From Desulfobacula sp. (GTDB lineage: Bacteria; Desulfobacterota; Desulfobacteria; Desulfobacterales; Desulfobacteraceae), in assembly GCF_014237455.1 (NCBI RefSeq), contig NZ_JABZFL010000068.1, positions 1 to 64,000 of the forward strand: a stretch of DNA of 64,000 bases, read 5' to 3'. Numbering within the stretch: the stretch's first letter is position 1; every line of letters starts with the position of its first letter. Shown here piece by piece: positions 1 through 64,000 of the stretch. Both the position numbers and the translations under genes were made by a program. Below the pieces are notes generated by a model. The model saw only the letters and a program-made list of their open reading frames with translations, did not search any database and was not told where the DNA came from.

Positions 1-117
1 GCGACCATTAACGTGGAGCTGATTAACCCCATCGCAATGGAAAAAGAGCTCAGGTTTGCCATCAGAGAAGGTGGCCGTACTGTTGGTGCCGGTGTTATCG
101 GTGAAATTGTAGAGTAA
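1..117 (+). CDS. tuf: Elongation factor Tu, C-terminal end (partial)
   Basis: The window opens inside this gene. The last 38 codons are visible and end at TAA 115-117. The peptide ends in [14 protein letters not shown], which closes domain III of EF-Tu, the GTPase that brings aminoacyl-tRNA to the ribosome. Domain III contacts the tRNA T-stem and EF-Ts. The gene sits 20 bases ahead of rpsJ, the usual bacterial order (str operon into S10 operon), so the two are probably co-transcribed. The identification rests on a short tail but the tail is very characteristic. Confidence 0.93.
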
Positions 118-137
118 GTTAGGAAGAATGATCTATC

Positions 138-446
138 ATGTTGAAAACTAAAATTAGGATCAGGCTCAGAGCATACGATCATAAACTCATTGATCAGTCT
201 TCAGTAGATATTGTTGATACCGCAAGGAAGACCGGCGCCAAAATTGTTGGACCGGTGCCGCTTCCGACTCGGATAAACAAATTTACTGTATTGCGTTCTC
301 CCCACGTGAACAAAAAATCACGTGAACAATTTGAAATTAGAACGCATAAAAGGATGATGGATATTCTGGAACCCACCCAGCAGACAGTTGACGCGTTAAT
401 GAAACTTGATCTTTCGCCGGGTGTGGATGTGGAAATTAAATTATAG
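138..446 (+). CDS. rpsJ: 30S ribosomal protein S10
   Basis: S10 is a 30S head protein that also acts as NusE in transcription antitermination. The 102-residue product has the normal length. It shows the family core: [14 protein letters not shown] at the N-terminus, [10 protein letters not shown] in the long loop that reaches into the head, and [13 protein letters not shown]. An AGGAAG stretch about 10 bases upstream supports the ATG. It is the first gene of the S10 operon in this window, just downstream of tuf. Confidence 0.98.
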
Positions 447-466
447 TTCAATAACAGGAACCAATT

Positions 467-1084
467 ATGAGCGCATTACTTGGAAAAAAAATCGGAATGA
501 CCAATGTGTTTTCCTCAGATGGGAAGCTTGTTCCTGTTACTGTTGTGCAGGTCGGACCATGTGTTGTTACTCAGCTCAAAACCAAAGAGACTGATGGATA
601 TAATGCTCTTCAGCTTGGATTTGATGAAAAACCGGTTGAAAAACTGAACAAACCCATGGCAGGGCACTTGAAAAAAGCTGGTGATAAAGGATTCCGCGTT
701 TTACGGGAATTTAGAACCGATGACCTTGAAGATGTTGAAGCCGGTGCTACCATAGGAATTGATGTATTTGCCGTAGGTGATAAAGTAAATATATCTGGAA
801 TTTCTAAAGGACGCGGTTTTCAAGGTACGATTAAAAGACACGGTTTTAGCCGTGGTCCTGAAACACATGGTAGCAGAAATCACAGAAAACCAGGGTCTAT
901 TGGAAATAGTGCCTGGCCTGGAAAAGTTTTTAAGGGAAAGAAACTTCCCGGCCACATGGGCACAAACAGAGAGACCGTAAAGAATCTCACAATTGTAGAC
1001 ATTAAGCATGAAGATAATCTCCTGTTGGTGAAAGGCGCAGTGCCGGGTTTTAAAACAGGAATATTGGAAGTGCATAAAGTATAA
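467..1084 (+). CDS. rplC: 50S ribosomal protein L3
   Basis: L3 is an early 50S assembly protein whose long loop reaches the peptidyl transferase centre. The 205-residue product begins [12 protein letters not shown] and contains the loop sequence [13 protein letters not shown]; the glutamine of this loop is the residue methylated in enterobacteria. [12 protein letters not shown] and KKLPGHMG are also family hallmarks. An AGGAA precedes the ATG by about 6 bases. The 62-base gap to rplD is one of the longer ones in this operon. Confidence 0.98.
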
Positions 1085-1158
1085 GACTAAAATGCGGCTA
1101 TGGGTATTGCAATATTTTCGCAGTGATGCATAGCTGATCAAAATTTATGAGGAAGAAT

Positions 1159-1779
1159 ATGGCTGCTGTAGATGTATTAAACAGTGCAGGTAAAAAAGTG
1201 TCTGAAACTCAGCTTCCTGAAGAGATTTTCAACATACCCGTTAGAACAAGTGTTCTTCACCAGGTCGTTCGCTCCCAGCTCGTTTCAAAACGGGAAGGGA
1301 CGGCTGCGTGTAAAACCAGGAGTATGGTGAAAGGCAGTACCAAAAAGCTTTTCAGGCAGAAAGGAACCGGTAATGCACGTGCCGGTAGTGTGAAATCCCC
1401 TTTAAGAAAGGGTGGTGGGGTGATTTTTGGGCCGTCTCAAAGGTCCTATGCGATAAAGGTGCCCAAAAAGGTAAGAAAGCTAGCATTGAAAATGGCGTTA
1501 AGCTCTAAGATGGAAAATAATACTATTTATGTAATTGATGATTTCAATCTTGAAGCCGTTAAGACTAGAGAATTTGCCAATGTCCTTAAAATTTTAGAGC
1601 TTTCAGATCTGTTGATTGTTTCTGATGCAGATGATACAAATCTTCTGCTTTCCTCCAGAAATATTCCGGATATCAAGGTGATAAAGACAGAGGGACTCAA
1701 TGTGGTTGATATCTTAAAGTTTAAAAACCTTCTTCTAGTAGAATCTAGCATTAATAATATCAAGGGGAGGTTAAGCTAA
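1159..1779 (+). CDS. rplD: 50S ribosomal protein L4
   Basis: L4 binds 23S rRNA domain I and lines the exit tunnel. In E. coli it also represses its own operon; whether it does so here is not visible. I chose the ATG at 1159 (206 residues, the family length) over the in-frame ATG at 1147, because GAGGAAG at 1149-1155 is a well-placed ribosome binding site for 1159 and lies inside the longer version. Family motifs include [12 protein letters not shown] and GGGVIFGP in the tunnel loop. The stop codon is one base away from the rplW start. Confidence 0.96.
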
Positions 1780-1780
1780 G

Positions 1781-2068
1781 ATGGAACGATATGATATTAT
1801 CAGAGGCCCTTTGGTTACTGAAAAAACAACTCTTCAAAAAGAATTGAACAACCAGGTGACATTTAAAGTTGATAAAAGAGCTAACCGGGTTGAAATCAAA
1901 GATGCTGTTGAGAAAAATTTCAATACCAAGGTAAAACAGGTCCGAACTGTACAGGTAAAAGGAAAAGCAAAACAGCGCGGCAGAATTATCGGGAAAAGAA
2001 AAGACTGGAAAAAAGCGATAATTACATTGATGCCAGGACAAAGAATTGATTTTTTTGAAGGTGTTTAA
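1781..2068 (+). CDS. rplW: 50S ribosomal protein L23
   Basis: L23 sits at the mouth of the exit tunnel and is the docking site for trigger factor and signal recognition particle. The 95-residue product starts [16 protein letters not shown]; the glutamate of VTEK corresponds to the docking residue known from E. coli. The basic loop [20 protein letters not shown] is typical. Its binding site AGGGGAGG lies inside the last codons of rplD, so the two are probably translationally coupled. Confidence 0.97.
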
Positions 2069-2080
2069 AGAGGTATATAT

Positions 2081-2908
2081 ATGTCAACAATAATTAAGAC
2101 AAAGCCGACATCTCCCGGAAGACGGTCTCAGGAATACCTTTCTTTTGAAGAAATTACCAAAACCAGTCCTGAGAGACGACTGACAAAAAAGTTAAATAAA
2201 CATTCCGGTCGTAATTCCTACGGAAGAATTACTGTAAGACATAGAGGTGGCGGAGCAAAAAAGAAATATCGCATCATTGATTTTAGAAGAGATAAAGAAG
2301 GTATTCCGGCAAAGGTATCGGCCATTGAATATGACCCCAACAGGAGCGCCAGGATTGCTCTTCTGGTTTATGCTGACGGTGAAAAAAGATATATTCTGGC
2401 ACCGTTGGATATAAAAGTCGGTGATATTCTGGAAACTGGCCCGGGAGCTGATATTAAACCGGGTAACTGCATGCCCCTTGAAAATATCCCTACGGGTACA
2501 AGGATTCATAATATTGAATTGAAGCAGAACAAGGGTGGCCAGATCGTTAGAAGCGCCGGTGGCTATGCACGGCTTATGGCAAAGGAAGGCAGTTATGCTC
2601 AGGTTCTTCTGCCTTCAGGTGAGGTCAGAATGATTCATCTGAAATGCAAAGCAACTATCGGTAGAGTGGGTAATGAAAAACATGGTGATGTAAAGATCGG
2701 TAAAGCCGGTCGGTCTCGATGGATGGGAAGACGTCCGTCTGTCCGTGGTGTTGCTATGAACCCGGTTGATCATCCTATGGGTGGTGGTGAGGGAAGATCT
2801 TCAGGCGGCAGGCAGCCTTGTACACCCTGGGGCGTGCCGACAAAAGGCAAGAGAACCAGAAAGAGCAGCAGAACCGATCGGTATATTGTTAAAAGAAGAG
2901 CTAAGTGA
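2081..2908 (+). CDS. rplB: 50S ribosomal protein L2
   Basis: L2 is a primary 23S rRNA binder needed for subunit association and peptidyl transfer. The 275-residue product has the central OB/SH3 core ([19 protein letters not shown]-like [12 protein letters not shown]) and the conserved C-terminal [16 protein letters not shown] stretch that carries the histidine long linked to peptidyl transferase function. AAAGAGG precedes the ATG. The gene is 12 bases after rplW and 35 bases before rpsS. Confidence 0.98.
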
Positions 2909-2943
2909 AAATAAATACCAAGAGAAAATAAATAGGTTGAATT

Positions 2944-3219
2944 ATGCCAAGATCATTAAAAAAAGGACCCTACATTGCACCGCAACTTTTAAAGAAAGTT
3001 TTGGGAGCAACTAAATCCAAAAGCAACAAAGTTATCAAAACCTGGTCGCGTAGATCCACTATATTTCCTGAAATGGTCGGCATCACATTTGCTGTACATA
3101 ACGGTAAAAAATTCATACCTGTTTTTGTTACAGAGAATATGGTTGGTCATAAGCTTGGTGAGTTTTCACCTACTAGAACATTTTGGGGCCATGCCGGAGA
3201 TAAAAGATCCAAGAGGTAA
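2944..3219 (+). CDS. rpsS: 30S ribosomal protein S19
   Basis: S19 forms a complex with S13 in the 30S head and contacts A-site tRNA. The 91-residue product starts [12 protein letters not shown] and carries [14 protein letters not shown] and the [16 protein letters not shown] signature at the usual positions. Length and termini are standard. A modest AGG lies 8 bases upstream of the ATG. Confidence 0.98.
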
Positions 3220-3246
3220 TCTCTTGTCTGATTAAAGGATATTGAT

Positions 3247-3585
3247 ATGGAAGTTAAAGCAACTACAAGATATACAAGGATTTCACCATTTAAGCTCCGG
3301 TTGCCCATTAATGAAGTAAAAGGCAAAAATGCCGGGCAGGCCCTGACGCTTTTAAAATTTATGCCGCTCAAAGCTGCAGGGGTTATTTATAAAACCTTGC
3401 AGTCAGCTATCGCTAATGCTGAGCATAACAATGAGCTTGATGTGGATAAGCTGATTGTCAAAAATATAATTGTTGATCATGGCCCTACCATGAAACGGTT
3501 CAGACCAAGGGCCAGGGGAAGAGCAAGCAGGATTTTGAAAAGAAGCAGTCATTTAACTATAATTGTTGAAGAAACTGACAAATAG
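3247..3585 (+). CDS. rplV: 50S ribosomal protein L22
   Basis: L22 lines the nascent-chain tunnel; its beta-hairpin forms part of the macrolide-sensitive constriction. The 112-residue product has [14 protein letters not shown]-type N-terminal core and the hairpin [13 protein letters not shown] near residues 80-95. AAGGATATTG ahead of the ATG gives a good binding site. It is directly followed by rpsC after 12 bases. Confidence 0.98.
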
Positions 3586-3597
3586 GAGGAGATAAGC

Positions 3598-4248
3598 TTG
3601 GGTCAGAAAGTACATCCAACCGGATTTAGATTAGGTATCGTCAGGACTTGGGATTCCAGATGGTATGCGGATAAAGAATATGCCTCTTTTGTTGAAGAAG
3701 ATTTCAAAGTCAGGAAATTTTTGAAAAAGAAACTCTTTCACGCGGGTATTTCAAAAATAGAAATAGAACGGTTTTCTAAACAGATTCGACTGAGAGTGTT
3801 TGCAGCAAGGCCTGGTATTATTATCGGGAAAAAAGGATCAGAGATTGCATTGCTTAAACAGGAACTTGAAAAAATGCTCGATCCTGCGGTGCTGATCGAT
3901 ATCAAAGAAGTCAGACGTCCTGAAATTGATGCTCAGTTGGTTGCGGAGAATATTGCGCTTCAGCTGGAAAGAAGAATTGCTTTCAGAAGAGCGATGAAAC
4001 GCAGTGTGTCTTCTGCCATGCGGTTTGGAGCAAAAGGAATTAAAATTATTTGTTCCGGTCGACTGGGGGGTGCTGAAATGGCAAGAACGGAGTGGTACAA
4101 AGAAGGCCGTATCCCTCTTCATACCTTAAGAGCTGATGTTGATTACGGCTTTACCGAAGCAAGAACTACATACGGAACCATTGGAATTAAAACTTTTATT
4201 TTCAAGGGTGAAGTATTAAATCCTGGTGAACAAGCGCTGGCTAAATAG
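3598..4248 (+). CDS. rpsC: 30S ribosomal protein S3
   Basis: S3 helps form the mRNA entry pore and helicase activity of the 30S subunit. The start is TTG, fixed by AGGAGGAG just upstream and by the universal [14 protein letters not shown]-terminus. The N-terminal type II KH domain carries the [11 protein letters not shown] loop near residues 80-92, and the C-terminal domain has [13 protein letters not shown] and [10 protein letters not shown]. At 216 residues it has the usual length without a long C-terminal tail. Confidence 0.98.
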
Positions 4249-4271
4249 AGGCGATTAGGAGAAATTAAGAA

Positions 4272-4679
4272 ATGCTTAGTCCAAAAAATGTAAAATTCCG
4301 GAAACAGTTTCGTGGCAGAACAAAGGGATCTCCAGGCAGAGGTAACACATTAAGCTTTGGTGACTTCGGCCTTCAGGCAATCGAATGCGGATATGTAAGT
4401 GCAAGACAGATTGAAGCAGCAAGGGTGGCGCTAACCCGCCATGCAAAAAGAGCAGGTAAAAGTTGGATTAGATTTTTTCCGGATCACCCAGTTACGAAAA
4501 AACCGGCAGAAGTCAGAATGGGTAAGGGTAAGGGTGCTACAGATGCTTGGGTTGCCAGAGTGAAACCGGGTAAGATTCTTTATGAGATGGAAGGTATCCC
4601 AAAAGAGGTTGCCAAAGAGGCCATGAAACTTGCAGCTGCAAAACTTTCCGTGAAAACCCGTTTTGTGGAAAGGAGCTAA
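4272..4679 (+). CDS. rplP: 50S ribosomal protein L16
   Basis: L16 lies between the peptidyl transferase centre and the 5S rRNA and positions A-site tRNA. The 135-residue product has [17 protein letters not shown] at the N-terminus, then [14 protein letters not shown] and [20 protein letters not shown], all typical. AGGAG lies 9 bases upstream of the ATG. Its 3' end contains the AGGAG that serves rpmC. Confidence 0.98.
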
Positions 4680-4685
4680 GTAAAT

Positions 4686-4898
4686 ATGAAAGCCAGTAAA
4701 ATAAAAGCAGGTGAAATTAGAGAGATGGGAGCAGACCAGATGAAAGAAAAGCTTGTAGAATTAAAAAAAGAGCTTTTTAATCTTCGCTTTCAGAACGATG
4801 TTGGACAGCTTGAGAACACATCGACACTTTCAAACGTCAAAAAAGATATTGCAAAACTTTACACAATATCTAAGGAAATGAACGTAAACATAAGCTAA
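4686..4898 (+). CDS. rpmC: 50S ribosomal protein L29
   Basis: L29 is a small helical protein beside L23 at the tunnel exit. The 70-residue product has the hallmark [15 protein letters not shown] and ends in a second helix around KDIAKLYTI. It starts 6 bases after the rplP stop and uses an AGGAG inside rplP, so translation is probably coupled. The N-terminal ten residues vary between species and the ATG used here is the only close one. Confidence 0.96.
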
Positions 4899-4915
4899 TT
4901 TGCGAAGATACTACT

Positions 4916-5176
4916 ATGGAAAATATTCAAAAAAATAAAAAAGAGCTGATAGGCCTTATCATATCAGATAAAATGAATAAATCGGTAGTCGTTCAGATCG
5001 AAAGATTTGTTCAGCACAAGATTTATAAAAAATTCATGAAACAGTATAAAAAATACCATGCTCATGATGAGAAAAATGAATGCAGGATCGGTGATATAGT
5101 TAAAATCATCGAGACAAGACCCTTGAGCAAGCTTAAGCGTTTCAGAGTCAGTGAAATCGTTAAAAAAGCTGTTTGA
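4916..5176 (+). CDS. rpsQ: 30S ribosomal protein S17
   Basis: S17 is a primary 16S rRNA binder with an OB fold. The 86-residue product shows [19 protein letters not shown] near the N-terminus, then [16 protein letters not shown] and the C-terminal [18 protein letters not shown], all family hallmarks. The ribosome binding site is weak (GAAG about 9 bases upstream), unlike most genes of this operon. Confidence 0.98.
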
Positions 5177-5192
5177 TTAAAGGAATTGAGAA

Positions 5193-5561
5193 ATGATTCA
5201 GAGTGAAACAAGATTAACTGTCGCAGACAACTCCGGGGCAAAGGAACTGTACTGCATCAAGGTACTTGGCGGATCCAGAAGACGATATGCCAGCATAGGT
5301 GATATCATCACTTGCTCTGTTAAGGAAGCAATCCCCAATGCAAAAGTAAGGAAGGGTGATATTGTTCAGGCGGTGATTGTCAGAACCAAAAAGGAAATAT
5401 CCAGACTTGATGGCTCAATGATTAGATTTGACGATAACTCAGCTGTTATTTTAACTAAATCAAATGAACCGGTTGGAACGCGTATCTTTGGTCCGGTGGC
5501 AAGAGAGTTAAGGGCCAAAAGATTTATGAAAATCGTCTCTCTGGCTCCTGATGTTCTTTAA
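5193..5561 (+). CDS. rplN: 50S ribosomal protein L14
   Basis: L14 forms part of an intersubunit bridge and binds the silencing factor RsfS in other bacteria. The 122-residue product begins [19 protein letters not shown] and ends [12 protein letters not shown], matching the family end to end. AAGGA lies about 8 bases upstream of the ATG. It opens the classical spc section of the superoperon, though no separate promoter was recognised. Confidence 0.98.
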
Positions 5562-5588
5562 TTATTTGGATTTTGGAGAAAAATTCTT

Positions 5589-5918
5589 ATGGGAACAATG
5601 AAAATCAGAATGAAAAAAGATGATAAGGTTAAAATACTGACCGGAAAAGATAAAGGTAAAATCGGTAAAGTGTTGAAAGTCGTTAGAAAGACCAACCGTG
5701 TCATTGTTGAAAATATTAATGTTGTTAAGGTTCATCAGAAACCAACACAGGCAAATCCACAAGGTGGTATCGTGGAAAAAACCATGCCGATTCAAATTTC
5801 TAATCTTATGGTTATGTGTAATGCGTGTGTAAAACCGACAAGAATTGGAATGAAACAATTGGAAGATGGAAAACGGGTAAGAATCTGCAAAAAATGCAAT
5901 CAGCAGATAGATTCTTAA
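5589..5918 (+). CDS. rplX: 50S ribosomal protein L24
   Basis: L24 is an assembly-initiating 50S protein with a KOW motif, here [18 protein letters not shown] near residues 14-31. The C-terminal part carries two CxxC pairs (CNAC and CKKC) that look like a zinc ribbon, a form seen in several bacterial L24 proteins. A second in-frame ATG nine bases downstream (5598) is a possible alternative start; GGAG at about 5576 does not decide between them. Confidence 0.97.
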
Positions 5919-5939
5919 GACCAAAGGCGGAGAGAATAC

Positions 5940-6479
5940 ATGTCAACCCTTAAGGAAAAATACAATAACGAGGTTGTTCCCCAGCTTAAGGGAACCTTTA
6001 ATTATATAAATGAATTACAGGTGCCTAAGTTAGAGAAAATCGTGTTAAACATGGGACTTGGAGAAGCGGTCAGAAATCCCAAGATCGTTGATCCGGCAGC
6101 CTCAGAACTGGCGTTGATCGCCGGTCAGAAAGCAGTAATTACAAGAGCCAAAAAACCGATTGCAAATTTTAAACTCCGCGCTGACCTACCCATCGGGTGC
6201 AAGGTTACCCTGCGCAGTGAAAAAATGTATGATTTTTTTGACAGACTTGTGAATATTGCTTTACCACGTGTCAGGGACTTTCGGGGAATATCGCCAAAGG
6301 CTTTTGACGGCAGGGGCAATTACACCCTTGGTATCACAGAGCACATTATATTCCCTGAAATAGATTATGATAAGACCGACAGTATCAAAGGTCTTAATAT
6401 TACTATTGTGACAACAGCTAAAACGGATGAGGAAGGCAAAGTATTCTTGAAAATGTTGGGAATGCCTTTCAAAAATTAA
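5940..6479 (+). CDS. rplE: 50S ribosomal protein L5
   Basis: L5 binds 5S rRNA and contacts P-site tRNA. The 179-residue product has [16 protein letters not shown], the signature [14 protein letters not shown] and [11 protein letters not shown], and ends in [20 protein letters not shown]. Length is standard. GGCGGAGAG lies about 7 bases upstream of the ATG. Confidence 0.98.
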
Positions 6480-6498
6480 GGATCTTAAGGAGGAAGGC

Positions 6499-6684
6499 TT
6501 GGCTAAAAAAGCTTTAATTGCAAAGGCGCAAAGAAAACCTAAGTTTTCAGTGCGTGCATATAACAGATGCCCTTTATGCGGTAGACCAAGAGCATTTATT
6601 AGAAAAGCTGGTATTTGCAGAATTTGTTTTAGGAAACTTGCATCAGAAGGCAAGCTTCCAGGGGTTACCAAATCAAGTTGGTAA
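6499..6684 (+). CDS. rpsN: 30S ribosomal protein S14, zinc-binding short form
   Basis: This is the 61-residue short S14 (type Z) that binds a zinc ion in the 30S head. The four ligands are visible as C24-x2-C27 and C40-x2-C43 (CPLCGRP and CRICF). The start is TTG with a strong AAGGAGGAAG upstream. The long zinc-free S14 is not found in the window. Confidence 0.97.
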
Positions 6685-6735
6685 TTGACAGATTTTAAAA
6701 AAAATATATATCAGCGGATTTTAAGGAGATTTCAA

Positions 6736-7134
6736 ATGGCAATTAGTGATCCAATTGCAGACATGCTGACAATTATTAGAAATGGTGGTAAAGCAGAGTT
6801 TGTTAAAGTGGATATCCCCGGGTCAAAAATTAAGTTGGAAATGGTTCGGGTGCTTAAGGAACAAGGTTACATCAAGGATTTTAAATTCCTGGAGAATGAG
6901 ACACAAGGAGTGCTTCGTGTCTATTTAAAATATGTATCCGAGGGACAGTCCACAATTTTTGGTATTGAAAGAGTGAGTAAACCATCTTGCAGGGTTTACA
7001 ATAAATCAAAACAGATTAAGCCGGTTTTAAATGGCCTGGGCATATCTATCGTCTCAACCTCCAAAGGATTGATGACAGATAAACAGGCTATCGAAGCGAA
7101 CGTCGGTGGTGAAATTCTTTGTAACGTATGGTAG
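6736..7134 (+). CDS. rpsH: 30S ribosomal protein S8
   Basis: S8 binds the central domain of 16S rRNA and, in E. coli, represses the spc operon. I place the start at ATG 6736 (132 residues, the standard length, MAISDPIADMLTIIRN) because AAGGAGA at 6723-6729 is correctly spaced. A longer reading from TTG 6685 would add 17 residues of no known function. The C-terminal STSKGLMTDKQA motif is conserved. Confidence 0.98.
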   Translation: MAISDPIADMLTIIRNGGKAEFVKVDIPGSKIKLEMVRVLKEQGYIKDFKFLENETQGVLRVYLKYVSEGQSTIFGIERVSKPSCRVYNKSKQIKPVLNGLGISIVSTSKGLMTDKQAIEANVGGEILCNVW

Positions 7135-7148
7135 GTCAGGAGTAATAT

Positions 7149-7691
7149 ATGTCTAGAATAGGAAAAAAGCCGGTTCAGCTTCCAGATAAGGTCCAATTTG
7201 CCCTGAAGGGTGATATGATTTCAGTCAAAGGACCCAAAGGTAATCTCGAACGTCAACTGCACCCGGCTATCGAAATAAGTATAAATGACGATATTGTAAC
7301 CGTTAAAACAGATACCAGCAACAAGAAAAAAGTGGCCTTGCAAGGATTATTCAGATCCCTTATTTCCAATATGGTGACCGGTGTTACTGTCGGATATGAG
7401 AAAAAACTTCTGCTTTCCGGTATTGGTTATCGTGCAGAAGTAAAAGACAAGAGTCTTATACTCAATGTTGGATATTCCAACCCGGTTGAATTTACACTTC
7501 CTGAAGGGATTTCTGTTAATGTTGAAAAAAATACACAGATTTTCTTATCAGGAATTGATAAGGAAACGCTTGGCCAGACTGCGGCAAACATACGAAAAAT
7601 CAGACCACCTGAACCTTATAAAGGCAAAGGCATAATGTATGCCGATGAAAGAATTATGAGAAAAGCTGGTAAGACTGCAGGCAAGGAATAA
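7149..7691 (+). CDS. rplF: 50S ribosomal protein L6
   Basis: L6 sits near the sarcin-ricin loop and the factor-binding site. The 180-residue product starts MSRIGKKPVQLP, shows the duplicated L6 fold, and has the C-terminal signature RKIRPPEPYKGKGI. AGGAG lies about 7 bases before the ATG. The gap to rplR is 38 bases. Confidence 0.98.
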   Translation: MSRIGKKPVQLPDKVQFALKGDMISVKGPKGNLERQLHPAIEISINDDIVTVKTDTSNKKKVALQGLFRSLISNMVTGVTVGYEKKLLLSGIGYRAEVKDKSLILNVGYSNPVEFTLPEGISVNVEKNTQIFLSGIDKETLGQTAANIRKIRPPEPYKGKGIMYADERIMRKAGKTAGKE

Positions 7692-7729
7692 CCTGAAGGT
7701 CACACGTAAAAGACGGGAATATAAAGATT

Positions 7730-8098
7730 ATGGGAAATACAGCACCAAGGCTTAAAGCAAGGCTTAAAAGAAAGAAGAGAATCAGAAAAAATATTTTTGG
7801 TAATCAGGATCGTCCGAGATTAAGTGTGTTCAGAAGTTCAAAGCATATCTACGCTCAAATTATTGATGATACCTGCGCCAGCACACTTGTGTCTGCCTCT
7901 ACCCTTGATAAGGAGTTCAGGGAAAACAAGGCAGAGGGCAAAAAGGCAGAAATTGCAAAGGCAGTTGGAAACCTCGTCGGCAAGAGAGCTCTTGATAAAG
8001 GAATTAAAAAAGTAGTCCTGGACAGGAACGGATTTTTATATCATGGGCGCATTAAAGCGCTTTCAGACGGAGCCCGTGAAGCCGGATTGAATTTTTAA
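7730..8098 (+). CDS. rplR: 50S ribosomal protein L18
   Basis: L18 binds 5S rRNA with L5 and L25. The 122-residue product has a basic N-terminus ([15 protein letters not shown]), then [20 protein letters not shown] and the C-terminal [26 protein letters not shown] motifs of the family. The binding site is a weak GGGAA, 13 bases upstream. Confidence 0.98.
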
Positions 8099-8114
8099 TT
8101 AAGGAGGAACACCC

Positions 8115-8609
8115 TTGGCAAGACAGCAGATGGAAGATAATGGATTAATTGATAAGGTCGTCAGGATCAATCGTGTTGCAAAAGTTGTAAAAGGCGGTAG
8201 AAACTTCAGCTTTAGTGCACTCGTTGTTGTGGGTGACGGTGAAGGTCAAGTTGGTTACGGTCTTGGAAAAGCAAAAGAAGTCCCTGAAGCCATTAAAAAA
8301 GGTATGGAAAAGGCAAAAAGAAATATGGTTAAAATTTCTTTACTTAAGGGGACTATCCCGTTTGAAGTTATCGGAAAATCAGGCGCCGGTCGAGTATTGC
8401 TGAAACCGGCTTCGCCGGGTACCGGTCTGATTGCCGGCGGCGGGATTCGTGCAGTCCTTGAGGCAGTCGGAGTAACCGATATCCTGACAAAATGTATCGG
8501 AACACATAACACCCAAAATATTGTCCGGGCAACGATGGCAGGCCTTCAATCACTTTGTACAAAAGAAGAAGTAGCAAAACGTCGTGGTCTTAGACCTGAA
8601 GAGATATAA
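8115..8609 (+). CDS. rpsE: 30S ribosomal protein S5
   Basis: S5 is part of the mRNA entry site and influences decoding accuracy. Translation starts at TTG 8115 behind a strong AAGGAGGA. The 164-residue product has the double-stranded RNA-binding N-terminal domain ([19 protein letters not shown]) and the C-terminal S5 fold with [14 protein letters not shown]. Both are at the expected positions. Confidence 0.98.
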
Positions 8610-8622
8610 GAGGTTGTGAAAA

Positions 8623-8805
8623 ATGGCTGATAGAATTAGAATCACACAAGTTAAAAGCACAATAGGAAGACCTGCCAAACATGGTCGGATTATTCGTTCC
8701 CTTGGATTGAGAAAAATGAATCATACAGTTGAGCATAATGCTGACCCGGTTATCCTGGGACAGGTTAAAAAAGTGTCTCATCTCATTAAAGTAGAGGATG
8801 TGTAA
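8623..8805 (+). CDS. rpmD: 50S ribosomal protein L30
   Basis: L30 is a small peripheral 50S protein. The 60-residue product has IRITQVKSTIGRPAKH at the N-terminus and SLGLRKMNHTVEH in the middle, both diagnostic. AGAGG lies about 9 bases ahead of the ATG. It ends one base ahead of the rplO start, and its last codons contain the ribosome binding site for rplO. Confidence 0.97.
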   Translation: MADRIRITQVKSTIGRPAKHGRIIRSLGLRKMNHTVEHNADPVILGQVKKVSHLIKVEDV

Positions 8806-8806
8806 T

Positions 8807-9241
8807 ATGCAGCTTCATGATTTAGCACCTGCGCAGGGCTCCAGAAAAAAAAGGAAAAAAGTCGGTAGGGGTCCGGGGTCAGGAATGGGTAAAACCAGTA
8901 CCCGCGGCCACAAAGGTCTGAAAGCAAGATCCGGCGGTAATGTAAGACCAGGGTTTGAAGGCGGTCAGATGCCGATTTACAGGAGACTTCCCAAAAGAGG
9001 TTTTTTCAATATATTTAAAACAAACAATGCTGTCTTAAATGTAAAAGATCTGGACAGATTTGAAGATGGTGCAACGATTGATATTGATGCCTTAAGAGAA
9101 GCCGGACTGGTAAAAGGGCGTGTTGATGGCGTTAAAATTCTCGGTCTGGGTGAAACAACCAAGAAATTTTCCTTAAAAAATATTCTTGTTTCCAAGACGG
9201 CCAAAGAAAAAGTCGAATCTGCCGGCGGAAGTATAGAATAA
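8807..9241 (+). CDS. rplO: 50S ribosomal protein L15
   Basis: L15 is a late-assembly 50S protein. I use ATG 8807 (144 residues, MQLHDLAPAQGSRKKRK) and not ATG 8798, because GAGG at 8794-8797 is 9 bases from 8807 and the family starts this way. The glycine-rich basic extension KVGRGPGSGMGKTSTRGHKG wraps rRNA; the C-terminal fold follows from about residue 65. It sits directly ahead of secY, the standard order. Confidence 0.97.
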   Translation: MQLHDLAPAQGSRKKRKKVGRGPGSGMGKTSTRGHKGLKARSGGNVRPGFEGGQMPIYRRLPKRGFFNIFKTNNAVLNVKDLDRFEDGATIDIDALREAGLVKGRVDGVKILGLGETTKKFSLKNILVSKTAKEKVESAGGSIE

Positions 9242-9272
9242 CGATTAAGAAAAGGATGTAAGGAACCAATAA

Positions 9273-10592
9273 ATGATCCAGAACAGCTACCAGAATTTAT
9301 TTAAACTTCCTGAGCTTAAAAGAAAGATTTTCATTACACTCGCGTTGCTGTTTGTTTACCGTATCGGGATTCATGTCCCCACACCCGGGGTTAATGGTGC
9401 AGCACTATCCTCTTTTTTTGCCGCAGCTGAGGGAACCTTATTTTCCATGTTCAATATGTTTTCAGGTGGCGCATTGGAAAGATTTTCCATATTCGCATTA
9501 GGAATTATGCCTTATATCAGTGCTTCGATTATTTTAGAGCTGATGACAGTGGTTGTACCGCACCTTGAACAGCTTAAAAAAGAGGGTGACGCAGGTCGTA
9601 AAAAGAAAACTCAGTATACCAGATATGGGACAGTTATCTTGAGTGTTATCCAGGGATTGGGTATCAGTGTCGGGCTTGAATCCATGACTTCACCAGCCGG
9701 AGTGGCGATTGTTCCCTATGCCGGATGGGGTTTCAGACTTGTCACCATTATTACGCTTACTGCAGGTACTTCATTTATCATGTGGCTGGGAGAACAGATT
9801 ACTGAAAGAGGAATAGGAAACGGTATTTCTCTCATCATTTTTGCAGGTATTGTTGCAAGTATGCCATCTGCACTGGGAAACACCTTGCAGCTAATGACGA
9901 CCGGAGAAATGGGGATTTTTATCATTATTATCCTTACGGTTCTCATGATAGCCGTTATTGCTGCTATTATCTATATGGAACAGGCACAGCGAAGGATACC
10001 GGTACATTATGCCAAGCGTGTAGTGGGTCGAAAAATGTATGGGGGGCAAACCTCGCATCTTCCACTAAAAATAAACACTGCTGGTGTTATACCACCTATT
10101 TTTGCATCCTCTATCATTATGTTCCCGACTACTCTGGCACAATTTATGGATATACCGGTTATGAAAACAGTGGCAGCCATGTTCAGCCCGGGAACAATCT
10201 GGTACTATCTTCTCTATGTAGGGTTTATTATTTTCTTTTGTTTTTTCTACACAGCCGTACAGTTTAATCCTGAAGATGTTGCCGAGAACATGAAAAAGAA
10301 TGGGGGATATATCCCTGGAATCAGACCGGGTAAAAGAACGTCAGAATACATTGATAAAGTGTTGACAAGAATAACTGTTGGCGGTGCTTTATATGTGTCT
10401 GCTGTTTGTGTTCTGCCCACCTTTTTGATGAGTAAGTTTAATGTTCCGTTTTATTTTGGCGGCACTGCGCTTTTGATTGTTGTGGGGGTGTCCATTGATA
10501 CTATTTCCCAAATAGAGTCCCATCTGATTACAGGTAATTATGAAGGCTTTTTGGGAAGATCCGGCAGTAAAAGAATAAAAGGCAGATCCTGA
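9273..10592 (+). CDS. secY: Preprotein translocase subunit SecY
   Basis: SecY is the membrane pore of the general secretion channel, working with SecE, SecG and SecA. The 439-residue product begins in the cytoplasm and has ten predicted membrane segments. Visible hallmarks are RIGIHVPTPGVN in segment 1, the plug region with FNMFSGGALERFSIFALGIMP, and GIGNGISLIIFAGI. AAGGA precedes the ATG. Unlike many bacteria, it is followed directly by infA, without adk or map. Confidence 0.98.
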   Translation: MIQNSYQNLFKLPELKRKIFITLALLFVYRIGIHVPTPGVNGAALSSFFAAAEGTLFSMFNMFSGGALERFSIFALGIMPYISASIILELMTVVVPHLEQLKKEGDAGRKKKTQYTRYGTVILSVIQGLGISVGLESMTSPAGVAIVPYAGWGFRLVTIITLTAGTSFIMWLGEQITERGIGNGISLIIFAGIVASMPSALGNTLQLMTTGEMGIFIIIILTVLMIAVIAAIIYMEQAQRRIPVHYAKRVVGRKMYGGQTSHLPLKINTAGVIPPIFASSIIMFPTTLAQFMDIPVMKTVAAMFSPGTIWYYLLYVGFIIFFCFFYTAVQFNPEDVAENMKKNGGYIPGIRPGKRTSEYIDKVLTRITVGGALYVSAVCVLPTFLMSKFNVPFYFGGTALLIVVGVSIDTISQIESHLITGNYEGFLGRSGSKRIKGRS

Positions 10593-10628
10593 TTTAACGG
10601 TTTAAAACTATAGGAGATTAATAAATCT

Positions 10629-10847
10629 ATGGCAAAAGAAGAACCCATTAAAGTTGACGGGAAAGTACTTGAAACACTACCCAATGCCATGTTTAAAGTT
10701 GAGCTCGAAAACAAGCATGTATTGTTAGCTCATATTTCAGGCAAAATGAGAATGCATTTTATTAAGATCTTACCAGGGGACAGGGTGACTGTAGAAATTT
10801 CACCTTATGATTTAAGCCGAGGCAGAATTACATATAGATATAAATAA
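10629..10847 (+). CDS. infA: Translation initiation factor IF-1
   Basis: IF-1 blocks the ribosomal A site during initiation. The 72-residue product is a single OB/S1 fold and matches the family over its whole length, with [20 protein letters not shown] and the C-terminal [21 protein letters not shown] lies about 10 bases upstream of the ATG. Its place between secY and rpmJ is common in bacteria. Confidence 0.98.
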
Positions 10848-10895
10848 ATATTTGATTTTATATAATATAATAGATATTAGGTTAGGAGTTAATGG

Positions 10896-11009
10896 ATGAA
10901 AGTCAGGGCATCTGTAAAAAAAATCTGTAGAGATTGTAAAATAATAAAAAGACGTGGTGTCATAAGAGTTATTTGTATTAATAAACGCCATAAACAGCGT
11001 CAGGGATAG
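10896..11009 (+). CDS. rpmJ: 50S ribosomal protein L36, zinc-binding form
   Basis: This 37-codon gene runs from ATG 10896 to TAG 11007-11009. It encodes the smallest 50S protein. The zinc ligands of the classical form are present as C11-x2-C14-x12-C27-x4-H32, inside the family sequences [12 protein letters not shown] and [18 protein letters not shown] at about 10883 supports the start. A closely spaced out-of-frame ATG at 10892 is not the start. Its position between infA and rpsM is the standard one. Confidence 0.96.
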
Positions 11010-11021
11010 GGGGAAAGAAAT

Positions 11022-11390
11022 TTGGCACGTATCGCAGGAGTAGATTTACCAAGAGATAAGCATGCATGGATAGCTTTAACCTATATCTACGGAATAGGGG
11101 CAAGTAGATCAAAGCTAATACTTGAAAAAACAGGCATTGATCCTACTACAAAAGCAAATAACCTGACCGAAGAACAGGTTAACGACATCAGAAAAGTCAT
11201 TGACGCGGAGTATAAGGTTGAAGGTGAACTCAGAAGTGAAGTTTCCATGAATATTAAAAGGTTCATGGATCTGGGTTGTTACAGAGGATTACGTCATCGT
11301 AAAGGCCTTCCCTGTCATGGTCAAAGAACCAGTACAAACGCTAGAACAAGAAAAGGTCCCAAAAGGACTGCGGTTAAAAAGAAAAATTAG
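11022..11390 (+). CDS. rpsM: 30S ribosomal protein S13
   Basis: S13 is in the 30S head and contacts P-site tRNA and the L5 bridge. The start is TTG 11022 behind GGGGGAAAG. The 122-residue product begins [25 protein letters not shown] (helix-two-turn-helix rRNA-binding part), and ends with the basic tail [18 protein letters not shown]. It opens the alpha section of the superoperon. Confidence 0.98.
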
Positions 11391-11416
11391 GATAATCTAA
11401 AAAGGTACTGTGAATT

Positions 11417-11812
11417 ATGGCAAAAAAGTCCAAAAAAAATGTATCCAAAAAACGGGTAAGAAAGAATATTTCCACAGGCATTGTACATATTCAATCTACT
11501 TTTAATAATACAATCGTCACAATTGCCGATGAAAACGGAAATACCATTTCATGGTCCAGTGCGGGTGTGCAGGGATTTAAAGGTTCCCGAAAAAGTACGC
11601 CTTTTGCGGCTAAACTGGTTGCAGAAGATGCCGGTGCAAAAGCGATGGAACACGGCATGAAAAATATTGGTGTATATGTTAAAGGACCCGGGCCTGGTCG
11701 AGAATCAGCTTTAAGGGCACTGCATGCGCTCGGATTCAATATATCCATGATCAAAGATGTTACCCCGGTTCCCCATAATGGATGCCGTCCGCCAAAAAGA
11801 AGAAGAGTATAA
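11417..11812 (+). CDS. rpsK: 30S ribosomal protein S11
   Basis: S11 lies on the 30S platform near the mRNA exit and E site. The 131-residue product has [35 protein letters not shown] and the C-terminal signature [21 protein letters not shown] precedes the ATG by about 11 bases. Length and order (rpsM-rpsK-rpsD) are standard. Confidence 0.98.
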
Positions 11813-11841
11813 GTTTACCGGTTTGATAAAGGAGAAAAACA

Positions 11842-12468
11842 TTGTCACGTTATAGAGGTTCTGTTTGCCGACAATGCAGACGCGAAAACATAAAACTTTT
11901 TTTGAAAGGCGATAGATGCTTTTCAGATAAATGCAGTTTTGATAGAAGAGGATATCCCCCTGGACAGCATGGACAGAGAAGGAGCAAATTATCAGATTAC
12001 GGAATTCAGCTCAGAGAAAAACAGAAAGTCAGAAGGCTTTACGGGATATCGGAAAAACAGTTCAGAATTTCGTTTAAAAAGGCGGATAGACAAAAAGGAA
12101 TTACTGGTACTAACCTTTTAAGCCTTTTGGAAACACGTCTTGATAATACTGTTTTTAGAATGGGATTTGTGAATTCCAGAACTCAGGGCAGACATTTTGT
12201 AAGACACAATCATTTTATAGTAAATGGTAAAAAAGTAAATATTCCATCTTACCAGGTTAAAAAAGGTGATGTGATCGAACTTCGGGAAAAAAGCAAAAAA
12301 ATTCAGACGATTTCAGATTCTCTGGATGCCATTGTAAGACGCGGTATCCCCCAATGGCTTGAAATCAACAAAGAGAAGTTTAAAGGCGAAGTTCTTGGCG
12401 TTCCTGTACGTGAAGATATTACTCTTCCTATTCAGGAACAATTAATTGTAGAGCTTTACTCAAAATAG
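11842..12468 (+). CDS. rpsD: 30S ribosomal protein S4, zinc-binding form
   Basis: S4 starts 30S assembly and helps proofreading; in E. coli it represses the alpha operon. The start is TTG 11842 behind AAAGGAG. The 208-residue product has a zinc-ligand set C9-x2-C12-x13-C26-x4-C31 at the N-terminus, so it is the cysteine-containing form. The S4 RNA-binding domain begins near residue 98 ([14 protein letters not shown]). Confidence 0.98.
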
Positions 12469-12515
12469 GCAAACCATTGATATGGTTTATTCAAATATTT
12501 ATTCAGGAGATATAG

Positions 12516-13553
12516 ATGTCATCTGAAAAACTTGCGTATGTGAACTGGCGAGAGATGATCAAGCCGGAGAAGCTTGACGTTACCACAACTTCAACATATG
12601 GTAAATTTGTATGTGAACCCCTTGAAAGAGGATATGGTATCACTATCGGGAACTCTCTGCGACGTATTATTCTTTCATCCATATATGGCCCAGCCATTGT
12701 ATCGGTTAAATTTGATGATGCTCTTCATGAATATAGTGTGATATCAGATATTAGAGAAGATGTTTCCGAAATCATTTTAAACCTGAAAGAGCTGAAACTC
12801 AGGGTTGAAGACATGGAAGACAAAATATTAACATTGAGTGCCAAGGGTGAATGCGAAGTTACGGGTGCTGACATTGTAAGCCCGGACGGTAAGGTTGAAA
12901 TCCTTAACCCTGAGCAGCATATTGCCACCATTTCCAAAAAGGGTGTATTAAACATGACCCTGGTTGCAAAAACCGGAAAAGGCTATGCGCTTTCTTCGGC
13001 TAACAAGGATGAGGATTCTCCCATTGGGACTATCCCTGTTGATAGTGTGTTTTCTCCCATTAAGCGTGTGAAATATGTGGTAGGAACAACTAGAGTCGGA
13101 CATAAAACTGATTATGATAAGCTCACCCTTGAAGTATGGACGGATGGTTCCGTAACCCCGGACAATTCGATTGCATATGCGGCTAAAATTCTCAAAGAGC
13201 AAATGAATCCATTTATCAATTTTGATGAAGATATGGAACCCGATTATGTCGATGAAAATTTAAATGAGTCAGATCTTGGCCTTAACGAGAATATTTACAG
13301 ACCTGTGGATGAGCTTGAATTATCTGTCAGGAGTTCCAATTGTTTGAAAAATGCCAGAATCCATACTATTTATCAATTGGTACAAAAAACAGACAGTGAA
13401 ATGCTGAAAACTAAAAACTTTGGTAGAAAATCCTTAAATGAAATAAAGGAAGTCCTTGCTTCCATGGATCTTTCACTCGGTATGGATCTCGAAGGTTTTG
13501 AACCACCAGAAGATGAGAACAATCAGGAAGGAGAATATATCCATGAAACATAG
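12516..13553 (+). CDS. rpoA: RNA polymerase alpha subunit
   Basis: The alpha subunit dimerises to start RNA polymerase assembly, and its C-terminal domain reads UP elements and activators. The 345-residue product has the N-terminal dimerisation domain with [18 protein letters not shown] and the C-terminal domain near residues 262-330 ([29 protein letters not shown]). An acidic linker and an acidic tail follow the usual plan. AGGAG lies 8 bases before the ATG. Its last 11 bases overlap rplQ. Confidence 0.98.
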
Positions 13554-13899
13554 AAAATCAGTATTAAAATTAAACAGGACCTCAAGCCATAGAAAGGCTA
13601 TGTTCAGGAACATGGTAACTTCTCTGTTCAAACATGATAAAATTAAAACGACTGAAGCAAAAGCAAAAGGGTTAAGACAGATTGCAGATAAAATGGTAAC
13701 GCTTGCCAAAAGAGGGAATTTGCATGCAAGACGACAGGCTCTCGCAGTGATTCGGGAAAAAGATGTTGTTCATACCCTTTTTAATGAAGTTTCAGAGAAG
13801 TTTAGTTCAAGACAGGGTGGGTATACTAGGATTATCAAACTAGGCCCCAGAAAAGGGGATGTTGCCCCAATGGTACAGATTGAATTGATTTTTGACTGA
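13543..13899 (+). CDS. rplQ: 50S ribosomal protein L17
   Basis: L17 lies near the tunnel exit of the 50S subunit. The correct start is ATG 13543 (118 residues, [20 protein letters not shown]), behind AAGGAGAATATATCC that lies inside rpoA. A longer reading from TTG 13456 would run through rpoA in another frame and has no family support. The 11-base overlap with rpoA suggests translational coupling between the two. It is the last gene of the superoperon and is followed by a strong terminator. Confidence 0.97.
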
Positions 13900-13930
13900 T
13901 ACCCCTCAGCTCAAAAGTTAAAAAAACATT

Positions 13931-13965
13931 AAAATCCCTGGCAGGCAAAAGCTGCCAGGGATTTT
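13931..13965 (+). terminator. Rho-independent terminator of the ribosomal superoperon
   Basis: A perfect 14-bp stem pairs 13931-13944 (AAAATCCCTGGCAG) with 13952-13965 around a 7-base loop, and the 3' arm ends in a T run. It is 32 bases after the rplQ stop. The 5' arm starts with A residues preceded by more A's, so the same hairpin can serve the convergent cyclase gene that ends at 14020 on the other strand. Confidence 0.9.
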
Positions 13966-14019
13966 TGCGTTTATTTTTCCAATTTTCAACTATGACATGA
14001 TAGAAAGCCTGAGTGAAAA

Positions 14020-15033
14020 TCATTTGTTCTGTTTGGCTTGGTAAAGTCTTTTGTCCGCCGCTTTTAAAAGAATTGCCGATGAATTCATTCCTTTTTCAAA
14101 CACAGAAGAAAGGCCATGGCTTAATTTGACATAAAAAGTGGTGTTGTTGGCAGATAAAGGGTCACTTGCAAGTTTTTGTTTTACTCTGTTGATATAGTTT
14201 GCCGCTTGATTTTTATTTGTGGAAGGCAGAATGACCACAAATTCATCGCCTGCAAATCGAGCCACAATATCAGAATCCCGCCCATGGCTTTTCAGACAAT
14301 TTGCAGTATGACATAATGCCATATCCCCGTTATCATGGCCAAAAGTATCGTTGATGGATTTAAGATCATCCAGATCCAGGAAGAGAACTGTCAGATCAAT
14401 GTGATACCGTTTGGACCGTTGAAATTCCCTTTCAAGAGCTCTTTCCATTACCCCCCGGTTTAAAAGACCTGTCAATGGATCATGGAATGCAAGAAACTTT
14501 AGCTGTTCATGTGCCGTTACATTGGAGAGACATAAAGACACTTTAAGTGCCAGTTGTTCCAATAAAGATGTGTCAATACCCGGTTCAAACCTGTGAATAT
14601 TTTTATCGGCCTGATTAATGCTTCCTACAATTTCGCCGTCCAGAGTGATGGGTGCAATAGCAATGGAACCGAGTTTATATTCTGATGCCTCAGGGATCAA
14701 TGGATGGAATTCGGTTAGATTTTTATTGGCCAGTAAGGGTTTCAGCTGGTTTCGGGTTATACTTGAAAAATTTTTTTCGGGTAAAAATGCCGTTGATGTC
14801 TTTAAGAATTTTGAATTTTGAATATTTTGAAGATATCTGGAAATACTGCTTTCTTCAATAATGGAGAGCCATGTATAAGGAACAGAAAATTTTGAACTGA
14901 TTTCAAACAACAATTTTTTAATAAAATCCTGAAAATTTAAAATGGTCAAAATACTGATTTCAATTTCATGAAATTTTCTGGCAGTAATTTCGTTATTTTT
15001 GAGTCGTTCTAAAACTGAATGTGGAATTGTCAT
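14020..15033 (-). CDS. GAF-like/GGDEF diguanylate cyclase
   Basis: This 337-residue soluble protein probably makes cyclic di-GMP from GTP. Residues 1-170 resemble a GAF-type sensory domain. The GGDEF domain starts near 180 (FLAFHDPLTGLLNR). The active-site loop reads AGDEF (261-265), an accepted active variant, and an RxxD inhibitory site (R252-D255) lies exactly five residues before it, so product inhibition is likely. There is no membrane segment or signal peptide. The gene stands alone between two plus-strand units; the signal it senses cannot be told. Confidence 0.88.
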   Translation of the reverse strand: MTIPHSVLERLKNNEITARKFHEIEISILTILNFQDFIKKLLFEISSKFSVPYTWLSIIEESSISRYLQNIQNSKFLKTSTAFLPEKNFSSITRNQLKPLLANKNLTEFHPLIPEASEYKLGSIAIAPITLDGEIVGSINQADKNIHRFEPGIDTSLLEQLALKVSLCLSNVTAHEQLKFLAFHDPLTGLLNRGVMERALEREFQRSKRYHIDLTVLFLDLDDLKSINDTFGHDNGDMALCHTANCLKSHGRDSDIVARFAGDEFVVILPSTNKNQAANYINRVKQKLASDPLSANNTTFYVKLSHGLSSVFEKGMNSSAILLKAADKRLYQAKQNK

Positions 15034-15167
15034 GTCTTTTCTTTAAGTCGCATAACAGAGAAAGTCAATATGAATCGTGATTTTGAGCAAGGTAATGGCA
15101 GGTAGATTTTTTTAAATTGTAAATAAACCTGCAACAATTGACATAATGGAATTATTTTTTGTTTTGC

Positions 15168-15181
15168 ACTTGAAAACAAGT
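15168..15181. promoter_or_regulatory. Small palindrome upstream of the MFS gene
   Basis: ACTTG-AAAA-CAAGT is a perfect 5-bp inverted repeat about 65 bases upstream of the MFS start. It could be an operator for a dimeric regulator, but no regulator gene is adjacent and short repeats of this kind occur by chance. Confidence 0.2.
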
Positions 15182-15226
15182 CCTTCTTTGTGACATATTA
15201 GCTTCGCATTGTTTAGGAGATCCTGA

Positions 15227-15250
15227 ATGAAAACGAGACATCAGCATTGA
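15227..15250 (+). CDS. Seven-codon leader ORF ahead of the MFS gene
   Basis: ATG 15227 opens a 7-codon frame (MKTRHQH) ending at TGA 15248-15250. It has the best ribosome binding site of this region, AGGAGA at 15215-15220, six bases upstream. Its stop overlaps the TTG start of the MFS gene as TTGA. This arrangement fits a short leader that couples translation into the transporter. Another reading is that a one-base change split the original start of the transporter from its body. No peptide family is recognised. Confidence 0.4.
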   Translation: MKTRHQH

Positions 15251-16479
15251 CAAAAATTAAAAAACCATCCCTTTTTTATGGCTACACGATCATCGTAGCC
15301 TCCTTTTTTATCCAGGCCATTGTCTGGGGTACCAGCAACAGTTTTGGTATATTTTTTGTTCCATTAATAAGTGAATTCGGATGGTCGAGAGCAACTATTT
15401 CAGGTGCGGCCTCTTTATGTTTCCTGGTGCATGGTTTAGCCAGTATTCTCTTGGGAAATCTAAACGACAGGTTCGGACCCAGACTCATCATGAGTGCCTG
15501 TGGTTTCTTCCTTGGGCTGGGCTTTCTGTTGATGGCAAACGTCAATTCTGTCTGGCAGCTGTATCTATTCTATGGGCTGATTGCCGGTATTGGGCTCGGT
15601 GGTATAGATGTTATACCTCTGTCAACTGTGGCAAGATGGTTTAAAAAGAAACGAGGAATGATGAGCGGCATCATCAAAGTCGGTACCGGAGTTGGAATGT
15701 TCATCATGCCTTTTTTCATTACGTGGCTTTTGAAAAGTTATGGATGGCGCACTTCATTTGCAGTGTTAGCAGTTATTATCATGGTCTCTGTAATATTTGT
15801 TGCCCAGTTTCTGGTGAGAGATCCAATCCAGAAAGCACAATTTATTGATAATAAAAACAGCCATACAACGGATAATTTAAATAAAACTGAAGAGGGATTG
15901 ACTTTTCAGAAAGCGCTCCATACCAGACAATTATGGACGATTTGTGCCATCTATTTCATTATCCTCATCTGTGTTTACACCATCTTGATACATATTGTTC
16001 AACATGCCATTGATCTTGGCATTCCAGTGGCAGTTGCAGCAGGACTTTTAGCGACTATTGGCGGAGTGAGTATCTTGGGCAGATTTTTGATGGGTGGGGC
16101 CGGGGACAGAATCGGTGAAAAATCGGCGCTGTTCATCTGTCTTTTGTTCCTGTTAACAGCACTATGCTGGCTACAGGCAGTTAAAACTTTATGGATGTTT
16201 TATTTATTCGCAATCTTATATGGGTTTGCCCATGGCGGTTTTTTTTCTTTAGCTTCACCGTTGATTGCAAGGCTGTTCGGGACAAGATCTCACGGTCTTC
16301 TTTTCGGGATTGTCATTTTTTGCAGCACCATTGGCGGAGCTATCGGTCCGGTTGTGGCCGGATACATATTCGATGTAACCTGTAGCTACAAAATCGTTTT
16401 TTTGATTCTGGCAGCCCTATGTATTGTTGCCCTGGCCTTAACTGCATCACTAAAATCCTTCCGTCGGGGCAGTGTATAG
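15247..16479 (+). CDS. MFS transporter, oxalate/formate antiporter-like
   Basis: This 410-residue integral membrane protein has about twelve hydrophobic segments in two halves, and a hydrophilic central loop near residues 195-220. The opening KKPSLFYGYTIIVASFFIQ with WGTSNSFGIFF is typical of the monocarboxylate/oxalate-formate branch of the major facilitator superfamily. The substrate is probably a small carboxylate, but this cannot be read from the sequence. The start is TTG 15247 without its own good ribosome binding site; an upstream in-frame TAG rules out a longer ATG start. It converges on glpK. Confidence 0.8.
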   Translation: MTKIKKPSLFYGYTIIVASFFIQAIVWGTSNSFGIFFVPLISEFGWSRATISGAASLCFLVHGLASILLGNLNDRFGPRLIMSACGFFLGLGFLLMANVNSVWQLYLFYGLIAGIGLGGIDVIPLSTVARWFKKKRGMMSGIIKVGTGVGMFIMPFFITWLLKSYGWRTSFAVLAVIIMVSVIFVAQFLVRDPIQKAQFIDNKNSHTTDNLNKTEEGLTFQKALHTRQLWTICAIYFIILICVYTILIHIVQHAIDLGIPVAVAAGLLATIGGVSILGRFLMGGAGDRIGEKSALFICLLFLLTALCWLQAVKTLWMFYLFAILYGFAHGGFFSLASPLIARLFGTRSHGLLFGIVIFCSTIGGAIGPVVAGYIFDVTCSYKIVFLILAALCIVALALTASLKSFRRGSV

Positions 16480-16611
16480 AATGGAGAGACTCATTTTTAA
16501 AGAAAGTGCAATACGATTATGGAACCATTTTAAATCCCAGCATATTATAATGTGATTTTTAATCAAACATCTGATATATTTATCCTAATTTATGGGTTGT
16601 AACCATAAAAA

Positions 16612-18120
16612 TTACACCCAGTTAAAAGATTTTTCAATGGCTTTTTTCCATTTGGAATACAGATCGTCGCATTTTTTTTGGGACATGGAGGGAAGCCATC
16701 TTTTATCCTCTGACCAGTTTGCTTTCAAATCCTGAGTACTATTCCAGAATCCTGTGGCAAGCCCGGCAGCATATGCTGCCCCCAATGCAGTTGTTTCGAT
16801 TACCGTCGGCCGTATAATCGGTACGTTGAGAATATCAGACTGAAACTGCATGAGCAATTCGTTTAGAACCATTCCCCCGTCAACTTTGAGCAGGCTAAGA
16901 TCTACTCCTGAATCTTTTTTCATTGCAGTGGTGATATCACGTGTCTGATAGGCGTTTGCCTCAAGAACTGCTCTTGCCAGATGCCCTTTATTAGCAAATC
17001 TTGTTATCCCGGTAATAACGCCCCTTGCGTCGGATCGCCAGTAGGGGGCAAACAGTCCGGAAAATGCAGGTACAAAATAAATATCGCCATTATCCTCCAC
17101 TGTTTTTGCCAGGTCTTCAATTTGTGAAGCAGACTTGATAATACCTAAGTTATCCCGCATCCACTGTACCAGAGCGCCGGCAATGGCAATGGAGCCTTCC
17201 AGGCAGTACACGACTTTTTCATTGTTGATCTGATATCCGACAGTGGTCAAAAGACCGTGCTGAGAGATGATGGGTGTATTCCCTGTATTCATCAACAAGA
17301 AACAACCCGTCCCATAGGTGTTTTTAGCTTCCCCTTTGGAAAAACAGGTTTGACCGAAAAGTGCTGCCTGCTGATCACCCAGCGCACCGCAAACAGGTGT
17401 TTCACCTTTGAAAGGACCGTCCTTTAGTGTTCTTCCCCAGGTATTAGAGTCTATGGAAGGCTTTATATCCGGTAGTATGGATATGGGGATACCCAGCGCA
17501 TCTAAAAGCTCTTTATCCCATTCAAGGGAGTTGATATTCATCATCATGGTCCGGCTGGCATTGGAAACATCTGTAATGTGTGATCCTTTTTCCGGGCCTC
17601 CGGTCAGCCACCAGATAATCCAGGTTTCGATTGTTCCGAACAGAACATCGTCTGATAAGATATCTTTTTTTGCATCTGGTATATTGTCAAATACCCATTT
17701 TGCTTTTGGGCCTGAAAAATAGGTTGCTACGGGCAGGCCTGTTTTTTCAGTGAAGAATGCCTCTCCGGTCTCTGTTGCAAGATTTTTACAGATATCATCT
17801 GTTCTTGTACATTGCCATACAATCGCATTATAATATGGCTTTCCTGTTTTCTGGTTCCAGACGACACAGGTTTCTCTTTGATTGGTTATTCCAATCGAAT
17901 CAATCGATTGGACTGAAATTTTGGTTTTAGCCATCACTTCTTCAATGACGGAACAAGTGTTTTTCCAGATCTCAACAGGGTCATGTTCAACCCAGCCTGG
18001 TTTTGGGAAAATTTGTTGGTGCTCCTTTTGTGCTGAAGCAAAAATATTCCCTTTTTTATCAAAGAGAATGAATCTGATGCTGGTTGTCCCAAGGTCTATC
18101 GAACCGACATATTTTGGCAT
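16612..18120 (-). CDS. glpK: Glycerol kinase
   Basis: Glycerol kinase phosphorylates glycerol to sn-glycerol 3-phosphate with ATP in the cytoplasm. The 502-residue product has the FGGY-kinase start GSIDLGTTSIRFILFD (phosphate loop), the substrate-binding NQRETCVVW stretch, GALGDQQAALFGQ, and the C-terminal DGGMVLNELLMQFQSDIL signature. The length is normal. CCGGGGG lies about 9 bases upstream of the ATG. No glpF, glpD or regulator gene is next to it, so the rest of the glycerol pathway must be elsewhere. The gene is transcribed alone, divergent from the permease gene at 18308. Confidence 0.96.
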   Translation of the reverse strand: MPKYVGSIDLGTTSIRFILFDKKGNIFASAQKEHQQIFPKPGWVEHDPVEIWKNTCSVIEEVMAKTKISVQSIDSIGITNQRETCVVWNQKTGKPYYNAIVWQCTRTDDICKNLATETGEAFFTEKTGLPVATYFSGPKAKWVFDNIPDAKKDILSDDVLFGTIETWIIWWLTGGPEKGSHITDVSNASRTMMMNINSLEWDKELLDALGIPISILPDIKPSIDSNTWGRTLKDGPFKGETPVCGALGDQQAALFGQTCFSKGEAKNTYGTGCFLLMNTGNTPIISQHGLLTTVGYQINNEKVVYCLEGSIAIAGALVQWMRDNLGIIKSASQIEDLAKTVEDNGDIYFVPAFSGLFAPYWRSDARGVITGITRFANKGHLARAVLEANAYQTRDITTAMKKDSGVDLSLLKVDGGMVLNELLMQFQSDILNVPIIRPTVIETTALGAAYAAGLATGFWNSTQDLKANWSEDKRWLPSMSQKKCDDLYSKWKKAIEKSFNWV

Positions 18121-18307
18121 AATTTTGCCCCCGGATATTTAAAAATCATAACTTGTAAAGTGTCTTTCAACCTTGATATAAAACCATATCATTTAGATAG
18201 TGTCGTTTAAACATTTAAATATATATTTTCGCATTCATTTTCTTGACTTTGCAATTGAGTTTGAATACAAGTGGTTAAAATCAAAGATAATAAAAGGTAT
18301 CATCATT

Positions 18308-19360
18308 ATGGAAGTAATGCCTTATCGCAATAGTCCCCTGATTAAGTTTGCTGCATTTGTTATTGTCGTTGCCGGAATGAAAACTGCTGCAGTGCTTGTT
18401 GTCCCCCTTTTATTGGCTGTATTTTTATCCATTATTTGTGTGCCCCCATTGTTCTGGATGCAAAAAAAAGGTATTCCAAGCCTTGTCGGCATCCTTATCC
18501 TGATGCTGGGTGTGATAGCCATACAAATGCTTTTAGTGACACTTGTTTCTTCATCAATAGCAGATTTTTCACGCAATATTCCTTTTTATCAGGAGCGGTT
18601 AAAAATTTTGACCTTTGAAAGTTTGCAATTTTTGTCAAGGTATGGTGTTGAACTTGAAATAGAAAAACTGACCGAAATATTTAATCCAAGCCATATTCTT
18701 AAACTTGTTGCAAACACACTGAATGGGATGGGAGGTGTTCTGACCAATACATTTTTTATTTTTTTAACTTTTATTTTTATTCTTTCAGAGGCTGCCGGAT
18801 TTCCCAATAAATTGCGGGCTATTTTAAATGATAAAAATACAGATCTTAAAAAATATGCTGAAATTACAGCCGGCGTGAACAAGTATTTGGGAATAAAAAC
18901 TCTCACCAGTCTTGCTACAGGAATTGTGATTTTTATCTGGCTGGCTGTTCAGGGAGTCGATTTTCCCGTCATGTGGGGTGTGTTTGCATTTTTATTAAAT
19001 TATATTCCCAATATCGGTTCTATCATTGCTGCTGTTCCGGCTGTTCTCCTTACCCTCATCCAGTTGGGGCCATTGGCTGCCGGCATTGCTTCCTTGGGTT
19101 TTTTAATTGTAAACATACTGGTGGGAAGTGTGATTGAACCCAAGGTCATGGGGCAGGGGACCGGACTTTCCGCCCTGGTGGTATTTTTATCTCTGGCTTT
19201 TTGGGGATGGGTGCTGGGACCGGTGGGTATGCTGCTTTCCGTTCCCTTGACCATGGGCGTCAAAATTGCTCTGGGTGGGAGGGAATCCACAAAATGGCTG
19301 TCTGTCTTATTGGGGTCAAACAAGGAGGCTTCCAGACTGCTTCGGGCAAAAAATCAATAA
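18308..19360 (+). CDS. AI-2E family (PerM/YdiK-type) permease
   Basis: This 350-residue membrane protein belongs to the AI-2E transporter family, whose members export autoinducer-2 or, more often, have unknown substrates. It has paired segments at the N-terminus, a soluble middle part near residues 80-150, and a membrane-rich C-terminal half with the hallmark FLLNYIPNIGSIIAAVPAV. I use ATG 18308 (AAAGG upstream); a longer reading from GTG 18200 adds 36 residues without support. Its stop directly abuts the stop of the convergent moaA. Confidence 0.87.
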   Translation: MEVMPYRNSPLIKFAAFVIVVAGMKTAAVLVVPLLLAVFLSIICVPPLFWMQKKGIPSLVGILILMLGVIAIQMLLVTLVSSSIADFSRNIPFYQERLKILTFESLQFLSRYGVELEIEKLTEIFNPSHILKLVANTLNGMGGVLTNTFFIFLTFIFILSEAAGFPNKLRAILNDKNTDLKKYAEITAGVNKYLGIKTLTSLATGIVIFIWLAVQGVDFPVMWGVFAFLLNYIPNIGSIIAAVPAVLLTLIQLGPLAAGIASLGFLIVNILVGSVIEPKVMGQGTGLSALVVFLSLAFWGWVLGPVGMLLSVPLTMGVKIALGGRESTKWLSVLLGSNKEASRLLRAKNQ

Positions 19361-20344
19361 TTATCCGCCAATAGATGTCATATGACTGATGGGTATGTTT
19401 TCGGAGGACTGATCAGTTAACCCGTGAAAGGCTGGTTTCTTTGTCAGTGCAGAAAGGATAATTTTTTTTAACTCATCATCAGACGCACCATTCCGAAGCG
19501 GATTTAAAATATTTTTTTCATAGTTATTTAAGAGGCAGGGGCGTAGTGTCCCCCTTGATGTCAGTCTTAACCTATTGCACTCACTACAGAAATGAGAACT
19601 GATCGGAGTAATAAAACCCACAATTCCCCTGGCGCCTGAAATTTGGAATTTTTTTGCAGGGCCATCATTGAAAGTTCTTTCTACAGGCACAAGTTTTCCA
19701 AATCTGGATTCGATTTTTTCTCTAATTTCCTGGGTTAATATCTGCTGTTGTTTTTCGACTGCAGAATTGCCCATGGGCATGTATTCGATGAACCGGATAT
19801 GAAATGGATATTTTAATGTCAAGGCGGTAAGATTTTCAATTTCATCATCATTAATCCCCCTTAAAATGACAGCATTGATTTTTACAGGGGATATTCCCAG
19901 TTCATGGGAAGCAAAAATGGATTCCCAAACCTGTTTGAACCTATCCCTGCCTGTGATCTGAGAAAATTTAACAGGGTCCAGGGTATCCAGGCTGAAATTG
20001 AGCCGTTTGATACCAAAAGAGGTCAGCTGTTCTATTTTTTTCCGGGTCAACAATGCCCCATTGGTAGTAATGGAAATGTCCTTGAGGTTTTCAATGGCAC
20101 ACAACCGATTCAGGAATGAAAAGATATCCTTTCTTACAAAAGGTTCTCCTCCGGTAATTCTGACTTTTGTTATGCCAAGTTCGCAGGCAAGTTTTGTGAT
20201 TCGCAAAATTTCCTCGTACCGGGCAATTTTTTTATGTTCAATCACTGAGAACGGGGAAGAGGGTACACAATATAGACACCTGAAGTTACACCGGTCAGTA
20301 ACTGAGATGCGGAGATAATTAATGGTGCGGTTACTGGCAATCAT
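19361..20344 (-). CDS. moaA: GTP 3',8-cyclase MoaA
   Basis: MoaA is a radical-SAM enzyme that, with MoaC, converts GTP to cyclic pyranopterin monophosphate, the first step of molybdenum/tungsten cofactor synthesis. The 327-residue product carries the SAM-cluster motif C19-x3-C23-x2-C26 (CNFRCLYC), the RITGGEPFVRKD SAM-binding stretch, and a second cluster set CSECNRLRLTSRGTLRPC near the C-terminus. It ends in a double glycine, which is needed for activity in known MoaA proteins. It begins 2 bases after cobA-hemD on the minus strand, so the two are in one operon. Confidence 0.95.
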   Translation of the reverse strand: MIASNRTINYLRISVTDRCNFRCLYCVPSSPFSVIEHKKIARYEEILRITKLACELGITKVRITGGEPFVRKDIFSFLNRLCAIENLKDISITTNGALLTRKKIEQLTSFGIKRLNFSLDTLDPVKFSQITGRDRFKQVWESIFASHELGISPVKINAVILRGINDDEIENLTALTLKYPFHIRFIEYMPMGNSAVEKQQQILTQEIREKIESRFGKLVPVERTFNDGPAKKFQISGARGIVGFITPISSHFCSECNRLRLTSRGTLRPCLLNNYEKNILNPLRNGASDDELKKIILSALTKKPAFHGLTDQSSENIPISHMTSIGG

Positions 20345-20346
20345 TT

Positions 20347-21879
20347 TTATTTTCTGCTTTCATAGTAAGTCAACAAAGAATCCACAAGACCTTGAATGGT
20401 ATACTCTTTAGCTTCAATGTCAGGTTCAATATCAAAGGATCTTGCCGTGTCGGACGTGATAGGCCCGATAGAGGCCGTCACCACATTTTTTAGAAGTTTT
20501 TTGGCCTCTTTTAATTCAAGCAGTGATATAAAATTGGATACCGTGGAAGAACTTGTGAAGGTTATGGCGTCAATTTCATTGTTTTCCAAAAGTGAGATCA
20601 ACTCTTCTTTTCCATCAGCATTGAGCCGGGTTTCATAGGCGGTAACTTCATCAAGGCGCGCCCCCATTTTTGTCAATTCTTCAGGCAGGATGGTTCTGGC
20701 TAGTTTTGCCCTTGGCAGCAATACCTTTTTATCCTTTATTCCAAGGGTTGAAAAGGCATCAATCACACTTTCAGCCCTGTAGGTTTCAGGCAGGATATCA
20801 CTGATAATGCCGTAATCTTTTAACCGTTCCTTTGTCACAGGGCCGATACATGCAAATTTAAGGTGTCCCAATGCTCTCACATCTTTGCCCATATCAAATA
20901 AGGTATCAAAAAAGTATTTAACACCATTGACACTGGTAAAGATAAGCCAGTCATAATTTTTTATATTTTTAATGGATTCTTTTAAAGGGGCTGTATCTTC
21001 AGGCGGAGCAATTTGAATGGTTGGAATTTCAATGCACAGGGCTCCAAGTTTTGAAAGCGTTGACACAAGGCCGCTTGACTGGGCGCGGGCTCTGGTAATC
21101 ACAATTCGTTTCCCAAATAAGGGCCTTTTATCGAACCATGAAAGCTCATCCCTTAACGAGACCACATGACCGATAACAATAATAGCCGGTGATTTAAGAT
21201 TTGCCTGTTTAACACGCTCAGCAATATTTTCAAGGGTTCCTGTGACGGTCTGCTGCCTGGCAGTAGTGCCCCATCTGACCAGGGCAACCGGTGTGTCTGA
21301 AGGTTTGCCATGTTTAATCAGATTTTTTACAATATTTTCAAGGTTTTTAACCCCCATTAAAAACACAAGGGTGGCATTGGATTTGGCATATACGTCCCAT
21401 TGCATGGAGGTATCTTTTTTTGTGGGATCTTCATGCCCGGTAATAAAGGATACAAAAGAGGTATGATCCCTGTGGGTCACCGGAATTCCTGCATAGGCAG
21501 GGGCGGCAATAGCCGAGGTAACACCTGGGATCACTTCATAGGGCACCCCGTGGCTCAAAAGCATCTGGGCCTCTTCACCACCCCGGCCGAATACGAATGG
21601 ATCACCGCCTTTCAGCCTGGCCACATCAAACCCCTGTTTGGCCTTGTCCACCAGCAACAGGTTGATTTTATTCTGGGAAAGGGTGTGGTCCCCGCCTTTT
21701 TTACCCACATAAATAATCTGGGCATCGCTTTTGGCATAATCCAGTAAAAAAGGAGATGCAAGATAATCATAGACCACAACGTCTGCATGTTCGATACAGT
21801 CTTTTGCCTTAATGGTTAAAAGGCCCGGATCACCCGGACCGGCCCCAATCAGATATACCGTGCCCGTCTTATCCTTCAT
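20347..21879 (-). CDS. cobA-hemD: Fused uroporphyrinogen-III methyltransferase / uroporphyrinogen-III synthase
   Basis: This 510-residue protein joins two consecutive tetrapyrrole enzymes. Residues 1-245 are the SAM-dependent methyltransferase (VYLIGAGPGDPGLLTIKA, YGKKGGDH-type VGKKGGDHTL, LKGGDPFVFGRGGEE) that makes precorrin-2. Residues about 255-505 are uroporphyrinogen-III synthase (FGKRIVITRARAQSSGL, FTSVNGVKYF). Fusions like this are common in Desulfobacterota and clostridia. Its start overlaps hemC by 11 bases, so hydroxymethylbilane made by HemC passes straight to this enzyme. Precorrin-2 feeds siroheme and, in sulfate reducers, the siroheme-dependent heme route. Confidence 0.95.
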   Translation of the reverse strand: MKDKTGTVYLIGAGPGDPGLLTIKAKDCIEHADVVVYDYLASPFLLDYAKSDAQIIYVGKKGGDHTLSQNKINLLLVDKAKQGFDVARLKGGDPFVFGRGGEEAQMLLSHGVPYEVIPGVTSAIAAPAYAGIPVTHRDHTSFVSFITGHEDPTKKDTSMQWDVYAKSNATLVFLMGVKNLENIVKNLIKHGKPSDTPVALVRWGTTARQQTVTGTLENIAERVKQANLKSPAIIVIGHVVSLRDELSWFDKRPLFGKRIVITRARAQSSGLVSTLSKLGALCIEIPTIQIAPPEDTAPLKESIKNIKNYDWLIFTSVNGVKYFFDTLFDMGKDVRALGHLKFACIGPVTKERLKDYGIISDILPETYRAESVIDAFSTLGIKDKKVLLPRAKLARTILPEELTKMGARLDEVTAYETRLNADGKEELISLLENNEIDAITFTSSSTVSNFISLLELKEAKKLLKNVVTASIGPITSDTARSFDIEPDIEAKEYTIQGLVDSLLTYYESRK

Positions 21880-22801
21880 TTGAATTCAAACTCTCCAGTA
21901 TTCTTTTCCCGCCTTTTTCAAGGACCTGGTCGGCTAGCGCCTGACCATGGCTTTCCACTTTATCCATCGGGGAAACAATTTGTTCTTTAATTAACGCTTT
22001 ACCGTCGACCGAGGCGACAACCGCAGTCAGTACCACTTCATTGCCTGTAATTTTGCCGAAACAGGCCACCGGGATATGGCAGGAGCCTTCTATCTGTTTT
22101 AAAAATGCCCGTTCTCCTGTCACACAGATCCGGGTGTCAGAATGGTCGAGTTTTTTCATTATAGGGGCAATATCATCATCATTTTCTCTGGTTTCGATAC
22201 AAAGCGCTCCCTGTCCCACAGCCGGCAGCATAATCGTTTCATCCAGGTATTCGGTGATCTCGTTTTTCTGTCCCAGACGCCGAAGACCCGCTGCCGCCAG
22301 CACAATGGCATCATAGTCACCGGATTTCAGTTTTTTGATCCGGGTGTCTAAATTACCCCGGATGGATTCAATGGTGACATCCGGCCTGATATGTTTAATC
22401 TGGGAGGCACGCCTGAGACTTGAAGTGCCGATTTTAGCCCCCTTTTTATAATCAGCCAACAAATAATTGTCTTTTGAAATGAGAACATCAAACGGGTTTT
22501 CTCTTTCAGGGATAGCGCCTATCACAAGGCCTTCAGGAAGTTCACCCGGCATGTCCTTCATACTGTGAACAGCAAGATCGATATCGCTGTTTAAGAGCGC
22601 ATTCTCGATCTCCTTGACAAACAGGCCTTTCCCCCCCACCAGGGCAAGGGGTCGGTCCGTGATCCTGTCACCGGTTGTTTTAATGATATTCAATTCAACA
22701 TCAAGGACAGGGAAAAGACGTTCGATTTCTGATTTGATAAAATTGGCCTGCCACAAAGCAAGCTTACTTCCCCTGGTACCAATACGTATTTTTTTTTTCA
22801 T
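21869..22801 (-). CDS. hemC: Porphobilinogen deaminase (hydroxymethylbilane synthase)
   Basis: HemC joins four porphobilinogen units into hydroxymethylbilane. The 310-residue product begins IRIGTRGSKLALWQAN, and has LAVHSMKDMP, GTSSLRRASQI and RGNLDTRI, which bind the growing chain. The dipyrromethane cofactor cysteine is C241 in EGSCHIPVACFG. It overlaps the following cobA-hemD gene by 11 bases and starts 7 bases after the FmdB gene. Confidence 0.97.
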   Translation of the reverse strand: MKKKIRIGTRGSKLALWQANFIKSEIERLFPVLDVELNIIKTTGDRITDRPLALVGGKGLFVKEIENALLNSDIDLAVHSMKDMPGELPEGLVIGAIPERENPFDVLISKDNYLLADYKKGAKIGTSSLRRASQIKHIRPDVTIESIRGNLDTRIKKLKSGDYDAIVLAAAGLRRLGQKNEITEYLDETIMLPAVGQGALCIETRENDDDIAPIMKKLDHSDTRICVTGERAFLKQIEGSCHIPVACFGKITGNEVVLTAVVASVDGKALIKEQIVSPMDKVESHGQALADQVLEKGGKRILESLNSNEG

Positions 22802-22807
22802 GGAAGC

Positions 22808-23050
22808 TTATCCAACCCCGCAGGAAGAACAGTTGGTAGATGAGCAGCTGCCGCATGCTGAGGAACCCGCTGATGATTTGACTTGAGTTTCACCGGAAGG
22901 CCCGGATGATTTTGAAATAAATCCGCAGGCAGACATCAGCCGGGATAGGTCCTGGCTGTCACATGACGGACATTCAGGTGTTGAGCCCCCCATAACAAGG
23001 GCCTCAAAGTTTTCTCCACAATGGTTGCATTTATATTCATAGATTGGCAT
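22808..23050 (-). CDS. FmdB-family zinc ribbon protein
   Basis: This 80-residue protein starts MPIYEYKCNHCG and has a second pair CPSCDS, the four-cysteine zinc ribbon of the FmdB/regulatory-protein family. The C-terminal third is rich in serine and cysteine and ends in a cluster of further cysteines (SSACGSCSSTNCSSCGVG), which could bind another metal. The function of the family is not established. It is the first gene of the minus-strand hemC/cobA-hemD/moaA run, 6 bases ahead of hemC, with AGGG as its binding site. Confidence 0.88.
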   Translation of the reverse strand: MPIYEYKCNHCGENFEALVMGGSTPECPSCDSQDLSRLMSACGFISKSSGPSGETQVKSSAGSSACGSCSSTNCSSCGVG

Positions 23051-23218
23051 TTTTTTAACCCTATCTTTTTTCTGATTTATTTAAACAAACCAATATAAGG
23101 ATTTAATTGAGGATTTTCAAGTCAGTATTTTTATGCCTTCAGGGGGATCTCTTGTAAATTGAAAAAAGGTTTTACTATCAATTTATAACCCAGCTTATAT
23201 TGCTGGAAATTATAAAGA

Positions 23219-23587
23219 TCAATTATTCATTCCCGGCATAATAATTCTTGATTCTTTTTCCTTTTTCTGCTGTTCCTGCATCTGTCTAAAACTCTCCACT
23301 ACCTTCTGGGTTTCAGCTTCCATAGCTTTCGGGAATATGTCCATGGCCTCTTCAAGTGTTTTGGCCGCAAGTTTTGCCTGTATGGGCACAGGGCCCTGGG
23401 GAGTGCTAAGCTGGGTTCTTCCCAGAAAAATGGTTTCTCTGCTGCTGTCTTCTGATTCGTCAAGATGTACAGGTACCAGCCGCTGTATGTTGGCGATCTT
23501 GAGGTCTGTGATAGATTCTTCACGATAGAGGTTGTTTTTGTCCACGGTAAAATTCAAGCTGACAGGTTGTCCGCCGGTACTCTTCAT
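23219..23587 (-). CDS. Conserved hypothetical protein, 122 residues
   Basis: I do not recognise a characterised family. The product is hydrophilic, without signal peptide or membrane segments. It has a beta-rich N-terminal half (VSLNFTVDKNNLYREESI, IFLGRTQLSTPQG) and a long C-terminal helix rich in E, Q and K (EAMDIFPKAMEAETQKVVE) ending RIIMPGMNN. GGAG eight bases upstream supports the ATG. It stands alone between the fmdB unit and the terminator of the next operon. Codon use and position make it very probably real. Confidence 0.8.
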   Translation of the reverse strand: MKSTGGQPVSLNFTVDKNNLYREESITDLKIANIQRLVPVHLDESEDSSRETIFLGRTQLSTPQGPVPIQAKLAAKTLEEAMDIFPKAMEAETQKVVESFRQMQEQQKKEKESRIIMPGMNN

Positions 23588-23615
23588 AGTATGTCTCCAT
23601 TCTTAAATTTAAAAA

Positions 23616-23648
23616 AAAGAATCCTGACCGTTTTTATCAGGATTCTTT
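23616..23648 (-). terminator. Rho-independent terminator after the DHS-like gene
   Basis: A perfect 12-bp stem pairs 23616-23627 (AAAGAATCCTGA) with 23637-23648 around a 9-base loop. On the minus strand the hairpin is followed by a run of eight T's, so it ends the transcript that includes gmhA and the deoxyhypusine-synthase-like gene. Confidence 0.85.
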
Positions 23649-23732
23649 GGCATTCTTAACGTGTTTACAAAATGAGCGCAAGGAAAGATTCATCTTTCTA
23701 ACAGGCACGCCGAATTTTTTCACCATGTTTTT

Positions 23733-24677
23733 TTACAGGGATTCAATCACGCCGGCGGCAATCAAAGGAATCAGGATTTCATGATGCCCGACAATGCTGT
23801 AACCTTTTCCTTTTCCAAGGGTAGGGCGGTTCACCACATTGGTCATGGGCCTGTAATGGCGGATAAAATCAAGATTAACCGTTGTAAAATCATCCAGCGG
23901 ATGCCCGAGATTTCTGACCAGGGTGACAGCCTTTAAAAATATTTCCGGCAGGATGACAGCAGAGCCGGCATTGATAAACACCCCTTTTTCCAGATCAGTG
24001 ATTTTTGAGGCAAACAACTTGAAATCATAATGGGACGCTTCTCCACAGGCCCCTGCATCAAAATCAGGATGCATGTGGATGATATCCGTACCAATGGCTA
24101 CATGAACGGTGACCGGGATATCAAGGGCGCACCCTTTTGCTGTCAGGCTCAGATGTTTGTATTTGAGGTTTTCTTTGAGAATCATGTCTCCCACTGCTTT
24201 TCCCAGTCCAATGGATTGTTTTTTAGCATTTTTGATGGCCTGATTGAGAAAAGCTGATGTCTCTTTTGCCATGCCAAAGCTGCCATTGCCAAGGGATTGT
24301 GCCACATCTTCCGATGTTCTTCCCGTCATGGCAATTTCAAGGTCATGGATAATGCCGGCCCCGTTCATGGAGACCAGGGTGAAAACATTTTTTTCCATCA
24401 GATCAATTACAATGGGAGACATGCCTGTTTTTATGACATGGCCGCCCATGGCAAAACAGACCTGGTTTTTGTTTTTGGCAGCAAGGCTGATAGCCTTTAT
24501 GACACAGCGAAGATCATTGCCGGCCAGGATGGATGGCAGGGTATCAAGAAATGCTGAAAGGCAACTTCCTTTTTCCCATGGTGTTGAAAAATCCTTTATA
24601 TCAACTTTGCTGTGTCTGTCCTTGATGGAATAGGTTTTAAGCTTGCTGTAATCTAAGGGTTTAAATGGATCACTCAT
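23733..24677 (-). CDS. Deoxyhypusine synthase-like protein
   Basis: The product is 314 residues from ATG 24677, which overlaps the end of gmhA and has AAAGGA nine bases upstream; a longer reading to 24767 lacks support. The sequence resembles the deoxyhypusine synthase superfamily, NAD-binding Rossmann-like enzymes: GAGIIHDLEIAMTGRTSED, the HMHPDFDAGACGEASHYDF stretch and NAGSAVILPEIFLKA. I do not see the EAxxWGK motif that carries the catalytic lysine of true deoxyhypusine synthases, and bacteria of this group have no eIF5A substrate. Its reaction is therefore unknown. The tight link to gmhA hints at a sugar or envelope role (inference). Confidence 0.6.
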   Translation of the reverse strand: MSDPFKPLDYSKLKTYSIKDRHSKVDIKDFSTPWEKGSCLSAFLDTLPSILAGNDLRCVIKAISLAAKNKNQVCFAMGGHVIKTGMSPIVIDLMEKNVFTLVSMNGAGIIHDLEIAMTGRTSEDVAQSLGNGSFGMAKETSAFLNQAIKNAKKQSIGLGKAVGDMILKENLKYKHLSLTAKGCALDIPVTVHVAIGTDIIHMHPDFDAGACGEASHYDFKLFASKITDLEKGVFINAGSAVILPEIFLKAVTLVRNLGHPLDDFTTVNLDFIRHYRPMTNVVNRPTLGKGKGYSIVGHHEILIPLIAAGVIESL

Positions 24678-25239
24678 TGAAAAGAATCCTTTCTGTAAGG
24701 TCACACAAAATGTGAGCCAGAAGAATATGAACTTCCTGTATTCTTGCTGTGGTACTCGAATCAACACAAAAGGGGAAATCGCTCAATTCCTTTAATTTGC
24801 CCTTGTTTCCTGAGAAACCAATAATGGAAAGCCCCAGTTGTTTTGCTTCCCGAACCGCTTTTATGATATTTGGAGAATTACCTGAAGTTGAGATGCCAAG
24901 GGCAATATCTCCTTTTTTCCCGAAAGCCTGGAGTTGTTTGAAAAAGATATCATCATAGGAATAATCATTACCTATACTGGTGATAATGGATGTGTCCGTG
25001 GTAAGCGCAAGAGCCGGCAGCGGTCTTCTTTCCATCTGGAATCTGTTGACAAATTCAGCGGCAATATGCTGGCAGTCTGCTGCACTGCCGCCATTTCCGA
25101 ATAAGAGTATTTTCCTGCCTTTTTTTAGTGTGAGGGCCATCATGGATGCACAGGCTTCTATTTTTTCAATATTCCCGGCGAAAAATTCTTTTTTTGCTTT
25201 GATACTCTCTTCAACAGATTGTTGAATCAGTTTTTTCAT
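24670..25239 (-). CDS. gmhA: Phosphoheptose isomerase (SIS domain)
   Basis: GmhA turns sedoheptulose 7-phosphate into D-glycero-D-manno-heptose 7-phosphate, the first step toward the heptose of the lipopolysaccharide core. The 189-residue product has the SIS-domain sugar-phosphate site LLFGNGGSAADCQHIAAEF and ISTSGNSPNIIKA, and an ALTTDTSIITSIGNDY stretch typical of GmhA. The related DiaA replication factor is a possible alternative. Its last 8 bases overlap the DHS-like gene. No other heptose genes (hldE, gmhB) are nearby. Confidence 0.87.
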   Translation of the reverse strand: MKKLIQQSVEESIKAKKEFFAGNIEKIEACASMMALTLKKGRKILLFGNGGSAADCQHIAAEFVNRFQMERRPLPALALTTDTSIITSIGNDYSYDDIFFKQLQAFGKKGDIALGISTSGNSPNIIKAVREAKQLGLSIIGFSGNKGKLKELSDFPFCVDSSTTARIQEVHILLAHILCDLTERILFNE

Positions 25240-25266
25240 GATTATTTATTCTTTTGAATAGGTTAA

Positions 25267-26490
25267 TTATGCTATTTTATTTTTTTCTTTGTGAGAAGTT
25301 GTGCCTTCAATTTTTCCCTGGATAATTTTTAATCTTTCCTTGAACAGTTTATTGTCCGGTTCAAAGGTAATACTGTTTTTCGCAAAGGTAAGAGCGATAT
25401 TCAGATTTTTTTCCTGAAGCTCCAGAGATTTTGCATATCCTGACAAAGAAACTGCATCAGAAGGATTAAGCTTAATGGCCTTGTTAAATTCCTTCCCTGC
25501 TTTTTCAGGAAGATTTTTATCAAGATAAATTTCACCTTTCATTCTGAACGCCAGGCCTGATTTCGGATTTATCCGGCCGGCCGTTTCCAGATGCGGCATG
25601 GCCTGGTCCAGAAGTTCTTTTTTTATGAGCAAATGCCCAAGGAGAAGTTCAACTTCAAAAAGACAAGGATCAATGCCGTGGGCTTTTCGTAAATAGATGA
25701 TCGCTTTGTCAAGATCACCTTCAATTTGATAAAGAAGGCCGATATTATAAATTACCAAAAGTTCATTGGGGTTAATCGCCATGGCTTTTTTGAATTCAAG
25801 TTTTGCCTTATCAAGGTTCCCCATGACACCGAAACAGACCCCGAGGCTGTTGATCAGGTTAATATCATTGGAGTCTATTTCAAGGCCTTTTTCATATTCT
25901 ATGATTGCCATATCAGATTTATTCAGCTGATAAAGTCGATCTCCGCTGATATTTAATGATGTGGCATTAAAATGGGTCAGAGTGGCTGGTGTGAAAAAGG
26001 CAGCATGATCTATGGCTTTGAGGGCGTTGGAAAAGGTTTGAGATTTTGAAAAGTCATGACAGGGGAATTTTGCCACACCCATAAGAATATCTGCTTTAAG
26101 GGCAGTTGATATTTTATTTTTTAGTGCAACAATCAGCTGAGAGGCTTTTTTTTCACTATCATAGTCCCAGAATGCCAGGACAAAGGAAGTTTTGTCTAAG
26201 TTTTCCCAGAGTCCTCTTTTATTATTCAGAAATGAGTTAAAGGTGGCTTCAAACGTATTGGTTGCTTTTTTTTGAATGGAGTCTGATACATCCGATGAAA
26301 TCTGGATCACGGCAATAAAAAATTTTTCTCCAGGGATTTTTGTTTCTGAAAGTCTTTTCTCAAAGGCTTTAATCTGGACCGTTTTTGTCCAAAGAAGATC
26401 ACTAAAATAGGTTTCAGGCGGGTTGAAGTTGGAATCGGCAGAATCGGTTTTTAGAAAATGAATTTCTTTTGAAGAGAATTTACTTGTCAT
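25267..26490 (-). CDS. TPR protein with degenerate cyclase-like N-terminal domain
   Basis: The 407-residue product is cytoplasmic. Residues about 45-175 look like a worn nucleotide-cyclase/GGDEF fold: a strand FFIAVIQISSD, an acidic ALKADILMGVAKFP strand and a final NALKAIDHAAFF helix resemble the end of a GGDEF domain, but there is no GGDEF loop, so it should be inactive. Residues about 185-385 hold five or six tetratricopeptide repeats (A-I-YEKGLEIDSNDINLINSLG, LEFKKAMAINPNELLVIYNIG pattern), a protein-binding scaffold. Its start overlaps the selA stop by 4 bases. Partner and function are unknown. Confidence 0.75.
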   Translation of the reverse strand: MTSKFSSKEIHFLKTDSADSNFNPPETYFSDLLWTKTVQIKAFEKRLSETKIPGEKFFIAVIQISSDVSDSIQKKATNTFEATFNSFLNNKRGLWENLDKTSFVLAFWDYDSEKKASQLIVALKNKISTALKADILMGVAKFPCHDFSKSQTFSNALKAIDHAAFFTPATLTHFNATSLNISGDRLYQLNKSDMAIIEYEKGLEIDSNDINLINSLGVCFGVMGNLDKAKLEFKKAMAINPNELLVIYNIGLLYQIEGDLDKAIIYLRKAHGIDPCLFEVELLLGHLLIKKELLDQAMPHLETAGRINPKSGLAFRMKGEIYLDKNLPEKAGKEFNKAIKLNPSDAVSLSGYAKSLELQEKNLNIALTFAKNSITFEPDNKLFKERLKIIQGKIEGTTSHKEKNKIA

Positions 26491-27893
26491 TTTTTTACCA
26501 GTACTTTGGCTAAGGTTGAAGAGATGATTGCTTCCTGGCCGTTTTGAATTGTTCTGGGATCCAAAATATATTTATTATTTTCTATCCTGCCGATGATGGC
26601 CGGTGTTGCCAGGCGCATGTTGATTTCAAGTTTGGATACCGACATGTTTTTAGGCTGAATAGTGATACACCGGGTCGGAAGATTCAGATCGGGAAATGAT
26701 CCGCCTCCCGGTCTTGAATTCAGGTCCGCAAAATCAAAATCAGCCAGAGATCCGATATCACCCTTAATAGTTTTGAATAACAGGGTGGCTTTTTCACAAA
26801 TATCTTTAAAGGACAGGGTCAGCATTTTTAAGGTGGGTATTTCCCGGACGGCTTTTTCCTCATCTCTGTAAAGTTTTAATGTGGATTCAAGGGCTGCAAG
26901 GGTCAGCTTGTCAACTCTCAGGGCCCGGGTTAAAGGATTTTTTTTGATTTGATCAATGGTTTCTTTTCGTCCGACAATGATTCCGGTTTGAGGACCCCCC
27001 AAAAGTTTGTCTCCGCTGAATGTTACAACATCTGCGCCGGAACGAACAGAATCTGCAACTGTGGGTTCCGGGGGAAGACCGTATTTTGAGAAATCAATTA
27101 AGGTTCCGGATCCAAGGTCTTCCATAACCGGGATGTTTGTATTTTTTCCAAGTAATACCAGGTCTTTTAAGGCAACACTGGCTGTAAAGCCTTCAATTTT
27201 ATAATTACTGGCATGAACTTTTAAAAAAAGCCCTGTGTTATCCGATATGGCATTTTCATAATCCTTGAGATGCGTCCGGTTTGTGGTACCCACTTCCTTT
27301 AAGATGCACCCGCTTTTTGACATCACATCCGGTACTCTGAAAGATCCGCCGATTTCAACAAGCTCGCCTCTGGATACAACAACTTGTGTGTCTTCTGCAA
27401 TGGTGTTTAACGCCAGTAAAACAGCACCGGCATTATTGTTTACTGCAATGGCACTTTGGGCACCGGTCAATTCACAGATCAGTTCATCCACTGCTTCATA
27501 TCGAATTCCTCTTTTTCCGGTTTTAATTTTCAGCTCAAGGTTGGAATAGGATTGGGCAACACTTGTTATATTTTTCAATGCATCGTCACATAAAAGAGCC
27601 CGGCCGAGATTGGTGTGGAGAACTACGCCGGTGGCATTGATGACACTAACAAGTCTGGGTCGGATCTTCTCTTTTGCAATGAGTTGCATCTTCATAAGGA
27701 TGGTGTCATCGGTTATGGGTGTTTCAATATCTGCCAGAATATTTTTTCTTATATTTTCCAGGGCGGATCTTACGGAATCAAGAATCACACTTCGGGGGAT
27801 ATCAAGGAAGCGATCATCCTTTTTTACAAGTTCCAGAATATGATCAACACCTGGCAAATTCTTGAGGCTTTCATGCTTATCCGAACGGGTCAT
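26487..27893 (-). CDS. selA: L-seryl-tRNA(Sec) selenium transferase
   Basis: SelA is the PLP enzyme that converts seryl-tRNA(Sec) to selenocysteyl-tRNA(Sec). The 468-residue product has the family start with LPGVDHIL, the NATGVVLHTNLGRALL stretch, NNNAGAVLLAL, and the PLP-lysine site TFSGDKLLGGPQTGII. GGGGGAG nine bases upstream supports the ATG. It overlaps both neighbours by 4 bases (ATGA junctions), ilvN upstream and the TPR gene downstream. SelB and selD are not in the window. Its presence implies that the organism makes selenoproteins; none was recognised in this stretch. Confidence 0.96.
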   Translation of the reverse strand: MTRSDKHESLKNLPGVDHILELVKKDDRFLDIPRSVILDSVRSALENIRKNILADIETPITDDTILMKMQLIAKEKIRPRLVSVINATGVVLHTNLGRALLCDDALKNITSVAQSYSNLELKIKTGKRGIRYEAVDELICELTGAQSAIAVNNNAGAVLLALNTIAEDTQVVVSRGELVEIGGSFRVPDVMSKSGCILKEVGTTNRTHLKDYENAISDNTGLFLKVHASNYKIEGFTASVALKDLVLLGKNTNIPVMEDLGSGTLIDFSKYGLPPEPTVADSVRSGADVVTFSGDKLLGGPQTGIIVGRKETIDQIKKNPLTRALRVDKLTLAALESTLKLYRDEEKAVREIPTLKMLTLSFKDICEKATLLFKTIKGDIGSLADFDFADLNSRPGGGSFPDLNLPTRCITIQPKNMSVSKLEINMRLATPAIIGRIENNKYILDPRTIQNGQEAIISSTLAKVLVKK

Positions 27894-28387
27894 TTCTCCC
27901 CCTTGGATTCTTTATAAAGAGCCAGTACTCCTGATCTTGCAAGTTTCTTGATGCCAAACGGTTCAAGCAGGGCAAGAAGGTCATCAATCGTGTCTTCATT
28001 GCCGGTTGCTTCGAAAATATAATAGTGCTGCCCCTCATCCATTATGCGACCGTCGTAGTCTGTGATAATCTTCTTTATTTTTTCCCGGGTTTCAGGCGTT
28101 AATTTAATACAGACAAGGGCCATTTCACGTTTTACAGCTTTTTCTCCTGTCATGTTTCTGAGTTTAATGACATTCACAAGGCGCTTAATCTGTTTTTTGC
28201 ATTGTTCGAGCTGGAGTGGAGTGGCTTTCGTTGTAATGGTGATTCTGGACATTTTTGGATTGGCTGTAGGGGCACCGCAGATGGTTTCAATATTATAGCC
28301 CCGTCCGGCAAAAAGTCCTGCAATTCTGGCGGTTACACCGGGTTCGTTTTCTACCAGCATGGTAAGTATGTATTTTTCCTGATTCAT
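27890..28387 (-). CDS. ilvN: Acetolactate synthase small (regulatory) subunit
   Basis: This 165-residue protein is the regulatory subunit of acetohydroxyacid synthase, the first common enzyme of valine, leucine and isoleucine synthesis; it binds valine for feedback control. The N-terminal ACT domain reads ILTMLVENEPGVTARIAGLFAGRGYNIET, and the C-terminal ALS_ss_C domain runs from about residue 85. I use ATG 28387; a TTG six codons earlier is possible, and neither has a good binding site. The catalytic subunit gene ilvB is not adjacent: the next gene upstream is divergent. Downstream it overlaps selA. Confidence 0.93.
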   Translation of the reverse strand: MNQEKYILTMLVENEPGVTARIAGLFAGRGYNIETICGAPTANPKMSRITITTKATPLQLEQCKKQIKRLVNVIKLRNMTGEKAVKREMALVCIKLTPETREKIKKIITDYDGRIMDEGQHYYIFEATGNEDTIDDLLALLEPFGIKKLARSGVLALYKESKGEK

Positions 28388-28448
28388 AATTTGAATCAGT
28401 ATCAATGATTGCCGGATTTGTAAAGCTAAGAATAAACTGACGAGATTG

Positions 28449-28477
28449 TTGACTAAACCCTCTCACCAGACTATAGG
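28449..28477 (+). promoter_or_regulatory. Candidate sigma-70-type promoter of the hybrid kinase
   Basis: TTGACT at 28449-28454 and TATAGG at 28472-28477 are separated by 17 bases and lie 45 bases upstream of the kinase ATG. The -35 matches five of six consensus bases, the -10 four of six. Transcription would begin near 28484. Confidence 0.5.
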
Positions 28478-28521
28478 AGAGAATACGTCATTTTTCACTT
28501 TTTAATGCAGGGTATTCTTGT

Positions 28522-31500
28522 ATGAAAAAAAAATTAAGTTACGAAGCACTGGAGCGCAGGGTAAAAGAATTAGAACAGCAGGTTTTCAGGCATAGCAGTG
28601 ACTACCAGGCCCGAAAATATCTTTCTATTGCCAGGGTCTTATTTGTTGCCCTTGATAAAGAAGGGAATATCACGCTCATTAATGAATACGGCTTGGAAAT
28701 TCTGGGTTATCAGAGAGAAGAACTTGTGGGTAAAAACTGGGTTAAAACCTGTGTGCCGGAACGGTTTCAAAAAGAAGTTCTAACGGTTTATCATCAATTG
28801 ATGGCAGGTGCTATCGAACCGATTGAGTATTATGAAAATACAGTGTTAAGAAAAAATGGAACAAAGCGTATTATTGCCTGGCACAACGCTATCTTTAAAA
28901 ATTCAAATGGTGATATTGTTGGATCTTTAAGTTCAGGAAATGACATCACTGAGCAAAAACAGACCGAACAGGCGCTTGTCGAAAGTGAGGAAAAATATCG
29001 TATCCTGTTTGAAAAATCCAAAGATGCTATTTTGATAATCGAAAATGAAAAATTTGTTGACTGCAACCAGTCAGCAGTGGATATGCTGGGGTATAAAAAC
29101 AAAACAGAATTTCTTAAAACCCATCCTTCGGAACTTTCCCCGGACAATCAGCCGGATGGTGAAAACTCTTTCGTAAAAGCAAAAAGAATGCTGGATCTTG
29201 CGTTGAAAAATGGCAGCCACTTGTTTGAATGGGATCACACCAGAGCAAATGGAGAAGTTTTTCCTGTAGAGGTTCTTCTAACGACAATCTCCAACCAGGA
29301 AGGCAACCGGAAAATTCATACTATCTGGCGGGATATCACCCATCGCAGAAAGGAAGAAAAAGCCCGACAAAAAGAGAAAGAAACCCTTTCGACAATTCTT
29401 GAAAGCACGCCCCATGGAATTGCATTGATTGGCAGCCATGGTAAATATCGCTATGTAAATCCTTTTTTTACAAAAATTACAGGATATACGCTTGAAGATA
29501 TTGCCACCAAAGAAGACTGGTTCAAGAAAGCGTATCCAGATAAAAAGTATCGAAAGAAGGTTTCTGAAGTATGGACCAATGACAACAATCATTCATATCG
29601 GGGAAAGCATCGAGAATTCAAGATCAGGTGTAAAGATGGTCAGTCAAAATATATAGAATTCAGATCTACTTTTTTAAAGGATCGAAAAATTTCTGTGCTG
29701 ACAGATGTTACACAACGCAGGAAAATCGAGGAAGCACTGAGAGAAAGCGAAGAAAGGCTTCGGACTTTGATGGAAACCATTGTAGACCCGGTGCTGGTAT
29801 ATGATGTAAAAGGGAAGGTGTCATACCTTAATCCTGCTTTTACCCGTGTGTTTGGATGGAGTTCGGACGAGCTTGTGGGTCACCGGATCGACTTTGTTCC
29901 GGATAAAGAAAATTCAGTAGCGAAAAAAGTCGTAGCCGAGGTTCTAAAAGGGAAGGGCCTGTCCGGATTTGAGACAGAGCGGAAAACCAGAAGCGGCCGT
30001 ACGATTGCCGTCCGGATCGGTGCAGCACGGCTTCTGGATATCCATGACAAGCCCGACGGCATTGTGGTTAATTTTCAGGACATCACCCGGGAAAAACGAG
30101 CACAGGATGAATTAAACCAGATGAACCAGGAGCTTGAAAAAGCAATTGAACAGGCAAACATGATGGCGCAAAGAGCTGAAATTGCCAACGCTGCCAAAAG
30201 TGAATTTCTTGCCAACATGAGCCATGAAATCCGCACCCCTTTAAACGGCGTCCTTGGGATGGCCGGTCTTTTACTGGATACAGTTCTTACCAATGACCAG
30301 CGGCATTATGCCAACATTGTGCAGAACAGTGGAGAATCCCTCTTAACCGTGGTTAACGATATCCTTGATTTTTCAAAAATAGAAGCCGGCAAGCTTGAGA
30401 TGGAAGTCATCGATTTTGACCTGCGTTCCCTGCTTGATGATTTTGCGTCCATGATGTCTTTTCGGATTCAGAAAAAGAACCTGGAATTTATTTGCGCCGC
30501 ATCCCCGGACATGCCTGCCCTGATCCGGGGTGACCCCGGACGGCTTCGGCAGATTCTTACCAACCTTGTGGGCAATGCTGTCAAATTTACTGCTAAAGGA
30601 GAAATTTCAGTTCGGTCGTACCTGGAAAAAGAGACCCCAAAAGAGGTTAAACTTTTATTCTCCGTAAAAGATACCGGTATCGGGATCCCTGAAGAAAAGC
30701 AGGACTTGCTCTTTCAAAGTTTTAGACAGGCAGATGCTTCTACTACCCGGAAATTCGGGGGCACGGGTCTGGGCCTGACCATCTCCAAAAAACTGTGTGA
30801 AATGATGGGGGGCAAAATTGGCATAAACAGTGAAGTTGACAAAGGATCTGAATTTTGGTTTACAGCGTGTTTTAAGAAACAGGAAGAACCCGAACATCCT
30901 GTCATGCCGGTGCATATACCTGACATGAAGGGATGCCACATCCTGGTGGTGGATGACAATGAGACCAACCGTGACATACTTCAGGGCCAGTTAGGTTCCT
31001 GGGGGTGCAGGGTAAAAGATGCAGTGGATGGGTCTGACGCCCTGCGTAAATTCTATCAGGCAGACATTGAAAAAGATCCCTTTCAAGTTGCTATTTTAGA
31101 TATGCAGATGCCTGGAATGGACGGTCTGTCATTAGGTAAGGTCATTAAAGCAGATGATAACCTCAAATCAGTTCACCTGATCATGATGACCTCAATGGGG
31201 CAGGTGGGTGATGCCAAATTATTTGAAAAAGCAGGATTTGCAGCTTATTTAATGAAACCGGTGGGTCATTCAGAGCTGTTTGACTGCCTGTCAACTATTA
31301 TATCCGGTGATTCCAAACCCCTACAGGAAAGTGCCATTATCACCCGACACACGGTTCGGGAAATGCAAAGAAAGAATATTCGTATCCTCCTGGCCGAAGA
31401 TAACATTACAAATCAGCAGGTCGCCACAGGCCTCTTAAAAAAGTTTGGTTTTATTGGTGTAAAGACGGTATTAAATGGTGTCCATGCAGTAAAAGCACTT

Positions 31501-32160
31501 GAAGACTCTTTTTATAATCTTGTTTTAATGGATGTGCAGATGCCGGAAATGGACGGTTTTGAAGCCACACGTCAAATTCGAAAAAAAGAATTTGAATCCG
31601 GTAAAAAAAGAATACCCATTATCGCAATGACCGCTCACGCCATGAAAAAAGATCGAGATAAATGCATTTCAGTCGGTATGGATGACTATGTCTCTAAACC
31701 GGTAGATGCAAAACTTTTTTTGGAAGCCATAGAACGCTGGTTACCTATGGAGAAGGCGGCATCGGATCCTTTGGCTTCAGAGCCTGGCAACACACTGAAC
31801 CCGGAAACAAACGGGGGAATCAATCTGAGGGTATTTGATAAAGATGCCCTGATGGAACGGGTGATGGGGGACACGAAACTGGCCGAAACGGTCATCTTAA
31901 GTTTTCTGGATGACATACCCAGGCAGATGGGTGCGCTCATAAAGTTTATCGATCAAAAAAATACAGGGGATGCAGGAAAACAGGGACATCTAATCAAAGG
32001 CGCAGCCGGCAATGTAGGGGCAGATACCCTCAGAAAAATTGCGTATGACATCGAGACAGCCGGGAAAGTCGGGGATTTAGATATGCTTATCCTTCTTGTG
32101 CCCCAATTGGAAGAAGCATTTGATCAATTGAAAGTGATAATGGAGGAAATGATCCGATGA
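28522..32160 (+). CDS. PAS-rich hybrid sensor histidine kinase with two receivers and HPt
   Basis: The 1212-residue protein has no membrane segments, so it senses a cytoplasmic signal. Order: short coiled coil (1-20), four PAS domains (about 24-150, 150-285, 290-410, 410-535), HisKA with phospho-acceptor H568 in [13 protein letters not shown], HATPase ([25 protein letters not shown]), receiver 1 with D860 ([10 protein letters not shown]), receiver 2 with D1004 ([10 protein letters not shown]), and a C-terminal HPt domain with H1156 ([12 protein letters not shown]). All phosphorelay residues are present. The stop overlaps the start of the REC-GGDEF gene by 4 bases, which makes that protein its likely output. 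PAS ligands cannot be told. Confidence 0.93.
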
Positions 32161-33065
32161 AAATATTGATTGCCGAAGATGACAAAACTTCCCGGATCAT
32201 GTTGGAGTCAGTTTTAAAAAAATGGGGATTTACCCTGGTTTTGGCATGCAATGGGAAAGAAGCATGGGATATCATGCAATCTAAAGATGCGCCTAAGCTT
32301 GCCATCCTTGACTGGCAAATGCCTGAAATGAACGGGATTGAGGTTTGTCAAAGGATACGTGAAATCGGCACCTCCAATCCACCCTACCTGATTGTCCTGA
32401 CGTCAAAAGATGAGAAAAAGGATATCGTCAAGGCCCTTGAAGCTGGTGCAAACGATTTTATTTCAAAACCCTATGATGCTCAAGAGCTGCGAGCCAGAAT
32501 CAATGTTGGCAAACGGATGGTAAAGCTCCAATTCAACCTTTCCGATGCATATAAAAAATTGAAATATGAAGCCATGCATGATCTTTTGACGAATATTTAC
32601 AACCGTCGAGCAATTATGGAACTGCTGGAAAAAGAAATCGCAAGGGGAAAACGGGAAAAAACCGGTCTGTGCGTTGGGTTGTGTGATCTTGATCATTTTA
32701 AAAAGGTGAATGATACCTATGGCCATCAAATTGGTGATGAGGTATTAATTGCTTTTACTCGATTGGTCACGGACAAGTTGCGGTTAAATGACCATGTGGG
32801 CCGGATTGGGGGTGAAGAATTTCTGATTGTGGCTTCTGGATCTAAAGGGTTAAAACAAGACGTCATGTTTGAACGGATCTGTGAGTACGTTCGTAGCAGT
32901 GAAATCTCCACTGAAAAAGGGAGTGTCCCCATTACTGTCAGTATCGGGGTGGCCCGATATACGGGTGTTGAAAATTCTGACGTCTTGCTGGCAACAGCAG
33001 ATACGGCCTTATACCATGCCAAGAAAACGGGACGAGACAGCGTTGTTTATGCAGATAATATATAG
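32157..33065 (+). CDS. Response regulator diguanylate cyclase (REC-GGDEF)
   Basis: This 302-residue protein couples phosphorelay to c-di-GMP synthesis. The receiver domain (1-120) has the acidic pair EDD at 7-9, the phospho-acceptor D52 in LDWQMPEMNG and K104 in SKPYD. The GGDEF domain starts near 138 with HDLLTNIYNRRA; the active loop is GGEEF (218-222) and the RxxD inhibitory site is R209-D212, five residues before it. The layout is like WspR/PleD outputs. It overlaps the kinase gene by 4 bases, so the two are co-translated and probably partners. Confidence 0.93.
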   Translation: MKILIAEDDKTSRIMLESVLKKWGFTLVLACNGKEAWDIMQSKDAPKLAILDWQMPEMNGIEVCQRIREIGTSNPPYLIVLTSKDEKKDIVKALEAGANDFISKPYDAQELRARINVGKRMVKLQFNLSDAYKKLKYEAMHDLLTNIYNRRAIMELLEKEIARGKREKTGLCVGLCDLDHFKKVNDTYGHQIGDEVLIAFTRLVTDKLRLNDHVGRIGGEEFLIVASGSKGLKQDVMFERICEYVRSSEISTEKGSVPITVSIGVARYTGVENSDVLLATADTALYHAKKTGRDSVVYADNI

Positions 33066-33180
33066 CAACCCTGTAAGATAATGGATTTTTTTAAAAATCA
33101 GTATTGCTATATTTGTGATTCAGAAAGAGGCATCTTTGATAGAGAAACAGGAAAAATAAATATTTGATAAGGATTTGGTT

Positions 33181-33921
33181 ATGCAAAAAACTGGCAAGGA
33201 TTATATTGTATTTCCATTGGATTTTGCTTCTGTAAAGGAAGCAAAAGAGTATGTAAAACTCCTTGATGCAAAGGTGGGAATGTTTAAAATCGGGCTGGAA
33301 CTGTTTATTGATCAGGGACCGTCCGTAGTTCAAATGGTCAAAGAGATGAGCGGCGCAAAAATATTTCTTGATCTTAAGCTTCATGATATTTCAGCTACTG
33401 TTTTAAGAGCCATGGGAAGGATTGCAAATTTAGGAGTTGATCTTGTAACCGTCCATTGCTCATCATCAAAAAATATGCTTGAAAAGGCTGTGCAGGGCGG
33501 ACAGGGGAAAACAGGGGTACTGGGTGTTACCCTTTTAACAGATAATGATGCAGAAGCGGTTAAAGCTTCAGGGTTTAAAGATGAATTTGTGGGAAACCCC
33601 CAGCATCTTGTCATGCTTCGGGCAAAGATGGCATATGATGCCGGGTGCAAAGGGGTGGTCTGCTCAGGCCAGGAAGTTCAAGAGATAAAGAAAAGTTTTG
33701 GGAAATCTTTCCTTGCCGTAACACCGGGGATCAGACCGGCATGGACGCTTCTTGAAAATGATGATCAAAAAAGGGTAACTACGCCCGGCAAGGCAGTTAC
33801 CCTTGGCAGTGATCTGATTGTCATCGGCCGGCCCATAAGGAATGCCGATGATCCTGCTGCGGCTGCACAAAAAGTAATTAAAGAGATCGAAGCAGCTCTG
33901 AACCCGTCAGATAATATCTAG
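33181..33921 (+). CDS. pyrF: Orotidine 5'-phosphate decarboxylase
   Basis: PyrF makes UMP from orotidine monophosphate, the last step of de novo pyrimidine synthesis. The 246-residue barrel protein has the lysine/aspartate catalytic array in FLDLKLHDISATV, the N-terminal VFPLDFASVKEA, and the phosphate-binding VTPGIRP and GSDLIVIGRPI stretches. I use ATG 33181, seven bases after AAGGA; a TTG two codons earlier is an alternative. It is convergent with lysC, whose stop lies 3 bases away. Confidence 0.96.
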   Translation: MQKTGKDYIVFPLDFASVKEAKEYVKLLDAKVGMFKIGLELFIDQGPSVVQMVKEMSGAKIFLDLKLHDISATVLRAMGRIANLGVDLVTVHCSSSKNMLEKAVQGGQGKTGVLGVTLLTDNDAEAVKASGFKDEFVGNPQHLVMLRAKMAYDAGCKGVVCSGQEVQEIKKSFGKSFLAVTPGIRPAWTLLENDDQKRVTTPGKAVTLGSDLIVIGRPIRNADDPAAAAQKVIKEIEAALNPSDNI

Positions 33922-33924
33922 AGT

Positions 33925-35145
33925 TTATTTTTCCGGATCAAGCCCGAATGCCGTGTGAAGCGTTCTTACCGCAAGTTCCGCATATTTTGCCAGGATGATG
34001 CAGGAAATCCTGATCTCGGAAGTACTGATCAGCCGGATATTGATATTTTCAGATGCCAGGGCCTGGAACATGGTGGCTGCCACACCGGAATGACTTTTCA
34101 TTCCCAGTCCAATAACTGAAACCTTGGCAATTTCTTCAGCTGTGAGAATTTCAACAGCACCCAAGTTCTTGGCAACTTTGTGGGAAATTTCTTTTGCCTG
34201 TTCAAAGTCATCCTTGGGCACAGTAAAGGTCAGGTCTGTCTCACCACCGGAGCGGGTATTCTGAATAATCATGTCCACGCATATTTCCGCTTCGGCAAGG
34301 GGGGTGAATATTTTTGCCGAAACACCGGGCTGGTCAGGAACCTTCTTTAAGGTTATTCTTGCTTCGTTCATATCACAGGTAATACCTGATACAACGACAC
34401 TTTCCATATCAGAACTCTCGTTGACGACCATTGTTCCTTCCTCCTCACTGAATGATGACCTTACATGTATGGGCACATTATATTTTTTTGCAAATTCAAC
34501 CGAACGGATCTGAAGAACCTTGGCACCCAGTATGGCCATTTCAAGCATTTCTTCATAGGATATTTTGTTAATTTTTCTCGCATTGCTGCAAATTCTTGGG
34601 TCTGTAGTATATACGCCATCCACATCTGTGAAGATTTCACAGACATCGGCTTTCAGGGACGATGCAATGGCAACGGCTGATGTGTCGGACCCTCCCCGGC
34701 CGAGAGTAGTGATGGTACCATCTTCATCCGCACCCTGAAATCCTGCAACTACGGCAATATTTCCTTCTTTAAGGGCCGATTGTATATTTTGACCGTTAAT
34801 ATCAAGTATTCTTGCCTTGCCGGATGTTTTATCCGTATGAATTCCTGCCTGAAAACCAAGAAACGATTTTGCCTTGTATCCTCTTGATTTGAGGATCATG
34901 GCAAGAAGGGCTGCAGTTGTCTGTTCACCCGTGGCAAGAAGTGCGTCAAGCTCCCTTTTGTCAGGCCTTTTTGAGGCCTGTTTGGCAAGAGAAATAAGAC
35001 TGTCGGTTACGCCTGACATGGCAGAGAGTACAACGACAAGCTTGTCTCCTTTATCGTGTGCTTTCTGGACCCTGTCTGCAACATGGTTGATATGTTCAAT
35101 GTCTGCAACAGAGGTTCCCCCATATTTTTGTACTCTTAAAGCCAT
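33925..35145 (-). CDS. lysC: Aspartate kinase
   Basis: LysC phosphorylates aspartate, the first step toward lysine, threonine, methionine and diaminopimelate. The 406-residue product has the kinase part with [26 protein letters not shown] and [14 protein letters not shown] (residues 1-250), then two ACT domains (about 265-335 and 345-405) that bind feedback amino acids. The monofunctional form with two ACT domains matches the lysine- plus threonine-regulated type. GGAG precedes the ATG. The gene starts 30 bases after tsaE on the minus strand. Confidence 0.96.
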
Positions 35146-35175
35146 ACTAACTCCGGTATTGGTAAATATTATAAT

Positions 35176-35640
35176 TTATAAAAATAAGTTGCTTAACAAA
35201 TTTGATCCTGGTTGTCCAGAGGCAATAACAGATATTATTCTGTTATACTGCGCATCAAATTTAAAATTTATTTCAATATCAAATTTAAAAGAAATACGCT
35301 TAAGAATTTCAGGCCATTCAACAACAATAATATGGTTGTCATTAACAAGATCATCAAACCCGATACCTTCAAGTTCGTCCGCAGACTCAAGTCTGTAAAG
35401 ATCAAGATGATAAAGGGTAAATAAGCCAGCCGGGTACTCATTGATGATGGTGTATGTCGGGCTTGTGATATAATATTTTTCAGACACTCCAAGTCCTTTG
35501 GCAAGCCCTTGGGCAAAGGTTGTCTTTCCTGCGCCCAGTTCACCTTTGAGGGCAACACAGATCCTCTGGGTAATCTCTTTGCCTACAGCTTCCCCCAATT
35601 TAAAGGTCTGTTTTGAACTCTTTGATTCTATGATTTTCAT
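35176..35640 (-). CDS. tsaE: tRNA threonylcarbamoyladenosine biosynthesis ATPase TsaE
   Basis: TsaE is the ATPase of the TsaBDE complex that installs t6A at position 37 of ANN-decoding tRNAs. The 154-residue product has the Walker A GELGAGKTTFAQGLAKGLG, the conserved SPTYTIINEY, and HLDLYRLESADELEGIGFDD. Its ATG overlaps the nnrD/E stop as ATGA, a pairing (yjeE next to yjeF) known from many bacteria. Confidence 0.95.
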   Translation of the reverse strand: MKIIESKSSKQTFKLGEAVGKEITQRICVALKGELGAGKTTFAQGLAKGLGVSEKYYITSPTYTIINEYPAGLFTLYHLDLYRLESADELEGIGFDDLVNDNHIIVVEWPEILKRISFKFDIEINFKFDAQYNRIISVIASGQPGSNLLSNLFL

Positions 35641-37199
35641 AACAGGTAGTGATGAATGGTTTTCGGAATCATCTGAATCATGTCTGTAGCAACAAACCCA
35701 AACGCACCGATATCTTTGGCAAGGATATCAGCACACATACCATGAATATAAACGCCTGCAAGACTTGCCTTTTCAGTGGAAAATCCCTGGGCACAAAAGC
35801 CTGCAATCATGCCGGTGAGCACATCCCCCATGCCGCCGGAAGCCATACCGGGATTGCCGGTGGGACAAATAGCGGATCTTCCGTCCGGGAAGCTGATAAC
35901 GGTCTGGGCACCTTTCAGGACCAGAATGATATCATAGGTTTTTGCAAATTGTGAGGCAATGCCTAACCTGTCTGCCTGGATATCCCGGGTTGTCATATTA
36001 CAAAGCCTTGCCATTTCACCGGGATGGGGGGTTAATATGGCAGGAGAGTTTTTTTTTAGAATTTCGGGGTTTTGAGCAATACAATTGATTGCATCCGCAT
36101 CAATAATGAGCGGCACATCACTTTTTTCAATGAGTTTTTCAACAAGTTTTTTTGTGTCTTTTTGAGTGCCGATACCCGGACCCAAAGCAAGGGCCTGTTT
36201 TCCTTTTAAAAGTGTTTGAATTTCATCAAAACAATTGTCTGATAAAAATCCTTTTTCTTTTTCAGGTAAAGGATGGGTCATGGGTTCAATGACCTGGGGT
36301 TCAATGCTTTTATTGAGGCTTTTGGCAACTCCTAATGTCACAAGACCTGTGCCGCACCGCATGGCTGCATTGGCGCAAAGGGCAGCAGCCCCTGTCTTTC
36401 CGGCTGAACCTGCAATAACCAGTAAATGTCCGAAGCTGCCTTTATGGCTTTGGAATTCCCTGGGACTGAAACAGGCAGAGATTTCATTTTTTTCAACCAG
36501 GGAGAGTTTAATGTTTTTTTCACGGGCAATAAATTTTGGAATGCCAATATCAATGACTTCAAGATCGCCGGTGTAACTATTTCCCGGATAGAGAAGTTGA
36601 CCGGCCTTGGCAAATGCAAAGGTGGCTGTAGCATCCGCTTTTACAGCGATTCCCAGTGGCTGTCCCGTATCCGAGTGAAGCCCTGAAGGGATATCAACTG
36701 AAAAAACAGGTCGTTGGGAAGAATTTATCAATTCAATGGCATTCTTGAAAAATCCCCTGACATCTGAATTAAGACCGGTTCCCAAAATGGCATCAATAAA
36801 GAGGTCATGGTGGAGAATACGGGTTTTTTGCTTTTTAAATATATCTGCATCCGGGATTTCAATAATGGAACAGGTGCGGGATCGATCGCATAATTTCTGG
36901 GCAAGCTCCATATTGACTTTTGCATCGCCTTGTACTTTTTCTTTTGAAGATAATAAAAAGGTGTTAACAACCATCCCTTTTTCCATCAAATACCGTGCAA
37001 TAACAAATCCATCACCGCCATTGTTGCCCCTACCGGCTATCACGGCAATTTTTTTTGTTTTAATACCTTTAAATTTTTTAAGAAGTATTTTAACTGCACC
37101 CCTTCCGGCGTTTTCCATTAAAACGAGTCCGGGGATACCAAAAGATTCTATGGTCTTTCTATCCATATCCTGCATTTGACCAGCCGTGACAAGAAACAT
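35637..37199 (-). CDS. nnr: Bifunctional NAD(P)H-hydrate epimerase / dehydratase
   Basis: This enzyme repairs hydrated NADH and NADPH. The 520-residue product joins an N-terminal YjeF_N epimerase (residues 1-215, VIAGRGNNGGDGFVIARYL, VDIPSGLHSDTG) to a C-terminal ribokinase-like dehydratase (about 225-515, LTPHPGEMARL, NPGMASGGMGDVLTGMIAG). All expected nucleotide-binding motifs are present. GGGAGGAA lies about 6 bases upstream of the ATG. The stop overlaps tsaE. Confidence 0.96.
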   Translation of the reverse strand: MFLVTAGQMQDMDRKTIESFGIPGLVLMENAGRGAVKILLKKFKGIKTKKIAVIAGRGNNGGDGFVIARYLMEKGMVVNTFLLSSKEKVQGDAKVNMELAQKLCDRSRTCSIIEIPDADIFKKQKTRILHHDLFIDAILGTGLNSDVRGFFKNAIELINSSQRPVFSVDIPSGLHSDTGQPLGIAVKADATATFAFAKAGQLLYPGNSYTGDLEVIDIGIPKFIAREKNIKLSLVEKNEISACFSPREFQSHKGSFGHLLVIAGSAGKTGAAALCANAAMRCGTGLVTLGVAKSLNKSIEPQVIEPMTHPLPEKEKGFLSDNCFDEIQTLLKGKQALALGPGIGTQKDTKKLVEKLIEKSDVPLIIDADAINCIAQNPEILKKNSPAILTPHPGEMARLCNMTTRDIQADRLGIASQFAKTYDIILVLKGAQTVISFPDGRSAICPTGNPGMASGGMGDVLTGMIAGFCAQGFSTEKASLAGVYIHGMCADILAKDIGAFGFVATDMIQMIPKTIHHYLL

Positions 37200-37256
37200 G
37201 TTATTCCTCCCTTAAATCGTTTTTATAAATGAGATCAGCCTGGATTTCAAGACATT

Positions 37257-38252
37257 TTACCATTTGGCGAAATGCTCTTCAACCACACCGCCGACACAAG
37301 AAAGATGAAAGCAAAGATTGTCGCAAGTTTTTATTGAACCCTCAAATGACCCACAGGGCTGTATGAATTTACTCTTAATAATGCCAAGGTTGTCATTTGC
37401 TTTTCGGATGCCTTCAGGCTTGAACCTAAGATTGATAAGATTATCTTTGCTTTTGATCTGCCACGGATGTTCAGGGTTTTTTGTGTCATAGGTAAATATG
37501 ATCTCCCCCTGTTTTATGGGTGTCCCGTTAATCCAGACCGTATTTTCCAGCAAACCGTTTTCATAGACACCGGATGAAAAATTAAGCCCGATTTGAGTCC
37601 CATCATCTGCAAAGCCTGCACCACATGCCCAGTTCCAGAATGTTTGTCTGGGGTAAAATCCATTGGTCCAGTCAAACACGGCAAACGTATTTTCAGATGT
37701 AAGGTCAAAGATCTTTTTATTGACAATGATTTTCCCTCTGGCTTTCAACCCGGCGGTTTTAGTCGTAAATGCAGGCCTGCTGTTTCCCATTGGCATCAAA
37801 AAGTGCATGGGTGATATGCTGCCATCCGGTTCAATGATCTCAATATCGGCTGTCAGAGATTTGCCCGGCAGAGAAAAAGAGACATCAATTGATCTTTTGT
37901 CATGTTTTTTATCATGGGTGAGGATCAATCTGCCCCGGAGACTTTTGTAGCTGCAGATGCCGTTTTCGGGGTTTCGATCATATCGAACCTGTCCTAAAGG
38001 GGGAAATACAAGAGAGTGGTTCATCATTTTTTGTCGCTGTCGGTCAAAGCCAAAGGCAAACGCACTTGAAATATATCCAAGATGCACCACTGCACACCCG
38101 AAAATAATATCCGGGTGAATGATACCCATATAACACCAGCGTTTTTCTTTGAATCGTTCAAAAGAAAAGAAACGGTCATTTAAATTCAATAGACCTTTGG
38201 TGTCAGGATAATTAAAATCGCCGGACCATTCAGAACCGTTTTTTTTGCACAT
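37257..38252 (-). CDS. DUF2804 family protein
   Basis: The 331-residue product resembles the DUF2804 family of unknown function: an N-terminal GLLN..FFSFERFKEKRWCYM stretch, a lipocalin/beta-sandwich-like middle and the hallmark FNWACGAGF-type motif (FWNWACGAGFADDGTQIGLN). There is no signal peptide or membrane segment. Its ATG shares one base with the stop of tag (TAATG), so the pair is translationally coupled. No reaction is known; the hydrophobic beta-rich pattern would fit lipid or small-molecule binding (inference). Confidence 0.75.
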   Translation of the reverse strand: MCKKNGSEWSGDFNYPDTKGLLNLNDRFFSFERFKEKRWCYMGIIHPDIIFGCAVVHLGYISSAFAFGFDRQRQKMMNHSLVFPPLGQVRYDRNPENGICSYKSLRGRLILTHDKKHDKRSIDVSFSLPGKSLTADIEIIEPDGSISPMHFLMPMGNSRPAFTTKTAGLKARGKIIVNKKIFDLTSENTFAVFDWTNGFYPRQTFWNWACGAGFADDGTQIGLNFSSGVYENGLLENTVWINGTPIKQGEIIFTYDTKNPEHPWQIKSKDNLINLRFKPEGIRKANDNLGIIKSKFIQPCGSFEGSIKTCDNLCFHLSCVGGVVEEHFAKW

Positions 38253-38818
38253 TATTCCACCATCACTTCTTTATATCTGAAACAGGAGACAAGATGGTCA
38301 TTGACCATGCCCACTGCCTGCATATGGGCATAGATAATGGTAGATCCCACAAACTTAAATCCACGCTGCTTGAGATCTTTTGAAAAGGCATCAGATTCCC
38401 TGGTTGTAGCCGGCACCTGGTCAAGGGTTTTAAATTCGTTTACTTTCTGTTTCCCGTCAACAAAACGCCATGAGTATTTGTCAAAAGATCCGAATTCTTC
38501 CTGGATTTTAATAAAGACCGTGGCATTTGACACAGCAGCATTGACCTTGAGCCTGTTACGGATAATGCCCGGGTCCAAAAGCAGTCTTTCAATTTTTTCA
38601 GGAGTGAATCTTGCCACTTTTTCAACATCAAAATTGGCAAATGCTTTTTTATATCCCGGCCTTCTTTTAAGAATCGTCAGCCAGGAGAGCCCTGCCTGGG
38701 CACCCTCCAATATGATAAATTCAAAGAGTTTTTTATCATCATGAACCGGTACTCCCCATTCCTCATCATGGTATTTTATATAAATCGGATCATTTGTTAC
38801 CCAGCCGCATCGTTCCAT
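38252..38818 (-). CDS. tag: DNA-3-methyladenine glycosylase I
   Basis: Tag removes 3-methyladenine from alkylated DNA. I start it at ATG 38818, nine bases after AAGGA, giving 188 residues. With this start the zinc ligands fall at C4, H17, H175 and C179, the exact positions known from E. coli Tag, which confirms both start and identity. The N-terminus MERCGWVTNDPIYIKYHDEE and the LEGAQAGLSWLTILKRR catalytic region are typical. It is followed in the same transcript by the DUF2804 gene. Confidence 0.96.
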   Translation of the reverse strand: MERCGWVTNDPIYIKYHDEEWGVPVHDDKKLFEFIILEGAQAGLSWLTILKRRPGYKKAFANFDVEKVARFTPEKIERLLLDPGIIRNRLKVNAAVSNATVFIKIQEEFGSFDKYSWRFVDGKQKVNEFKTLDQVPATTRESDAFSKDLKQRGFKFVGSTIIYAHMQAVGMVNDHLVSCFRYKEVMVE

Positions 38819-38845
38819 TTTGAATATCCTTAAGAGGCATCTCAA

Positions 38846-39229
38846 TTTTTTTCAATTGGTATTATCATAGTGTACACTTTTTTTTTGAAAAATAAAGACA
38901 ATGCCTGGACAAAATTCTTAGTTTTTAAGCCCGTGTGTTAATCTTCAATCAATTTAGTCTTTTTTACGGGATTAAAAAATTGCAAATGCCCATTGAATTG
39001 AATGAATGTTTTTTTCTCCAATAAAGAACATTTTGGTAGACCCTTTCTGAATAAATTATATTTTCACCATAGTTGAATTTTTGAAATGCCTTTACAGGTT
39101 ATCGGGGATGGTGATATGAAATTCTTATCCAGATTTTTTTATTTATCTGGCCGGATATCATTCAAAATTAGTAATATGCTGATCAGTAATTAACTGGTTA
39201 TGCTTATAAAAAAAGAAGAGAGGAGGGAT
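38846..39229. other. Gene-free A+T-rich interval before the accessory patch
   Basis: This 384-base stretch holds no convincing gene. A 25-codon frame starting at ATG 39115 has a GGGGATGG stretch upstream but no family resemblance and is probably chance. CCAGAT (39129-39134) and ATCTGG (39145-39150) could form a weak 6-bp hairpin. It must contain the promoters of the divergent tag gene and of the 39230 gene; no clear -35/-10 pair stands out. Confidence 0.6.
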
Positions 39230-39514
39230 ATGGAGGGCTTGGGGGCATTTTCCGGAATTGTTACTATTGTTATTCTAATAGCTGCTGTTTTAGCTTTTTT
39301 AATGCCATTCTTCATTTTTAGAATTCGAAATGAAATTATTTCAATGAATCAAAAAATGACTGAACTTGTTAAAATCCTAGGGGGCAGTAATAAAAACGAT
39401 TCAAATATAGAATTCACAAAATCTGGAAAAAAAGTTAAAAAATGTATGCAGTGCGGAACAAATAATAGATACGAAGATTATAATTGTATGAAATGTGGTT
39501 CGGCTCTTCTTTAA
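39230..39514 (+). CDS. Small membrane-anchored zinc ribbon protein
   Basis: The 94-residue product starts at ATG 39230 behind GAGGAGGGAT, a strong ribosome binding site. Residues about 7-30 are one membrane helix, followed by a hydrophilic stretch that could be a short coiled coil (IISMNQKMTELVKILGG). The C-terminus is a zinc ribbon CMQC-x12-CMKC. Such tail-like 'zinc_ribbon' proteins are common and mostly uncharacterised. The protein would face the cytoplasm with its ribbon if the N-terminus is outside (inference). It is the first gene of the accessory patch. Confidence 0.75.
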   Translation: MEGLGAFSGIVTIVILIAAVLAFLMPFFIFRIRNEIISMNQKMTELVKILGGSNKNDSNIEFTKSGKKVKKCMQCGTNNRYEDYNCMKCGSALL

Positions 39515-39571
39515 ATAATTAAGAAAATCGCCATTTCAATCAGGTATCCCAGGCAGGGAAAAGGATAAAAT

Positions 39572-39964
39572 ATGAGAAGACTATGGTTCTTAATATTGTT
39601 TGCATTGATAATTCCAGCATCTGTGAATGCTGAAGAAACAAAAATCCTTTATCACCGATCAAAAATAGCAGGACCGCAGGTTTCAAACGATTATTATATT
39701 AAAGAGAGTGTTAAAAGAGTTAACCCGAAGGTTCCGAATCTTCTCCAAGTTAAAACATATTCAACGGTTACTAGCCCAGAAGGTACAACTAAATATCGTC
39801 AGACTCTACATATCAATTGCGTAGCCTTAACATTTACAATAGCCGCATATTGGAGTTCTGGATTTGGATATGATAATGGGTTAATGGTCGATGGCAAATG
39901 GAGTTCTGTTGCGGAGTATGAAGATATCTTAGCGCTGACAAAAAAAATTTGCCCAAAACAGTAG
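39572..39964 (+). CDS. Secreted hypothetical protein, 130 residues
   Basis: I do not recognise a named family. The first 20 residues are a classical signal peptide (RRLWFLILFALIIPASVNA, cleavage after NA), so the mature protein of about 110 residues should reach the periplasm or surface. The mature part is beta-rich (LLQVKTYSTVTSPEGT, INCVALTFTIAAYWSSG) and has two cysteines, one in HINCVALT and one in the terminal KKICPKQ, which could form a disulfide. This layout recalls small surface-adhesin/E-type proteins, but only loosely. AAAGGA precedes the ATG. Confidence 0.65.
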   Translation: MRRLWFLILFALIIPASVNAEETKILYHRSKIAGPQVSNDYYIKESVKRVNPKVPNLLQVKTYSTVTSPEGTTKYRQTLHINCVALTFTIAAYWSSGFGYDNGLMVDGKWSSVAEYEDILALTKKICPKQ

Positions 39965-40043
39965 AAACAACAGATCTGTTGATTTTTTTGAATTAGCACA
40001 ATCAGACGGGTTTAAAATGTATTGTATTTGGGGGATTAAGTAA
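39960..40043 (+). pseudogene. Relic of a second HIRAN-like gene
   Basis: Between the secreted protein gene and the next ORF, bases 39976-40021 match 40278-40323 of the neighbouring HIRAN-like gene at 40 of 46 positions without gaps. The reading frame is kept: RSVDFFELAQSDGFKMY here against RAIDFVQLAQSDGFKIY there. It runs into TAA 40041-40043 and has no start of its own. It looks like the remains of a paralogous copy that was largely deleted, or of a partial tandem duplication. Confidence 0.6.
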
Positions 40044-40045
40044 AA

Positions 40046-40603
40046 ATGGGAATTTTCGATTGGTTGTTCGGTAAAAAATCAAAAGATATGCATCAAAAAA
40101 TCTGGTTTCCTTTTCTTATATTAGAGGCAGGTGAAAAGGTTCCAATCAATAAATGGTTCCAAAAAGATACTGCAAAAAATAAAAATTTTGTTAAGTACAG
40201 AGGTAATTGGGGCTCCAATTGGAAATATGCCAGCGAAAGCAGTGCAAAAGTTGCAGGCATATCTCATGGAGATAGGGCTATTGATTTTGTACAATTAGCA
40301 CAATCAGACGGTTTTAAAATATACTTGGAAGATGACCCAGCGAACCCTGTCAATAAAAATGCCAGAAAAGTTATGGTATCCGCCACAGTTGATGATGAAT
40401 TAGTCACAAAACATATTGGTTATCTGCCAGATGAAATTGCCAATAGATATACTGGTGTTGAGATAAATATCAGTCCAAAATCAGCATTTCTTCCAACAAA
40501 TGAAAATCTTAATGTTGGGCTTGAAGTTGCTTTGCTTCAGCGATCCGCTCGATATTTGAAGAAAAAAGCCAAAGAAGATTCTGCTAAAATACAAGATAGA
40601 TAG
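40046..40603 (+). CDS. HIRAN-domain-like protein, 185 residues
   Basis: The start MGIFDWLFGKKSKD is a short amphipathic or membrane-touching helix. Residues about 65-135 resemble a HIRAN domain: KVAGISHGDRAIDF, then the signature-like EDDPANPVNKNARKVMV and HIGYLPDEIANRY, as in the family pattern L-x-E-P-x-NPxDxNA-x-V and GYLP. HIRAN domains bind DNA 3' ends in helicases such as HLTF and also occur alone in bacteria, where their role is unclear. GGGGGA upstream supports the ATG. A relic of a second copy lies just upstream. Confidence 0.68.
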   Translation: MGIFDWLFGKKSKDMHQKIWFPFLILEAGEKVPINKWFQKDTAKNKNFVKYRGNWGSNWKYASESSAKVAGISHGDRAIDFVQLAQSDGFKIYLEDDPANPVNKNARKVMVSATVDDELVTKHIGYLPDEIANRYTGVEINISPKSAFLPTNENLNVGLEVALLQRSARYLKKKAKEDSAKIQDR

Positions 40604-40627
40604 GCTTTAATCCATCATGAGGCAATT

Positions 40628-40963
40628 ATGATACTTTTAGAAATTGAAACAAGAGATGTAAGGTTATTATTCGATCTTTTAAATAATCCAAAATCTTTTA
40701 AAACAGGACATGCTGTTGATATTCCAGGGAATGCGAAGCTCATATACAAAGGAATGTTTGAGAAACGAGCATAAGATTTCCCAGCCATAATTGAAATTGT
40801 TATTGAACATGGCGATCAAATTTTAACGGGAATAGTAGCCGCCTGGATTTATGATAAGCTGAAAAATAGACCTATGAAATTAAGATCAAATAAAAAAGAA
40901 ATTGAATTTTCTGAAAAAGCAATTGAAGCCCTTTTAAACCAACACCAAAAAAAGGACAACTAA
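40628..40963 (+). pseudogene. Small gene interrupted by an in-frame TAA
   Basis: From ATG 40628 (GAGG upstream) one reading frame runs 112 codons to TAA 40961-40963, broken only by TAA at 40772-40774 after codon 48. Both halves look coding: MILLEIETRDVRLLFDLLN before the stop and FPAIIEIVIEHGDQILTGIV, then AAWIYDKLKNRPMKLRSN after it. The pattern (two-part small protein with a hydrophobic IVAAWI helix and a final charged strand-helix) loosely recalls the bacterial effector-associated constant component EACC1, which I cannot confirm. The following gene starts at the next base (TAAATG). A single point mutation or a sequencing error would explain it. Confidence 0.7.
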
Positions 40964-41782
40964 ATGAATAAAAGTCCTAAGCCCAACCTCCCCGTGGATG
41001 TATATGTGAAAGCAAGTGAGGCTCTGTATGGAGTTTCTGGAATGGTGCTCTTTGGATTCGGGAAAAATGAGTATTCAACTAAAGATCGTATACTAAGGAA
41101 TTTTGTTGCAAAATCAGCAGTCTCACTCAAAAGCATATTCGCTCTGTGGGAACTAAGTGATTATCAGAGCGCATGGGTAATTCACCGTACAGTATTGGAT
41201 AGACTGTTTCATCTGCACTCTATCGGAAAAAATGGAGAGTATGATATATTTGATGATTGGTCAGTATACCAACAGTATAAGGCTCAAAATAGGGTTAAAA
41301 GCGACAATGCCTTCAAGCATCAAGCCGTCGGATGGGTGTATGAATTAAGCGACGAGCAAAAAGCACGTATGGAATTGCTCTCCAAAAACAAGCCGGTATG
41401 GCGGCGTCCTAATGCAGAATCAGTAGCGAAAGACATGGGAATGTCTTTTTTATATAAGTACGGGTACGATTATGCTTCTAAGTCTGTTCATCCAATGTCA
41501 GACGATGGTCAACAAGAGTTTTATGCCATTACAGGGCTTGAACCAGCTCCTCATTTCCCATCTCAGATAAGTGTTTTATCGAACAGTATATTAGCTTCTA
41601 CTATGATTCTCAATGAAGCTATTAACCAAAGCTCCTTTAGGTGGCATAAGATATTGTGGGATTTTTTGGAACAAATGCAGAACATGCTGGATGCAGGTGA
41701 TGAATCGTACAATCTTTCATTTGCCAAGCTGGGCACTATATTCCATAGTGACAGTCTATGCAAGCACATGAATGTCGAATAA
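40964..41782 (+). CDS. DUF5677-like protein, 272 residues
   Basis: The all-helical 272-residue product resembles the DUF5677 family of unknown function. Matching features are SLKSIFALWELSDYQSAWVIHRTVLDRLFHL (helix with conserved R and D/E), a long charged middle, and YKYGYDYASKSVHPM with the conserved S-x-x-x-H-P near residue 180. There is no signal peptide or membrane helix. AAAGGA precedes the ATG, which directly follows the stop of the broken gene, so the two were co-translated. Genes of this family often lie in variable chromosomal regions. Confidence 0.65.
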   Translation: MNKSPKPNLPVDVYVKASEALYGVSGMVLFGFGKNEYSTKDRILRNFVAKSAVSLKSIFALWELSDYQSAWVIHRTVLDRLFHLHSIGKNGEYDIFDDWSVYQQYKAQNRVKSDNAFKHQAVGWVYELSDEQKARMELLSKNKPVWRRPNAESVAKDMGMSFLYKYGYDYASKSVHPMSDDGQQEFYAITGLEPAPHFPSQISVLSNSILASTMILNEAINQSSFRWHKILWDFLEQMQNMLDAGDESYNLSFAKLGTIFHSDSLCKHMNVE

Positions 41783-41824
41783 AAGGTCCCAGCAGACCGC
41801 AAAAAGCCGCAGCTGCTGAACCTT
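41783..41824. repeat. Imperfect inverted repeat at the end of the accessory patch
   Basis: AAGGT (41783-41787) pairs with ACCTT (41820-41824) and CAGCAG (41790-41795) pairs with CTGCTG (41813-41818), separated by a small internal loop and a 17-base head loop. It begins at the last base of the DUF5677 stop region. No T run follows on either strand, so it is a poor terminator. It could be a recombination or attachment feature, but no direct repeat partner was found. Confidence 0.3.
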
Positions 41825-42009
41825 GGTTAAGCTTTATTCTCTGATAATCTTAATCGAGCTTATTTCCCCAAATTCAACTCTTTAATATATAAAAATTATA
41901 CCTGGTTGCATTCAAGGATAATTATCCCTGTTCAGATTTTATGCGGGTCTTAAATTTAAAAGATACAGAGAATATATTATCAAAATTTTTCCGTAAGAAC
42001 GAATTCCAA

Positions 42010-42291
42010 TCAATTACTTGTTAGAACGCGAATTTCTTGAGCCGGATAATCAGAAAAAAAAGCATGTGACCAAAGACTTAACTCTTCTCTTTGCCCTGAA
42101 TTTTTTAAAAAGGGTTCAACGTCATTTTTGGCCGGGTCAAAATCAATTTCTATTATTTTTCCGGCAAACAAACTGGGCAAGCTCATGGTTTTAATGGTAA
42201 ACGGAATAGGGTGGAGACTGTGTGCTCTTAAAGGTGAACATGCCGGATTATGGGTTGTTAATGTAAGAGGTAACTGAAAGGAACCTGTCTT
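42010..42291 (-). pseudogene. Orphan reading frame directly after nfo, possible gene remnant
   Basis: On the minus strand the frame stays open for 93 codons directly after the nfo stop, in the same frame as nfo, and ends at TGA 42010-42012. The peptide looks coding (PLTLTTHNPACSPLRAHSLH, then SLPSLFAGKIIEIDFDPAK and REELSLWSHAFFSDYPAQEI), but only an internal ATG at 42186 (58 codons) is available and it has no ribosome binding site. nfo itself has its normal length and end, so this is not a lost nfo tail. It is probably the C-terminal remnant of another gene. I do not recognise the family. The rest of 41825-42009 shows nothing. Confidence 0.4.
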
Positions 42292-43134
42292 TTATTTAAC
42301 CAGGCTATATAGGAGTTTGATTTCCTTTTTCCATATGGATTGATCCGGTGTTTCAAGAATCATGGGAATATGGTTAAAGCGCGGGTCGTTCATGATGAAT
42401 CTGAAAGGCTCAAGCCCCAGTGATCCTTTTCCGATGCTCTCGTGTCGGTCTACCCGGCTTCCAAAAGGTTTTTTCGAATCGTTCAGGTGCATGGCTTTCA
42501 GGTAGCTGATCCCCACTACATTGTCAAATTCCTGGAATGTGTTTTCAAAAGCCCTGGCTGTTTTGATGTCATATCCGGCAGAATATGTATGACAGGTATC
42601 CAGGCAGACTCCTATACGGGTTTTGTCCCGGACATTTCCAATGATCCGGGCCAGGTGTTTGAATCGATGTCCCATATTAGTTCCCTGGCCGGCGGTGTTT
42701 TCGATGACCGCCGTGATGCCGGTTGTCTGACCCAGGGCCAGGTTGATGGATTCAGCGATCCGTTCCAGGCAGTGGTCAGGATCTATTCTGTTCAGGTGAC
42801 TTCCCGGATGAAAGTTCAGGTATCGAAGGCCCAGTTGTTCACAACGCTGCATCTCGTCAAGGAACGCAATCCTTGATTTTTCAAGGCTGTCTTCTTCAGG
42901 GTGTCCAAGATTGATCAGATAGCTGTCATGGGGGAGGATGTGGCCGGGATCGTAACCGGCACTCTTGCAGTTCTCTTTGAATTGGGTAATATTCTTGTCA
43001 GTCAGGGGTTTTGACATCCACCGTCTCTGGTTCCTGGTGAATATGGCAAAAGCCTTTGCTCCAATACTTTCCGCATTTTGAGGGGCTTTTTCTGCGCCTC
43101 CGCTGATACTGACATGTGCTCCGATATACTTCAT
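42292..43134 (-). CDS. nfo: Endonuclease IV (AP endonuclease)
   Basis: Nfo cuts DNA at abasic sites during base excision repair, using a three-zinc centre. The 280-residue barrel protein begins [18 protein letters not shown] and shows [33 protein letters not shown] and [20 protein letters not shown], which carry the zinc-binding histidines and acids. It ends at ILETPDQ-x-W as usual. AAGGAG precedes the ATG. It is divergent from ispF and complements the nearby tag, uvrB and uvrC genes. Confidence 0.97.
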
Positions 43135-43258
43135 TTTTCTCCTTTTTCTATCATGAATTTTTTAAAAAAGTAAAATTTTGACTTTTCAAAGGAAAATGAA
43201 TATATTATTTTTCAATTTTTATCTTGCATGATTGGATAAAGGATTAATATTTAAACAT

Positions 43259-43759
43259 ATGACAGGAGCAGACTATAAAATAGGATCAGGATATGATGTC
43301 CACAGGCTTGTGTCAGGCAGAAAGCTGATTATCGGCGGGGTGGATATTGATTTTGACCGGGGACTGTCGGGCCATTCCGATGCTGATGTGTTGATCCATG
43401 CGGTTTGTGATGCAATTTTAGGTGCAGCAGGCCTTGGGGACATTGGAGAGCATTTTCCTGATACTGATCCTGAATATAAAGGGATTTCAAGTATGATCCT
43501 GCTTGAAAAATGTGGGGCGCTGTTGGGAGAACAAGGATATGAAGTATCCAATATGGATTGCATTGTGTTTGCTCAGGTTCCAAAGATCAGTCCTTATAAG
43601 AAAAAAATGGAAGAAAATATTGCCGGGAGTTTGAATATGACTTCAAATCTTGTGAATGTAAAAGCCACCACAACTGAAAAATTGGGATTTATTGGAAAAG
43701 AGCAGGGTATTGCAGCCCAGTGTACACTATTAATAAAAGCCATTCCCCAAAAATTATAA
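43259..43759 (+). CDS. ispF: 2-C-methyl-D-erythritol 2,4-cyclodiphosphate synthase
   Basis: IspF makes the cyclic diphosphate intermediate of the MEP isoprenoid pathway. The product from ATG 43259 has 166 residues; a TTG at 43232 would add nine, and neither has a well-placed binding site. Hallmarks are RIGSGYDVHRL-type GSGYDVHRLVSGR, LSGHSDADVLIHAVCDAILGA (metal ligands D and H) and ATTTEKLGFIGKEQGIAAQ. It sits 29 bases ahead of cysS, a common bacterial pairing. IspD is not adjacent. Confidence 0.95.
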   Translation: MTGADYKIGSGYDVHRLVSGRKLIIGGVDIDFDRGLSGHSDADVLIHAVCDAILGAAGLGDIGEHFPDTDPEYKGISSMILLEKCGALLGEQGYEVSNMDCIVFAQVPKISPYKKKMEENIAGSLNMTSNLVNVKATTTEKLGFIGKEQGIAAQCTLLIKAIPQKL

Positions 43760-43788
43760 TTGGGTAAATATAACCAGGGAAAAATATA

Positions 43789-45222
43789 ATGGGTTTAAAA
43801 GTTTATAATACATTACATGGTAAAAAAGAAGAGTTTGTACCCCTGAATGAAGGCAAGGTCGGGATGTACGTATGCGGACCCACCGTCTATGATACCAGTC
43901 ATATCGGTCATGCCCGTTCCGTTGTCGTCTTTGACACGATTTTCAGATGGCTCATGGAGCTTAAGTATGAAGTCAGGTATATCAGAAACTTTACGGATGT
44001 GGATGACAAGATCATTAAAAAATCCAATGAAACCGGGGAAGACTGCATCGTCATTACAGAGAAATATATTGATGAATTTCACAATGAAATGGATGCACTC
44101 AATGTGTTAAGACCGAGTGTTGAACCCAAAGCCACCGAACATATCCAACACATTATTGATTTTATTCAGATGCTTATTGGAAAAGGCAAAGCCTATCATG
44201 TTGAGGGAGGGGATGTCTATTTTTCCATTGATTCCTTTAAGGATTACGGAAAACTTTCCGGCAGGAATCTTGAAGACATGAAGGCTGGGGCGAGGATTGC
44301 AGTGGACGAGAAAAAGAAGAATCCTTTTGATTTTGTCCTGTGGAAGCCTGCCAAACCGGGTGAACCTTTCTGGGAAAGTCCATGGGGTAACGGAAGACCC
44401 GGCTGGCACATTGAATGTTCAGCCATGAGCTATGAATACCTTGGACAAGGGTTTGATATCCATGGTGGTGGAAAAGATCTGATATTTCCACACCATGAAA
44501 ACGAGATCGCCCAGAGCGAGGCGGCATTTGGCCGTCAATTTGTAAAATATTGGATTCACAACGGGTTTGTGGACATTAACAATGAAAAAATGTCAAAATC
44601 CCTGGATAATTTCACCATGATCAAGGAAGTCCTTGCGACATATTCCTCTGAGGTGATCCGCATGTTTCTTCTGTCAAAACATTACAGAAGTCCCATTGAT
44701 TACACTGAAGACTCCATGAGAGAAGTTTCTCTGGGACTGGACAGGATTTATGCCTTTCTTGAAAGACTGGAAAAGGCAGGTATAAAAGTTGACGGGTCTA
44801 AAAAAGGAGAGCTGTGGAATGATTTTTCCAAAGCCATGAATGATGATTTTAATTCTGCAAAGGCATTGGCATCTATTTTTGAAGTGGTTAAAAAAGGGAA
44901 CAAGCTTCTGGACGATACAAACGACGCCCCTGATGAAGGTACTCTTAAAATATTGAGTCCTTTCTATAACGATATTAAGGCCACCTCCAATATTCTTGGC
45001 ATGTTTTTGCTGGACCCGCAATCCTATTTTAAGGCTAAAAAAGACAAGGGCGTGGCAGATATGGCCATTGATCCTGATGAAATTAAAGATCTCATCCTAC
45101 AAAGGACAGAAGCCCGGAAAAACAAAGATTTTTCAAAATCAGATGAGATCAGAGACCATCTTAAAGCCAGGAATATCATCCTTGAGGATGGCCCGGAAGG
45201 GACGACCTGGAGATTTGAATAA
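43789..45222 (+). CDS. cysS: Cysteinyl-tRNA synthetase
   Basis: CysS charges tRNA-Cys. The 477-residue class I synthetase begins with [15 protein letters not shown] and the zinc/cysteine pocket [10 protein letters not shown], has the HIGH motif in [13 protein letters not shown], the zinc-binding GWHIECSAM and the KMSKS loop in [12 protein letters not shown]. The C-terminal helical and tRNA-binding domains follow from about residue 320. AGGGA precedes the ATG. It is followed by a short hairpin that overlaps its stop codon and by the convergent glnS. Confidence 0.97.
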
Positions 45223-45242
45223 AGCCCGCTTTATTTTTTTTT
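45218..45242 (+). terminator. Compact terminator at the end of cysS
   Basis: AATAAAG (45218-45224) pairs with CTTTATT (45229-45235) around CCCG, followed by a long T run to 45242. It overlaps the cysS stop codon and also the last codons of the convergent glnS. The stem is A+T-rich, so its strength is uncertain. Confidence 0.5.
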
Positions 45243-46919
45243 AAGTTTTGCCCAGGCATCCCTCATCGTCACTGTCCTGTTAAAAATCGGATTGCCCTTG
45301 GCGGCATCTTTAGAATCCCGATTTTTAGAATCCAGGCAAAAGTATCCAAGCCTTTCAAACTGGATAACGTTTTCCGGTTCAGCATTGGTGAGACTTTTTT
45401 CCAGTTTGCAGAACTCAAGTTCTTCCAGGGAGCCGGGATTTAAATTTTCAATAAGATCCTGTTTGTCCTGTTCCGGGTTCTCATCTTTAAACAACCGGTC
45501 ATAGAGCCTTACTTTTGCATCAATGCAATCATTGGCATTAACCCAGTGAATGGTACCCTTGACTTTCCTGCCGTCCGGGGCATTACCGCCTCTTGTTGCC
45601 GGATCATAGGTGCAGACAAGTTCTGTCACATTGCCGGATTCATCCTTGATGATATCCTTGCAGGTAATAAGATACGCATATCGCAGCCTTACTTCCCGCC
45701 CAGGACCCAGGCGGAAGAATTTTTTCGGTGGATTTTCCATAAAATCATCCTGTTCCACATAGATCTCTTTGGAAAAGGTGATGGTTCTTGTTCCCATCTC
45801 TTCCTTCTGGGGATGATTTCTGGCAACAAGCTCCTCTTTCAGATCATCGGGATAATTTTCAATGGTCACTTTTAAGGGCTTTAGGACCCCCATGACCCTG
45901 GGGGCTTTTTCATTGAGGTCATTTCTCAGGCAGCTTTCTAAAAGCCCCATGTCAATGCGGCTGTCTTTTTTGGAAACACCGATAATATTGCAGAAATTTC
46001 TAATGGACTCAGGGGTATATCCTCTTCTTTTCATGCCTTCCAGGGTAGGAAGCCTTGGGTCATCCCACCCCTGTACATGGTTTTCTTCCACAAGTCGCTG
46101 CAGCTTTCTTTTACTTAAAACCGTATAATTGATATTCATTCGGGCAAATTCAATCTGCTGGGGATGGCAGGGGGTTTCAAGCGCATCCAGGGTCCAGTCG
46201 TACAAGGGTCTGTGATCTTCAAATTCAAGGCTGCACAGGGAATGGGTAATCCCTTCCAGAGAATCTGAAAGACAATGGGTAAAATCATACATGGGATAGA
46301 TGCACCACTGGTTGCCGGTTCTAGGATGGGAGGCCTTTTTTACCCTGTAAATGATGGGATCACGAAGGTTAATGTTGGGTGATTTCATATCTATTTTTGC
46401 CCGGAGAATATGCTCACCCTCATCAAACTCTCCATTTTTCATCCGTGTAAAAAGATCCAGATTTTCCTCAACTGACCTTTCCCTGTAAGGACTGTCTTTT
46501 CCAGGTTCAGTCAAGGTGCCACGATATTCCCTGATTTCGTCGGCATTAAGACTGCACACATAGGCTTTTCCTTTTTTAATCAGTTCAACGGCAAAGTCAT
46601 GGAGTTGATCAAAATAGTCGGATGCAAAAAGCGCGGTTCCAAACTCAAATCCCAGCCAGTTGACTGTTGATTTAATGGAATCAATATAGACTTGTTTTTC
46701 TTTTGCCGGGTTGGAATCATCAAATCTTAAATTGCATTTGCCATTAAATTTATTTGCCATGTTGAAATTCAGACAAATGGATTTTGCATGCCCGATATGA
46801 AGATAACCATTTGGCTCAGGAGGAAAACGGGTGACAACACTACCATCATTTTTATTGTTCTTTATATCTTCTTTGATAATTGATTCGATAAAATGCCCTT
46901 TTGTAATGTCTGTTTCCAT
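45231..46919 (-). CDS. glnS: Glutaminyl-tRNA synthetase
   Basis: GlnRS charges tRNA-Gln directly. The 562-residue class I enzyme has [17 protein letters not shown] with the HIGH motif, the Gln-specific [25 protein letters not shown], and the VLSKRKL variant of KMSKS. The C-terminal anticodon-binding beta barrels run from about residue 345. The length and these features separate it from GltX. GlnRS is of eukaryotic origin and present only in part of the bacteria, including many Proteobacteria-like lineages; the GatCAB route is not seen here. AAGGA precedes the ATG. Confidence 0.96.
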
Positions 46920-47007
46920 TTATCTTTGTATCCTTGTTGTTATTATTAAATATAAATGTTTTATTTATCACATATTGGATTTATCAGGCAAACACTAATC
47001 CCCAAAG

Positions 47008-47036
47008 TTGACAAAAATCATTGTGTTTAGTATTTG
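47008..47036 (+). promoter_or_regulatory. Candidate promoter of trkA
   Basis: A perfect TTGACA at 47008-47013 is followed after 17 bases by TATTTG at 47031-47036, only three of six matches to the -10 consensus. Transcription would start near 47043, shortly before the gene. Confidence 0.35.
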
Positions 47037-47085
47037 GTTACCAACTGACCTTTTAAATGATGAATAGTTGGAAACGTTTGATATT

Positions 47086-48504
47086 ATGAATGGAAACAAA
47101 CCGGCAAAATTGACCAACATCTTGATTCTTGGCCTGGGGGGTGTAGGCTATTATCTGGCCAAGCGCCTTGTTCATGAGGGTTATGCAATCACCGTTATTG
47201 AGCAGGACAGTGGATCGATTCGACATGCTGACGGGAATATAGACGCCCGCCTGATTCAGGGCAATGCCATGAGTATCGAATGCTGGCGGGAAGCCGGTGC
47301 TGAAAAGATGGATTATCTTATCTCTGTTACCAACAATGATGCCGTGAATATGATGACCTGTTTGATTGGGGATCGTTTTGGCATTCCGCGGAAAATAGCC
47401 AGGGTGCGCTCCAGAGAGTTCGGGAATGAAAATTCCATTCTGAATGCCGGGGATCTTAAAGTCGATCTGATCATCCATCCGGAAGAGTTGGTTGCCCAGG
47501 AAATTTTCAGACTGATTAAGCTTCGGGCCGGAAACGATATTATTGCTGTAGCAAAAGGGCAGATACAGGCCATGGCCACCCGCATTCATGAGAAATCACC
47601 GCTGGCTTTCAGGAAATTGAAAGATATCTCTCAAGAGTATAATGAATTTCCATTTCGGGTGGTTGCAATTGCACGGGGGATCACCACGCTGATTCCCGGC
47701 GGTGAGGATGAATTATTGCCGCAGGATCAAGCCTTTTTTATGGCCAGTAACGAGAACTTGACCCGATTAATGGGTCTGACAGGTGTCGAACAGCAAAAAC
47801 GCCACCGGGTGATGATTATAGGAGGAGGACTTGTGGGATCCCGTCTGGCTGAGCTGTTAGGCAAAACAGTCAAGGTCAGAATGATCGAGAAAGATGAACC
47901 CACAGCCCAGGAGCTTTCCTTTGCACTGAAGAACGCAGAAGTGTTATATGGTGATGGATCGGATTCAGATGTGCTGGTTTCAGCGGGACTGCTGGAGATG
48001 GACACCTTTATCACCGCTACCGGTGAAAATGAAACAAATATAATGGGCTGCGTACTGGCCAAACACCTGATGACTTCAAGAAGTACTCACAAACGCGGCA
48101 AACAACACAGCAAACACAGCAAATGTATTGCACTGGTTAACAAAGAAGATTATGTGGTGCTGGCTACGACAATGGGATCGGATCTTGCTTTGAACAAAAA
48201 AATACTGGCCGGCAACAAGATTTTAAAATTTATTCGCCGGGGTGAACTGCTTTCTGTGGCGCACCTGCATGGGTTTGATGCTGAAATGGTAGAAATTGTT
48301 GCCGCCCCAGATTCGCCGATTACCCGCAAGCCCCTTTCCAAAATAGGTTCTTATTATAATGGAAAAATGATGATAGGGAGCATCCATAGAGACGGCGTGT
48401 GGCAGGTTGCCATCGGGGACACACACATTCAAAACAATGAACGGGCGATCGTGGTGTGTATGTCACAGCACTTGAAAGATGTCCAGAAATTATTTTTGAC
48501 CTGA
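47086..48504 (+). CDS. trkA: Trk potassium uptake regulatory protein TrkA
   Basis: TrkA is the cytoplasmic NAD(H)-binding gating ring of the Trk potassium uptake system. The product from ATG 47086 has 472 residues (six more from TTG 47068; no good binding site decides it). It has two RCK units, each with a Rossmann NAD site (ILILGLGGVGYYLAKRL near the start and VMIIGGGLVGSRLAELL near residue 238) followed by a TrkA_C domain. A lysine/histidine-rich insert SRSTHKRGKQHSKHSK lies near residue 335. It is convergent with trkH, its membrane partner, with 6 bases between the stops. Confidence 0.94.
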   Translation: MNGNKPAKLTNILILGLGGVGYYLAKRLVHEGYAITVIEQDSGSIRHADGNIDARLIQGNAMSIECWREAGAEKMDYLISVTNNDAVNMMTCLIGDRFGIPRKIARVRSREFGNENSILNAGDLKVDLIIHPEELVAQEIFRLIKLRAGNDIIAVAKGQIQAMATRIHEKSPLAFRKLKDISQEYNEFPFRVVAIARGITTLIPGGEDELLPQDQAFFMASNENLTRLMGLTGVEQQKRHRVMIIGGGLVGSRLAELLGKTVKVRMIEKDEPTAQELSFALKNAEVLYGDGSDSDVLVSAGLLEMDTFITATGENETNIMGCVLAKHLMTSRSTHKRGKQHSKHSKCIALVNKEDYVVLATTMGSDLALNKKILAGNKILKFIRRGELLSVAHLHGFDAEMVEIVAAPDSPITRKPLSKIGSYYNGKMMIGSIHRDGVWQVAIGDTHIQNNERAIVVCMSQHLKDVQKLFLT

Positions 48505-48510
48505 ACCTGT

Positions 48511-49965
48511 TTATTTTCTCCAGAAAGAGGGGTAGAATATGACCAGCGCCGAAAACATTTCCAGCCTGCCTACGAGCATGTTCCAGGATAAAAACCATTT
48601 GCCTGCATCCGAAATAAAGGCGTAATTTTTGGACGGACCCACCCCACCGAATCCCGGGCCGATGTTCATCAATGTTGAGACCACCGAACTCATGGCAGTA
48701 GTATAGTCCATTTGATCCACCAAAGTCATGAAACACCCCCCACCCAGAACCAGAAAAATGTTAACGATAAAATAACAGACAGACAGATAGATGATTTGGG
48801 GGTCGACCGGACGCTGGTTCAAACGGATCGATACCACAGCCATCGGTCGGAAGAAGATGCGCTTGATGGCTGCGATCCCGAATTTGCATATCAGGACATA
48901 ATGAACGATTTTGATCCCGCTGGTGGTCGATCCGGCGCAGGCGCCGACAAAGCACACTGCATAGAGGAACATTTGTGCTGCCTGGGGCCATTGCTCATAA
49001 TCAGCCGTGGTAAATCCCGTGGTTGTCAGGATAGAGGTGACCTGGAAGGTTCCGTAACGGATTGAATCTATCAGGCCATATGTGTTTTCCTTCCACAAGA
49101 TCCATGACACCATTGCGCAGAAAAAGAGCATAACCCCTACATACCAGCGGAATTCGGTATTGATTTTTACGATGCCCCAGTTCCCCTGCGCCATGTGGTA
49201 AAAGAGCATAAAGGTCATGCCCCCCAGGAACATGAAAAGTATGATTACCCAGTCAAAGTAAGCATTGTCGTAATGCCCGATGCTGGCGTTCCACGGCGAG
49301 TAGCCGGAAGTTGACACCGTTCCGAAGGAATGACACAGTGAATCGAAAATCGACATGCCGCCCAGACACAACAAAAGGGTTTCCAGTATGTTCAGGGTTA
49401 TATAGATTCCCCAGAGCCAGATCATTGTGTCCCGGTTGCGAGGTATGAATTTTTCCTTGGTAATGACCTGACCGGGACTCGACTCTGCCCGGAATATACG
49501 CACCCCCCCCATTCCATGGGGCAAAAATATTATGGTCAATGTTAAAAAACCCATTCCACCGAGTAAATGGGTTTGGCTGCGCCAAAATAGTAATCCGTGC
49601 GGAACCACTTCGATATCTGTCAGTATGGTCGCCCCACTGGTGGTATAGCCGGACATCATTTCGAAAAAGGCGTCGGTGAAAGAAGGAATCGATCCATGGA
49701 TCATAAACGGCAGACCGGAAACTGCAGAAATCAGAATCCATCCAAAAAAAGCAATGAAAAAGCCGTCCTTTATGTTTAAATCGTTATACCTGCGAAAGAA
49801 CCGCCATAACGGATATCCCAGACCAATAGTGATGATCGCGGTAATGCCAATTGCATTCAGGTCGTTTTCTTGGTAATAAAGCGAGCAGATCAATGGAAAT
49901 ACCATAGAACAGCCGGTAACGATCAATAATTTTCCCAGGACATTTGCGATAGTGTTGTAATTCAT
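48511..49965 (-). CDS. trkH: Trk/Ktr potassium uptake membrane protein TrkH
   Basis: TrkH is the membrane pore of the Trk potassium system. The 484-residue protein has the expected paired hydrophobic segments. Four selectivity-filter loops are visible: YTTSGATIL, TVSTSGYSP, LTTTGFTTAD and NIGPGFGGVGP, each with the key glycine. AQFS-type AGSTTSGIKIVHY in the middle of the last third is also typical. It is encoded tail to tail with trkA, so the two subunits come from separate transcripts. Confidence 0.95.
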   Translation of the reverse strand: MNYNTIANVLGKLLIVTGCSMVFPLICSLYYQENDLNAIGITAIITIGLGYPLWRFFRRYNDLNIKDGFFIAFFGWILISAVSGLPFMIHGSIPSFTDAFFEMMSGYTTSGATILTDIEVVPHGLLFWRSQTHLLGGMGFLTLTIIFLPHGMGGVRIFRAESSPGQVITKEKFIPRNRDTMIWLWGIYITLNILETLLLCLGGMSIFDSLCHSFGTVSTSGYSPWNASIGHYDNAYFDWVIILFMFLGGMTFMLFYHMAQGNWGIVKINTEFRWYVGVMLFFCAMVSWILWKENTYGLIDSIRYGTFQVTSILTTTGFTTADYEQWPQAAQMFLYAVCFVGACAGSTTSGIKIVHYVLICKFGIAAIKRIFFRPMAVVSIRLNQRPVDPQIIYLSVCYFIVNIFLVLGGGCFMTLVDQMDYTTAMSSVVSTLMNIGPGFGGVGPSKNYAFISDAGKWFLSWNMLVGRLEMFSALVIFYPSFWRK

Positions 49966-50058
49966 AGATATCCGAAATTTTAAATTTAAACCAATGTCCT
50001 AAAACCCCAAATCTTCTTTACCCTAAAATCCACCCTGGGATCAACTCAATTTATTTTT

Positions 50059-51180
50059 TTAAAAAGGCAGATTTTTATTGACCTTGCAAGCCATGGGAAC
50101 ACCCTTTCCAATGGTGGCAAAACATTTTAAGCATTCATCGCATGGAATCATATCATGATCATTTCCCTCAAGCATTTTTTGAGCGGATTTTGGATCACAG
50201 ATCATCTGCCGGCCAATAGCCACCAGTTCAATTTTTCCATTTTCCATCGCGTTAGCAGCTGCCCGGCCAATACCGAACTTGCCCACCGCTATCACGGGAC
50301 GCTTGATTTCTTCTCTGAATTTTTCCGTAAGGGCAATATTTGCGCCTGAAGGGTGATCCTTGGGTAAAACCGAAGATCCCACGAGGATTTTTTTATCATC
50401 AATCTCTTTCCAGCCACCCTGGGTAATCAAGGTAATATCAAAAACATCCACACCTTCATCTGCCAGTAATTTGCCGATGACAAGTGTATCCTCAAGGGTT
50501 TGTCCCCCGTCAATTCTTTCTTCGGCATTTATCCGGAAAAAAATCGGGTACGCTTGCCCCAGTTTTTTGCGGACCTTTCTTACTATTTCCAGTGCCAGTG
50601 TGGCCCGGCCTTTGGCATCACCACCATAGCGGTCCTCTCTTTTATTGGTCAATGGAGATAAAAACTGGCTCAATAAATAGAGATGGGCTCCGTGAATCTC
50701 AACACCGTCAAATCCGGCAGTTGCAGCTCGAATCGCTGCTTTGGAAAAATCATCAATCAATTGTTCAATGTCCCGGATATCCATGACAATTGGCTCGACA
50801 TCCGGCCGGAAGGCCACACCGGACGGTGAAAAACCGTGTCTTTTGTTTTCATACGGTGTACACCTCGGTCCTGCATGGTTTAATTGTACAGCCGCCAGAG
50901 CGCCCTGTTGCTGTATGGTTTTTGCCAGCCGGGTCATGCCCGGAATATGGGAATCATTCCAGAGTCCGAGACTGCCCGGAACAATGCCCCCACTGGATTG
51001 AACCGCTGTTGCTTCAACAATGACAAGCCCCACATCTCTGGACCGTTCGGTGTAAAAACAAAGGATATCTTCTGTAACCAGACCTTTGGAAGTCCCGTAG
51101 TTTGTGGTAATCGGGGGCAGTACAAGCCTGTTTCTGACGGACATGGTTTTTATCTTAAGGTCACTGTTGAGTCTTGTCAT
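50059..51180 (-). CDS. NADH:flavin oxidoreductase (old yellow enzyme family) with terminal FeS-like cysteines
   Basis: The 373-residue FMN barrel enzyme starts with NRLVLPPITTNYGT, and shows AAVQLNHAGPRC, DGVEIHGAHLYLLSQFLSP and the FMN phosphate-binding region around AVGKFGIGRA. After the barrel come C347-x2-C350-x2-C353-x11-C365, close to the [4Fe-4S] set of 2,4-dienoyl-CoA reductase and trimethylamine dehydrogenase (usually C-x2-C-x3-C-x11-C). The protein ends right there and lacks the FAD/NADH domain of those enzymes, so electrons must come from another protein. The substrate is unknown. GAGGAA precedes the ATG. Confidence 0.85.
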   Translation of the reverse strand: MTRLNSDLKIKTMSVRNRLVLPPITTNYGTSKGLVTEDILCFYTERSRDVGLVIVEATAVQSSGGIVPGSLGLWNDSHIPGMTRLAKTIQQQGALAAVQLNHAGPRCTPYENKRHGFSPSGVAFRPDVEPIVMDIRDIEQLIDDFSKAAIRAATAGFDGVEIHGAHLYLLSQFLSPLTNKREDRYGGDAKGRATLALEIVRKVRKKLGQAYPIFFRINAEERIDGGQTLEDTLVIGKLLADEGVDVFDITLITQGGWKEIDDKKILVGSSVLPKDHPSGANIALTEKFREEIKRPVIAVGKFGIGRAAANAMENGKIELVAIGRQMICDPKSAQKMLEGNDHDMIPCDECLKCFATIGKGVPMACKVNKNLPF

Positions 51181-51243
51181 TTGTCTTTTTCCTCAAGGAT
51201 TTTAATGGAAGTGATCATTACATATTGTTTCCGGTCTTTCAAC

Positions 51244-51272
51244 TTGATAACATAAAAATTCGATCTTAAATT
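51244..51272 (+). promoter_or_regulatory. Candidate sigma-70-type promoter of uvrBC
   Basis: TTGATA at 51244-51249 and TAAATT at 51267-51272 are 17 bases apart, 53 bases upstream of uvrB. They match five and four of six consensus bases. No LexA-type palindrome was recognised next to it. Confidence 0.4.
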
Positions 51273-51324
51273 GAAAAGCAGTATGAATGATTATGATTAA
51301 ATTCCAAGGTGACAACGATATATC

Positions 51325-53316
51325 ATGGGGTTATTTAATTTAGTTTCAGATTTTTCTCCCACAGGAGATCAGCCCAAAGCCATTGAATATCTTTCAAAGG
51401 GTGTGTTGAATAGTGAAAAGCACCAGGTTCTTTTAGGGGTAACCGGTTCCGGCAAGACGTTTACCATGGCCAATATTATTGCAGGGGTTGAAAAACCAAG
51501 CCTGATTATTGCCCCGAACAAAACTCTGGCAGCTCAGCTTTATAATGAATTCAAGGCGCTCTTTCCAGATAATTGTGTGGAATATTTTGTTTCTTATTAT
51601 GACTATTATCAGCCCGAAGCCTATGTTCCCTCCAGTGATACCTATATTCAAAAGGATTCATCCATTAATGAGGTCATTGACAAGATGCGGCATTCAGCCA
51701 CCCGATCCGTTCTTGCCAGAAGGGATGTGATTGTAGTGGCCAGTGTGTCCTGTATTTATGGTCTGGGTGCACCTGAAGATTATCTCGATCTAAGGGTGAC
51801 GCTGGCTGTTGATATGGAAATTTCCCGGGAAAAGATGATAGAAAAATTTGTTAATATCCAGTATACTCGCAATGATACGGATTTCCACCGCGGGGTATTC
51901 AGGGTTCGGGGGGACAGGGTCGAGATTTTTCCGGCCTATGAAGAAGACAAAGCAGTTCGAATTGATTTTTTCGGAGATACCATTGAAGGAATTTCAGAAT
52001 TTGATCCTTTAAAGGGGGATGTGCTGAAAAAATTTGATCAGGCGGTGATTTATCCGGCTTCCCATTATGTCACCAAGACCCAGACCCGAAAACGGGCCAT
52101 GAAAAGGATTGTAGAAGAGTTGAAACAGCGGCTGGAAGTTCTTCGAAACCAAAACAAGCTTGTGGAAGCCCAGCGTCTTGAAGAAAGAACCCGGTATGAT
52201 TTGGAAATGCTCAATGAAATCGGTTATTGCAACGGAATTGAAAATTATTCAAGGCATCTGACCGGGCGCAGGCAGGGAGAACCACCGCCAACTCTTCTGG
52301 ATTATATGGATGATGATTTCCTTCTTTTTTTTGATGAAAGCCATATCTCTGTTTCCCAGTTAGGGGCCATGTACAAGGCAGATCGATCCAGAAAAACCAC
52401 TTTGGTTGAGCATGGATTCAGGTTGCCATCAGCCGTGGACAACCGCCCCCTTCAATTTGAAGAGTTTAAACAAAAAGTCCCCCAGGTTGTCTATGTTTCT
52501 GCTACCCCGGCAGACTATGAATTGGAAAGGGCCAAAGATAAGGTAGCAGAGCAGATCGTCCGGCCCACAGGACTGATCGATCCTGAAATTGAGATTAGAG
52601 ATGCAAAAGCCCAGGTAGATGATCTTTATGAAGAAATCATGAAAAGGGTTGAGGCAGGTGAAAGGGTTCTTGTAACCACCCTGACCAAGCGCATGGCAGA
52701 AGATCTGACGGACTACTATTCAGATCTGGGGGTAAAGGTTAAATATCTTCACTCAGATGTTCCTACAATGGAAAGAATAGATATTATCCAGGACCTTCGA
52801 AGGGGGTTGTTTGATGCGCTCATCGGCATCAATCTTCTGCGGGAAGGTCTTGATATTCCTGAAGTCTCTCTTGTGGCCATTCTGGATGCGGACAAAGAGG
52901 GATTTTTAAGATCTTTCAGGTCCTTTATACAGATTTTTGGGCGGGCTTCCAGAAATGTGTTTGGCAGGGTGATAATGTATGCGGAAAAAGAGACTGCATC
53001 CATGAAAAAAGCGATTTTTGAGACAAAAAGGCGGCAAAAAATTCAAAGGGCATATAATGAAAAACATCATATTGTGCCGACCACCATCCAAAAAAATATT
53101 AATTTGTTTGATTATTCAGCCCGGGACAGTAAGTCCGTTCTTGAAGGGTCAGTGGATGAAGACATACAGGCCTATGAAGGCCACGAACTGAACCTGGAGG
53201 ATATTGTCAAAGATCTGGAATATAAAATGAAAAAGGCGGCTGAAAATCTTGAATTTGAAAAAGCGGCGGAATACAGGGATAAAATTAAAGAATTAATGGA
53301 TATTCAACGGTTTTAA
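51325..53316 (+). CDS. uvrB: Excinuclease ABC subunit B
   Basis: UvrB verifies DNA damage and forms the pre-incision complex with UvrA and UvrC. The 663-residue product has Walker A in [15 protein letters not shown], the damage-reading beta-hairpin region [17 protein letters not shown], the helicase motifs DESH and GRASRN, and the C-terminal UVR coiled coil ([20 protein letters not shown]) that binds UvrC. AAGGTGA lies upstream of the ATG. uvrC follows after 5 bases. Confidence 0.98.
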
Positions 53317-53321
53317 GGATC

Positions 53322-55145
53322 ATGACCCGTCCGATACTAGAAAAATACCGGCAATCTCCCAGCAGTCCGGGTGTTTACCTGATGAAGGATGCCAAAGGCA
53401 GAACCATTTATGTGGGTAAGGCCCAAGATCTGAAAAAGAGGCTGTCGTCTTATTTTGTACAAAAAAGCAATCATGATGCAAAAACAGCCGCTCTCCTTGA
53501 AATGATCAAGGATTTTGAAATCATTATCACTTCTTCAGGTCATGAAGCCTTTATTCTTGAATCCAACCTGATCAAAGAATATAACCCCAAATACAATGTG
53601 ATTCTTAAAGACGGGAAAAATTATCCCTTGCTCAGAATCGATATGAATGAGACCTATCCTGCTATTCAAAGGGTCAGAAAAATAAAAAATGACAAGGCCC
53701 ATTATTTCGGCCCCTATTCATCCAGTCACAGCGTCAATAAAACCTTAAAGCAGATTCAAAAAATATTTAAGCTGCGCAGATGCAAAAATACCCAGTTTAA
53801 AAATCGGTCAAGGCCCTGTCTTAATTTTCAGATTAAGGCCTGCTTAGGTCTTTGCTGCAATGATGTCTCTCCGGTGGAATATAAAAAACAGGTTCAGGAT
53901 GCTATTCTTTTTTTAAAAGGAAGATCAAAACAGGTCGTAAAAAAGCTCAAAGCCCAGATGATGGATCATTCTTTATCCCGGGAATATGAGAAAGCAGCTG
54001 AGATTCGGGATACTATATTTGCTATTGAAAATATTATGGAAAAACAGGTGGTGGTCAGCCCGGACATGAAAGACAGGGATATCATTGCCTTTGCTGCAAA
54101 AAAGGGCAGGGTGGTGATGATAGTAATGGCCGTTCGATCCGGTTATCTGATTGATACGGCACATTATCCCCTCGACCTGGGATTTAAGGAACCCAATGAA
54201 GTTTTATCTGCATTTATAGAACAATATTATAAGAATACAAAATTTTTGCCGTCTACTATTCTGTTAAACCAGGAGATTGAAAATACAGAATTTCTGGAAC
54301 ACCTTTTTACTGAAAAAAAAGGAAAAAAGGTGAGCATTCATGTTCCGGTCCGCGGTGAAAAAAGACAGCTTGTTGAAATGGCCCGCATAAATGCGTCAAG
54401 AGAGCTTGAAAAAAGGTTGCTTAAGGAAGAAGAAGAACGGGCATCCATCCTGATGTTGAAAGAGCTGTTGGGAATGGAAAGACTGCCGTTAAGGATCGAA
54501 TGTTTTGATAACTCCAACCTTTCGGGACAGGACCCGGTATCTTCCATAGTGGTGTTTAAAGACGGAAGGCCTTATAAAAATGATTATCGGAAGTTTATTA
54601 TCCGCGATCTCGATTTCCAGGATGACTATGCCTATATGGTCCAGGTGCTTAGCCGGCGTTTTTCAAAAGACCCTTCGGAAATGGAATACCCGGATCTTCT
54701 GGTGGTTGACGGTGGAAAAGGACAGCTTTCAATGGCTAAGGCCGTCATAAAAGAGCTGAATATTGAAAACAGGTTTTACGTGGCAGGCCTTGCAAAAAAG
54801 AATGAGACAAAAGGCGAGAACTTTGATAAAATTTATATTTCAGGGCGATCCAACCCGTTAAACACCGGTCAGGCTAAAAAAGCATTGTACCTGTTACAGC
54901 GGGTCAGGGATGAGGCCCACAGGGTTGCTATTACATTTCAAAGAAACCGTCGTGAAAAACGGGCCGGACTTTCAATTCTGGATTCCATTCCCGGTATAGG
55001 GCCAAAGAAAAAGAAAGTCTTATTGAAACATTTTAAAGGCATTGCTAAAATGAAAGCAGCATCAATTAAAGAGATTGCACTCGTTCCGGGAATCAATAAA
55101 ACCTTGGCTAAAGCACTGACCCACACGCTTAACAGGAAGGATTGA
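53322..55145 (+). CDS. uvrC: Excinuclease ABC subunit C
   Basis: UvrC makes both incisions in nucleotide excision repair. The 607-residue product has the GIY-YIG nuclease at the N-terminus (PGVYLMKDAKGRTIYVGKA), a UVR motif near residue 215 (LSREYEKAAEIRDTIFAIE), the RNase H-like 5'-nuclease domain (RIECFDNSNLSGQDPV, LLVVDGGKGQL) and a terminal pair of helix-hairpin-helix motifs (IPGIGPKKKKVLLKHF, VPGINKTLAKAL). All domains are complete. It is co-transcribed with uvrB. Confidence 0.98.
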   Translation: MTRPILEKYRQSPSSPGVYLMKDAKGRTIYVGKAQDLKKRLSSYFVQKSNHDAKTAALLEMIKDFEIIITSSGHEAFILESNLIKEYNPKYNVILKDGKNYPLLRIDMNETYPAIQRVRKIKNDKAHYFGPYSSSHSVNKTLKQIQKIFKLRRCKNTQFKNRSRPCLNFQIKACLGLCCNDVSPVEYKKQVQDAILFLKGRSKQVVKKLKAQMMDHSLSREYEKAAEIRDTIFAIENIMEKQVVVSPDMKDRDIIAFAAKKGRVVMIVMAVRSGYLIDTAHYPLDLGFKEPNEVLSAFIEQYYKNTKFLPSTILLNQEIENTEFLEHLFTEKKGKKVSIHVPVRGEKRQLVEMARINASRELEKRLLKEEEERASILMLKELLGMERLPLRIECFDNSNLSGQDPVSSIVVFKDGRPYKNDYRKFIIRDLDFQDDYAYMVQVLSRRFSKDPSEMEYPDLLVVDGGKGQLSMAKAVIKELNIENRFYVAGLAKKNETKGENFDKIYISGRSNPLNTGQAKKALYLLQRVRDEAHRVAITFQRNRREKRAGLSILDSIPGIGPKKKKVLLKHFKGIAKMKAASIKEIALVPGINKTLAKALTHTLNRKD

Positions 55146-55240
55146 CGTGATCATGATCTCAGTTCTTTTTTTTTTTAAAAAAAGTTGAATTTTTAATAAA
55201 ACTGATAAAGATGAAAGATTAGACGTCAGGGGGCGCCTAA

Positions 55241-58200
55241 ATGGACCAGGCAAAAGTGTATAAAGCAGGCTTGGATATCGGCTCCACAACTGCGAAAATT
55301 GTTCTGCTGGATCAAAACAATACCCTTGTTTTTTCAGACTATCAGCGGCACCACGCAAAAATTTATGAGACGGCGATATTATTTTTTCATGATATTCTTG
55401 ATCAAAAGGGCGATTGCTTTCTGGATCTGAAGTTAACCGGGTCCGCAGCCTTGGGGGCTTCAAAAAAACTTGATTTTCCTTTTGTTCAGGAAGTGATCGC
55501 AACCAATGCTGCAATAAATAAAAAATATCCTGATGTCAGAACTGCCGTGGATATCGGCGGGGAAGATTCAAAAATCATTTTTTTAAATAAGGGCAAGCTG
55601 CCTGATATAAGGATGAATGGAAGCTGTGCAGGCGGGACAGGCAGTTTTATTGATCAAATGGCCACCCTGCTGGATATCACCCCTTTTCAATTAAATGCTC
55701 TGGCCGGATCCCATCATCATATCTATCCTGTGGCATCCCGGTGCGGTGTGTTTGCCAAAACCGATGTTCAGAATATGCTCAGCCGTAATATCTCCCACAA
55801 GGATATAGCCGCATCCATATTCCATGCAGTGGCGGTTCAATGTATCAATTCCCTTGCACGGGGAAAGGATATAAAACCCAAAATACTTTTATGCGGCGGT
55901 GTGTTCACGTTCCTTCCCGAGCTTGTGAACATGTTTTTGAGGATTTTGAACTTTTCTGATTCTGATATGGTGATGCCCGAAAGATCAGAACTTATACCGG
56001 CAATCGGTGCAGCCGTGTTTGACAAGTACCCGCCCCTTTCCATATCTGTCAGCCAGGTAATCAAAGATCTGAAAAAAGAACTTGAAAATCCGGAGCCGGT
56101 CAAGGATCGAATCGATCCCCTGTTTAAGAGTCAACACCATTTTCTGCACTGGAAAGAACAGTCTAAAACGATCCCCCTTCAAACCTGCACCATTGAAACC
56201 TATGGGGGAAAAGACTGTTTCCTCGGTATTGATTCGGGATCAACCACCACAAAGATCGTTATCATCGGGGAAAATAAGGAGATATTATTTTCCTGGTATG
56301 CAAATAATGGTGGAAACCCGATCAAGGCAGTAATTAAAGGCCTGGTTGAATTCAGAAAACAGGTTTTTGAACTCAACCCTGAGGTGAAAATTGTCAAAAG
56401 TGCTGTGGCAGGATATGGTGAGGATTTAATCAGGGCAGCATTTAATATTGATAAAGGGATTGTTGAAACCATTGCCCATTATACGGCGGCACAGTTTATC
56501 GATCCCAAGGTTTCATTTATCCTGGATATCGGCGGGCAGGATATGAAAGCTATTTTTATTGACCATGGGGTCATCAACCGGATCGAGGTGAACGAGGCCT
56601 GTTCTTCCGGATGCGGATCTTTTTTGGAAACCCTTGCCAATTCTTTAAATTATCGTATTGAGGAGTTCGCACGCCTTGCCTGCCACGCAAAGGAACCCTG
56701 TGATCTGGGTACCCGGTGTACGGTATTCATGAATTCAAAGATTAAGCAGTCTTTACGGGAAAATGCAGCAGTGGAAGATATCAGCGCAGGGTTGTCCTAC
56801 TCTGTGATCAAAAACTGTCTGTTTAAAGTCTTAAACCTTCAAGCCAATTCAGAAATGGGGGATCATATTGTGTTGCAGGGCGGGACGTTTAAAAATCCTT
56901 CTATTGTTCGGGCCCTGGAGCTGATGACGGGCAAGGCAGTGACATATTCTAAGATTCCTGAACTGATGGGTGCCTTTGGCGCAGCATTGGTTGCCTTTAA
57001 TGATGATGTGGCAGATCCTGCATCACAAACCGGTTTCCCGGGATTGTCAAAGCTTGAACACATTGACAGCTATCAAACAAGCCAGATGTCCTGCAAGGGG
57101 TGTGAAAACAATTGTGCAATAACCCGATTTGTTTTTTCTAATGGAAAGTCCTTTTTTTCCGGCAATAAGTGTGAAAAATACTATACTTCAAAGGAGCTTC
57201 AGCAAGACAGGGGATTTAATTTTATAAGGTATAAGAATGATCTGATTTTCAGTCGAGACCTTTCTCCCCATGATCACCCGGTGATGACCATCGGGATACC
57301 GCGATGTCTTAATTTTTATGAGAATTTTCCCTTCTGGCATGCACTTTTTACCCGCTGCGGGATCAATATCCAGCTGTCGCCGCCTTCCACCGTCAGTTTG
57401 AGTGAAAAGGGCATGGGAACAGTGATGTCTGATAATATCTGCTTTCCTGCCAAACTGGCGCATGGACATATTTATGAACTGGCTCAAAAAAAAGTGGACA
57501 GAATTTTTTATCCTATTGTGGTGTTTGAAAAAAAGGAATATGAACAGGCGGTAAATACCTACAATTGTCCCATCGTATCCAGCTATGCCGATGTAATTGA
57601 AAGTACCATCAATCCCGAAAAAAGATTTGGTATTCCTCTGGATAAACCTGTGGTGAACTTTAATGATGAAATCTTGTTGAGAAAAACCTGTGTTGCATAT
57701 TTAAAATTATTTAATATTAATACGCCACAAATTTATAAAGCGTTTGACGCAGCTCTTTCCGCCCAGAAAGAAGTTAAACACCAGATCAGAAACAAGGCCC
57801 TGAAAATCGTTGATCAGGCAGAGAAAAATAATTCCCTGCTCATTGTACTGGCCGGCAGACCCTATCATTCCGATGGACTGATAAACCATAAGATTCCTGA
57901 TATACTGACAGGCCTTGGCGCAGATATTATCACGGAGGATGCAATTCCTCCTGATTCTGAATCCCTTAAGGATGTTCAAGTGGTAACCCAGTGGTCCTAT
58001 CCCAACAGAATTTATAATGCGGCAAAATGGGTGGCTGAAAAACCGGATAACATTCAAATGATCCAGCTCAATTCATTTGGCTGCGGTCCGGATGCCGTCG
58101 TCACAGAAGAAGCAAAGGAAATTTTAAGGACCGGTCAAAAAAATCATACCCAGATAAAGGTGGATGAGATATCAAGCCCGGGATCTGTCCGGTTAAGACT

Positions 58201-59488
58201 GCGATCAATGGTGGAGTCATTAAAAGTAAAAAGACCGCAGAAAAGATCCGGGCCTGTCCTGAGAAAACCATTCTTAAGTTTTAGAAAAAAAGACAAGAAA
58301 AGAACCATTTGGGCTCCGTTTTTTGCAGAAGACTATTCTTCTTATCTGCCGGCAGTATTTAAAAACGCAGGCTATGAACTTAAAGTTCTTCCTAAACCGG
58401 ACAGACAATCCGTAGAACTGGGTCTGCAATATGCCAACAATGATATTTGTTATCCAGGGATTGTCGTGATCGGGGATATCATAAAAGCATTGAAATACAG
58501 CCAGTTTAATACCAATGAAATTGCCATTGGTATTACCCAGACCGGGGGGCAGTGCCGGGCATCCAACTATCTTTCATTGATCAGAAAAGCGATGATTGGA
58601 GCAGGGTTTGATGACATACCCATTATTTCTGTTACCACTTCCCAGGGATTGATTGATCAGCCCGGGTTTCACATCAACTGGCTGGGGAAGACCAAGATTC
58701 TGTTTGTGGGCACCATGTTTGCAGACTGCATTGCAAAAATGTATTATGCAACAGCTCCCAGGGAGAAAATAAAGGGCTTAAGTCAAAGCTTAAGACAGCA
58801 CTATATGAAAAAGGTCGGCAATTGTATTGTTACCCACAATTATCCCCAAATTTTCAGGATGCTGGAAAACGCCATTGATGCGTTTAATAAAATACCTGTT
58901 AATGAAAAACAATTGCCCCAAATGGGGATTGTGGGTGAGATATATGTAAAATACAATTATTTTTCAAACCAGCACCTGGTTCACTGGTTGATCAAGCAAG
59001 GCATTGAACCTGTCCTGCCGCCCATTATCGATTATTTTATCCAGGATCTTGTGAATTATAAAGAAAATATTAAGGCAGGAATACGTCATAGAAAACTCAC
59101 AGATGTTCTGGGGTTTCCCATTGAATGGATGTTAAACAGATACCATAAAAAGATAAATACACTGTTTTCAAGATTTAAATATTATTTACCCTTTGAAGAC
59201 ATAAAGCAGGTTGCCCGAAAAGCCTCAAAAATTTTGACCATGACCAATCAATTTGGGGAAGGGTGGCTTGTTCCGGGTGAAATTGCCACCTTTGCAGGAC
59301 AGGGCATTCATCATGTCATCAGCCTGCAGCCCTTTGGCTGTATTGCAAATCATATTATTTCCAAGGGTGTGGAAATAAAAATTAAATCTGTCTATCCTGA
59401 TATGAATCTTTATTATCTGGATTTTGATGCCGGGATGAGCGAAGCAAATGTCCGAAACAGGCTGCATTTTATGATCGAACACCTGTAA
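55241..59488 (+). CDS. Fused double-ATPase acyl-CoA dehydratase activase with HgdB-like part
   Basis: This 1415-residue protein joins two BadF/BadG/BcrA/BcrD-type ATPase domains and a 2-hydroxyacyl-CoA dehydratase-like part. ATPase 1 (about 1-265) starts GLDIGSTTAKIVLLD; ATPase 2 (about 325-590) starts GIDSGSTTTKIVIIG. In HgdC-type activases a [4Fe-4S] cluster is held by C127 and C166 of each subunit of a dimer; here C129/C168 and C454/C493 repeat that spacing twice, so one chain carries both halves. C618, C621 and C625 follow, then the DUF2229 and HgdB-like region. Such proteins use ATP to inject low-potential electrons. The substrate is unknown and no dehydratase genes are adjacent. AGGGGGC supports the ATG. 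Confidence 0.88.
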   Translation: MDQAKVYKAGLDIGSTTAKIVLLDQNNTLVFSDYQRHHAKIYETAILFFHDILDQKGDCFLDLKLTGSAALGASKKLDFPFVQEVIATNAAINKKYPDVRTAVDIGGEDSKIIFLNKGKLPDIRMNGSCAGGTGSFIDQMATLLDITPFQLNALAGSHHHIYPVASRCGVFAKTDVQNMLSRNISHKDIAASIFHAVAVQCINSLARGKDIKPKILLCGGVFTFLPELVNMFLRILNFSDSDMVMPERSELIPAIGAAVFDKYPPLSISVSQVIKDLKKELENPEPVKDRIDPLFKSQHHFLHWKEQSKTIPLQTCTIETYGGKDCFLGIDSGSTTTKIVIIGENKEILFSWYANNGGNPIKAVIKGLVEFRKQVFELNPEVKIVKSAVAGYGEDLIRAAFNIDKGIVETIAHYTAAQFIDPKVSFILDIGGQDMKAIFIDHGVINRIEVNEACSSGCGSFLETLANSLNYRIEEFARLACHAKEPCDLGTRCTVFMNSKIKQSLRENAAVEDISAGLSYSVIKNCLFKVLNLQANSEMGDHIVLQGGTFKNPSIVRALELMTGKAVTYSKIPELMGAFGAALVAFNDDVADPASQTGFPGLSKLEHIDSYQTSQMSCKGCENNCAITRFVFSNGKSFFSGNKCEKYYTSKELQQDRGFNFIRYKNDLIFSRDLSPHDHPVMTIGIPRCLNFYENFPFWHALFTRCGINIQLSPPSTVSLSEKGMGTVMSDNICFPAKLAHGHIYELAQKKVDRIFYPIVVFEKKEYEQAVNTYNCPIVSSYADVIESTINPEKRFGIPLDKPVVNFNDEILLRKTCVAYLKLFNINTPQIYKAFDAALSAQKEVKHQIRNKALKIVDQAEKNNSLLIVLAGRPYHSDGLINHKIPDILTGLGADIITEDAIPPDSESLKDVQVVTQWSYPNRIYNAAKWVAEKPDNIQMIQLNSFGCGPDAVVTEEAKEILRTGQKNHTQIKVDEISSPGSVRLRLRSMVESLKVKRPQKRSGPVLRKPFLSFRKKDKKRTIWAPFFAEDYSSYLPAVFKNAGYELKVLPKPDRQSVELGLQYANNDICYPGIVVIGDIIKALKYSQFNTNEIAIGITQTGGQCRASNYLSLIRKAMIGAGFDDIPIISVTTSQGLIDQPGFHINWLGKTKILFVGTMFADCIAKMYYATAPREKIKGLSQSLRQHYMKKVGNCIVTHNYPQIFRMLENAIDAFNKIPVNEKQLPQMGIVGEIYVKYNYFSNQHLVHWLIKQGIEPVLPPIIDYFIQDLVNYKENIKAGIRHRKLTDVLGFPIEWMLNRYHKKINTLFSRFKYYLPFEDIKQVARKASKILTMTNQFGEGWLVPGEIATFAGQGIHHVISLQPFGCIANHIISKGVEIKIKSVYPDMNLYYLDFDAGMSEANVRNRLHFMIEHL

Positions 59489-59576
59489 GGCCCGGATGCG
59501 TTTTTTGACTTTACACTTTGAGCGGTAAAGGGTAGTACAGGATGCAAAAGAAAAACAAGTATTCAGGAGAATAAAA

Positions 59577-61067
59577 ATGACAGACCCAATTGATGATAAG
59601 GCTGATGATACTGCCAGTGATAATAAAGGCGATAATGCGGAAGAATTGAGCTTTGCCGAGCTTTTTGAATCATATGATACAAAAATAAGTCATGAACTGA
59701 ACCAGGGGGATAAAGTCGAGGGTGTGATTATCTCCATTGGTGATAAAAGCGTATATATTGATACGGGAACCAAAAGTGATGGTGTTGTGGGAAAAGCTGA
59801 GCTTTTGGATGAAAACGGTGAATTTCTGTATAAGGCCGGCGACAAAGTCACACTTTATGTGGTCTCATTAAGTGAGAGTGAAATTATATTGTCTAAAGCA
59901 CTGTCCGGTGCGGGAAAAGCAACCATGCTCAAAGAGGCATCCCAAACCAGAACACCTGTTGAAGGCAAAGTCACCGGTGTGATTAAAGGGGGCTTCTCCG
60001 TGGACATTATGGGGAAAAGAGCGTTTTGTCCTGTAAGCCAGATAGATGTTAAATATGTGGAAAACCAGGAAGACTATATCGGGCAGACCCATCATTTTTT
60101 AATTACTCGATTTGAAGAAAGCGGAAGAAATATTGTTGTATCAAGGCGAGATTTGCTGAATGAAGAGATAAAAGAAAAACAAAAAGTTTTTTTTGAAAAA
60201 GTAAAAGAAGGAGATACGGTTCAGGGCACCGTCACCAAGTTGATGCCTTATGGTGCCTTTATTGAACTGATTCCGGGTGTTGAGGGGATGGCACATATTT
60301 CAGAACTGTCCTGGTCCCGTATCGAAAAGGCACAAGAGGTTATTCAACCGGGTGATGTGATAAATGTGAAAGTGCTGAAGATAGAACCCTCAAAGGAATC
60401 AGACACCTTTAAAATTTCCCTGTCAATGAAACAGACATCATCCAATCCATGGGACAGCATGGGAAGCGCTTTTAATACCGGTGATCAAGTATCCGGAAAA
60501 GTGGTCAGACTGACGTCTTTCGGGGCATTTGTGGAAATCGCACCGGGTGTGGACGGCCTGGTTCATATCAGTGAAATGAGTCATACCAGAAGAGTCCTCA
60601 GGCCCGAGGATGTGGTTCAGGCGGGTGACAGTGTCCAGGTGGTGATCAAGTCGATTGATATGGACAGCAAAAGGATCTCGTTGAGTATCAAGGATGCTTT
60701 GGGGGACCCCTGGACCGGTGCGTCGGTCAGATATGAAGTCAATTCAGTTGTAGAAGGGCGTTTGAAAAAAAGAGAAAAATTCGGTCTTTTTATAATTCTT
60801 GAGCCGGGTGTGACAGGGTTGATGCCGGCATCCAATATCAGCAATGCGGCAAACCCTTCGGATTTTGAAAAATTAAAACCGGGAAGTTCGGTTCAGGTGA
60901 TGATCCAGGAGGTTGACGAGGATAAAAGAAGACTCACGCTGACATCGCCAGATCAAAAAGAGGGAGACAACTGGAAACAATTTGCAGGCAATGCAAAAAC
61001 AAAGACATCCGGAACCATGGAAAGCCTGTTTCTGGAGGCCATGAAAAAGAAAAAGGACACAAAATGA
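59577..61067 (+). CDS. rpsA: Ribosomal protein S1-like RNA-binding protein, five S1 domains
   Basis: The 496-residue product has an acidic N-terminal tail (residues 1-35) and five S1 (OB-fold) RNA-binding domains, at about 42-110, 125-195, 211-285, 302-375 and 388-460. Domains 3 and 4 are closest to the consensus ([20 protein letters not shown] and [20 protein letters not shown]). E. coli S1 has six domains; this is shorter, so it may be the main S1 or a second S1-like protein. AGGAGA precedes the ATG. Its stop overlaps the next gene by 4 bases. Confidence 0.82.
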
Positions 61068-62068
61068 ATTTTACCGGATTCCCCAGACGAAAATACCTTC
61101 AGGGCCCAACCCCCATTGAATTTTTGCCTGCATTGAGCAAGGTTCTTGGTAATGAGACAAACCTCTATGTTAAACGGGACGACCTGCTTCCCGGTGCTGG
61201 GGGCGGTAATAAAACAAGAAAACTTGAGTTCTGCATTGCCGATGCCATGGAACAAGGTGCGGACACCATCATTACCTGCGGGGCGGTTCAGTCAAATCAT
61301 GCCCGCCTTACTGCTGCATGGTCTGCCAAAGAAGGATTAGACTGCCATCTTATCCTTGAAGAGCGGGTCAAAGGATCATACAAGGAAGAGGCCAGCGGCA
61401 ATAATTTTCTATTTGAACTGCTGGACGTCAAAAGTATTGGCGTTGTCGAAGGCGGTTCCGATATGATGGCTGAGATGAACAAAAAGGCCGGTGAACTTGC
61501 GGCAGCCGGTAAAAAACCCTATATCATTCCAGGGGGTGCCTCCAATACAATCGGCGCCACAGGATATGCGGTCTGTGCCGAAGAAACCATGACCCAGTTA
61601 AATGAGATGCGGTTAAAAATTGATCATATTGTTGTGCCTTCCGGTTCTGCCGGAACCCATGCAGGAATGGTGGTGGGTATGACCGGTGTGAACGGTAACA
61701 TCCCCATCAACGGCGTAAACGTATCCAGAACTAAAGATGTTCAGGAAGAAATTGTTTACAAGCTGGCTGTAGATACCGCCGAAAGACTTGACGTAAAAAC
61801 AGGGATTGAGCGTGACGATATTGTCTGCTTTGATCAGTATGTCGGGCCCGGTTATTCCCTTCCAACAGATGCCATGGTCGAAGCCGTAAAACTGTTTGCC
61901 AGAACTGAAGCGATTCTCCTTGACCCTGTGTATTCCGGTAAAGCTGCTGCAGGACTTATTGATTTTGTTCGCAACGGCCATTTTTCAAAAGGGTCAAATG
62001 TTCTGTTCCTTCACACCGGCGGATCTCCTGCATTGTACGCATATATGGATACCTTCAGACAGAAATAG
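61064..62068 (+). CDS. dcyD: D-cysteine desulfhydrase-family PLP enzyme
   Basis: The 334-residue fold-II PLP enzyme resembles D-cysteine desulfhydrase, which splits D-cysteine into pyruvate, ammonia and sulfide. The PLP lysine is K50 in [40 protein letters not shown] and [13 protein letters not shown] are family hallmarks. L-cysteate sulfo-lyase (CuyA), a close relative, cannot be excluded, and would fit a sulfonate-using organism. ACC deaminase is less likely. The ATG overlaps the S1 gene stop (ATGA) with AAAGGA inside that gene. The racemase gene follows without a gap. Confidence 0.8.
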
Positions 62069-62779
62069 ATGACAGTGGAAAAAGAAAAAACAGTTGGGAT
62101 TTTAGGGGGTATGGGCCCGGAAGCCACTGTGGATCTTATGCAGCGTATTATACGACTGACGCCGGCGTTGGATGATATTGATCATATCCGGTGTCTTGTG
62201 GATAACAATCCCAAGGTTCCTTCCAGAATAAAAGCCATTATTGAAGGAGAAGGAGAAGACCCGGGCCCGTGTATGGTGGATATGGCCCGTCGGCTTGAAT
62301 CATGGGGGGCAGACTTCCTGGCGATTGCATGTAATACCGCTCACAATTATTATGATGCGGTTTCCAAAGCCGTTAAAATACCGGTGATTAACCTCATAGA
62401 TCTTGTTGTTTTCCACGTAAAACAAACCAGGCCGGAGTGCAGTAAAATAGGCATACTTGCCTCCCCGGCGGTGCGCATGACAGGGTTGTATGACAACCGA
62501 TTTCATTCGGCTGGAATAGAGGTTGTCTATCCAGGCCCTGTTTTTCAGGAAAGGCTTTTTAACGTCATTAAGGCGATTAAAACAGGGGACACATCTGTGG
62601 AAGTCGTCCAAACGTATAAAGGCATTTGTGAAAATCTTAATTCATCCGGTGTGGAGTCTGCCATCATCGCCTGCACAGAACTTAGCGTCATCACTTGTGA
62701 TCTTCCCTTTGAAAGTATAGATTCCACTGAAATTCTGGCCCGGGAAATAGTTGATCTTGCCAAAGGGATAAAACAGTAA
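62069..62779 (+). CDS. Aspartate/glutamate racemase family protein
   Basis: The 236-residue product belongs to the cofactor-independent two-cysteine racemases. The catalytic pair is C88 (AIACNTAHNYY) and C202 (IIACTELSVI), and the start VGILGGMGPEATVDLMQRI is typical of the aspartate racemase/YgeA branch. The substrate may be aspartate or a broader set of amino acids. It starts at the base after the dcyD stop, so both enzymes come from one transcript, which suggests linked D-amino acid use (inference). Confidence 0.88.
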   Translation: MTVEKEKTVGILGGMGPEATVDLMQRIIRLTPALDDIDHIRCLVDNNPKVPSRIKAIIEGEGEDPGPCMVDMARRLESWGADFLAIACNTAHNYYDAVSKAVKIPVINLIDLVVFHVKQTRPECSKIGILASPAVRMTGLYDNRFHSAGIEVVYPGPVFQERLFNVIKAIKTGDTSVEVVQTYKGICENLNSSGVESAIIACTELSVITCDLPFESIDSTEILAREIVDLAKGIKQ

Positions 62780-62786
62780 AAGCCGA

Positions 62787-63575
62787 TCAGGCAAAATCAC
62801 TGACGATGACAGGTTCTCCCCATAGTTTTTCAAACAACAGCGCTGTTTTTTCATGAATATTGCTGCTTAAAAATTTTGTATCTCCATCTTTAGTGTTCGA
62901 TGTCAATAAATTATTTATATTGAGTTGCCTTGACGCCTCTGTTGCAACGGCTTGATACGTATTTATTATCTTTAACTCATTCCCCATTATTTCTCTTAAT
63001 ATTTTTGTCAGAAACGCAAAATGTGTACAGCCCATAACAATAGTATCCGCTCCTTTTTCTACCAACGGCATCACATATCTCTCTAGCATGCATCTAATTT
63101 CGTACCCCTCAAATTTATGAGTTTCCATTAGTTCCACCAGCCCTGGGCATGATTGTGTTTCAATGTGAGCTTCATCGGAAAATCGGTTGACTAAATTTCT
63201 AAATGATACGCTGTTTACTGTTTGTTCTGTAGCCAGTACGCCAATAGTACCGCTCTTACTTGCAGCCACGGCGGGTTTGATTCCCGGCTCAACCCCTATA
63301 ATCGGGAGTGAGTAAGTGTTGCGCAGCATAGCAATGGCACTGACTGTAGCGGTATTACATGCGACAACGACTGCTTTGGCTTTCATGCCGATTAAGTGAT
63401 CAATAATATAAGAGGATCGCATGGAAATAAACTTGTCAGATTTATCTCCATAAGGCGCATTTAATGAGTCCGCCATATAAACGATATCTTCATTCGGCAG
63501 TTCTTCCCTTATGCTTCGCGCAACCGATAGCCCGCCGACACCTGAGTCAAATATTCCTATAGGATTGTTATTCAT
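62787..63575 (-). CDS. murI: Glutamate racemase
   Basis: MurI makes D-glutamate for peptidoglycan. The 262-residue product starts PIGIFDSGVGGLSVARSI, with YMADSLNAPYGDKS, and has the catalytic cysteines C73 (VVACNTATVSA) and C183 (VMGCTHFAFL). It is convergent with the aspartate racemase-family gene, stops 7 bases apart. The region upstream of its start contains the interleaved inverted repeats at 63590-63710. Confidence 0.95.
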   Translation of the reverse strand: MNNNPIGIFDSGVGGLSVARSIREELPNEDIVYMADSLNAPYGDKSDKFISMRSSYIIDHLIGMKAKAVVVACNTATVSAIAMLRNTYSLPIIGVEPGIKPAVAASKSGTIGVLATEQTVNSVSFRNLVNRFSDEAHIETQSCPGLVELMETHKFEGYEIRCMLERYVMPLVEKGADTIVMGCTHFAFLTKILREIMGNELKIINTYQAVATEASRQLNINNLLTSNTKDGDTKFLSSNIHEKTALLFEKLWGEPVIVSDFA

Positions 63576-63589
63576 TTCAAAATTTTCTT

Positions 63590-63710
63590 AGTACCTTTTT
63601 ATGTTAACCGGATAGCATAAGCTGTCGGGAAAAGTGAAACATAATCAGGCACATAAGTCAACTAGGATTGCACACGGTGCTTTGTCCTAAAAGGTACTGA
63701 ATTTTCCCGA
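63590..63710. repeat. Two interleaved inverted repeats with a hairpin between them
   Basis: AGTACCTTTT (63590-63599) is matched by AAAAGGTACT (63689-63698), and TCGGGAAAA (63625-63633) by TTTTCCCGA (63702-63710). The two pairs interleave. Between them TAGGA/TCCTA and GCAC/GTGC form a local hairpin at 63663-63689. The short direct repeat AATTTTC flanks the first pair (63581-63587 and 63700-63706). It could be a small non-autonomous mobile element, a structured leader of murI, or a binding region. Confidence 0.4.
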
Positions 63711-63799
63711 TCAATCTTACTGCAATTGCTGTGTTGTTTTTTCTTTACATTTGGCAAATGTAGTTATATAAGACAATGGACATTAATTAAGATATTTTG

Positions 63800-63828
63800 T
63801 TGGACTTATTTTATATTTTATATAAAAT
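63800..63828 (+). promoter_or_regulatory. Candidate promoter of the Fic-family gene
   Basis: TTGGAC at 63800-63805 and TAAAAT at 63823-63828 are 17 bases apart, 34 bases ahead of the ATG. The -10 matches five of six bases; the -35 only three. The surroundings are very A+T-rich. Confidence 0.3.
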
Positions 63829-63862
63829 CTAAATAGTTGCACATATTTTAAGGTGGACATTT

Positions 63863-64000
63863 ATGAAGACATTTGAAAAGACACACAATTGGATAAACTT
63901 CAGGCTTGACCTCCGAAAGGCTTCATATAAATTATGGGTGCAGCTTGGCGAAGCGCAATCAAAGTGCCGGCATATTTCCGGAGTACCTCTAATGCCAAGT
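63863..64000 (+). CDS. Fic-family protein, N-terminal part (runs off the window)
   Basis: ATG 63863, behind AAGGTGG, opens a frame that is still open at the window end (46 codons). The visible peptide, with FEKTHNWINFRLDLRKASYK and LWVQLGEAQSKCRHISGVPL, matches the N-terminal cap of a group of Fic-domain proteins, which transfer AMP or other groups to target proteins. The HPFx[D/E]GNGR active site would lie outside the window, so activity cannot be judged. It may act as a toxin or a housekeeping AMPylase. Confidence 0.65.
   Translation, partial: MKTFEKTHNWINFRLDLRKASYKLWVQLGEAQSKCRHISGVPLMPS

What the first reader, a model, noticed from the sequence alone, without database searches (positions are those of the whole stretch)
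55241..59488. One chain holding both halves of a two-ATPase, cluster-bridged activase
The cysteine pairs C129/C168 and C454/C493 keep the 39-residue spacing of HgdC-type activases (C127/C166). In those, one [4Fe-4S] cluster bridges a homodimer; here a single protein supplies all four ligands, then adds a cysteine cluster and an HgdB-like part. The family is widespread but, to my knowledge, its reaction is not established. There are no dehydratase subunit genes next to it.
Basis: partly seen in the sequence, partly recalled or inferred. Interest (0 to 1): 0.5.

Follow-up and report, generated by a model that had tools for sequence, protein, structure and literature searches.

The report
One-chain ATP-driven ether-lipid enzyme (PlsA/Ger)
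This gene most likely encodes a known kind of enzyme of oxygen-free life that spends ATP to turn the ester bonds of membrane lipids into ether bonds, and it carries in one chain the iron-sulphur parts that related enzymes spread over three or four proteins.

Summary
The ORF at 55241-59488 encodes 1415 aa with two complete activase halves. Their cysteine pairs C129/C168 and C454/C493 keep the 39-residue spacing and are cysteine in 132 of 132 aligned rows. A four-cysteine linker (C618/C621/C625/C644) and two homologous reductase modules, three conserved cysteines each, follow.

One chain with both activase halves is well supported, but I could not measure whether the four cysteines meet. The family's reaction is not unknown. 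The protein is collinear with a two-gene version in Clostridiaceae: residues 7-998 with a 993-aa protein (40.6%), 1007-1412 with a 422-aa protein (29.8%). That is the published plsA-plsR (plasmalogen synthase) layout, and both fall in one clade with support 1.0. PlsA/PlsR and the PlsA-like glycerol ester reductase (Ger) make vinyl-ether or alkyl-ether lipids in E. coli (passages of papers).

So this is a new member of a known kind. Which ether it makes, and why this genome holds three such paralogues, is open. Low to moderate interest.

The parts
55241..59488 (+). whole gene, 1415 aa, PlsA-PlsR/Ger-type fused ATP-dependent reductase
   Evidence: collinearity with the split pair; clade
55253..56038 (+). 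Act1: N-terminal activase (ASKHA ATPase) half, residues 5-266
   Evidence: Pfam BcrAD_BadFG 111.8 bits on residues 1-260 alone; HgdC 1hux Z 28.6
55625..55627 (+). C129, proposed bridging-cluster ligand
   Evidence: 132 of 132 rows
55742..55744 (+). C168, proposed bridging-cluster ligand
   Evidence: 132 of 132 rows
56210..57019 (+). Act2: second activase half, residues 324-593
   Evidence: Pfam best stretch 328-585; MbdQ 9gai_D Z 28.0, HadI 4ehu_B Z 27.8
56600..56602 (+). C454, proposed bridging-cluster ligand; C458 (56612-56614) is invariant in the PlsA clade
   Evidence: C454 132 of 132; C458 112 of 112 in the clade; C458 is C in 12 and T in 20 of 32 rows
56717..56719 (+). C493, proposed bridging-cluster ligand
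   Evidence: 132 of 132 rows
57092..57172 (+). four-cysteine linker C618-x2-C621-x3-C625-x18-C644, proposed extra Fe-S site
   Evidence: 131 of 132 rows for each of the four; L061 lacks the segment
57239..58231 (+). Red1 (DUF2229), residues 667-997, C734/C776/C948
   Evidence: Pfam DUF2229 683-902; fold match to chains of HadBC, DCCP and BzdNO, best Z 14.9, 14.7 and 14.2; cysteines 132 of 132
58283..59485 (+). Red2 (equivalent of PlsR), residues 1015-1415, C1070/C1105/C1367
   Evidence: homologous to Red1: hhalign probability 91.4, E 9.1e-7; 29.8% to a split second ORF; cysteines 131, 131 and 130 of 132

Best explanation
The gene encodes a fused plasmalogen synthase / glycerol ester reductase (PlsA-PlsR or Ger type). 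Two activase halves in one chain are proposed to hold one [4Fe-4S] cluster between C129, C168, C454 and C493. A low-potential donor (ferredoxin or the like, inferred) reduces it, perhaps by way of the C618-C644 site. ATP at both halves then drives one electron at a time into the reductase part, where Red1 and Red2 each hold a three-cysteine cluster with an open iron site. There the ester carbonyl of a membrane glycerophospholipid is reduced and water is lost, giving a vinyl ether (plasmalogen) or, with further reduction, an alkyl ether. Shown here: anatomy, conservation, fold of Act1, Act2 and Red1, Red1-Red2 homology, collinearity and clade with the split two-gene layout. From the literature: the reaction of the family. 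Inferred: cluster types and their order, the electron donor, the lipid substrate of this copy, and which ether it makes.
For: Both activase halves and DUF2229. In Clostridiaceae 192 of 206 genomes match the protein at E <= 1e-40. Of 16 genomes that I picked there for having two weaker matches, 13 hold two adjacent ORFs on one contig (first 957-993 aa; second 413-455 aa in 12 and 325 aa in one); the other 3 are cut by contig ends. In the 12 complete pairs the matched stretch spans 4129-4198 bp; the C. perfringens plsA-plsR fragment is quoted as 4,199 bp. Identity 40.6% to one split first ORF and 29.8% to its second. The clade of 112 rows that joins window type, fused Bacillota type and split type has support 1.0. 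In facultative anaerobes PlsA and PlsR form a single ORF. D. alkenivorans ger alone gives mono- and dialkyl ethers in E. coli; bacterial plsA genes give plasmalogens in E. coli. A TetR-type regulator lies just upstream of pls in E. faecalis; TetR_N occurs in 4 of 23 scanned immediate upstream genes of the window's branch and upstream of the 49% paralogue here. All 14 proposed ligand cysteines are kept in 112 of 112 clade rows.
Against: Identity to the split version is only 40% and 30%, and a family member can be silent: D. alkenivorans Ger2 gave no ether in E. coli. Neither characterised Ger (D. alkenivorans, T. maritima) nor C. perfringens PlsA could be fetched by name, so placement rests on gene layout and published sizes. 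No lipid gene lies beside it: neighbours are uvrB/uvrC-like and S1-like genes (by eye), and the same S1-like family recurs in only 6 of 87 neighbourhoods. The HAD/BCR link of the reductase is weak by sequence: PDB profile search 0 hits at E <= 1; hhalign to this genome's own HGD-D proteins probability 2.9 and 0.4. By Foldseek only 6 chains reach E <= 0.001, best 1.7e-4, one of them NifEN. Red2 has no match above the background (best Z 7.4).
Confidence: 0.82

Rival explanations
1. It is a 2-hydroxyacyl-CoA dehydratase or benzoyl-CoA-reductase-like enzyme acting on a CoA ester, with activase and dehydratase fused.
For: Activase halves match HgdC, HadI, MbdQ; Red1 fold matches chains of HadBC, BzdNO, DCCP; NCBIfam acyl-CoA dehydratase activase domain.
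Against: The HGD-D model does not hit it, while it does hit the two classical operons of the same genome. It shares a clade with the two-gene plsA-plsR layout, for which lipid-ether products are published.
Confidence: 0.07
2. It is an electron activase or reductase for another target (for example small molecules, as reported for DCCP), drifted from lipid work after duplication; this genome has three full-length paralogues.
For: Paralogues at C69 (49%) and C109 (27%). In the tree the C109 type lies outside the PlsA clade. In the order a match at E <= 1e-130 was found in 50 of 340 genomes (only two candidates scored per genome, so a lower bound): the gene is accessory. Ger2 of D. alkenivorans was inactive.
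Against: In its clade all 14 cysteines are kept in 112 of 112 rows and both ATP motifs wherever the segment is present. That argues against drift of the core machine, though not against a new substrate.
Confidence: 0.1
3. Broken or silent copy.
For: Copies in three genomes of the same genus show stops inside a match (G012 two TAA; G013 one TGA; G016 one TGA and one TAA in a piece).
Against: The window copy is open over 1415 codons; near copies in G006 (94%) and G011 (92%) are open too.
Confidence: 0.01

Closest known systems
PlsA-PlsR plasmalogen synthase (C. perfringens two-gene form; one ORF in facultative anaerobes; PMC12838417, PMC9702350)
   Same: Order Act1-Act2-linker-Red1-Red2; collinear with the split pair; same clade, support 1.0; one-ORF forms already published
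   Different: Sister branch with Bacteroidales, Brachyspira and Desulfobacterales members; 40% and 30% identity to a split pair; product untested
Ger, glycerol ester reductase (Desulfatibacillum alkenivorans, Thermotoga maritima; PMC11150832, PMC13274423)
   Same: PlsA homologue with two activation domains, 159 kDa in D. alkenivorans; the window protein computes to 158.6 kDa; D. alkenivorans is a sulphate reducer too
   Different: Sequence could not be fetched; the papers say PlsA and Ger cannot at present be told apart by sequence
HgdC/HadI, BcrAD/BzdPQ/MbdPQ activases
   Same: Fold, ATP motifs, two cysteines per half 39 apart
   Different: Those are two chains (homodimer or heterodimer); here one chain with a linker and reductase attached
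HadBC, BzdNO, DCCP
   Same: Fold of Red1 (best Z 14.9, 14.2 and 14.7); two homologous modules; three-cysteine sites as in BzdO
   Different: No HGD-D match; extra four-cysteine linker; no six-cysteine set inside either module

Membership tests
PlsA/PlsR-Ger | two activation domains plus two reduction/dehydration domains in this order | tested here: met
   for Act1, Act2, Red1; Red2 by homology to Red1
PlsA/PlsR-Ger | full-length collinearity and clade with the plsA-plsR layout | tested here: met
PlsA/PlsR-Ger | clade with named, assayed PlsA or Ger sequences | not testable with these tools
   none of the 80 named loci kept by the single genome-contig scan is an assayed enzyme that I know of, and no second scan was allowed
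PlsA/PlsR-Ger | makes vinyl-ether or alkyl-ether glycerolipids | not testable with these tools
   needs expression and lipid analysis
HgdC-type activase | BcrAD_BadFG fold with two conserved cysteines 39 apart and GxDxGSTxxK / DIGGxDxK motifs in each half | tested here: met
HgdC-type activase | one [4Fe-4S] cluster bridging two ATPase lobes | not testable with these tools
   cysteines conserved, model confident, but coordinates are not returned and clusters are not modelled
2-hydroxyacyl-CoA dehydratase (HGD-D, PF06050) | match to the HGD-D family model | tested here: not met
   PF06050 in this genome hits C85 and C5 only; Pfam scan of the protein at E <= 1 without it
DCCP (double-cubane protein) | six cysteines per subunit for a double-cubane cluster | tested here: inconclusive
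   inside each module three cysteines are conserved in 112 of 112 clade rows (and column 1361 in 92 of 112); but the DCCP match starts in the linker (model residue 23), so four linker plus three Red1 cysteines could in principle serve one larger cluster

The most novel reading that the evidence does not exclude
The window's branch is a complete one-chain ATP-driven electron pump and ester reductase with a 4 + 4 + 3 + 3 cysteine plan, in which the linker four form an extra relay cluster or even complete a second cubane beside Red1. Sulphate reducers that keep two members of this clade (window gene and the 49% paralogue) plus the outlying 27% paralogue divide the work, for example sn-1 against sn-2 esters, or vinyl against alkyl ethers. 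Paralogues of the outlying kinds have a degenerate first ATP site and would run on one ATP site per cycle.
Probability: 0.15. Interest if true: 0.5.

Novelty: new member of a known kind. Interest (0 to 1): 0.23.

Why it matters
Ether lipids of anaerobic bacteria are used as sediment biomarkers, and the papers consulted say that sequence alone cannot yet tell plasmalogen-making PlsA from alkyl-ether-making Ger (passages). This genome, with two clade members and one outlier, and the clade features found here (invariant C458, two intact ATP sites) offer concrete sequence marks to test. It also takes one 'unknown activase' off the list: names such as 'CoA enzyme activase' for these 1400-aa proteins probably point to the wrong substrate.

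Tried and rejected
Tried without result: viral-contig scan with the protein (none). PDB profile search with the reductase part (0 of 177,635 sequences at E <= 1). hhalign of Red1 and Red2 (24 of 74 usable relatives plus the window) against this genome's four HGD-D proteins (probabilities 2.9 and 0.4, although C948 lines up with the third HGD-D cysteine). Red2 fold: barely tested.

Rejected: using the published trend 'one activation domain with plasmalogens, two with alkyl ethers' to call the product. In my scans the seven proteins (C. algoriphilum, a split first ORF, Blautia, Bacteroides, the 49% and 27% paralogues, one outlying type) and the window all show two stretches of the activase model. 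Weak only: the >30% identity cut-off used for Ger in Bacillota fits the PlsA clade (window and 49% paralogue 38.5-46.6% to the three fused sequences compared) better than the other types (22.8-28.5% to these, 26-31% to the split first ORF), but that is inference. Rejected: gene neighbourhood as functional evidence; TetR in 4 of 23 (the upstream genes of the window, L051 and L060 were not given), and TetR is not among the 25 of 59 families shown for 47 upstream genes of the other branch.

The papers on plsA (Jackson 2021), ger (Sahonero-Canavesi 2022), DCCP (two) and selenoproteins (Haft and Gwadz) are not held; what is said of them comes from passages of papers that cite them. I found no paper on this locus in searches (CC-licensed PMC only), and no solved relative of the reductase part by sequence.
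Full report
WHAT IS THERE. The ORF at 55241-59488 (+) is open for 1415 codons. Pfam gives BcrAD_BadFG twice (halves 110.9 and 138 bits against a cut-off of 31.5) and DUF2229 at 683-902. phmmer against the PDB lists seven sequences: five activases for the front half (HadI 4eht, HgdC 1hux, MbdQ and MbdP of 9gai, the DCCP partner 7yyl_E) and two weak cytochrome rows (E 0.02) that I ignore. Its alignments put C454 and C493 on the two conserved cysteines of HgdC and HadI.

CONSERVATION. In 32 full-length rows from the order (window included), C129, C168, C454 and C493 are 32 of 32; C618, C621, C625 and C644 are 31, 30, 31 and 31; C734, C776 and C948 are 32; C1070 and C1105 31; C1367 30. A wider set has 132 rows: 122 full-length proteins plus ten joined split pairs. 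Of 89 partial ORFs found, 20 went into the pairs and 69 were left out. There the four bridging cysteines are 132 of 132, and all 14 proposed ligands are 112 of 112 in the PlsA clade. A further cysteine, C458, is 112 of 112 in the clade; it is C in 12 and T in 20 of 32 rows, which are the numbers of clade and outlying rows there.

TWO ATP SITES. In the clade the first-half residues D12, K19, D109 and K111 are kept in 28 of 28 rows of the window's branch and in 82 or 83 of 84 of the other, the rest being gaps. In the 20 outlying rows K19 is kept in 1 and D109 in 2. The second-half site is kept in 19 or 20 of these 20. So clade members should have two working ATP sites, and most outlying paralogues one. 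This is inferred from motifs only.

FOLD. AlphaFold2 on residues 1-690 (window plus 70 of 74 usable relatives): pLDDT 88.8, pTM 0.83. Residues 5-266 match HgdC with Z 28.6, and 324-592 MbdQ with Z 28.0. Residues 600-1415: pLDDT 90.5, pTM 0.89, lowest in the linker region (ten-residue blocks from 51 to 80 over the first 60 residues). Residues about 667-997 match 3o3m_D of 2-hydroxyisocaproyl-CoA dehydratase (Z 14.9, rmsd 4.0, 274 aligned), DCCP 6eno (14.7) and BzdNO 8s02_B (14.2); unrelated rows start at 7.4. Foldseek itself is weaker: 6 chains at E <= 0.001, best 1.7e-4, one of them NifEN. Red1 and Red2 are homologous (hhalign probability 91.4, E 9.1e-7, with C734 on C1070 and C776 on C1105). 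The Red2 spacing C1070-C1105-C1367 (35 and 262) resembles the BzdO ligands Cys95, Cys128 and Cys380 (33 and 252) quoted in PMC11971306 (passages); this is a resemblance, not a test. Coordinates are not returned, so the bridge itself was not measured.

WHAT FAMILY. In Clostridiaceae 192 of 206 genomes match at E <= 1e-40. Of 16 picked for two weaker matches, 13 hold two adjacent ORFs on one contig (957-993 aa; 413-455 aa, in one case 325 aa), the first covering about residues 6-997, the second about 1000-1413; 3 are cut by contig ends. That is the plsA-plsR layout: PMC12838417 (passages) describes a 4,199-bp two-gene fragment from C. perfringens and single ORFs in facultative anaerobes; the 12 complete pairs here span 4129-4198 bp of match. 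The tree (FastTree, midpoint-rooted; printout cut at its end) joins the window's branch (28 rows) and the other branch (84 rows, mostly Bacillota, with the split pairs and one Desulfobacterales row, L057) in one clade with support 1.0; each branch also has 1.0. Nine of the ten split pairs form one group (support 1.0); the tenth lies among fused Clostridium rows.

WHAT IT DOES. PMC9702350 and PMC10191378 (passages): PlsA and PlsR turn the sn-1 acyl ester into a vinyl ether; homologues occur in about 15% of sequenced Bacteroidota. PMC11150832 (passages): D. alkenivorans Ger alone gives mono- and dialkyl glycerol ethers in anaerobic E. coli; its relative Ger2 gave none. PMC13274423 (passages): PlsA homologues with two activation domains were validated as Ger by heterologous expression, and Ger and PlsA cannot be assigned by sequence alone; PMC11868695 says the same (passages). 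PMC8788747 (passages) names Tmari_0479. So 'reaction not established' does not hold at family level. For this gene it is an inference.

PARALOGUES AND SPREAD. The genome has two more full-length copies, C69 (49%) and C109 (27%), and two classical activase plus HGD-D operons on C85 and C5. Of 26 genomes of the genus (window's included) I count 13 with a match of 45% or more, whole or in pieces (read by eye); three of these show stops in a match. In 340 genomes drawn from the order, 50 match at E <= 1e-130, two candidates scored per genome: by my count 36 at 37% or better and 14 at 28-31%. The gene is patchy. One genome of the genus is a contig of 5,197,905 bases, which I recall as the size of Desulfobacula toluolica Tol2; that is memory, not a test.

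NEIGHBOURS. uvrB-like and uvrC-like genes upstream, an S1-like gene 89 bp downstream (names by eye; distance). The 49% paralogue has an ABC_trans_CmpB/HD gene and a TetR gene upstream. TetR_N occurs in 4 of 23 scanned immediate upstream genes of the window's branch; pls of E. faecalis also has a TetR-type regulator upstream. Weak support.

MECHANISM. Shown: anatomy, conservation, folds of three of four modules, Red1-Red2 homology, clade. Literature: ATP-driven reduction in the HAD/BCR family and lipid-ether products for PlsA/Ger. Inferred: donor to linker or bridging cluster; ATP at both lobes; electrons to Red1 and Red2; ester reduced and dehydrated.

VERDICT. A sound observation of a protein whose kind is already known. 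What I add is the 4+4+3+3 cysteine plan across the clade, C458, and the contrast of two against one intact ATP site between paralogues. Interest 0.23.

Noticed in passing
L048 (G000:C109) and other outlying types such as L035, L036, L044, L062: Full-length paralogues outside the PlsA clade mostly have a degenerate first ATP site (K19 kept in 1 of 20, D109 in 2 of 20) while nearly all cysteines stay; they may be one-ATP-site versions.
   Followed up: partly
window 56612-56614 (C458): A cysteine four residues after bridging ligand C454 is invariant in 112 of 112 PlsA-clade rows; it is T in 20 of 32 rows: a possible clade mark.
   Followed up: partly
L163-L168, L173-L176: Several Clostridia carry separate DUF2229 ORFs (about 300-350 aa) with a ~370-390 aa partner beside them and, in L176, an activase ORF nearby: possible unfused relatives of the same machine.
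   Followed up: partly
L047:1048-12270: The 49% paralogue follows a TetR gene and a CmpB/HD membrane gene, with two phage-integrase-type genes and a pRiA4 ORF-3-like gene further upstream: it may be mobile or acquired.
   Followed up: partly
L020 (G012), L030 (G013), G016:C157: In three genomes of the same genus the window-type match contains stops: decayed copies or assembly errors.
   Followed up: no
window 61064-63575: Downstream: a PLP-dependent enzyme of the PALP family, then an aspartate/glutamate-racemase-like and, on the other strand, a glutamate-racemase-like ORF (by eye).
   Followed up: no
L049:6250-9420 and L050:6798-9881: Two classical three-gene operons, activase plus two HGD-D subunits; one subunit of the first is a close HadBC alpha-subunit relative (E 2.4e-73 to 3o3m_A).
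   Followed up: partly
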